Assembly (NCBI GenBank): GCA_030651965.1
Contig: JAUSBQ010000202.1
Location: forward strand, 1-36,452
Source: Pseudolabrys sp.
GTDB taxonomy: Bacteria; Pseudomonadota; Alphaproteobacteria; Rhizobiales; Xanthobacteraceae
Direction of reading: 5' to 3'
Length of the DNA: 36,452 nt
Part shown: positions 1-36,452 of the stretch, in pieces
Position numbering within the stretch: the stretch's first letter is position 1
Layout: each line of letters starts with the position of its first letter
The notes under the pieces: model-generated
Seen by the model: only the letters and a program-made list of their open reading frames with translations
What the model was told of the DNA's origin: nothing
Database searches by the model: none
Program-made: the position numbers and the translations under genes

Positions 1-26
1 CGACTTTCTTTTCTTAAAACAAGACG

Positions 27-55
27 TCGATGGCCGGGTCAAGCCCGGCCATGAC
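27..55. repeat. Short palindrome (GATGGCCGGGTCAAGCCCGGCCATGAC), intergenic REP-like
   Basis: TGGCCGGGtcaaGCCCGGCCA inverted repeat read directly. Confidence 0.6.
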
Positions 56-77
56 AGCTTTGAATGTCGCGGCGATT

Positions 78-857
78 TTATTTTGGCGTGGTGCTTTTGC
101 CGCCGCCGAACAGGCGGACAATGAAATTGTGCCCCGGCATCGCGGCGCGCTCGATCGCGCGCTCGGCGCCTTCATCGGTCAATCGCGTGCGCGGCCACCG
201 ATAGATCAGCCCGTGCATCAGCCAGATGATCAGGAAGGTGAACACGCCGGCGAAGATGACGTCGCTGACGAAATGCCCGCCGGCCATCACCCGCATCACC
301 GCCATGGCGGTGCCAAGCGCCAAAGCCGAACCGACAGCGACGGCGCGCCAGGGCGGCGGCGCCAGCACCGCCGGCGCAATGGTCCAGAACGCGCCGGAGA
401 CGTCACCGGACACGAACGAGCAATTGTTCGGGCAATCGCCCCGCGTGCTCCACCACGGAACGAATTTTTCAGGGCCGCCGAGTTGCTGCACATCGATCGG
501 CCGCGACCGGCCCCAATGATCCTTCAGCACGACGTTGACGAGCAACCCCGGGCCCAGCGCCATCGTCGCGACCAGGAACAGAATCGCGCGGCCGGAGATC
601 AACAGCTTGCGGCGCGGCAGGAGGAGCTTCCAGGCGAGCGCCACCAGCACCGCCGTGATCAGCAAGGTGCTGATCCACAGCCCGGCATCGCGCGCGAACA
701 TCAACGGCGGATAAATGCGCCAGGCGAAATTATTGTTGCCGTCGCTGAAGCCGTGAAAGTAACGCGAGACCCGCAGATCGAGGTCCGGATAGAGTCCGAA
801 CAGCAGACCGGTGACGACGGCGATGCCAAGCGCGATCAAAAGCCCGGTACGGTTCAT
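78..857 (-). CDS. PAP2-superfamily membrane phosphatase (LpxE/lipid phosphatase-like)
   Basis: 259-aa ORF; KDHWGRSRP...CSFVSGDVS...GGHFVSD match the three PAP2 motifs; multiple TM segments. Confidence 0.88.
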   Translation of the reverse strand: MNRTGLLIALGIAVVTGLLFGLYPDLDLRVSRYFHGFSDGNNNFAWRIYPPLMFARDAGLWISTLLITAVLVALAWKLLLPRRKLLISGRAILFLVATMALGPGLLVNVVLKDHWGRSRPIDVQQLGGPEKFVPWWSTRGDCPNNCSFVSGDVSGAFWTIAPAVLAPPPWRAVAVGSALALGTAMAVMRVMAGGHFVSDVIFAGVFTFLIIWLMHGLIYRWPRTRLTDEGAERAIERAAMPGHNFIVRLFGGGKSTTPK

Positions 858-938
858 GCTTGTCCCTTGCAGATGCGCGGGTCTAGCCGACAGCGGTCAA
901 AATGGAAAGACAGGGGCGCGCAGGCGCGGCGATTTGAC

Positions 939-1397
939 TTAAGCGGCGCGCGGCTCGCGCCAGCGTCCGGCCTTGCGGCCGGCAATCACCCAGTAAACCA
1001 GCCCGAACACCGCACCCGCGGCCGCGGTGATTTCCAGCTCGCGCGACACCAGCGGCGGCGGCCTGTCGATGGATTCTTCATACGATGCCGGCGCCTGCCC
1101 GCTGCCGTAATAGGCCAGCAGCAGCATGACGGCGCCGCCGGCCGCGTTGGCGAGTAGCGAGCGGATCTTGAAGGCTTCGGCCAGCGCGATCAGAATTATC
1201 AGCGGCAGCAATCCGGCCGCGCCGGTCGCGGTGGCGCCGAAGAAGGCCGTGCCCCAGAACACAACGCGCTCGCCCACGTCGCCGCTGGCGCTGGCCCATT
1301 GCGGCCCGAGCACGCCGAGCGCGATGGCAATGCCGCTGGCGAGGCTCGCCACCATGACGGCGAAGATGATGACAAAGATACGGCCGATGAGGGACAT
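939..1397 (-). CDS. Hypothetical integral membrane protein
   Basis: 152-aa ORF with several hydrophobic segments, tight spacing in the gene array. Confidence 0.65.
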   Translation of the reverse strand: MSLIGRIFVIIFAVMVASLASGIAIALGVLGPQWASASGDVGERVVFWGTAFFGATATGAAGLLPLIILIALAEAFKIRSLLANAAGGAVMLLLAYYGSGQAPASYEESIDRPPPLVSRELEITAAAGAVFGLVYWVIAGRKAGRWREPRAA

Positions 1398-1410
1398 TGA
1401 GGCCTCAACT

Positions 1411-1541
1411 TTTCCCGGGCGCGACGCCGCACGAAGTGCTGCGTCGCAGACCCGGGATCGTTACGGGTTCAGGGGTTGGAACGGCCCCGGATCTGCGGCG
1501 CAGCACTTCGCTTCGCTCATGCTGCACCGCGTCCGGGGAAA
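1411..1541. repeat. Intergenic palindromic repeat
   Basis: TTTCCCGGGCGCGACGCCGCACGAAGTGCTGCGTC ... GGCGCAGCACTTCGCTTCGC...GCGTCCGGGGAAA inverted arms. Confidence 0.6.
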
Positions 1542-1544
1542 GGA

Positions 1545-2777
1545 TCAATCCGTCATTGCCATGGCGCGCAGCGCCAGGCGTTCGCGCGCGGTCATCTTCT
1601 CGGTCGCGCTCTTGAGTTGGCCGCAGGCGGCGAAGATGTCGCGGCCGCGCGGCGTGCGCACCGGCGAGGCATAGCCGGCGTCGAACACGACCTGCGAGAA
1701 TTTCTCGATCTGATCCCAGTCCGAGCATTCATACTTCGTGCCGGGCCACGGATTGAACGGGATGAGATTGATCTTGGCCGGAATGCCCTTGAGCAAGCGC
1801 ACTAGCGCCTTGGCGTCTTCGATGGAGTCGTTGACGTCCTTGAGCATCACATATTCGAAGGTGATGCGCTTGGCGTTCGACGCGCCGGGATAATTGCGGC
1901 AGGCTTCCATCAATTGCGCGATCGGATATTTGCGGTTGAGCGGCACCAACTCGTTGCGCAATTCATCGCGCACCGCATGCAGCGAGATCGCCAGCATGCA
2001 GCCAATCTCCGTGCCGGCGCGCTCGATGTTCGGCACCACGCCGGAAGTCGACAGCGTGATGCGCCGCTTGGAAATGCCGAGGCCTTCGCCGTCCGCCATG
2101 ATCAAGATCGCGTCGCGCACCGCGTCGAAATTGTACAACGGCTCGCCCATGCCCATCATCACGATGTTGGTGACGCAGCGCTCACCGGTCGGGATCACGC
2201 CGTCGGTCGGCCGCGTGCCGCCCGGCCAATCGCCGAGACGATCGCGCGCCGCCAGCACCTGACCGGCGATTTCGCCGGCGGTGAGATTGCGCACCAGACG
2301 CTGCGTGCCGGTGTGGCAGAACGTGCAGGTCAGCGTGCAGCCGACCTGGCTGGAAACGCACAACGTGCCGCGCTCGGTGTCGGGAATGTAGACGCACTCG
2401 ACATCGTGCGGCAGCTTTGAGTCCGGATCGCCCGGCAGCCGCAGCAGCCATTTGCGCGTGCCGTCGACCGACACCTGCTCGGCCACTACTTCCGGCCGCG
2501 CCACGGTGTAGCGTTCGGCCAAAGCCGCGCGCAGCTCCTTCGACATCGTCGTCATGCCGTCGAAGTCCGTGAAGCCGCGGTAATAGATCCAGTGCCAAAG
2601 CTGCTGCACGCGCATCTTGCGCTGCGCCGCCGGCACGCCGACTTCGCCCAGCACATCGGCGAGCTCGCTGCGCGACAGCCCGACCAGCGACGGCTTTGCC
2701 GGCGCGACATAGGCCTCGAGCGGGGCTTTCTCGACGAAAGGCGTGGGGGCCGACGCGGTTTCTACTCGACTGATCAT
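1545..2777 (-). CDS. rlmN: 23S rRNA (adenine(2503)-C(2))-methyltransferase, radical SAM
   Basis: CxxxCxxC in [53 protein letters not shown] motifs. Confidence 0.97.
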
Positions 2778-2839
2778 CGGCTCGGGTCATCATGGCCGCG
2801 CGGCGCGCGGCTCTCACGGCAATATAGGGTGCCGGCGCC

Positions 2840-3397
2840 CTACTTACACTCCGCCGCGACCTTGTCGAGCGCCTCGGCAATGCCTCTGAGCGAATAGGTG
2901 TCGGTGGTCTTGGTGCCGCGCGACGACTCGGATTTGACCACCAGGTCGGCGCCCTTGCGCATGGCTTCCACCATCTGCGTTTCCTCGGCGGCATTCTTGA
3001 CCCAGGCGCCGTCGTTCTGGGTGTACATGACGTAGGTGGCGGAACCGACGGTGGCGTTGGCGTCGTGGCTGGGCTTCTGCGGATAGCCGACGATAACCGA
3101 GACCTCGTTCTTCACCTTTTCGGCCGGCCGCGTCGAGATGAAGGCATAGGACGCATCGCGGTTGCGGCCGGCGGGCTCCGTCGTGGCCGAAGTCGGCTTG
3201 GACAGCGCGAAGCAGACCTTCTTGCCGCCGGGGCTGGCCGTATAGGCGCCCCAGTCGCCGAACTGGCCGAGCAGCACGGCCTGGTCGCTTGGGTTTGTCG
3301 ATTTCGGCTGGGCGGTGGCGACGCCCGGAATCAACACCAGAGCAATGGCAGCGCTGAACAAGGCAAGTGCGGGGCAGTGGCAATTCTGTTTCTTCAT
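2840..3397 (-). CDS. Invasion-associated locus B (IalB) family protein
   Basis: Signal peptide then FGDWGAYTASPGGKKVCFALSKP typical of the IalB family. Confidence 0.85.
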   Translation of the reverse strand: MKKQNCHCPALALFSAAIALVLIPGVATAQPKSTNPSDQAVLLGQFGDWGAYTASPGGKKVCFALSKPTSATTEPAGRNRDASYAFISTRPAEKVKNEVSVIVGYPQKPSHDANATVGSATYVMYTQNDGAWVKNAAEETQMVEAMRKGADLVVKSESSRGTKTTDTYSLRGIAEALDKVAAECK

Positions 3398-3639
3398 CGG
3401 GCCCTACCGGCTGTCGTGAGCGACGCAATTACGTCAGGGAATCGCTGATATTAGCCCCTTATGGGTCAATATCGGCAATGTGAAGGCAGGCGAAACCTCA
3501 CCCGCCCCGCAGGATAGCCGCAAAAAGTTAATGGCCAAAACCAGAGGTCCACGCCGCGATGACGCCCATCCAATGACGGCCTATGCCGTGCTACAAATAT
3601 TGTCCCGCACGCAATGACCCGGACCCCAAAGAAAGCCTC

Positions 3640-4614
3640 ATGAAAGCCCTGCTCTGCACCCATTACGGCACGCCCGACGATCTCACTCTGGCCGACATCC
3701 CCGAGCCGACGCCCGCCGCCGGCGAGGCCGTGGTGCGCATCGAGGCGGCAGCGCTGAATTTCTTCGACACGCTGATCATTGCCGGCAAGTACCAGACCAA
3801 GCCGGCGTTCCCGTTTTCGCCCTCGGCGGAGTTCGCCGGCGTCGTCGAGAGCGTCGCGCCCGACGTCACCGAGTTGAAGGCCGGCGACCGCGTCGTCGGC
3901 ATGAACGGCTACGGCGCCGCCCGCGAGATGATCGCCCTGCCCGTCGCCAAGCTGGTCAAAATCCCGGACGGCCTCGATGCCAACCGCGCCGCCGGTGTGT
4001 CGGTGACCTATGGAACCACGCTGCATGCCCTCAAGGACCGCGCCAGGCTGAAAGCCGGCGAGACCTTGGCCGTGCTCGGCGCTTCCGGCGGCACCGGACT
4101 GGCGGCGATCGAGCTCGGCAAGATCATGGGCGCGCGCGTCATCGCCTGCGCCTCGTCGGCCGACAAAATCGCCTTTTGCCGGAAGCATGGCGCCGACGAG
4201 GGCATCGACTACGCGGCCGAGGATTTGAAGGACGCGCTGCGGCGGCTCACCGACGGCCGCGGCGCCGATGTGATCTACGACCCGGTCGGCGGCGCTTACA
4301 CCGAGCAGGCTTTGCGTTCGATCGCCTGGGAGGGACGCTTTCTGGTCGTCGGCTTTGCCGCCGGCGATATTCCCAAGCTGCCGCTCAATCTGGTGCTGTT
4401 GAAGAGCTGCGACGTGCTCGGCGTGTTCTGGGGCGCGTGGACGGCGCGCGATCCGGAAGGCCATCGCGCCAATACCGCGCAGCTCTTGAACTGGGCGCTG
4501 GAAGACAAATTGTCGTCACATATCCACGCGGTCTATCCGCTGGCCGACGCCGCTGCCGCGCTCAAGGCCATCGCCTCCCGCGAGGTGATGGGCAAGGTAA
4601 TTTTGCGGCCTTAG
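3640..4614 (+). CDS. NADPH:quinone oxidoreductase family protein (zinc-independent MDR)
   Basis: MKALLCTHYGTPDDL start, AVLGASGGTGLAAIELGK Rossmann motif, GADVIYDPVGG; internal Met at 3640 chosen as start. Confidence 0.92.
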   Translation: MKALLCTHYGTPDDLTLADIPEPTPAAGEAVVRIEAAALNFFDTLIIAGKYQTKPAFPFSPSAEFAGVVESVAPDVTELKAGDRVVGMNGYGAAREMIALPVAKLVKIPDGLDANRAAGVSVTYGTTLHALKDRARLKAGETLAVLGASGGTGLAAIELGKIMGARVIACASSADKIAFCRKHGADEGIDYAAEDLKDALRRLTDGRGADVIYDPVGGAYTEQALRSIAWEGRFLVVGFAAGDIPKLPLNLVLLKSCDVLGVFWGAWTARDPEGHRANTAQLLNWALEDKLSSHIHAVYPLADAAAALKAIASREVMGKVILRP

Positions 4615-5006
4615 AGGCGGGCCAAGGCGTCGCGCGCCGCGTCGCGGTGTCGCGGCTGCATATGGCTCGCCACCAGCTTGATCGCGGCGGCGAGCACAGC
4701 CGCATCGTCGGTGAAGCCGAGCACCGGCATGATGTCCGGCATCACGTCCAGCGGCAGCACGAAATAGGCCAGCGCGCCGATCAAAGTGCCCTTCACCTTC
4801 AGCGGGGTGTCGCGATCGAAAGCGCAGTAGTAAGCGGCGAGCAGGTCCTCGGCGAACGGAACGCGCGCAGCGACGCGGCGCGCCTTGCGCCAGACTGTGC
4901 GCCGCAACGAAGAGTCGCTGTCGTCCTGTTCGAATGCCGATTGTGCGTGCGTCATGGGCTTAATTTGGGGACCGTTTTGGCCAGTGCAAGACTGCTTCAA
5001 CCTCAT
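4611..5006 (-). CDS. DUF1232 (YkvA-like) family protein
   Basis: KGTLIGALAYFVLPLDVMPDIMPVLGFTDDAAVL motif. Confidence 0.9.
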   Translation of the reverse strand: MRLKQSCTGQNGPQIKPMTHAQSAFEQDDSDSSLRRTVWRKARRVAARVPFAEDLLAAYYCAFDRDTPLKVKGTLIGALAYFVLPLDVMPDIMPVLGFTDDAAVLAAAIKLVASHMQPRHRDAARDALARL

Positions 5007-5092
5007 CCTGAGGAGCCGCGCGCAGCGCGGCGTCTCGAAGGATGGGCCACATGGTTCGAGACGCGCCTGCGGCGCTCCTCACCATGAGGGTT
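4999..5092. repeat. Palindromic intergenic repeat
   Basis: AACCTCATCCTGAGGAGC...CGTCTCGAAGGATG...TTCGAGACGCGCC...GCTCCTCACCATGAGGGTT inverted arms. Confidence 0.75.
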
Positions 5093-5097
5093 GAGGG

Positions 5098-5403
5098 TTA
5101 GCGCGCGATTCTGTCCATTGCCTCGGCCAGCGTGATGTCGAGGTCGGTGACGCCGTCGGCGTCATGGGTCGATAAAGTCACCTCGACGGTCTTGTAGACG
5201 TTGAACCACTCCGGATGGTGATCCATTTTCTCCGCCACCAGCGCGGCGCGGGTCATGAACCCGAAGGCCTGGTTGAAGTCCTTGAATACGAACTTCCTGG
5301 CGATGGCGTCGCGGCCGGAGACCTCCGACCAGCCCGGCAATTTGGCCAGCGCGGTCTTGCGGGCGTCGGCGGTCAGTTTCCGCGGCCGGGCATTTTGCGC
5401 CAT
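5098..5403 (-). CDS. phhB: 4a-hydroxytetrahydrobiopterin dehydratase
   Basis: LPGWSEV...[54 protein letters not shown]. Confidence 0.95.
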
Positions 5404-5496
5404 GTCACGATCCTCCCAGGGTGAACGTGCGACCCTCGCAAAGGGTTCGTACCGATACTACCTTTCTAGGGGCGTCTTCGACCATATGAGGCTGGC

Positions 5497-6612
5497 ATGT
5501 CCTGGTCACTGAATATCGGCACCGTTGCGGGCACGATCGTGCGCGTGCATCTGACCTTTCTGCTGTTCCTCGGCTGGATTTTCGCCGCCAGCTACGCATC
5601 CAGCGGCGCGGCCGCCGCGTGGGACACCCTGCTTTTCATCGTGCTGCTGTTTCTGTGCGTGCTGCTGCATGAATTCGGCCACATCTTCACCGCCCGCGCC
5701 TTCGGCGTGACCACGCCTTACGTCACGTTGCTGCCGATCGGCGGCGTCGCCCAGCTCGAGCGCATTCCGGAACAGCCGGGCCAGGAATTCCTCATCGCCA
5801 TCGCCGGACCTCTGGTGAACGTCGCGATCGCGTTTCTGCTCGTTCTGTTCGCCGGCGCGCAGTTGAACGCCGGCGCCAGCGCCGTCGACAACACCCAGAT
5901 CGCCATGGTCGATCGCCTCGCCGCGGTGAACCTGTTCATCGCGCTGTTCAACATGATACCGGCTTTCCCGATGGACGGCGGGCGCGTGCTGCGCGCCGCG
6001 CTGGCCTCCAAGCTCGGCTATGTGCGCGCCACCGAGATCGCCGCGTCGATCGGCCAGTTCGTCGCCTTCGCGCTCGGCTTCATCGGGCTTCTGTTCAACC
6101 CGATCCTGATCTTCATCGCTATCTTCGTCTATCTCGCCGCCTCGTCGGAGGCGCATATGGTTGCCTTGCGCGCGGTGTCGCGCGGCGTGCCGGTCAGCCA
6201 CGCCATGATGACCCAGTTCGCAACGCTGATGCCGGATGCTCATGTCGAGGAGGCGGTGCAAACTTTGCTCGCCACCAGCCAGGGCGAATTCCCGGTCGTC
6301 GACGGCGCCGGCAAGCCGGTCGGCCTGTTGGGGCGCGCCGACATCATCAAGGCGATCAAGACCCTCGGGCCCGACGCTCGCGTCGCCGACGCGATGGCCG
6401 CCGAACTGCCGACCATCGGCCATCGTCGTTCGCTGGAGGACGCTTTCAAGCTGTTGCAGGAAAAGCAGGCCCCCGCCGTCGGCATTACCGACGCCAGCGG
6501 CGCGCTGGTCGGGCTGGTGACCTCGGAAACCATCGCCGAAATGGTGATGTTGCAGAACGCGCTGCCGCCCGGCGGCAGGATCGGACCCTGGAGCCGGCCG
6601 GCGGGCGCGTAA
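5497..6612 (+). CDS. Site-2 protease family protein (peptidase M50) with C-terminal CBS domains
   Basis: HEFGH zinc motif, NMIPAFPMDGGR motif, then two CBS-like repeats. Confidence 0.95.
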   Translation: MSWSLNIGTVAGTIVRVHLTFLLFLGWIFAASYASSGAAAAWDTLLFIVLLFLCVLLHEFGHIFTARAFGVTTPYVTLLPIGGVAQLERIPEQPGQEFLIAIAGPLVNVAIAFLLVLFAGAQLNAGASAVDNTQIAMVDRLAAVNLFIALFNMIPAFPMDGGRVLRAALASKLGYVRATEIAASIGQFVAFALGFIGLLFNPILIFIAIFVYLAASSEAHMVALRAVSRGVPVSHAMMTQFATLMPDAHVEEAVQTLLATSQGEFPVVDGAGKPVGLLGRADIIKAIKTLGPDARVADAMAAELPTIGHRRSLEDAFKLLQEKQAPAVGITDASGALVGLVTSETIAEMVMLQNALPPGGRIGPWSRPAGA

Positions 6613-6683
6613 AACGCCTCAGAAATCGGCAGAATCGGCCATTTATCGGCTTAACTGCGTTGCCGACATGCGCTATAGGGCGG

Positions 6684-6711
6684 TTGCTTCGCGCCGTTTC
6701 GTGACTATATT
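6684..6711 (+). promoter_or_regulatory. Candidate sigma70-like promoter upstream of typA
   Basis: TTGCTT (6684-6689), 16-nt spacer, TATATT (6706-6711). Confidence 0.4.
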
Positions 6712-6741
6712 GCGCCGCAATAGCGTCGCGTCGCGGGTCCC

Positions 6742-6775
6742 ACAGGATTGCCCTCCGGCAATCCTGTCGCTTTTT
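6742..6775 (+). terminator. Rho-independent terminator-like hairpin in the typA upstream region
   Basis: ACAGGATTGCC-CTCC-GGCAATCCTGT perfect 11-bp stem, then CGCTTTTT. Confidence 0.75.
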
Positions 6776-6835
6776 GGGAACGGGCTTTGTTCGGAAGCCC
6801 TATGTGGACCCCCGCTTTCGTTTTGGAACCTGACT

Positions 6836-8662
6836 ATGGATATGCGCAACATCGCCATCATCGCGCACGTCGATCATGGCAAAACTACTCTGGTCGACAA
6901 GCTGCTGCAGCAGTCCGGCGTCTACCGCGCCAATGAGCGCCAGGTCGAGCGCGCCATGGACTCCAACGATCTCGAGCGCGAGCGTGGCATCACCATTCTG
7001 GCCAAGGCCGCCTCGGTCGAATGGAAGGGCACCCGCATCAATATCGTCGATACGCCGGGCCATGCCGATTTCGGCGGCGAAGTCGAACGCATCCTCAACA
7101 TGGTCGATGGCGCGCTGGTCCTGGTGGACGCCGCCGAAGGTCCGCTGCCGCAGACCAAGTTCGTGGTCTCCAAGGCGCTGAAGATGGGGCTCAAGCCCAT
7201 CGTCGTCATCAACAAGGTCTACCTCCCCGACGCGCGCGCCACCGAAGTGCTCAACGAAGTATTCGACCTGTTCGCGGCGCTCGACGCCACCGACGACCAA
7301 CTCGATTTCCCGATTCTCTACGGCTCGGCCAAGCTTGGCTATATGTCGACCTCGCTCGAAGGATCGAAGGAAGACGGCATGACGCCGCTGTTCGACCTCG
7401 TGCTCAAGCACGTCAAGGCGCCGGCCGTCGATACCGGTCCGTTCCGCATGCTCGGCACTATTATCGAAGCCAACCCTTACCTCGGCCGCATGATTACCGG
7501 CCGCATCACCTCGGGTTCGGTCAAGCCGAACCAGATGGTCAAAGTGCTCGACCGCGACGGCAAGCCGATCGAATCCGGCCGCATCACCAAGGTGCTGGCG
7601 TTCCGCGGTCTTGAGCGCGTGCCGCTCGACGAGGCCGAAGCCGGCGACATCGTCGCGCTGGCCGGCCTGCCCAATGCCACCGTCGCCCACACCATCTGCG
7701 ACCCGTCGGTGGAAATGCCGATCCCGGCGCAGCCGATCGACCCACCGACTTTGTCGATGACCTTCCGCGTCAACGATTCGCCGCTCGCCGGCACCGAAGG
7801 CACCAAGGTCACCGGCCGCATGATCCGCGACCGCCTGATGCGCGAGGCCGAAGGCAACGTGGCCTTGCGCGTGCGTGAAAGCGACGACAAGGACGCCATG
7901 GAAGTGTCCGGCCGCGGCGAATTGCAGCTCGGCATCCTGATCGAGACCATGCGCCGCGAAGGCTTCGAACTGTCGGTGTCGCGACCGAAAGTGCTGCTGC
8001 GCAAGAACGACAAGGACGAGCTTGAAGAGCCGATCGAGGAGGTCGTCATCGACGTCGACGAGCAGCATTCCGGCGTCGTCGTGCAGAAGATGTCCGAGCG
8101 CAAGGGCGAGATGATCGAGCTGCGCCCGTCCGGCGGCGGCCGCGTCCGCATGGTGTTCTACGCGCCGACGCGCGGCCTGATCGGCTACCAGGGCGAACTA
8201 CTCACCGACACGCGCGGCACCGCCATCATGAACCGGCTGTTTCACGCCTATGAACCGCACAAGGGCCCGATCCAGGGCCGCCGCAACGGCGTGCTGATCT
8301 CCAACGAAAAGGGTGAAGCCGTCGCCTACGCGCTGTGGAACCTGGAAGACCGCGGCCCGATGATGATCGAGCCGGGCTGGAAGGTTTACACCGGCATGAT
8401 CGTCGGCGAGCACACCCGCGACAACGACCTCGTCATCAACGTGCTCAAGGGCAAGCAGCTCACCAACATCCGCACCACGCAGAAGGACGAAGCCGTCCGC
8501 CTGACCCCGCCGATCCGCATGACGCTGGAAAAGGCGCTGGCCTATATCCAGGACGACGAGCTGGTCGAAGTCACGCCGACCTCGATCCGGCTGCGCAAGA
8601 AGCTGCTGGACGAAACCGACCGCAAGCGCTTCGACCGGTCCAAGGAAGCGCAGGTCGCTTAA
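6836..8662 (+). CDS. typA: Translational GTPase TypA/BipA
   Basis: [50 protein letters not shown]; full-length ~608 aa. Confidence 0.97.
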
Positions 8663-8724
8663 CGTCTGCGCCGGTGTTGTGTCCCAATATGTGACGCAAT
8701 GCGCCTACGGCGAATCAGGGACTT

Positions 8725-8765
8725 AAAAAACCCGTGCATGGCTTCAAGCCGGCACGGGTTTTTTC
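8725..8765 (+). terminator. Rho-independent terminator after typA
   Basis: AAAAAACCCGTGC-ATGGCTTCAAGCCG-GCACGGGTTTTTT. Confidence 0.9.
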
Positions 8766-8857
8766 ATGCTTGAAACGAGCGCCGCGCATGGGGCATTCGA
8801 CGCTTTTCTATCGGACTTCATTGGCGAATTCGTCACTGTGGCCGGTAATCCACACCA

Positions 8858-8872
8858 TTAACCCATCGTTAA
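8858..8872 (+). promoter_or_regulatory. CtrA-type binding site (TTAA-N7-TTAA) upstream of GNAT gene
   Basis: TTAACCCATCGTTAA, 44 bp before the ATG at 8917; overlaps palindrome ATCGTTAACGAT (8865-8876). Confidence 0.6.
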
Positions 8873-8916
8873 CGATAGGGCTTGAAGGGCGCGGGGTTGC
8901 TTGCTTGTATTCGTGA

Positions 8917-9429
8917 ATGAGCACGACCCTTATCGAGATTCGACGCGCCAGGTCCGCCGACGCCTCAGACGTCGCGGGGACCCATGACGAAGCATGGCGC
9001 GCCGCCTATCAGGGCATCATCCCGGGCAACGAACTCGACAAGCTCATCAACCGCCGCGGACCGGAATGGTGGGATTCGGCGATCCGCAAAGGCAGCCGGA
9101 TCACCATCCTGCAATTCGGCGACAAGATCGCCGGCTATGCGAATTACGGCCGCAATCGCGCGCGCAGCCTGTTCTACGAAGGCGAAGTCTACGAGCTGTA
9201 TCTGCGTCCGGAATTTCAGGGCCTCGGCTTCGGCCGCCGGCTGTTTTCCGCCGCGCGCAAGGATCTGGTGCAGAGCGGCTTGAAGAGCCTCGTCGTCTGG
9301 GCCTTGTCCGACAACGAGCCGGCGATGGAATTCTATCGCGCCCTCGGTGGCCGCGCCGTCGCCCGGTCGTCGGAGAAGTTCGGCACCAAGACACTCGACA
9401 AGGTCGCCTACGCCTGGCCGCAGAACTAG
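8917..9429 (+). CDS. GNAT family N-acetyltransferase
   Basis: LYLRPEFQGLGFGRRLF acetyl-CoA motif, ALSDNEPAMEFYRALGG. Confidence 0.92.
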   Translation: MSTTLIEIRRARSADASDVAGTHDEAWRAAYQGIIPGNELDKLINRRGPEWWDSAIRKGSRITILQFGDKIAGYANYGRNRARSLFYEGEVYELYLRPEFQGLGFGRRLFSAARKDLVQSGLKSLVVWALSDNEPAMEFYRALGGRAVARSSEKFGTKTLDKVAYAWPQN

Positions 9430-9432
9430 CTT

Positions 9433-10323
9433 TTAGATCGCCGGCGCCGGCAGGCCGTTCTGCGCACAGGTCGCGCGTAGCGTATTGAGAATCAAACAGG
9501 CAATCGTCATCGGCCCGACGCCGCCCGGCACCGGTGTGATCGCGCCGGCGACCGCGCTCGCTTCCGCATAAGCGACATCGCCGACGATCTTGGATTTGCC
9601 GGCCTCGCCCGGCACGCGATTGATGCCGACATCGATCACGGTGGCGCCCGGCTTGATCCAGTCAGCGCGGACGAATTCGGGTTTGCCGATGGCGGCGATC
9701 AGGACGTCGGCGCGGCGGCAGACGGCGGCGAGGTCGCGCGTCCTGGAATGCGCGACGGTCACGGTGGCATTCTCCGCCAGCAGCAATTGCGCCACCGGCT
9801 TGCCGACGATGTTGGAGCGGCCGATCACCACCGCCTCCAGACCGGCGAGCGATGGCAGCACTGTCTTCGCCAGGATGACGCAGCCGAGCGGCGTGCAGGG
9901 CACCAAAGCCGGCAGGCCGCTGCCGAGCCGGCCGACATTGAGCGGATGGAAGCCGTCGACATCCTTGGCCGGGTCGATCGCGGCGATCACCTTCTGCCCA
10001 TCGATCTGCGGCGGAAGCGGCAGTTGCACCAGGATGCCGTTGACCGTCGGGTCGGCATTCAGCGAGGCGATCAAGGCCAGCAATTCGGCTTCGCTGACGC
10101 TTTCCGGCAGATGCCGGTCGATCGGGGTCATGCCGGCGCCGGTCACCGCTTTGGATTTGTTGCGGACATAGACTTCGCTGGCCGGATTGGCGCCGACCAG
10201 CACCACCGCGAGGCCGGGCGTCATGCCGTGCGCCGCCTTTAGCTGCGTCACGTCCGTGGCGATGCGCGTGCGCAATTCGGCGGCGATTGTTTTTCCGTCG
10301 ATAATCCGTGCGGTCATGGTCAC
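9433..10323 (-). CDS. folD: Bifunctional methylenetetrahydrofolate dehydrogenase/cyclohydrolase
   Basis: [66 protein letters not shown]. Confidence 0.97.
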
Positions 10324-10340
10324 CCCTTTTGCGCCAGCCT

Positions 10341-10655
10341 TTAGCGCGCCGCGCAGATTTTCTCCAGTGCTGTCATCAGCGTTGGGCCGTCGCCCAAAAT
10401 CATCAGCCGCTTGGTACGGGCGGCGGCGCCGGCAACAACAACAACATCACGCCGTGGCACCCCCACCGCTTTGGCGATCAGCCGGCACAGAGCCTCGTTG
10501 GCTTCGCCCTCGCTGGGCGCGGCGCGGACGCGGGCCTTGAGCACGGCGCGGCCATCGCTCAGCGTCTCGACGCCGTCGATGGCATCGCGCCCGCCTTTCG
10601 GCGTCAGGCGCACAGTGACGCTCACGCCCCCTGCCGCAAGCACCCAGGGCGGCAC
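10341..10655 (-). CDS. DUF167 (YggU) family protein
   Basis: [14 protein letters not shown]...[49 protein letters not shown]. Confidence 0.92.
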
Positions 10656-10661
10656 GATCGT

Positions 10662-10964
10662 CTAGACGAAGACCTGAATGTACAGCCAGAAAATGAGCTG
10701 CTTGAGGAACAGCAGGCCGATGATCAGGATCACCGGCGAGATATCGATGCCGCCTAGATTCGGCATGATGTTGCGGATCGGCCGCAAGGCGGGCTCGGTC
10801 ACCCGATAGAGAAAGTCGCCGACCGAATTGACGATCGGGTTGCGGGTGTTGACGACGTTGAACGCCACCAGCCAGGACAGCACCGCCGATGCGATCAAGA
10901 TCCAGATATAGAGGTCAATGATCGTCGTAATCAGCCAAAGAAAGGGATTCATCAGGCGCTCCAT
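10662..10964 (-). CDS. YggT family membrane protein
   Basis: LSWLVAFNVVNTRNPIVNSVGDFLYRVTEPALRPIRNIMPNLGGIDISPVILIIGL. Confidence 0.95.
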   Translation of the reverse strand: MERLMNPFLWLITTIIDLYIWILIASAVLSWLVAFNVVNTRNPIVNSVGDFLYRVTEPALRPIRNIMPNLGGIDISPVILIIGLLFLKQLIFWLYIQVFV

Positions 10965-11167
10965 CGCGTAGCCTAAGGTGACGAATAGCCGCTTGCAGGC
11001 TTCAGGAAAAGGGGTTCCGGCAATTTGATGCGCCGGATCGCCAGAAGGCTGCGGAACACCCGAAAGGACGGCTCAAGACCGATCCTTGACAGGCCAGATA
11101 CCGGGCCCTAAATGGCGGCCACTCGCCTAAAGCTGCGGGCAACCAAGCCGTTGCCGAGCGTTGGGAA

Positions 11168-11240
<73 letters not shown>

Positions 11241-11243
<3 letters not shown>

Positions 11244-11324
11244 ACCTTCGCCCCTTCGGGGCTTCGGTTGGCAAGCCCCCAAAGGGCGAAGGTTGCCCGC
11301 CGAAGCTTTAGCGAAGGCGGGCGC
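11241..11324 (+). repeat. tRNA-trailing structured repeat, copy A
   Basis: CCAACCTTCGCCCCTTCGGGGCTTCGGTTGG...GGTTGCCCGCCGAAGCTTTAGCGAAGGCGGGC; aligns with the 3' flank of the tRNA-Thr fragment at 30812-30895. Confidence 0.85.
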
Positions 11325-11344
11325 TCTCAAAGAGCCAATTTTTT

Positions 11345-12892
11345 CTACCCTCCCACCTCGGTCTCGACCGATTTCGCCGCCGCCAACGGCACGTCGATTT
11401 CGCAGCGCAGCCCGTCCGGCGCGAACACCATCTTGGCGCTGCCGCCGAGTTCCGCCGCGATGCTGCCTTCGATCATCCGCGAGCCGAAACCGCGCCGTTG
11501 CGGTACGATCACCGGCGGCCCGCCTTTTTCGACCCAGTCGATGCGCAACTGCGCCGGCGTTTCGCCCTCCGCCGCGCTGCGCTGCCAGCAAATCTCGATG
11601 CGGCCATCGGGCGAAGCCAGCGCGCCGTACTTCGCCGCGTTGGTGGTGAGCTCGTGGAACGCCATCGCCAGCGTCAGCACCGCGCGCGGACCCAACTCGA
11701 CATCCTCGCCGCGCAGAACGGCGCGCGCGCCATCGGTGCCGGCATAAGGCGCGACGCTTTCGGCGATCAGCGCACGCAGATCGCCGTTCTCCCAATGATG
11801 CACGGTGAGCTGGTCGTGCGCCCGCGACAGCGCGATCAGCCGGCCCTCGAAGCGCTCGCGGAATTCCTCCGGGCTTGCCACGCCGCGCGCGGTCTGCGCC
11901 GCCAATGACTGCACCCGTGCCAATGTGTTCTTGACGCGGTGATTGAGCTCGTCGATCAGAAGCTTCTGCCGCCGATCAGCCGCCTTGCGTTCGGTGATGT
12001 CCTGCACCACGCGCACGACATACAGCAGCCGGCCACTGGCGTCGCGCACCGGCGACGAACTCACCGACATCCAGATCACCCGGCCGTTTTTATGGTTAAA
12101 GCGTTTTTCCGCCGAGTAGAATTCCAGTTCGCCCGACACCTGCTGACGAAATCCCTCGCGGTCGAGATCGATGTCGGCCGCATAGGTCTTGTCGAACAGT
12201 CTGCTCGACAGTAGCTCTTCGCGGCTATACCCGGTAATCGCGCAGATCGCCTCGTTGACGCGCAGGAAGGTGCCGTCGGGCGCGACTTCGGAAATTCCGA
12301 TGGCGACATGCTCGTAGGTTGCCGCCAGCCGCTGCTCCTGTTCGAGCCCGCGCAGATGCGACTGCTCCAGCGCATCGTTGATGCGTTTGCGCTCGGTAAT
12401 ATCCGTGAAGCAATTGACGGCGCCGACCAGTTCGCCTTTGCCATTGCGCAGCGGATCGATATTGATCGACACGTAGACCTGCGAGCCGTCGTCGTTCTTG
12501 ACCAGGCGTTCGGCATCGCGCACCGGCACGCCGGTCGTCAGAACTTCGGCCAAGAGCGAGCGCGGCAGCGGCATGCCATCGAGATCGAAAAAACGGCGGT
12601 CGTCGCTGAACTCTTCGTGCGTCTGGCCCGGGCTGGGCACGCGGCCCCAGATTTCCACGGCACGCTTGTTGTATTGCAGGATGGTGCCCTGCGCGTCGAC
12701 GATGAATGTCGGAATCGGCAGCAGATCAAGAATGCCGTCGGAGGCGCGCAGCATCGCGCTCAACGCCGCCGGAAAGGGTCGCTTCGAGGGCCGCCCGTTA
12801 TCGCTCGAATCCAGCATTCGCGCGCCTCTCCGCGTGGCCCGTCCGCTCCCCATACCCGAGCGCAAACTTTCGGGCAGACGGCGATTTGTCAA
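11345..12892 (-). CDS. PAS-domain sensor histidine kinase, HWE/HisKA_2-type
   Basis: PAS/PAC repeats (GELVGAVNCFTDITERK, VVRVVQDITERKAADRRQ), ELNHRVKNTLARVQSLA phospho-acceptor region. Confidence 0.92.
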   Translation of the reverse strand: MTNRRLPESLRSGMGSGRATRRGARMLDSSDNGRPSKRPFPAALSAMLRASDGILDLLPIPTFIVDAQGTILQYNKRAVEIWGRVPSPGQTHEEFSDDRRFFDLDGMPLPRSLLAEVLTTGVPVRDAERLVKNDDGSQVYVSINIDPLRNGKGELVGAVNCFTDITERKRINDALEQSHLRGLEQEQRLAATYEHVAIGISEVAPDGTFLRVNEAICAITGYSREELLSSRLFDKTYAADIDLDREGFRQQVSGELEFYSAEKRFNHKNGRVIWMSVSSSPVRDASGRLLYVVRVVQDITERKAADRRQKLLIDELNHRVKNTLARVQSLAAQTARGVASPEEFRERFEGRLIALSRAHDQLTVHHWENGDLRALIAESVAPYAGTDGARAVLRGEDVELGPRAVLTLAMAFHELTTNAAKYGALASPDGRIEICWQRSAAEGETPAQLRIDWVEKGGPPVIVPQRRGFGSRMIEGSIAAELGGSAKMVFAPDGLRCEIDVPLAAAKSVETEVGG

Positions 12893-12933
12893 TGGCGGGA
12901 ACCGGACGCTATTCGCCAGGGTTCCATAGTACC

Positions 12934-13737
12934 TCAGGCCTTTTGCGCGGCGCGGCGGCGGCTTTGCCGCGCGCCCACCATGCGCAGCAGCAGACGGCGC
13001 GGCAGCAACCTGGTGGCGAGCGTGACGAGCTTGTTGGCTAGCCCGGGCACAACGGTGCGCGTGTTGCTCATCAGGCCGTTGAAGCCGGCCTCGGCCACCG
13101 TCGCGGCGGTTTGCGACAGCATACCCGGCGCCCGATCGCCGGTGACGCCGGCCCGCGCGGCGAATTCGGTCGGCACCGGACCCGGACAGAGCACCGTCAC
13201 CTTGATGCCGCGCGGCTTCAATTCGGCGTGCAGCGCCTCGGTGAACGACAGCACATAGGCCTTGGTGGCGTAATAGACCGCCGAGCCCGGACCGGGCAGA
13301 AAGCCGGCGACCGAGCCGACATTCAACAGACCGCCGCGATGGCGCTGCATGCTGTCGACGAAGGCGAGTGACAGATCGGTGAGCGTGCGCACGTTGAGGT
13401 CGATCATCGACAGTTGCTCGGCGCGATCGAGCGTCGCCGCGACGCCGACCAGACCGAAGCCGGCATTGTTGACGACATATTGCGGCTCGGCGCCCGAAGC
13501 GGTCAGCAGATCGGCAATCGCCTGCGCCGCATTGGCCAATGTAAGATCGGTGGCGATGACGATCGGACGCGGCGCGCCGCTCGCGGCAATTTCATCGGCG
13601 AGCAGATTGAGCCTGTCGGCGCGGCGCGCGACCAAAGCCAGCGCGTGCCCGTGGCGGGCAAAGACCCGCGCCAGTTCGGCGCCGATGCCGGACGATGCGC
13701 CAGTGATGAGGGTGACGGGCTTTAGATCGCTCATCAA
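12934..13737 (-). CDS. Short-chain dehydrogenase/reductase
   Basis: TLITGASSGIGAELARVFARHGH, NNAGFG, YYATKAYVLSFTEAL. Confidence 0.95.
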   Translation of the reverse strand: MMSDLKPVTLITGASSGIGAELARVFARHGHALALVARRADRLNLLADEIAASGAPRPIVIATDLTLANAAQAIADLLTASGAEPQYVVNNAGFGLVGVAATLDRAEQLSMIDLNVRTLTDLSLAFVDSMQRHRGGLLNVGSVAGFLPGPGSAVYYATKAYVLSFTEALHAELKPRGIKVTVLCPGPVPTEFAARAGVTGDRAPGMLSQTAATVAEAGFNGLMSNTRTVVPGLANKLVTLATRLLPRRLLLRMVGARQSRRRAAQKA

Positions 13738-14204
13738 ACGTTGCCGCCCTTTGCTGCTTCCGCGACCCGCATGCGCAAGGCGATGCGCTGCTCGCGCGGA
13801 ACATGGAGCAGATCGGCGGCGCGCCAGATCAGATTATCTTCAAATTCGGTCACGGCGCCGTCGGCGAAGACGATTTGCCACATCATTTCGACCAGCCGCG
13901 CGCGGGCGGCATCGTCGAGCGAACGATTGAGCCGCGTGGTGAACTGATAAAGATCGATGGCTTTCGATTCGGCCTCGGTCGCTTCCTCGACCAGCCTGTC
14001 GGTGGCGGCGTCGTCGAGGTTGAAGCGCTGCTTCAGTACGTCATGCAGCCGGGCGCGCTCGGAGTCGGAAATATTGCCGTCGATCGCGGCGGTGTGAACC
14101 AGCATGGTCGCGGCGGCGAGTCGATAATCGTTCTCGCCGTAGTCGTTCGCCGGTCTGTCGCCCTCGACGAGCTCCGCCATCATTTTTCGAAAGGCACCGA
14201 ACAT
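13734..14204 (-). CDS. TerB-like (tellurite resistance TerB) family protein
   Basis: AAATMLVHTAAIDGNISDSERARLHDVLKQRFNL ... MWQIVFADGAVTEFEDNLIWRAADLLHV; internal Met at 14204 as start. Confidence 0.88.
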   Translation of the reverse strand: MFGAFRKMMAELVEGDRPANDYGENDYRLAAATMLVHTAAIDGNISDSERARLHDVLKQRFNLDDAATDRLVEEATEAESKAIDLYQFTTRLNRSLDDAARARLVEMMWQIVFADGAVTEFEDNLIWRAADLLHVPREQRIALRMRVAEAAKGGNV

Positions 14205-14284
14205 CGTTGGCTTATTCCTCAAGCGTTGCCGCGTGGCAAATCCATGAACTGTCAATGTAGGGTCGTTTTCGGCTTTTGCCCGTT

Positions 14285-14741
14285 ACAAAACCGCAAGATT
14301 GGCGGATGCGCAGCATCGGCACCGCGCGTCATTGTGACGCCGGACTTTGCCATACGCGTCCCTCGCGAGAAAGCGCGAGGGGTGGAGCACCGAAAGGCGC
14401 ATCCACTTAAGGCCCTCCGCCTGGCCTCTTGCGAGGCTTCGACGGAGCGCGCCATCAAGGCTGGCGCGACGCCTCTCGATGCTCCACTGCGGCGTTTTGT
14501 GTCCCCGTAGGCCGTGCTTCCTCACGGGCGCACCGGAAAAGCCACTCGGGCCTTTCCATCCGGGCGGCTCCCGCCACCCTTCGTGTCCCGCGCATCCAGC
14601 CATTGAAGGCAGCCCCTCATAGTGGGGGCGGACGGCTGGCCGGGGCCTCCCGGTGCCGGGGTTACAAATCCCGACAGCAGACGCCGCACCCACCCCGCGC
14701 CAACAGTGTCCTGCAGAACGCCCCTCGCGTTGGGGTAAGCA
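14285..14741 (-). ncRNA. Candidate structured noncoding RNA / dispersed repeat with its own promoter
   Basis: Minus-strand TTGACT-N17-ATATAG just upstream (14748-14776), many internal hairpins, CCGCCAATCTTGCGGTTTTG hairpin at the distal end; no convincing CDS. Confidence 0.35.
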
Positions 14742-14747
14742 TTGGGA

Positions 14748-14776
14748 CTATATGGCTAGGTATATAGGGAAGTCAA
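14748..14776 (-). promoter_or_regulatory. Candidate sigma70 promoter, minus strand
   Basis: TTGACT (14776-14771), 17-nt spacer, ATATAG (14753-14748). Confidence 0.5.
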
Positions 14777-14915
14777 GGGGCGATGATCGTCACAAGGCTG
14801 GGTCCCGCGGGGAACGAACGGGGTGAGGTGCCCGGGACACGAGTCCGCCCACAGGCCTTGGGACAAGTCGCGCAGCGGCGTTTCACGCCGGCGGCGAAGC
14901 ATCTAGCGTAGCCTC

Positions 14916-15443
14916 ATGAAAATCGTCGCCATTGATTTCGAGACCGCCGATTTCGGCGCCGACAGCGCCTGCGCGCTCGGCATCGTGTCGATCGAGGACG
15001 GCAGGATCACCAGGACCGACGCCCGCCTGATCCGGCCGCCACGCGAAAAATTCGTCTTCACCTACATCCACGGCATCACCTGGGACCATGTGAAGGGCGA
15101 AGCGGATTTCGGCGACGTCTGGGACGCCTTCCGCGACCATTGGAGCGATGCGGACTATCTGGTCGCGCACAATGCGCCGTTCGACCGCAAGGTGCTTTAC
15201 ACCTGCTGCCTCGCCGCCGGCAGGCAGAAGCCGGCAACGCCGTTCCTCTGCACGGTTCGCATTGCCCGCACGCACTGGAAATTCAAGCCGGCCAATCTTG
15301 CTTATGTGTCCGGCCAACTCGGCATCGCCTTGAAGCACCACGACGCCGGTTCGGATGCGCTGGCCTGCGCCTCGATCGCCGCCAAGGCCGTGCTGGAAGG
15401 CTTTCCGATTACGTCCGCGATGCTGGGGCCGCCGTCTTATTGA
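14916..15443 (+). CDS. 3'-5' exonuclease (DNA polymerase III epsilon/DnaQ-like)
   Basis: IVAIDFETADFGADSACALGIV, VAHNAPFDRKVL, LKHHDAGSDALACASIA exonuclease motifs I-III. Confidence 0.93.
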   Translation: MKIVAIDFETADFGADSACALGIVSIEDGRITRTDARLIRPPREKFVFTYIHGITWDHVKGEADFGDVWDAFRDHWSDADYLVAHNAPFDRKVLYTCCLAAGRQKPATPFLCTVRIARTHWKFKPANLAYVSGQLGIALKHHDAGSDALACASIAAKAVLEGFPITSAMLGPPSY

Positions 15444-15457
15444 GGCGCGCCCAAGAG

Positions 15458-15485
15458 CTGGATCCCCGCCTTCGCAGGGATGACA
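15458..15485. repeat. REP-like half palindrome (CTGGATCCCCGCCTTCGCAGGGATGAC)
   Basis: Same family as 21091-21156 and 26490-26520. Confidence 0.6.
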
Positions 15486-15490
15486 TCCGG

Positions 15491-16123
15491 TTACCGCGCC
15501 TTAGCGCTACGCTCTTTGCTGGCGAGCAGTTGCAGATTGTTCTGCACGTAGACATTGCCCGGGTCTTTATTCTTCGCGGCGGTCAATGTCGTGCGCGCCC
15601 GCGCGAGATCGTCGCGCAGCAGATACGAGTAGCCCTGGTTGTTGAGAATTTCCGAGGTCGGGCCCTTGATCGACATTGCCTGCACATAAGCGCGGTCGGC
15701 GAGTTCGAAGCGGCGCATGCGGTCGTAGCAGGCGGCGAGGCCGAGCCAGGCTTCGGCGTCGCGCGGATTCATCTTGGCGGCGCGGTCGAACGCGCTTTCG
15801 GCCTCGGCGTAGTTGCCGGCACGAAACTGGGCACGGCCGCGGCTGACATCGTCCTTACCGTCGGCGCCGGGCAGAACCGGCACGGTCGCGGCGGCGGAGG
15901 CCTGCGGCGCGGGCCCGGCAGCGGCCGGCACGCCGGCATTGGGACGCGGCGCGATCGAGCCGGTGGTTTCGATCGAAGCCGGCGGCGGCAAAGTGGTGCG
16001 GGCGTCGGCGTGATCGGACTTCGGCAAGAACATGGAGCCGGCGTCGCTGGTGATGTTGCAGCCGGCAAGCGAGAGGCCTGCCGCGATAACGACCAGCGCT
16101 TTGACGACTTGCAGACGCATCAC
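15491..16123 (-). CDS. TPR-repeat lipoprotein, TadD-like
   Basis: Lipobox LSLAGC, TPR units (RAQFRAGNYAEAESAFDRAAKMNPRDAEAWLGLAACYDRMRRFELADRAYVQAM). Confidence 0.8.
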   Translation of the reverse strand: MMRLQVVKALVVIAAGLSLAGCNITSDAGSMFLPKSDHADARTTLPPPASIETTGSIAPRPNAGVPAAAGPAPQASAAATVPVLPGADGKDDVSRGRAQFRAGNYAEAESAFDRAAKMNPRDAEAWLGLAACYDRMRRFELADRAYVQAMSIKGPTSEILNNQGYSYLLRDDLARARTTLTAAKNKDPGNVYVQNNLQLLASKERSAKAR

Positions 16124-16392
16124 GTTTTTAGCCTGACATTCTGGCGGGAAATGACCCGATCAGGCTTACGGGACCATGGTTAAGGAGTTCTTTACCGGCA
16201 TCGGGAGGGGCCACAGGGGCGCTCGCCCACAACGCCGCGCCGCGGGTGAATTTTCCAATGCTGAAAGGACGTTAGGCCGCGCCGGGTTGACGTTGCTCAA
16301 GCGGCGGCGATACGGCAACATGGCTCAAAGCCAGACTGGGCCGTCACAAAGGGCACCGGCCCGACAAGAACAATCCGAACCGAGGAACGCCG

Positions 16393-17241
16393 ATGCCCGA
16401 AGTCCAAAGCCAAGGTAGCTCCGAAATCAGTTCTCTTGCCAGCCCGTCCATGGCCGCCAATACCGGCGAGCCACGCATCCGCGTCCGCGGCCTCGGCAAA
16501 CATTACGGCGCGCTCGAAGTGTTCCGCGACATCACCTTCGATGTCGGCAAACGCGAAATCGTCGCCATTGTCGGCCCGTCCGGCTGCGGCAAGACCACGC
16601 TGCTGCGCTGCATCGACGGCTTGCTGCCGCACGACGACGGCGAAATCCTGGTCGGCGAGACGCGCGTCACCGAGCCGATCGCCGGCGTCGCCATGGTGTT
16701 CCAGCATTTCGGCCTGTTTCCGTGGAAGACAGTGTCGGAGAACGTCGCCTACGGCCTGCGCATGGCGGGCGCGCCGAAGGCGGAGATCGCGCGCAAGGTG
16801 CCGGAGTTCATCAAGCTGGTCGGGCTTGCCGGATTCGAGAAGGCGTTTCCCTATCAGATGTCGGGCGGCATGCAGCAGCGCTGCGGCCTGGCGCGCGCGC
16901 TCGCCGTCGAGCCCAACGTGCTGCTGATGGACGAGCCTTTCGCGGCGGTCGATGCGCAGACGCGCGAGATCCTGCAATTCGAACTGCTGCGCATCTGGCA
17001 GGAGCGGCCGACCGCGATGGTGTTCGTCACCCATTCGATCGAGGAAGCCGTGCTGCTCGGCCATCGCGTCATCGTGCTCAAGGGCCGGCCGTCGAGCATT
17101 CACGAGACCATCGTCATCGACCTGCCGGAGCCGCGCACGCGCGACACCTTGCGGCATCCGCGCTTCGCCGAATTGCGCGAGCGCGTGTGGGGCACCTTGA
17201 TGCGCGAGGCGCGCGAAGCCGAATTCGTTCTCGAACGCTAG
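16393..17241 (+). CDS. ABC transporter ATP-binding protein, nitrate/sulfonate/taurine type
   Basis: Walker A GPSGCGKTT, QMSGGMQQRCGLARALAVEPNVLLMDEPFAAVD, VTHSIEEA. Confidence 0.95.
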   Translation: MPEVQSQGSSEISSLASPSMAANTGEPRIRVRGLGKHYGALEVFRDITFDVGKREIVAIVGPSGCGKTTLLRCIDGLLPHDDGEILVGETRVTEPIAGVAMVFQHFGLFPWKTVSENVAYGLRMAGAPKAEIARKVPEFIKLVGLAGFEKAFPYQMSGGMQQRCGLARALAVEPNVLLMDEPFAAVDAQTREILQFELLRIWQERPTAMVFVTHSIEEAVLLGHRVIVLKGRPSSIHETIVIDLPEPRTRDTLRHPRFAELRERVWGTLMREAREAEFVLER

Positions 17242-17289
17242 ACTAGAAGACGAACAAAAATACTTAAAACACCAATGGAGGAACTCACC

Positions 17290-18288
17290 ATGTTGCGCAG
17301 AACTCTCTTGCTGACGGCCGGCGCCGCCGTGCTGGCCGTGTCGCTTGCCGGCGCCGCGTCAGCGCAGGCGCCGAAGGTCACGGTCGCCATCCCCGGCATT
17401 CCGCCGATCTATTCGGTGACCATCATGTATGTCGCCGAGAAGCAGGGCTTCTTCAAGAAATACGGCGCCAACGCCGAGATCCGCCCGTTCGATAACGGCA
17501 CCGCCGCGGCGCGCGCGGTGGTCGCCGGCGACGTCGACCTGGCGTGGTCGCCGACCCCGCCGGTGATCAGCCAGGTGTCCAATGCCGACGTGCCGCTGGT
17601 CGCCATATACGGCATGCCGAACCCGGACTGGGTGATCGGCACCACCGAGACCGGCAAGACCTGCAAGGACATCGTCGGCCAGGACGTCGGCGTCGACTCG
17701 GTCGGCGGTGCGCGTTCGGTGGCGCTGCGCTCGATGCTGACCGGCTGCCAAGGCGTCAAGATCGAGGACACCAAGCAGGTCGCGCTCGGTTCCGGCGCCG
17801 GACCGGCGATGATCGCAGGAAGGCTGAAATATGCCGTGCTGCATCTCGACGATCTCGCCGCCATCGAAGCGCAGGGCCAGAAGCTGAATATCCTGCTGGC
17901 GATGAAGAACACCAACCCGACCAGCCATTATCTCGTGCTGGTCGCGCGCAAGGACAATCTCGCCGCCAAGCGCGATGCCATCGTCCGCACGGTCGCCGCC
18001 ATGATCGAGGCCGCGCGCTTCATGGAGGACCCGAAGAACGCCGACACCGTCGCCGAAATCGCCACCATCACCGGCAACAGCAAAGCCGTCGCCAAGGCCG
18101 CGCTGGTTGAATTCCTCAAGATCGACTTCTGGGCGCAGAAGGACGACGGCATGCCGAAGGCCAAGATCGAGGCGGTGTCGGCGCTGATGAAGCGGATCGG
18201 CAACATCAAGCCGGACAAGGAAGCGGTGTCGTACGACAAGTTCGTCGACACCAGCATCTGGAAAGATGCCAACGCGATGGTGAAGTAG
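17290..18288 (+). CDS. ABC transporter substrate-binding protein (NMT1/SsuA-like)
   Basis: Signal peptide; IYSVTIMYVAEKQGFFKKYGANAEIRPFDNGTAAARAVVAGDVDLAW. Confidence 0.92.
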   Translation: MLRRTLLLTAGAAVLAVSLAGAASAQAPKVTVAIPGIPPIYSVTIMYVAEKQGFFKKYGANAEIRPFDNGTAAARAVVAGDVDLAWSPTPPVISQVSNADVPLVAIYGMPNPDWVIGTTETGKTCKDIVGQDVGVDSVGGARSVALRSMLTGCQGVKIEDTKQVALGSGAGPAMIAGRLKYAVLHLDDLAAIEAQGQKLNILLAMKNTNPTSHYLVLVARKDNLAAKRDAIVRTVAAMIEAARFMEDPKNADTVAEIATITGNSKAVAKAALVEFLKIDFWAQKDDGMPKAKIEAVSALMKRIGNIKPDKEAVSYDKFVDTSIWKDANAMVK

Positions 18289-18294
18289 TTTTCT

Positions 18295-18418
18295 GTCATT
18301 CCGGGGCGCGGGCCTGCGCGTCATTAACGCGCCGGCCCGCGAACCCGGAATCCAGACGCGCCGCTCCTAACAAGTTTCTGGATTCCGGGTTCGCACCTGC
18401 GGTGCGCCCCGGAATGAC
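18295..18418. repeat. Long palindromic repeat between SBP and permease genes
   Basis: GTCATTCCGGGGCGC ... GAACCCGGAATCCAGA ... TCTGGATTCCGGGTTCGC ... GCGCCCCGGAATGAC. Confidence 0.85.
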
Positions 18419-18431
18419 GAGGAAGTACTAA

Positions 18432-19184
18432 GTGCTCAACACCGCCCTCCGCCGCCACGGCCCGTTCTGGTTCAGCATCTTTGCCGGCATCGCCATCTGG
18501 GAGATCGCCGGGCGCTCGGCGAGCCAAGCCTTCATGGTGCCGTTCTCGACGACGATTGCGCAGCTCTGGCGCCTGATCCTGTCGGGCGAGTTCATTCGCC
18601 AGTTTCTGTCGTCGGCCGAACTGTTCCTGACCGGCTTTACACTCGCGCTTGCGGTCGGCATGCCGCTCGGCATGCTGCTGGCGCGCGCGCGCACGTTGCG
18701 GGTCGGGCTCGAGCCCTACATCATGATCCTCTACGCCACGCCGATGGTGGCGCTGATCCCGTTCATCCTGTCGATGATGGGCTTCGGCTTCGCACCCAAG
18801 GTGCTGGTGGTGTTTCTGTTCGCCGTATTTCCGGTCTTGTACAACACGGTCGAGGGCGCGCGCTCGATCAAGCCGGAAATGATCGAGGTCGCGCATTCGT
18901 TCCGCTCGACCGAATGGGCGCTGTGGCGCGACGTGATGGTGCCCTACACGCTGCCCTACACCATGACCGGCGTGCGCCAGGCGATCGGCCGCGCGCTGGT
19001 CGGCATGATCGCGGCGGAGTTCTTCCTGAGCTCGACGGGTCTCGGCCAGCTCATCATGACCGCGTCGCAGAATTTCGACACCGCCGGCGTGTTCGCCTCG
19101 GTCTTCGTCATCGCGCTGATCGGTGTCGGCCTGATGCGGCTGGGCTTGGCAATCGAGCGCCACTTCGCGCGCTGGCGGCAGTGA
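18432..19184 (+). CDS. ABC transporter permease (SsuC-like)
   Basis: Multi-TM; EMIEVAHSFRSTEWALWRDVMVPYTLPYTMTGVRQAIGRALVGMIAAEFF EAA-loop. Confidence 0.94.
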   Translation: MLNTALRRHGPFWFSIFAGIAIWEIAGRSASQAFMVPFSTTIAQLWRLILSGEFIRQFLSSAELFLTGFTLALAVGMPLGMLLARARTLRVGLEPYIMILYATPMVALIPFILSMMGFGFAPKVLVVFLFAVFPVLYNTVEGARSIKPEMIEVAHSFRSTEWALWRDVMVPYTLPYTMTGVRQAIGRALVGMIAAEFFLSSTGLGQLIMTASQNFDTAGVFASVFVIALIGVGLMRLGLAIERHFARWRQ

Positions 19185-19186
19185 TC

Positions 19187-20005
19187 ATGTCAGTCTCCAC
19201 CATCGCCGCCGCCGCAACGCCTTCCAAACGGCCCGTCGCCGGGCGCGCGCCGGGCGCGTTCTGGCCGCGCTTCATCGTCGGCGCCGTCATCCTGCTGTCG
19301 TGGGAATTCGTCGTGCGCGCCTTCGCGCCGCCTTACGTCGCCAAGCCGAGCACGACTTTGATGGCGATCCCGCGCGTCTTCGCCGATCCGGCGTTCCAGA
19401 CCGCGACCTTGAGCACGCTGACCGCCGTCGCCCAGGGCCTCGGCATCGCCCTGGTGTTCGGCACCGTCATCGGCCTCTTGATGGGCCGAAGCCAGGCCAT
19501 GGAGCGCGGCTTCCGCCATTACGTCAACGGCTTCTTCGCCATGCCGATGATCGTGGTGCTGCCGCTGTTCTCGCTGTGGTTCGGCTATTCGGCGCAGACG
19601 CGCATCGCCACCATCATCTTCGCCGCTCTGTTCTCGATCATCATCAACGTCGCCGATGGCGCCCGTTCGGTGCCGCGCGAATATCTCGAAGTGGCGAAGG
19701 CGTTCCGCGCCAGCCGCATCAGCGTGCTGTTCGGCATCGTGTTGCCGGCCTCAATGCCGTATCTGCTGGCTGGCTTTCGGCTGGCCGCCGGCCGCGCGCT
19801 GATCGGCGCGGTGGTGGCGGAGTTCTTCCTGTCGATCGGCGGGCTCGGCTATTACATCCTGTACAATTCGCGTTCCTACAAGCATTCGGAAGCCTTCGTT
19901 GGCGTGCTGCTGCTGGCCGCCTTCGGCGTCTGCTTCGAGCTTCTGGTGGTCTGGGTCACCCGTCGCTTCATGCCGTGGTACCGGCGCGAGGATAAATCCG
20001 CCTAA
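19187..20005 (+). CDS. ABC transporter permease (SsuC-like)
   Basis: Starts at MSVSTIAAAATPSKRP within the longer ORF; EYLEVAKAFRASRISVLFGIVLPASMPYLLAGFRLAAGRALIGAVVAEFF. Confidence 0.93.
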   Translation: MSVSTIAAAATPSKRPVAGRAPGAFWPRFIVGAVILLSWEFVVRAFAPPYVAKPSTTLMAIPRVFADPAFQTATLSTLTAVAQGLGIALVFGTVIGLLMGRSQAMERGFRHYVNGFFAMPMIVVLPLFSLWFGYSAQTRIATIIFAALFSIIINVADGARSVPREYLEVAKAFRASRISVLFGIVLPASMPYLLAGFRLAAGRALIGAVVAEFFLSIGGLGYYILYNSRSYKHSEAFVGVLLLAAFGVCFELLVVWVTRRFMPWYRREDKSA

Positions 20006-20016
20006 GAGGAATCTCC

Positions 20017-21078
20017 ATGTCATCCGACCCCGCACTCACGTCGGCCATCGCCCATTGGGGCGCGCGCTTCGTCGCCAATGGCGTGGTGCTGACCGACTTC
20101 GAGGAAGTCACCGCGTCGATGAAATCCTACGACGACTGGTGCAGCGCCTGGTCGGCGCGCGCCGCGCATCACGAAAAGATCGCGCAGGAGGCGATGGCGA
20201 AGAAGCACTTCCTCACCGCCGGCGAATGCTTCCAGCGCGCCGGCGTCTACTACCACTTCGCGGCGTTCCTGTTCGTCAACGACGTGCCGCAGATGAAGGT
20301 GGCGCATATGAACGCGGTCGCCTGCCGCCGGGCGGCGCTGCCCTATCTCACCCCACCGGGCGAGCGCGTCGAAATTCCCTACGAGGGCAAGACGCTCTAC
20401 GGCATCCTGCGCAAGCCAATCGGCGTCACCAGGCCGCCGGTGATGGTGATGGCGGTCGGCCTCGATTCGACCAAGGAAGAAACCGAAGCCTACGAGGCGC
20501 CATTCCTGGCGCGCGGCGTCGCCATTCTGGTGTTCGACGGCCCCGGCCAGGGCGAGGCGCAATACGATCTGCCCATTCGCGGCGACTACGAAAAACCGGT
20601 GAAGGCCGTGATCGACTTTATCGGCACGCGCGCCGACCTCGACAGCGACCGCGTCGGCATGTGGGGCGTCAGTCTCGGCGGCTATTACGCGCCGCGCGCG
20701 GCGGCGCACGACAAGCGCATCAAGGCCTGCATTGCGCTTGGCGGCCCGTTCAATTGGGGCGCGGCCTGGGACGGCCTGCCGGCGCTGACGCGCGAGGCGT
20801 TCCGCGTACGCAGCCATGCCAGGACGCCGGAAGAAGCGCGCAAGAACGCGGCGACTCTGTCGCTCGAAGGCATCGCGGCGAACATCACCTGCCCCATCTT
20901 CATCGTCAACGGCCGGCTCGACCGCATCGTGCCGCCAGGCGACACCGAGCGGCTGGCACGCGAGGTCAAGGGCGAGGCCGAACTGATGATGATCGAGGAC
21001 GGCAACCACATCGCCAACAACCGCGGCTACCGCTGGCGTTCGCAGAGCGCGGACTGGATGCGGGAGAAGCTGGGGTAG
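20017..21078 (+). CDS. Alpha/beta hydrolase, FrsA/2,6-dihydroxypseudooxynicotine hydrolase-like
   Basis: GVSLGGYY nucleophile elbow, NGRLDRIVP acid, EDGNHIANNRGYRW His; helical N-terminal domain. Confidence 0.85.
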   Translation: MSSDPALTSAIAHWGARFVANGVVLTDFEEVTASMKSYDDWCSAWSARAAHHEKIAQEAMAKKHFLTAGECFQRAGVYYHFAAFLFVNDVPQMKVAHMNAVACRRAALPYLTPPGERVEIPYEGKTLYGILRKPIGVTRPPVMVMAVGLDSTKEETEAYEAPFLARGVAILVFDGPGQGEAQYDLPIRGDYEKPVKAVIDFIGTRADLDSDRVGMWGVSLGGYYAPRAAAHDKRIKACIALGGPFNWGAAWDGLPALTREAFRVRSHARTPEEARKNAATLSLEGIAANITCPIFIVNGRLDRIVPPGDTERLAREVKGEAELMMIEDGNHIANNRGYRWRSQSADWMREKLG

Positions 21079-21090
21079 ACCCAACCGCCG

Positions 21091-21156
21091 CTCATTCCCG
21101 CGAAAGCGGGAATCCAGCAACTGCTAGAACTGGACCCCCGCCTACGCGGGGGTGAG
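21091..21156. repeat. REP-like double palindrome
   Basis: TCATTCCCGCGAAAGCGGGAATCCAG...CTGGACCCCCGCCTACGCGGGGGTGA. Confidence 0.75.
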
Positions 21157-21177
21157 CGGAAATTGTTGTGCCGACGG

Positions 21178-21615
21178 CTAAGCCTTCTTCGGAATCGCGA
21201 CGATCATGTCCAGTTCGACGCGCGCGCCGGGCGACGAGAGCTGGTTGATGCAGATGGTCGTCGAGGCCGGCTTCCAGTCGCCGAAGTAAGGCGCCATCGC
21301 CTTGCTCATGCCGTCCATGTCGCGAATGTCGGTCAGGTACTTGGTGATCTTGACGACGTCGGTCCACGACGCGCCAACGCTGTCCAGCACTTCCTTGGCG
21401 GCGGCCATTGCCCGCTGCACCTGCTCGGTGATGCCGATCGGATGCTGATGCTCTTCGTCAACATGCGGATGAAAATGATAGAGCGGCGACGGCGTCACGC
21501 CGGAGACGAACATCAGATCGCAGGCGCCGACGATGCGCACCGCCGGCGCGTAGGGCATGTCCTTGGCGCGCGCCGGATTGGGCTGAATGGTCTCGACCGT
21601 GTAGGCGTTGCTCAT
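21178..21615 (-). CDS. RidA/YjgF/Rid family protein
   Basis: SGVTPSPLYHFHPH..., GITEQVQRAMAAAKEVLDSVGASWTDVVKITKYLTDIRDM, ARVELDMIVAIP. Confidence 0.9.
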   Translation of the reverse strand: MSNAYTVETIQPNPARAKDMPYAPAVRIVGACDLMFVSGVTPSPLYHFHPHVDEEHQHPIGITEQVQRAMAAAKEVLDSVGASWTDVVKITKYLTDIRDMDGMSKAMAPYFGDWKPASTTICINQLSSPGARVELDMIVAIPKKA

Positions 21616-21646
21616 GACATTTCTCCGCGTTCGTCAGTTTTTGAAA

Positions 21647-22441
21647 TCAGGCGAGCCGCCAGCGGCCCAGCTTCTTGTCGATGAAATCCTGCGTCTTGGT
21701 GACGACGATGCCGAGCGTGGCCAGCACGATCAGCACGGCGAAAACCTGCTCGGTCTCGAGGATCTGTCCCGACAGATATAGCCGCGCACCAAGCCCGAGC
21801 TTGCCGACCACCATTTCGGCGGCGACCACCAGGATGATCGAGACGCCGAGGCCGAGCCGGATGCCGGCAAAGATCGACGGGATCGCGCTCGGCAGCAGTA
21901 CGCGGCGGACGATCTGCTGCGCCGAAGCGCCGAGATCGCGCGCCGCCAGCACCAGGCCCGGATCGCACTGCCGGACGCCGAGCACGGTGTTGATGACGAT
22001 CGGGAAGATCGCGCCGAGGAAACTGATGGTCAGCATGAAGGGGCCGCCGGTGCCGAGCCAGATGACCAGCAGGGGGATCAAAGTCACCTTGGGCAACGGA
22101 TACAGCATCGCGATGAACATGTCGGCAATGGCGCGCACGCGAAACGAGGTGGCGATCCAGATGCCGAGGCCGGTGCCGATCACGACCGCGAGGCCGAAGC
22201 CGGCGAAGATCCGCCACAACGTCCAGCCGAGATCGACGATAAGGGCGCCGTTGCGGAACATATCGATCAGCGAGACGACGATCTGGGTCGGGCGCGGCAA
22301 ATAAAGCGGCGAGACGCCGGAGATGCGCGCCGCGAGTTCCCAGACGACAATGACCAGGATCACCGAGCCCCAGCCGAGAACGCGCTCATCGTCGTACCAG
22401 ACCCAGCGCGGCTTGGGTTCAATGCCCGGGGTCATGGTCAT
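21647..22441 (-). CDS. ABC transporter permease (SsuC-like)
   Basis: MTMTPGIEPKPRWVWYDDERVLGWGSV start; LVLAARDLGASAQQIVRRVLLPSAIPSIFAGIRLGLGVSIILVVAAEMV; ATGA overlap with upstream ATPase gene. Confidence 0.93.
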   Translation of the reverse strand: MTMTPGIEPKPRWVWYDDERVLGWGSVILVIVVWELAARISGVSPLYLPRPTQIVVSLIDMFRNGALIVDLGWTLWRIFAGFGLAVVIGTGLGIWIATSFRVRAIADMFIAMLYPLPKVTLIPLLVIWLGTGGPFMLTISFLGAIFPIVINTVLGVRQCDPGLVLAARDLGASAQQIVRRVLLPSAIPSIFAGIRLGLGVSIILVVAAEMVVGKLGLGARLYLSGQILETEQVFAVLIVLATLGIVVTKTQDFIDKKLGRWRLA

Positions 22442-23250
22442 GCCCCTTCGCTTTCGATGATCATGGCGCGCATGACTTCGTCGCGCAGCATGCCGTAGAT
22501 GCGGTCGAACAGAACCGCATATTGCGGTTCGTGCGTGGTCGCGAGACTGCGCGGGCGCGGCAGCGAAACGTCGATCTGATCGCAGACCCGGCCCGGCCGC
22601 GCCGTCATGACAATGATCCTGTCGGCGAGGAGAATGGCTTCCTCGATCGAATGGGTCACAAGGATTGCCGTCGTGCCGCTGGTCTCGACCAGCTTCGACA
22701 ACTGCTCCTGCAAGACCAGACGGGTCTGCGCGTCGAGCGCGCCGAACGGCTCGTCGAGCAGCAGCACATCCGGCTCCATCACCAAGGCGCGGGCGATGCC
22801 GACGCGCTGGCGCATGCCGCCGGACAATTGCCGGGGAAAGCGGTTTTCGAAGCCGTTGAGATCGACGGCGGCGATGGCCTTGCGGGCGCGCGCATCGCGC
22901 TCGACGCGCGGCACGCCGGCGAGATCGAGCCCGAAAGCGACGTTCTCGAGAACCGTGAGCCACGGAAACAGATTGAACGCCTGCCAGACGGTCGCCATCG
23001 CCGGGCGCGATGTCTCGGTGCCGGAGGCGATTTCGACGAAACGCAGGCGGCCTTGCGTCGGATTGAGAAAGCCGCGCGCGATTTGCAGCAGGGTGCTCTT
23101 GCCGCAACCGCTCGGGCCGATCAAGGCGGTGACCTTGCCCGGCTCGAAGCGGCAACTGACATCCTGCAGCGCCACGGTCGGCGCGTCGGTCTGGGCTCCG
23201 AAGACCAGACCGACGCTTTCGATTTCGACCGCTACCGCGGGACTCGTCAT
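22438..23250 (-). CDS. ABC transporter ATP-binding protein (SsuB-like)
   Basis: GPSGCGKSTLLQIARGF, LSGGMRQRVGIARALVMEPDVLLLDEPFGALDAQTR. Confidence 0.95.
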   Translation of the reverse strand: MTSPAVAVEIESVGLVFGAQTDAPTVALQDVSCRFEPGKVTALIGPSGCGKSTLLQIARGFLNPTQGRLRFVEIASGTETSRPAMATVWQAFNLFPWLTVLENVAFGLDLAGVPRVERDARARKAIAAVDLNGFENRFPRQLSGGMRQRVGIARALVMEPDVLLLDEPFGALDAQTRLVLQEQLSKLVETSGTTAILVTHSIEEAILLADRIIVMTARPGRVCDQIDVSLPRPRSLATTHEPQYAVLFDRIYGMLRDEVMRAMIIESEGA

Positions 23251-23272
23251 GACAAGTCCACCTTCAGGAACA

Positions 23273-24340
23273 TCAGCCGAACGGATTCGACTTGGCGAGT
23301 TGTGCGTTGGCCTCGACGGCCGGCGACAGGTCGAACAGTTGTTCCTTGGTCACCGATCCGCTGACCAGCTTCATGGTGTCGGTCCAGAACTTGCCCTGCG
23401 CCATGCAGGAATCGACGTTGGGCATGCCGTCTTCATTGAACCAGGTCCAGCGCGGCGCGGCGGCTTCGATCAACGGCGCTGGCACCTTGGTGGCCTCGTT
23501 GATGATCTTGATGATCGCCGGGTCCTTGCTGGCGGCGGCCTTGTTGTAGAGGCGGCCGGCATAAGTGTGCACCATGGCGAAGCGCGTCGCGGCCGATTTG
23601 TTGTCAGCAAGGAACTTCGTCGACATCGCCCAGCAGGCAAGCTGCGTGCCCGGCTCGATATCCCAGCCGGCGCAGACCAGTTTGCCGAAGTTGTTTTTCT
23701 CGACGAGGAAGCCGAGCGGCAGCGGGATGTTGGCGACATCGGCCTGCCCCGCGCCCATCGCCTTGACGATATCCGGATAACCGAGACCGGTGTTCCAGGT
23801 GACGTCGGTGCGCGGATCGAGACCCGCCTTCTGCGCGGCGCGGCCGAGCAGATACTGATCGATGCCGCCGGGCGCCTGCAGCGCGACGCGCTTGCCCTTG
23901 AGCAATGCGAACTTGTCCTTGCCGGTCAGGCCGGCAGCGACCATGGCGTTGCTGGCGGCGATCGCCATCGAGCCGGAGCCCGGCTTTTCCGAGCCGCGAT
24001 CGAGGATGAGCTTGTACGGCGCGCCCTTGCCGATGGCGTTGAACAGGCCGGCGCTCAGCGTCGACACCGTGGTATCGAGTTCGCCGGCGACCAGCGCCGG
24101 GATCGCGAGAACGCCGTCATTGAAATAGACCAGTTCGACGTCGAGGTTGACTTTCTCGAACAGGCCCAACGCCTTGGCGACGAAGATGGGTCCCGAGGAA
24201 ATCAGCGGCACGACGCCGATACGAATTTTCGTCTTCGGCGCCTGCGCGAAACCGCGGCTCGGAAGTGCGCCGGCCAGACCGGCCGAAAGACCGAGCGCGG
24301 CGGCGCCTTGCATCAAGTGTCTGCGATTGAAACTGGACAT
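23273..24340 (-). CDS. ABC transporter substrate-binding protein, Tat signal
   Basis: MSSFNRRHLMQGAAALGLSAG Tat-like leader; NMT1/SsuA-like body. Confidence 0.9.
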   Translation of the reverse strand: MSSFNRRHLMQGAAALGLSAGLAGALPSRGFAQAPKTKIRIGVVPLISSGPIFVAKALGLFEKVNLDVELVYFNDGVLAIPALVAGELDTTVSTLSAGLFNAIGKGAPYKLILDRGSEKPGSGSMAIAASNAMVAAGLTGKDKFALLKGKRVALQAPGGIDQYLLGRAAQKAGLDPRTDVTWNTGLGYPDIVKAMGAGQADVANIPLPLGFLVEKNNFGKLVCAGWDIEPGTQLACWAMSTKFLADNKSAATRFAMVHTYAGRLYNKAAASKDPAIIKIINEATKVPAPLIEAAAPRWTWFNEDGMPNVDSCMAQGKFWTDTMKLVSGSVTKEQLFDLSPAVEANAQLAKSNPFG

Positions 24341-24468
24341 ATTGTGCTCCGCTGAAAACTGTTGTTGAAGCCGGCACGTACATTTCGGAAAGATAGAGTT
24401 TATTCCCTTGACCCCCACCAGCCTGATAACGAATTATCTTCAAGTCAAGATAAAATGGAAAGCGGCGA

Positions 24469-25047
24469 ATGCCCGAAGTTAAGGCGCAACCGACCCCGGA
24501 CACCGGCGACACCCTCGACCGCTTCATGGCGGAATGGAGCGCCGAGCGGCCCGATCTCGACTTCGACTACCTGGCGACCGTCGGGCGCATCCTGCGCGTG
24601 TCGGCGCATCTGCGCGACAACATGGATTCCTGGCTGGCGCCGTTCGGCCTGACCTGGGAAATGTTCGATTTGCTGGCGTCGTTGCAGCGGTCGGGCGGCA
24701 AGACGGGCTTACGGCCGACCGACCTTTACGAAGCCTGCATGCTGTCGTCGGGCGCCATGACCAACCGCGTCGACCGCGCCGAAAAGCTCGGTTACGCGGT
24801 GCGCCAGCCCGATCCGGACGACGGCCGCGCGACGCGCATCGCGCTGACCAAGCGCGGCCGCGGGCTCACCGAAAAGGCGATGACCGAACACGCCACCCGC
24901 GCCGGCGAGATTTCGCACCGGCTGACGGCCAAGGAGCAGGCGCAGCTTGCCGGGCTGCTGCGCAAGATGCTGCTGTCCCTGGAAGAAGCGCCGGTCGCGG
25001 CGCCGCGCAAATCGTCCGCGAACGGCCGCCGGGCGGCGCTGGCCTGA
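24469..25047 (+). CDS. MarR family transcriptional regulator
   Basis: GLRPTDLYEACMLSSGAMTNRVDRAEKLGYAVRQPDPDDGRATRIALTKRG winged-helix signature. Confidence 0.94.
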   Translation: MPEVKAQPTPDTGDTLDRFMAEWSAERPDLDFDYLATVGRILRVSAHLRDNMDSWLAPFGLTWEMFDLLASLQRSGGKTGLRPTDLYEACMLSSGAMTNRVDRAEKLGYAVRQPDPDDGRATRIALTKRGRGLTEKAMTEHATRAGEISHRLTAKEQAQLAGLLRKMLLSLEEAPVAAPRKSSANGRRAALA

Positions 25048-25135
25048 GGCGCCGTCTTGTCGGGGGCTGCGGGGTAGCGCCAAGCACCCCGCACTGTGCT
25101 ATTCGGCTCGCCAGAGAAAGCCCAAGGAGCCCCCG

Positions 25136-26482
25136 ATGCCCTCGACCATTCTCGATTCCGCGGTGTTCCGCGACATCTTCACCACCCCGGCGATGCGGGC
25201 GGTGTGGTCCGATGAAAATCGGGTGCAGAAATATCTCGACTTCGAGAAGGCGCTGGCGGTCGCGCAGGCGCGGCTGAAGATCATTCCGCAGCAAGCCTGC
25301 GACGAGATCGTCCAGCACTGCGACGTCAAAGACTACGACATGGCTAAGTTGAAGACCGAGACCGAGCGCATCGGCTATCCGGTGCTGCCCGTCGTCAACC
25401 AGCTGGTGAAGCTGTGCAAGGACAAGCACGGCGAATGGGCGCACTGGGGCGCGACCACGCAGGACCTCACCGACACCGCCGCAGTGTTGCAGATTCGCGA
25501 GTCGCTCGATCTCCTCGAGAAAGACATCAACGGCATCAGCGACGCGCTCGCGGCGCTCGCCAGGAAATACCGCGACCTGCCGATGGCCGGCCGCAGCAAC
25601 CTGCAACAGGCGGTGCCGATCACCTTCGGCTACAAGATGGCGACCGTCCTCGCCGGCTTCGAGCGCCACAAAGAGCGCCTTGCGCAATTGCGCAGCAGAG
25701 TCGAGGTTGGTGAATTCGGCGGCGCCGCCGGCACGTTGTCGTCGCTCGGCAGAGACGGCTTGAAGTGCCAGGTCGAGCTGATGAAGGAGCTCAAGCTCGG
25801 CCAGCCGGCGATCTCGTGGCACACGATCCGCGATTGCATCGCCGAGGTCGGCTGTTTCCTCGGCCTGGTCACCGGCTCGTGCGGCAAGGTCGCCTTCGAC
25901 GTCAAGCTGCTGATGCAGACCGAAGTCGAGGAAGTCTATGAACCGTTCCACGCCGGGCGCGGTTCGTCGTCGACCATGCCGCAGAAGCGCAATCCGATTT
26001 CATGCGTCTACATCACGGCGCAGACTGCGATGGTGAAGCAGCTTTCCGCCGCGCTGCTCGAGGCGATGATCGAGGATCACGAACGCTCCACCGGGCCGTG
26101 GGAAATCGAATGGATCGCGCTGCCGGAAATCTTCATGCTGTCGGCCGGCGCTCTGGCGCAGACGCGCTTCGTGCTTGAGGGTTTGCAGGTCAATGAAACG
26201 AAGATGCGGGCCAATCTCGATATCACCAACGGCCTGATCATGTCGGAAGCGGTGATGATGGGTCTGGGCGCGGTGATGGGGCGCGACACCGCGCATCACG
26301 TCGTCGGCGACATCGGCCGCGAGGCGCACAAGAAAGGCCAGAAGCTGATCGATGCGCTGGCCGAAAGCCCAGAGATCGCCAAATACGCCAACCGCAAAAG
26401 ACTGGAAGAGCTGATGGACCCGGCGAATTATCTCGGCGTCGCCGGCGAGATGGTGGATCGCGTGCTGGGGATGAGGAAGTGA
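25136..26482 (+). CDS. Class-II fumarase/aspartase superfamily lyase (adenylosuccinate lyase / 3-carboxy-cis,cis-muconate cycloisomerase-like)
   Basis: HWGATTQDLTDTA, GSSTMPQKRNP signature, ENR..YLDFEKALAVAQARL N-terminus. Confidence 0.92.
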   Translation: MPSTILDSAVFRDIFTTPAMRAVWSDENRVQKYLDFEKALAVAQARLKIIPQQACDEIVQHCDVKDYDMAKLKTETERIGYPVLPVVNQLVKLCKDKHGEWAHWGATTQDLTDTAAVLQIRESLDLLEKDINGISDALAALARKYRDLPMAGRSNLQQAVPITFGYKMATVLAGFERHKERLAQLRSRVEVGEFGGAAGTLSSLGRDGLKCQVELMKELKLGQPAISWHTIRDCIAEVGCFLGLVTGSCGKVAFDVKLLMQTEVEEVYEPFHAGRGSSSTMPQKRNPISCVYITAQTAMVKQLSAALLEAMIEDHERSTGPWEIEWIALPEIFMLSAGALAQTRFVLEGLQVNETKMRANLDITNGLIMSEAVMMGLGAVMGRDTAHHVVGDIGREAHKKGQKLIDALAESPEIAKYANRKRLEELMDPANYLGVAGEMVDRVLGMRK

Positions 26483-26489
26483 CACGAAG

Positions 26490-26520
26490 TGTCATCCCCG
26501 CGCAGGCGGGGATCCAGTAA
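26490..26520. repeat. REP-like palindrome overlapping the 3' end of the MFS gene
   Basis: TGTCATCCCCGCGCAGGCGGGGATCCAGTAA. Confidence 0.75.
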
Positions 26521-27796
26521 CCACGACACCGACATCCTTCGGCATCGTCCTCCAGATCGCAGCGGCGACCAGAAACGTCGCCACGCCGATGCCGAGGAAC
26601 AGCACCGGCAAAGTGACGCCGAATTTCTGCAACAGCGCCACCAGCACGGTCGCAACCGTCATGAAGGCGGCGTTGAGCACGTTGACCGCGGCCACCGTGC
26701 GGGCGCGATAATCGGCGTCCGACCAGGCCTGCACGGCGGCGAAGGCCGGCACGATGAACAGCCCGCCGGCCACCGCCAGCCCGGCCAGATCGATGGCCGC
26801 GCGCAAGCCCAGCGGCGTGGTGAAGACAAGCTCCGGCGGCATCGACGTTGCCATCGGCGGCGCGCCGAGCGTCGTGGCTCCAAGGTCGATCGCGAACACG
26901 CCAATCAGCAGCGCGCCGGCCAGGGTGGTGCGCAGCACGATCCGGCCGCGCGCGATCAACGCCGCCAGACCCGAGCCTATGCCGATGGCGATGGAGAACA
27001 GCGCGAGAAAAGCGGTGACGGTATCCTCGTTGCCGCCGATGATGCTCTTGATCAAAGGCGGCAGCAGCGACATCACGACGATGCCGACCAGCCAGAACCA
27101 GCTCGTCACCATCGCGCCCCACCACAGCCTGCTGTCCGCGCGCAGATGGCGGATCATCGCGACGGTCGAGGCGGCGATGTTGTTGTTGACCTTGAGATGC
27201 GGCGCGCCCTCGCCGCTCGGCGGAATGCGCAAGGCCGACAGCCAGCAGGCCACGGCAAAGCCGATGACCAGAATGCCGAAGACGCGGGTGCCGCCACCTT
27301 GCGCCGCGAGGCCCCCGACGATGGTGCCGGTGAGAATGGCGATGAAAGTCGCGCCTTCGATCAGCGCATTGGCCGCCGGCAGCCGCTCGCGTTCGAGATG
27401 GTCCGGCAGAATGCCGTATTTGAGCGGGCCGAACAAAGCCGCGATCAGACCGAAACCGAACAGCGCAATGAACAGCAGCAGGATCGACTGGCGCGCATAG
27501 CCGGCGACCGCGACGAAGGCGACCAGGATCTCGACGAATTTAAGCCATTGCGCGACGCGCGCCTTGTCGTAGCGGTCGGCGAGCTCGCCGCCCAATCCCG
27601 ACAGAAAGAAATAGGGTGCGATGAAAACCGCGCTGGCCAGAGTGATCAACACCGCCGCCTCACCTTGCGTGACGTCGGCGCCGAACAGAATCAGAAAGAC
27701 CAGCGAGGTCTTGAGAAAATTATCGTTGAATGCCGCGAAGAACTGGCACCAGAACAACGGCGCGAAGCGCCTGGAAAGGAGAAGCGGCCGAGACAT
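26492..27796 (-). CDS. MFS transporter (LplT/acyl-ACP-associated-like)
   Basis: RRFAPLFWCQFFAAFNDNFLKTSLVFLILF N-terminus typical of LplT-like MFS; 12-TM pattern. Confidence 0.9.
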   Translation of the reverse strand: MSRPLLLSRRFAPLFWCQFFAAFNDNFLKTSLVFLILFGADVTQGEAAVLITLASAVFIAPYFFLSGLGGELADRYDKARVAQWLKFVEILVAFVAVAGYARQSILLLFIALFGFGLIAALFGPLKYGILPDHLERERLPAANALIEGATFIAILTGTIVGGLAAQGGGTRVFGILVIGFAVACWLSALRIPPSGEGAPHLKVNNNIAASTVAMIRHLRADSRLWWGAMVTSWFWLVGIVVMSLLPPLIKSIIGGNEDTVTAFLALFSIAIGIGSGLAALIARGRIVLRTTLAGALLIGVFAIDLGATTLGAPPMATSMPPELVFTTPLGLRAAIDLAGLAVAGGLFIVPAFAAVQAWSDADYRARTVAAVNVLNAAFMTVATVLVALLQKFGVTLPVLFLGIGVATFLVAAAIWRTMPKDVGVVVTGSPPARG

Positions 27797-27836
27797 GCGG
27801 CCGCACTATCGCAGAGTTCTATCGCAAACGCGCGAC

Positions 27837-27868
27837 AAAAAAAGGCGGCCCCGCAAGGCCGCCTTTTG
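27837..27868. terminator. Bidirectional rho-independent terminator
   Basis: AAAAAAAGGCGGCC-CCGCAA-GGCCGCCTTTT. Confidence 0.9.
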
Positions 27869-27909
27869 AATTTTACGACAGATCAATCTCTCGGAAGCAA
27901 ATCAATCAT

Positions 27910-28041
27910 TCAGCCGCGGGCGCGGAAGATACGCCGGCGGGCGAAACGCCGCGGCGCCTTGGTGTTGGCCTCGACGAACAGCGACGCCATGCCAAGGCCG
28001 ATAGCGATCACGAGGGCGACGGTGAAAAACGAAATCCACAT
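27910..28041 (-). CDS. 43-aa single-TM membrane microprotein (absent from ORF track)
   Basis: MWISFFTVALVIAIGLGMASLFVEANTKAPRRFARRRIFRARG*; GGAGGAGG ribosome-binding site just upstream; followed by terminator. Confidence 0.75.
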   Translation of the reverse strand: MWISFFTVALVIAIGLGMASLFVEANTKAPRRFARRRIFRARG

Positions 28042-28202
28042 GGTCTAACCTCCTCCGCAGGCGCGGATCCCGCGCGGGGATATCGGCTGAGAACGCGCCG
28101 GACTTAGGAGTGGTTCCTTAGCACATCGGCCGATTCGACCAGCGGTATAGGTTGTGTGAAACGAACCGGGACCATAAATGCGCGGATTTTCCGCGAAAAC
28201 GA

Positions 28203-28919
28203 CTAGAATTTCAGGGATGACTGTAAATCTGCCAACAAAATGCGCAAATCCAGCTCGCGGAACTCGATATGCATTTTGCGCAGCCAGCGCTGCAACTCGA
28301 TGTGGACGTCGAGCGGGATGTGTTTGGCATTGGCCAGTTCCCGGTCGGAAAACGAGAACGGCGGCTTTTCGATATATTTGCGCAAGCCCGGCGCCAGCGC
28401 CGGAAAGCGCAGCATCGCCGCGCCGGCCCCGGCCACCGGATATTTGTCGCGGTACTGGCCGGGGCCGAGCATCTCGTTATGCACCGGCGCCAGGGTCAGG
28501 CGCGGAAAGCGCAGGCGCAAATTTCGATAGGCCTCGGTCGAGGCGCGGTCGTTCGAGATGACGAACAGGATGACCGGCGCGATCGACCGACGCCGCGCCT
28601 CGTCCATGAAGCCGATCTGATGCGCCAGCGTGAAAAAGGAATCGAAGGCCTCGTGGCCGACATCGACGATCTTGGCGGTGTCGTCGGCCGACACCAGCGA
28701 ATCGAACAGCGCCATCTGGCCCTGCACGTCGCCGACACCGGCGGCGATGACCTCGCCGGGCAGAAACTGCGCCAGGGTGTCTTCGCCGGCATTGAGATCG
28801 TAGGCCTCGAAGGCGCGGCCTTCCTGCCGGTGATAATCGACCAGCAGCCGCGCGAGCAATGTCTTGCCCGCACGCGACCGCGGCGACGCGACGATGGTTA
28901 CGGTATTGCGGAACGTCAT
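28203..28919 (-). CDS. ParA-like P-loop NTPase family protein with divergent Walker A
   Basis: TVTIVASPRSRAGKTLLARLLVDY; similar layout to the neighbouring 252-aa protein. Confidence 0.75.
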   Translation of the reverse strand: MTFRNTVTIVASPRSRAGKTLLARLLVDYHRQEGRAFEAYDLNAGEDTLAQFLPGEVIAAGVGDVQGQMALFDSLVSADDTAKIVDVGHEAFDSFFTLAHQIGFMDEARRRSIAPVILFVISNDRASTEAYRNLRLRFPRLTLAPVHNEMLGPGQYRDKYPVAGAGAAMLRFPALAPGLRKYIEKPPFSFSDRELANAKHIPLDVHIELQRWLRKMHIEFRELDLRILLADLQSSLKF

Positions 28920-28989
28920 CGTCTCTCTCGACCCGTCATCCTCAGGCGCGAGCGAAACGAGCCGGCGCGCGGGACGCTAACCGGCGAGC

Positions 28990-29748
28990 TTAACCAGCAA
29001 CTTGGCGGACGTTGTTCTCGGCTTTCGGCGACACCAGATCGATCAGCTTGACCCGGTCGTATTCGCCCCAGACATTGCCGAGCCAGTGGCGCACATAGCC
29101 GCGCAGCACGAATGAATAATTTGCGGCCTCGCCCTTGGCGTTCTTGTTGGCGACGAACTGCACGTAAGGAACGCTGGCCACTTCGACCTGTTCGGTCGCC
29201 ATCTCGTTGAGCTTCGGGATGGTGATCTCTTGCGCGTTCTTAATCTGGTTGAAATAGGAATTGTAGGTCGCCGGATCCCAGTCGAAAAACGACGTGTCGT
29301 TGATGTGGTTCTTGACCAGGAAGTAGCTGGCGTCGCCGACGAAGCGCGCGGTCTCGGCAATTTCCTCGAGCGAGGCGATCGACGGCCCCAGGATATGGAA
29401 AACGGCGAAGGTGATCTGGCCCTTCTTGGCCGATTCGATGAAGCCGATGTCGTTGAGCGCCTGCAAGGTCGGCGACAGCAGGCCGGCGCGGATGTCGATC
29501 ACCGTCACCTTGGCGTCGGCGCTGCCGAGCGTGTCGAAAATCTTCATCTGGTCGGCGACCTGCGTCACGTCGACGATCTCGGTCTTTTCCGGGTGGAAGC
29601 GATGCAGCGTGCCGCGCGGCGCTTCGGTGTCGAAGGCGCGGGTCGGCGTCTGATGCGCGCCGAAATAATCGAGCAGGGTGCGGGCGACGGTGGTCTTTCC
29701 GACTCCGCCTTTATCGGCACCCACGAGAACGACTGCTGGTTTGGCCAT
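28990..29748 (-). CDS. ParA/MinD-like P-loop ATPase
   Basis: VVLVGADKGGVGKTTVARTLLDYF deviant Walker A (KGGVGKT). Confidence 0.85.
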   Translation of the reverse strand: MAKPAVVLVGADKGGVGKTTVARTLLDYFGAHQTPTRAFDTEAPRGTLHRFHPEKTEIVDVTQVADQMKIFDTLGSADAKVTVIDIRAGLLSPTLQALNDIGFIESAKKGQITFAVFHILGPSIASLEEIAETARFVGDASYFLVKNHINDTSFFDWDPATYNSYFNQIKNAQEITIPKLNEMATEQVEVASVPYVQFVANKNAKGEAANYSFVLRGYVRHWLGNVWGEYDRVKLIDLVSPKAENNVRQVAG

Positions 29749-29949
29749 TGCGCTACTCTAAGATGGAAATGCGACAGATTTGGCGTCGCTGCCTATGCGG
29801 ATATCTTACTACTGCTAGTTCTGGAAGGATGACAGGATTATTCGCGCCGATCGCGGTATTCTACATCCCGCGCGGCGATATCCACCTCTAAACATTATGC
29901 CGTCGATTCAATAAGTTGTCTAATATCGCACGGCCCGGGGAGAAAACGC

Positions 29950-30792
29950 ATGGCAACAATCTTCAACCAAAGCACCGTGGCCGGTGAGCCATTCGGCCCG
30001 GCGGCCTTGCGCCAGCGCCTGCTGACCGAGGCCCGCGTACCCGGCACCGGCATTCTGCTCGACCGCCTGAGCCTTGCCGCCGGCGGCGAGGCCTCACTAT
30101 CGGTACCGGCGACGAGCGCGGCCTGGCTCCAGGGCCTCTCCGGGGAGGCGACGCTCAGCCATGGCGAGGGCCAGAACGCGGCGCTTTCGGACGCGCATGT
30201 GGTGTTTCTGCCGCCCGGCTTTAGCGGAACCTTGCGCACGGCCGCCGGGGCGGCATTTCTGTACGGCGAAATTCCGGACGCCGCGCGGCTCGATCCCGGC
30301 TTTACGCAAGATCCACCGCGGTTCCGTCTGGCCGACTGGACGCGCGAACCGGTGCTCGATTCCGAACATGATGCGCGCAAGCGCATCTATCTGGTGACAC
30401 CGAAGCTGTTCGCCACCAAGGCGGTGAAGGGCGAGATGATCATCTACCCGCCGGGTACCGCCGCCGCCAATCATCACCACGAAGGCGCCGAACACTTCAT
30501 GTATGTGCTGCGCGGCAGCGGCACCGTCTATGCAAGCGAAAAGCCTTACCCGGTGCGCGCGGGCGATGTGATCTATTATCCGGACCGCGAGCGGCATTAT
30601 CTCGAGGCGGCCAAGGATGACGAACTGGTGTTCGCGGAATTCTTTTCGCCAGCCGAGTTCAAGACGATCTGGGTGAATGCCGCGGAAGTCTGTACCTGGC
30701 AGGCGACCGGACGTGATATTCGCGGGCGAACGCCGGCGCGCGAGATCAAGGGCCACTCGTCGGCGGATTTTCTGTCGCCGCAGGATGTGTGA
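29950..30792 (+). CDS. Bicupin protein, possible (S)-ureidoglycine aminohydrolase-like
   Basis: YPPGTAAANHHHEGAEHFMYVLRGSGTVYASEKPYPVRAGDVIYYPDRERHY cupin motif. Confidence 0.7.
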   Translation: MATIFNQSTVAGEPFGPAALRQRLLTEARVPGTGILLDRLSLAAGGEASLSVPATSAAWLQGLSGEATLSHGEGQNAALSDAHVVFLPPGFSGTLRTAAGAAFLYGEIPDAARLDPGFTQDPPRFRLADWTREPVLDSEHDARKRIYLVTPKLFATKAVKGEMIIYPPGTAAANHHHEGAEHFMYVLRGSGTVYASEKPYPVRAGDVIYYPDRERHYLEAAKDDELVFAEFFSPAEFKTIWVNAAEVCTWQATGRDIRGRTPAREIKGHSSADFLSPQDV

Positions 30793-30811
30793 GGAGACGC
30801 GTCTGGCGGCC

Positions 30812-30895
30812 CGTCTTCGCCAAGGCTTCGACGGGCAACCAACGCGGATCAAAGGGTGGCTTGCCAACCGAAGCGGCACTGGCCGCGTAGGTTGG
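30812..30895 (-). repeat. tRNA-trailing structured repeat, copy B
   Basis: Reverse complement CCAACCTACGCGGCCAGTGCCGCTTCGGTTGGCAAGCCACCC...GGTTGCCCGTCGAAGCCTTGGCGAAGACGGGC aligns with copy A at 11241. Confidence 0.85.
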
Positions 30896-30938
30896 TGCCG
30901 ACGGAGGGATTTGAACCCCCGACCCCCCGCTTACGAAA
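30893..30938 (-). other. 3' fragment of tRNA-Thr(CGT): putative att site at island edge
   Basis: Reverse complement TTTCGTAAGCGGGGGGTCGGGGGTTCAAATCCCTCCGTCGGCACCA: anticodon loop through CCA, no 5' half upstream. Confidence 0.8.
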
Positions 30939-31282
30939 CAAAAATTCTAAGTACATCAGCAGTTTAAGCGCGTACCCCTAAGTTCACAAGAGTACGCGTC
31001 CCGGCAAGTTGTCAAGGCCTTTAACGATTCCAAAATCTTGGGCGAAAGTGTACTGGATTGAATTCTCTGTGACTACTGATCACTCAGACAACTGCAACCC
31101 TAAAGTAACCGCAGGGCGAGCCAGCCCTTAAATTTACTGTTGTATCATTCGCAATCTGTCGTGCCGTGACATCGCGTTGGCAAGGTCCGAATTTTGACCG
31201 CGCCGGTCTGCGGTTTGAACTATCTGAAGCAGTGCCCGGGGTGACATACTTCACTACCGTTCGGATGGCGTCGTTACGTTCG

Positions 31283-31972
31283 TTACGTTATTTGGTCGGC
31301 AATTATTTCATCTGCAGAATGCTTCCGCCATATCGATACGCGGAGATGCGCATCGCGAATTGAAATGCCTTCATTATTCGTCGCTGCGCTTTTTGGCAGG
31401 TTAATTCTTTTTCCCGTTGCTAACGTTGATGAAAGTGGAACTTTCCTACGCACTAATACCAACGGGCTCCCGTCGCTCCCGTCAACTCTCTTGCCGTGAA
31501 TTTGGCGAATGAATTCAACCTCGTCGAGCGTCCAAGGCAGGTCGCCAAAAATTCCTCGCACGATACGATGCAGAGAAGTCGCAGGACCCGGTTGCGGTCC
31601 ACCTAAGCCATCCAATTGTCGGATCAAAATTCCGGCTTGAATGCATTCAATTCGGCTTCCTGCCGTTATATCAATTCGCCACCTGCGCGGCGCCTTCTTT
31701 TGCCTGATATACCAAGTGCCTCGATTGAGTTGTTCTTTCGCTTCCTCGCCTTTGTCAGTTGACGCATCGAACCAAATGTCACGGCGATTATGCATTTTGA
31801 GGTAGAGTTCTAGGGAGGTGGGGTATAGACACGCTCCCCTAACGGATAAAGCATAATTTTGGATGATGTTTCTTGCTGATCTAAAAAACTGGAATTGGAT
31901 GTCCGCAAGGCTTTTTACAGCCGTAAAACTCGGGATGACATCGTTGTCTAAAGTCCCCATGCACTCCTCCAA
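31283..31972 (-). CDS. Hypothetical protein (island)
   Basis: 229-aa ORF in the lower-GC region, not shadowed by a better ORF. Confidence 0.55.
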   Translation of the reverse strand: MEECMGTLDNDVIPSFTAVKSLADIQFQFFRSARNIIQNYALSVRGACLYPTSLELYLKMHNRRDIWFDASTDKGEEAKEQLNRGTWYIRQKKAPRRWRIDITAGSRIECIQAGILIRQLDGLGGPQPGPATSLHRIVRGIFGDLPWTLDEVEFIRQIHGKRVDGSDGSPLVLVRRKVPLSSTLATGKRINLPKSAATNNEGISIRDAHLRVSIWRKHSADEIIADQIT

Positions 31973-32011
31973 TGCACCACCATGCCCGATGAATTCCGAT
32001 CCCCATAACTT

Positions 32012-32326
32012 CTAGGATTGGTGGGCCTTGCCATACACGCGGTCGTGTAATTCACGAATGGCCTGGATGTCGCCCTTCTTCGCCTTCTTGATAAGGGCGT
32101 CGTTGATGGGCTTAATATTTTTGAGGTAGGCAGCAATGAGAGCGGCCTTACCGGCTTCAGCCTGAATGGTGTGCGCGGCTCCACAGCATGCCGGCCACAT
32201 CTGATGGACAAGATCGCTGAAGGCTGCAAGACTTACGTCTTTAGCAGGCCGCTCTATGAGTCGTATCAGCCTCTTCGACAAGACTATCTCCGCACCTGCG
32301 CCTATGCCGATAGCGGGCGCACGCAC
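32012..32326 (-). CDS. Hypothetical small protein, C-terminus DUF5681-like (phage-associated)
   Basis: KPINDALIKKAKKGDIQAIRELHDRVYGKAHQS resembles GDxxAxxELxDRVxGK tails. Confidence 0.45.
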   Translation of the reverse strand: MRAPAIGIGAGAEIVLSKRLIRLIERPAKDVSLAAFSDLVHQMWPACCGAAHTIQAEAGKAALIAAYLKNIKPINDALIKKAKKGDIQAIRELHDRVYGKAHQS

Positions 32327-32822
32327 GCCCTTTTGGCAAGGGAAGAGCTTCGTCCTGACGCTGGGAGTTCAATTTCGATACTATCTCCAGCCAGAGATGC
32401 ATGAAGGGAGCAGTAGTTACCGCGTAGGACCGATCGGCGATTCGAAGATTTCATCCGCGGCCCTTTGGAAGAATCTAGATTACGAGGTCCGGAACAACGG
32501 CCGGATTGCAAGACCAAGCGACCCGCCGACTGCAACTGTGCAGATCACCACCGGCGACCTGGGCGTTGTCGGATATCCCCCAATGGACACCTACAATCAG
32601 ATCACCTTCCTGAGTGCCAACACCTCGGGCGACTATATTCTCTTTATCGACGCGCTTGCCATCGGGCTCGCATTTTCGCCGAGGTATTATATGGTTGTCG
32701 CTACGGTCGCCAATCTCTCCGTGGACAACAGAGAGGTTTGGTCGCGCACGTACCGAGCATCCAATTCAGTACTCGAAGAGGGATTCATAGATGAGCACAA
32801 ACTTTCAGTCAAATTAGGGTGA
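32256..32822 (+). CDS. Hypothetical protein (island)
   Basis: 188-aa ORF ending 4 nt before the next same-strand ORF; start uncertain. Confidence 0.5.
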   Translation: MSRISLFDKTISAPAPMPIAGARTPFWQGKSFVLTLGVQFRYYLQPEMHEGSSSYRVGPIGDSKISSAALWKNLDYEVRNNGRIARPSDPPTATVQITTGDLGVVGYPPMDTYNQITFLSANTSGDYILFIDALAIGLAFSPRYYMVVATVANLSVDNREVWSRTYRASNSVLEEGFIDEHKLSVKLG

Positions 32823-32825
32823 TAA

Positions 32826-33587
32826 ATGCCAACGAAGGTTAAGTACGACCTGCGGCCATACATTGAATCCATCAAGGCGTTTCGGGGCGAGCTAATGGCC
32901 CATGCCGAAGCGAGGGAGGCTTTTCCGATCGAGCGAATTTTTCAACTTTTGCCAATCAATGTGATTACTCCTGGAGGCCGCGCCCTCGTTGAGAGCCGAG
33001 GCAACGGACTATTCGACTTACAGAAGCGTGCAGATGGCAGTTTTTTTTTCAAAAGCGATTCATCTCGACCCGATGCCGACAAAATAACGTTTCGCGATGA
33101 CTGTCTTGGGGAAATCGAAACAACCATTCCGCAAGTCCTGTCGTTCTCATACACGCCAGGCGAAGAGATACAGCTAGTAAGCGCTGACCAAGAGGTAGTG
33201 GTTCACAAGATCGAACGCCTTGCCCAGCTTCCGCAGGAAGTCGTTGAAAAATTATTTCCGCTTCGACTTGTTTCGTTCGCTATCTCGACCTCGCGGTTCG
33301 TAACGACATTCAAAGACCCGCAGAACTCGCTTTTCATACTTGACGGATTGATCCCAATCGGAGCGTCTCTGAAAGACTACATTTGCGAGAAGTGGTATGT
33401 CTGGGCGTATTCAAACGAGTTCGATCATTCTGCCTGTACGATCCAAAGATCATACGGAAAGAAGCCCGCGAAGAGCGCCTATGTAGCTCATGACGCAGCG
33501 ACGGAAGCCGAAGCAAAAAAATGGGCAACGGATAACCCTGACGTATGCCCAATCATCGAAAATGCTCCCGCAAAGCCTAGATCTTGA
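32826..33587 (+). CDS. Hypothetical protein (island)
   Basis: 253-aa ORF, plausible composition, no recognisable domain. Confidence 0.6.
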   Translation: MPTKVKYDLRPYIESIKAFRGELMAHAEAREAFPIERIFQLLPINVITPGGRALVESRGNGLFDLQKRADGSFFFKSDSSRPDADKITFRDDCLGEIETTIPQVLSFSYTPGEEIQLVSADQEVVVHKIERLAQLPQEVVEKLFPLRLVSFAISTSRFVTTFKDPQNSLFILDGLIPIGASLKDYICEKWYVWAYSNEFDHSACTIQRSYGKKPAKSAYVAHDAATEAEAKKWATDNPDVCPIIENAPAKPRS

Positions 33588-33895
33588 GTGCTCGCGCCAG
33601 TGATACACTTGTGACAGGAGCCGGAGGGTTCGCCGCTCGTCCTTTACGCATAACCCTGCGTGCCAGGTCTTTGCTGAACCCCTCGTGCGAGTGTTCAAAG
33701 ATTCAATATTTGAATCAACGGCTTCGAATGTGCTATATGAAGCACTCGCCACCCCCATCAAATCGACCACGACGGGGGCGGCGAGCTTCGGTGTAGCCGT
33801 CAGGTCGCTCGGTGTGGACCCGAGAAACCTGCCGCCCTGTGCCCGACCATGGATGGCCAGGTAGGTTAAGCGGGGGGCCTCGGGCCTCCCCACCG

Positions 33896-33929
33896 ATTGG
33901 GGCCACGGATCGCGAGTCCGTGGCCCAAT
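33896..33929. terminator. Very stable hairpin downstream of the integrase ORF
   Basis: ATTGG(G)GCCACGGA-TCGCGAG-TCCGTGGCCCAAT, 13 bp with one bulge. Confidence 0.5.
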
Positions 33930-33932
33930 TCT

Positions 33933-35018
33933 TTAGTGCCGCACGTCTGCACGACCGTCCTCCTTGTCGGACGACGTAGACCCGCGTGAGGCGCCGTTTT
34001 TGACTGTGCTCGGAACGCCAGCGATCGTCGCAGCTTTGCGCCAATACCTGCGAAATTCCGCTGGCGTCCACGGAAGGTCAGTACTTTCACACCAAACAAC
34101 TGGACCAGTGGCCGGGAATTTATCGCGCTGTAGGGGACCATCGCCGCCTTGTGCAAGTCGCAATTCCTCAACGACCCTCTCCGAACTTTGAAGATCGATC
34201 ACGACTTCAACGCCCTGTTTGCTGGTCACATGCCGCAGTACAAACTTGTCGTCGATACCCTCCCAGCGAAGGCCGTATAGCCACTTGTTTCCCGCGTAGT
34301 GGATGTCCGAGTCTCCCGGTTCGGTATCGGGTACCCAAGTGCCTATGACATCGATCTGCGAGAGATCGAGGTCGGATTGAAGTGCCTGCGCCAACGCGAT
34401 CGAAGGGCGGTTTAGCTTTCGAGCTGCTGTGCGAATCGCATCGGCCTGCGCGCTGGTCAGCTTCTCGGCGGTGCTTTTGGGCTGAGAGAATCGCATACGG
34501 TGCAAAATCACGGACACACGTTCGCAGTGGGGATCGCGCAGAGTGTTGGCGCCGAAATAGATCATGATGCGAAAGATGCCGATCATCCCGTGCGCCATCG
34601 ATGCGCCCCGGGTGGCTACCCATCCGTCGTAAAGGGCCTGGATATCCTCGACGGTAAGGTCAGCAATTTTTCGAGGTCCGATTTCTGTCTCTATCTGTTT
34701 GATAACAGTAAGATAATGGCCACGGGTATTAAACCGTCGTTCAAGGAAGGACTTATCGTCGCGATATTTCTTTGAAAGTTCAGAAACTGTCAGTGAATTC
34801 AGCGAGTTATTAGAGTTCGTACCCGGCAGTTCTTCGGACGAAGAAGGTAATCGTGGCTCACCGTGAAGGCTCACAGCGACTTTCCGTAATCCGGTAAGCG
34901 CTGCTACTGCTTGGTCGATATCTGCAATAATCTGCGGGGAGCCCAGTTCGGCCCCCATTTCAGCTATAATCTCATGGATCTGTCGTCTTCCCATCGCAGT
35001 TGGAACATATCTTATCAA
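33933..35018 (-). pseudogene. Phage-type integrase (tyrosine recombinase), apparently lacking the catalytic C-terminus
   Basis: SAM-like core-binding region (YLTVIKQIETEIGPRKIADLTVEDIQALYDGW), ALAQALQSDLDLSQIDVIGTW; ends ASRGSTSSDKEDGRADVRH* with no HxxR...Y block. Confidence 0.65.
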
Positions 35019-35101
35019 TGGGTAGAGTCAATCGAAATTACTGAGCATCAGATTTTCATTACCGAACAAATGGAACTTTACACCTGTAGGCGCCACCCGC
35101 T

Positions 35102-35316
35102 TCATTCCTTGGTCGCTTCCTCCCAAGCATCGGCGCGCTTCGGACCTGGCTTTTTGAGGCGCCCTCGCGCATAGCCGGCCGACTGGCCGACCAATAGTAA
35201 CTCTACCCGGCGTTCCAAGAAGGCATTGGCAATTAACGTGGCCCGTAACGCCGCCACCGCATCGCCTCCGCATATAGCGAGCGCCTGCTCAACTGCGAGA
35301 ATGCTGGTTCAGCCAT
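35102..35316 (-). pseudogene. Frameshifted small island gene
   Basis: MAEP (ATG at 35316) then, in another frame, SILAVEQALAICGGDAVAALRATLIANAFLERRVELLLVGQSAGYARGRLKKPGPKRADAWEEATKE*. Confidence 0.5.
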
Positions 35317-35494
35317 GATTTCCCCCTCGTTTCTGACTTACCTGCTGCGTCGTTGGCGGCACACTGAAAGCCAGGCGGACCCGCCTCGACCCGCACCGGG
35401 GGCATTTCAGCCGGCTCTCCAATCGAGCAAGTGGGAAGTCCCGTCCACGCGTCCACACTACGTCTCCAAGTCGAGCACCCCGCCATACACGCAC
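35309..35494 (-). CDS. Small zinc-ribbon protein, possibly N-terminally truncated
   Basis: RDFPLARLESRLKCPRCGSRRVRLAF CxxC motif. Confidence 0.5.
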   Translation of the reverse strand: MRVWRGARLGDVVWTRGRDFPLARLESRLKCPRCGSRRVRLAFSVPPTTQQVSQKRGGNHG

Positions 35495-35556
35495 TCCCGC
35501 ACGCGTTTCATGCCGTCGCGCGGTCCCCAGGCGCAGCGGACGGTAAACCCCTCCAT

Positions 35557-35949
35557 AGCTGGCACGTCGACGGCACCACCCTTGCGACCCTTCTGCCGAT
35601 CATCCGCATGAACATCAGCCGCGAAAGCCACCTGATGACGGATGGAGCTAGCTGGTACAAGAACGTTGGCAAAGAATTCGCCAGCCACGGCAAGGTGAAC
35701 CACAAGGAAATGGAATATGCCCGTGGCGAGAGCACCACGAATACCGTTGAAGGCTACTTTTCGATTTTCAAGCGCGGCATGAAGGGCATCTATCAGCACT
35801 GCTCTGAGAAGCACCTGCACCGCTACCTGAGCGAATTTGATTTTCGCTACTCGCACCGCATCGCCCTTGGCGTCGATGATGCCGCCCGCGCCGACAAGGC
35901 GTTGCAAGGCATTACCGGAAAGCGCTTGATGTATCGGCAACCTCACTGA
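35557..35949 (+). pseudogene. IS1595-family (ISXO2-like) transposase C-terminal fragment
   Basis: HVDGTTLATLLPIIRMNISRESHLMTDGASWY...TNTVEGYFSIFKRGMKGIYQHCSEKHLHRYLSEFDFRYSHR; N-terminal half missing. Confidence 0.88.
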
Positions 35950-36002
35950 GCCGAAAACGAATTGGCAGAAGATGAGACGATTTCAAAAATGGAGAAAACG
36001 TC

Positions 36003-36290
36003 ATGGCGCTTAGTCTCTACGAGGTCACATTCAACCCGCTTCGAAGCATTACTACGCATCGTGAATTAGTGTGGTCTCGGATGATGCTAAGTTTTAAGGA
36101 CTCAGAATCCGATTGTTTTCCGTTAGTTGAGCTAACTCTTCTCCAGACTGCGCGCCCTGAGACAACCATCGCCGAACTAGAGCGCGAAGGGACTGATCGC
36201 GCAAAGACCATCCTTCGGGCAGCGCTCGCCGCTCTCGAAGAGCGCGACGTAACGTCGATACTTCAAAAACAGGCTGAGACAGCCGACTAG
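36003..36290 (+). CDS. Hypothetical protein
   Basis: 95-aa ORF MALSLYEVTFNPLRSITTHRELVWSRMMLSF... Confidence 0.5.
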   Translation: MALSLYEVTFNPLRSITTHRELVWSRMMLSFKDSESDCFPLVELTLLQTARPETTIAELEREGTDRAKTILRAALAALEERDVTSILQKQAETAD

Positions 36291-36314
36291 TTTCGTTGGA
36301 AACGCCCATACCTT

Positions 36315-36452
36315 AGAGTCTGTCCGAAGAGATCATACGGGATTGCATAGCTTTCTCAACATGAGCCTGATGGAGGCGAGACGCAGAAACGCGAGCGCCT
36401 TTCGATTGAGATTTTCCCAATCCTTTGCGAGCCGTCTGCAGCGCCCGAGCCA
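36315..36452 (-). mobile_element. IS5-family element, one end (transposase C-terminus 36333-36452, continues past window)
   Basis: Minus-strand translation RRLAKDWENLNRKALAFLRLASIRLMLRKLCNPV*; GAGTCTGTCCGAAG end sequence. Confidence 0.8.

Follow-up and report, generated by a model that had tools for sequence, protein, structure and literature searches.

A candidate GIY-YIG mobile element family at tRNA and tmRNA 3′ ends probably includes two palindromic elements of a Pseudolabrys contig

Introduction

When a strongly structured sequence follows a tRNA gene so closely that its first stem begins with the tRNA's own CCA, is it a conserved part of the transcript or a unit that arrived from elsewhere? 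The window (the whole 36,452-nt stretch of Pseudolabrys sp. DNA analysed here) raises this question twice, at an intact tRNA-Ala(CGC) gene and behind a fragment of a tRNA-Thr(CGT) gene. The original prediction took the two copies for a conserved tRNA-trailer RNA that could hide the CCA end, guide 3′ maturation, terminate transcription or act as a two-state switch, with the caution that part of it may be selfish. Here we compare the two copies with their relatives in sister genomes and across bacterial phyla, and weigh this proposal against mobility.

Results

Architecture of the two elements

Both predicted hairpin elements are present and each starts at an encoded tRNA CCA, as judged from the sequence and, for tRNA-Ala, from ARAGORN (Table 1). 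The Ala copy begins where it had been placed, at 11241, but ends at 11322 rather than 11324; the second copy indeed lies on the minus strand behind the 3′ fragment of tRNA-Thr(CGT), at 30895-30809.

Table 1. Positions of the tRNA genes and element parts in the window
Feature	Position	Strand	Basis or remark
Intact tRNA-Ala(CGC)	11168..11243	+	Target gene of the element; ARAGORN, Rfam RF00005 61 bits
CCA	11241..11243	+	Common to tRNA-Ala(CGC) and its element
82-bp palindromic element on tRNA-Ala(CGC), probably non-autonomous	11241..11322	+	Sequence; sister-genome family members at tRNA CCA ends
Hairpin A/A′, CCAACC-TTC-GCCCC-TTC-GGGGC-TTC-GGTTGG	11241..11271	+	Sequence; cross-genome covariation of stem pairs
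A″, GGGCGAAGGTTG	11284..11295	+	Alternative partner of A; perfect inverted repeat of 11242-11253
Hairpin B, GCCCGCC-GAAGCTTTAGCGAA-GGCGGGC	11295..11322	+	Right boundary of the Ala element; dispersed relatives in the genome
45-nt 3′ fragment of tRNA-Thr(CGT)	30893..30937	-	Same sequence as the 3′ part of intact tRNA-Thr elsewhere in the genome (L002)
Second element, 87 bp	30809..30895	-	Behind the tRNA-Thr(CGT) fragment; formerly beside an intact tRNA-Thr(CGT)

Also present are the AAGCC linker and the alternative pairing that had been described. The linker between A/A′ and A″ of the Ala element starts CAAGCC, and CAACCTTCGCCC (11242-11253) and GGGCGAAGGTTG form perfect inverted repeats; in the Thr copy the repeat of A and A″ carries one mismatch. 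Hairpin B is a hairpin of the A type in inverted orientation, with CCC replacing CCA, so that the unit of the element is an inverted pair, and it is a dispersed CCC-type palindrome that in itself has no tRNA specificity. Both elements are more stable than dinucleotide shuffles of their sequences (z = -5.1 for the Ala copy and -2.0 for the Thr copy), and an Rfam search of the window returned only tRNA matches, with no curated RNA family over the element.

Elsewhere in the same genome, elements are found on tRNA-Cys and tRNA-Ala(GGC) and also, as a sequence variant, on tRNA-Ser(GCT), and most other tRNAs carry none. The tRNA-Cys element (L009/L024) has a long extra palindrome, GTAGATCTCGGGTATACCCGAGATCTA, inserted within hairpin A. 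The variant on tRNA-Ser(GCT) (L051) reads CCATCCTGCTTCGCG..CGCGAAGCAGGATG, and its left end also precedes GIY-YIG genes in other families. Two more kinds of dispersed repeat in this genome, CCCTCCCC..GGGGAGGG and TCCTTCGAGAC..CCTCAGGATGAGG (L034, L036, L039, L040, L042), have hairpin B (GCCCGCCGAAGC..GCGAAGGCGGGC) nested within them.

Placement on tRNA and tmRNA 3′ ends

If the element is tied to tRNA ends, then a pattern free of tRNA sequence should still lead to them. The pattern CCAACCTNCGCN{2,32}GCTNCGGTTGGCAAGC, derived from hairpin A and containing none of the tRNA, has 15 matches in 61 genomes, all within the window's genus, and its reversed control has 0. Every one of the 15 starts exactly at an encoded CCA, 13 of them on intact tRNAs (Ala-GGC, Ala-CGC, Cys, Thr-CGT and Tyr) and two on tRNA fragments (the Thr fragment of the window and one Gly fragment). 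The check proposed with the original prediction, placement relative to tRNA 3′ ends, therefore came out as non-random.

A looser pattern, with free bases at two stem pairs, was scanned against 84,980 genomes, and the matches listed include Patescibacteria, Acidobacteriota, Verrucomicrobiota, Planctomycetota, Omnitrophota, Bacteroidota, Rickettsiales and others. Among these matches, 15 of the 36 CCA-type hairpins lie at tRNA ends called by ARAGORN and 9 more at T-arm-like ends, as against 0/87 CCC-, CCG- and CCT-type hairpins at tRNA 3′ ends. According to Rfam, the T-arm-like cases include three tmRNA genes, each of which ends exactly at the CCA of the element (L114, L141, L174). On five contigs, most of them patescibacterial, a hairpin of the CCC type adjoins the 5′ end of a tRNA-Gly or tRNA-Pro gene in antisense orientation and has 4-6 nt in common with the tRNA (L119, L128, L157, L197, L210).

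Among the 123 multi-phylum matches listed, the bases of the two free stem pairs are complementary in 115 and 102; shuffles average 64 and 54 and reach at most 82 and 67. An internal-loop position pairs no more often than in shuffles (49 versus 46 in the same 123). Since the stem pairs are formed far above shuffles, the covariation is real, and the second check proposed with the original prediction thus showed strong covariation; such complementarity indicates that the hairpin is under a pairing constraint, whether as DNA or as RNA.

An associated GIY-YIG nuclease

Behind the element at two loci, L057 and L061, lies an ORF, MKYVYILESIDFP..YIGLTDDL.., that Pfam assigns to PF01541 (GIY-YIG). The protein has about 80 residues, consists of the GIY-YIG domain alone and is of the Slx1/UPF0213 type; NCBIfam has no model for it. 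It is modelled as one compact domain (AlphaFold pLDDT 96.5) with the conserved tyrosines, Arg27 and Glu63, and its nearest solved structures are Slx1, the plant relative At-HIGLE and UPF0213. Among the matches listed, a GIY-YIG ORF lies near 8/36 CCA-type hairpins and 0/87 hairpins of the other types.

The association also holds when the search starts from the protein. Seven nuclease proteins, used as queries with no DNA pattern, were searched against 289 alphaproteobacterial, 399 Pseudomonadota and 297 Acidobacteriota genomes, and a locus was counted as associated when a tRNA or tmRNA 3′ end lay on the same strand at most 450 nt upstream of the nuclease. This was the case at 18/24 alphaproteobacterial, 22/24 Pseudomonadota and 10/20 acidobacterial loci, where chance would give about 0.2% (assuming some 45 tRNAs per 4.5 Mb) and where some tRNA calls were missed or lost at contig ends. 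The loci inspected have the CCA-anchored hairpin, and at further acidobacterial loci outside the automatic rule a tRNA- or tmRNA-like end is followed by the CCA hairpin (L355, L356, L358, L362, L363). The hosts of nuclease-bearing elements include Ala, Arg, Asp, Gln, Glu, His, Leu, Lys, Met, Pro, Ser, Thr, Tyr and Val tRNAs as well as tmRNA. As a control, none of 30 GIY-YIG genes of other subfamilies has a tRNA within 1.5 kb.

No recognisable tRNA accompanies the nuclease at L262, L267, L268, L269, L330, L364 and L370-372. At the first four of these the left end of the GIY-YIG element is preceded by '..CTCCGCCA' or a similar sequence, in which ARAGORN and Rfam find neither tRNA nor tmRNA. The genome of the window itself yielded no nuclease of the element clade in a protein search at E<=1e-20, so that the window copies may be relics, and a search of plasmid and phage collections found no relative of the nuclease at E<=1e-5.

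Empty and filled sites

If the element is mobile, orthologous tRNA genes should be found with and without it. Within the genus, tRNA-Ala(CGC) and tRNA-Ala(GGC) sites are empty, or carry a palindrome of about 57 bp, an element of 80-150 bp, or a nuclease-encoding version of 350-470 bp (L299, L302, L303, L304, L306 at orthologous tRNA-Ala loci). The mini form of about 57 bp consists of A, A″ and B only (L308, L309, L314, L318, L327); A′ is thus dispensable for persistence. In the pair of L310, which is empty, and L309, which carries the mini form, both flanks are ~97% identical and an insertion of about 55 bp sits directly after the CCA. At L303, the CCA is kept on one side of the nuclease-bearing element and the native GC-hairpin/T-run terminator on the other. 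At tRNA-Ala(GGC) of the one genus the nucleases fall into two separate clades, one of which groups with copies that other families have on their Val and Leu tRNAs, so that this site has probably been occupied more than once. The ends are palindromic, with no clean target-site duplication in L309/L310 or L224/L232, and the right boundary of nuclease-bearing copies is placed provisionally from few comparisons. Element tracts beside unrelated tRNAs are homologous to one another, and on these sequence comparisons both mobility and association with tRNA ends are well supported.

The A/A″ inverted repeat, allowing at most 2/12 mismatches, is found at 14/19 nuclease-bearing alphaproteobacterial loci compared with 0.7% of shuffles, and at 7/29 and 11/30 orthologous tRNA-Ala(CGC) and tRNA-Ala(GGC) loci compared with 0.7-0.9%; all these counts are lower bounds, as a test with 12-nt arms overlooks some short elements (L309, L327). 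The choice between A/A′ and A/A″ may act at the DNA level, as a hairpin or cruciform, or, by analogy with T4 segB, may serve as an RNA structure to hold back translation of the nuclease.

The Thr copy connects the window to a nuclease-bearing element: over 87 bp it matches the left end of the G014 element (L057) at 85% identity. It looks like a short derivative of such an element, and so has the relation of a short, non-coding copy to an autonomous one that is a feature of MITEs. In sister genomes (L059, L063, L069) an intact tRNA-Thr(CGT) is followed by the element, and the window is collinear with one of them (L059, genome G036) for 1.55 kb, a stretch that takes in both the element and the tRNA piece and ends exactly at 30937. 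The intact tRNA-Thr gene of the window's own genome is on a different contig and has no element. Intact genes with the element in the sisters, together with the break of collinearity at the start of the fragment, indicate that a later rearrangement, after the arrival of the element, split it and the 3′ part of tRNA-Thr from the rest of the gene. A family scan of seven flanking window ORFs around the fragment found no integrase family. Beyond the break, the window encodes an ISXO2-like DDE transposase domain (PF12762) at 35431-35949.

Discussion

The two window copies are very probably non-autonomous (MITE-like) members of a family of GIY-YIG mobile elements that is specific for tRNA and tmRNA 3′ ends and preserves the CCA, a reading that we base on comparative sequence evidence. 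The full element begins with CCA itself, leaving the tRNA intact, and continues with hairpin A/A′, an A″ able to displace A′, and the terminal hairpin B. In autonomous copies this palindromic module is followed, within about 10-400 nt, by the gene for the ~80-residue GIY-YIG nuclease. In the model that we favour, the nuclease, being similar to enzymes that act selectively on branched DNA structures, may recognise the palindromes, the end of the tRNA gene or both and would cut immediately 3′ of the CCA, after which host repair could copy or insert the element there. Short copies such as those of the window would have been moved in trans or would be relics. Since the CCA is kept and the native terminator still follows, an insertion probably does almost no harm, and this would account for the use of such sites. 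We infer that the nuclease drives insertion; against this, an 80-residue single-domain protein has no obvious means of recognising all tRNA genes.

In a different model, host processes such as gene conversion between tRNA genes spread the palindromes, with the GIY-YIG gene as a passenger or as a domesticated repair or RNA enzyme. Nuclease-free palindromes are indeed common, and the window's own genome has the palindromes and not the nuclease clade (E<=1e-20). However, the nuclease is associated with tRNA and tmRNA 3′-end sites across Pseudomonadota, Acidobacteriota, Verrucomicrobiota and others, the tracts next to unrelated tRNAs are homologous, and some nuclease copies are degenerate (L101, L114, L271), as would be expected of a selfish gene, so that we consider spread by the host unlikely. 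A conserved tRNA-trailer RNA, in which A/A′ or A/A″ pairing hides or exposes the CCA and so controls 3′ maturation or turnover of the tRNA, would fit the stem covariation and the mutually exclusive pairings retained in many copies; lying between tRNA and terminator, the element is also probably transcribed. Yet a DNA palindrome would covary equally, A′ has gone from the five mini copies, and the inverted repeat is missing at 22/29 and 19/30 orthologous tRNA-Ala sites of the same genus (the 19 including L309 and L327, which do carry the mini element). What remains of the original prediction is a structured, covarying element linked to tRNA 3′ ends far above chance. That it is a conserved tRNA trailer we regard as very unlikely, as a single tRNA locus may be empty, short, long or nuclease-bearing across sister species and as hosts range over many unrelated tRNA isotypes and tmRNA. 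The caution given with it, of a partly selfish nature, proved right and extends to the whole element.

The two other explanations that we considered are both exceedingly improbable. A GC-rich hairpin immediately 3′ of a tRNA, with a TTTTTT run about 16 nt beyond the Ala copy, might be read as an ordinary intrinsic transcription terminator, but neither hairpin has a U-tract directly after it and the presence of the element is patchy. A separate GC hairpin with T-run moreover persists 3′ of filled tRNA-Ala(GGC) sites, and such native terminators downstream make the terminator role that had been suggested unlikely. As tRNA and tmRNA 3′ ends are classical targets of genomic islands, the tRNA-Thr 3′ fragment of the window could in turn be taken for attachment-site debris of a tRNA-using, integrase-driven island. 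Against this stand the seven scanned flanking ORFs, which contain no integrase family, the sister species with intact tRNA plus element, with which collinearity stops at the start of the fragment, and the 57-470-bp elements that sit on intact tRNAs.

If both window copies belong to a mobile family, an apparent regulatory trailer of a tRNA becomes evidence for a widespread and apparently unnamed selfish element, whose insertion site is probably harmless and common to all bacteria. The family may account for some of the small GIY-YIG genes next to tRNA genes, and it cautions against taking covariation in tRNA trailers for regulation.

Relation to known systems

Searches of the open-access literature found no description of a GIY-YIG element family on tRNA ends, and the family is apparently undescribed. 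In the part of the survey of prokaryotic Slx1-like stand-alone GIY-YIG proteins available to us (PMC1564403), proteins of the same fold and with the same minimal domain are treated and no link to tRNA genes is mentioned. Elements that use tRNA or tmRNA 3′ ends and restore the gene are known among those with tyrosine integrases; unlike these, the present element has no integrase, measures 57-470 bp and is not bound to one isotype. An integrase-driven origin was also rejected directly, as the seven ORFs near the Thr copy include no integrase and the elements are too short to encode one. With MITEs the window copies share being short, non-coding, palindromic and related to a longer coding element, but the parent encodes a GIY-YIG nuclease, and no clean target duplication accompanies the palindromic ends in the pairs compared.

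The T4 seg genes are free-standing GIY-YIG homing endonucleases, of which SegB lies in the tRNA-Arg/tRNA-Ile intergenic region and has an RNA hairpin upstream of its ORF that restrains translation (PMC2988022). As in T4, an intronless GIY-YIG gene behaves as a mobile element beside tRNA genes, with the catalytic domain in an intron-free mobile gene and a hairpin structure ahead of the ORF. In contrast to T4, the elements described here are found in bacterial chromosomes, with no nuclease match in the phage collection (E<=1e-5), and sit right at the 3′ ends of tRNAs of many kinds and of tmRNA. They also have a palindromic module and non-autonomous copies, and their nuclease is a single domain of about 80 residues without the adjoining DNA-binding extension of the homing enzymes.

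The REP/RAYT systems (REPtrons) have in common with the tRNA-end element short palindromes in inverted pairs, non-autonomous copies and a cognate nuclease gene; they differ in using an HUH tyrosine transposase where the element has GIY-YIG, and the target of the element is fixed at the tRNA or tmRNA 3′ end. REP/RAYT was rejected as a home for the element, as the IS200/IS605-type (HUH) tyrosine transposase is absent, the recurrent gene being an 80-residue PF01541 GIY-YIG protein, and as the aligned copies have no GTAG tag, their left end being CCA and their right end ..GGCGGGC or GGCGGAC. The CGTC-tagged REPs are alphaproteobacterial palindromes reported to have no dedicated transposase (PMC3733652). 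They are palindromes of the same host group, and the tagged REPs of Di Nocera were rejected as a home for the element in their turn, as no CGTC stands at the ends of the aligned copies.

Within the genus and order, other small GIY-YIG genes (L071-L100) have shared repeats on both sides at 16/30 loci, compared with 35/5000 random positions (0.7%). These repeats are mostly inverted, palindromic and often CGTC-tagged, and CGTC-tagged hairpins flank 12/30 of the genes compared with 244/3000 random positions. We lean, with some reservation, towards a new multi-phylum class of elements in which a minimal Slx1-like GIY-YIG nuclease would mobilise palindromes into tRNA and tmRNA 3′ ends with the CCA kept, and in which small GIY-YIG nucleases would be the missing mobilisers of other REP-like palindromes, the CGTC-tagged ones included. 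If this is true, GIY-YIG proteins would supply the mobiliser reported missing for the CGTC REPs (PMC3733652). Among known systems, the free-standing GIY-YIG homing endonucleases are the nearest in kind and REP/RAYT the nearest in architecture.
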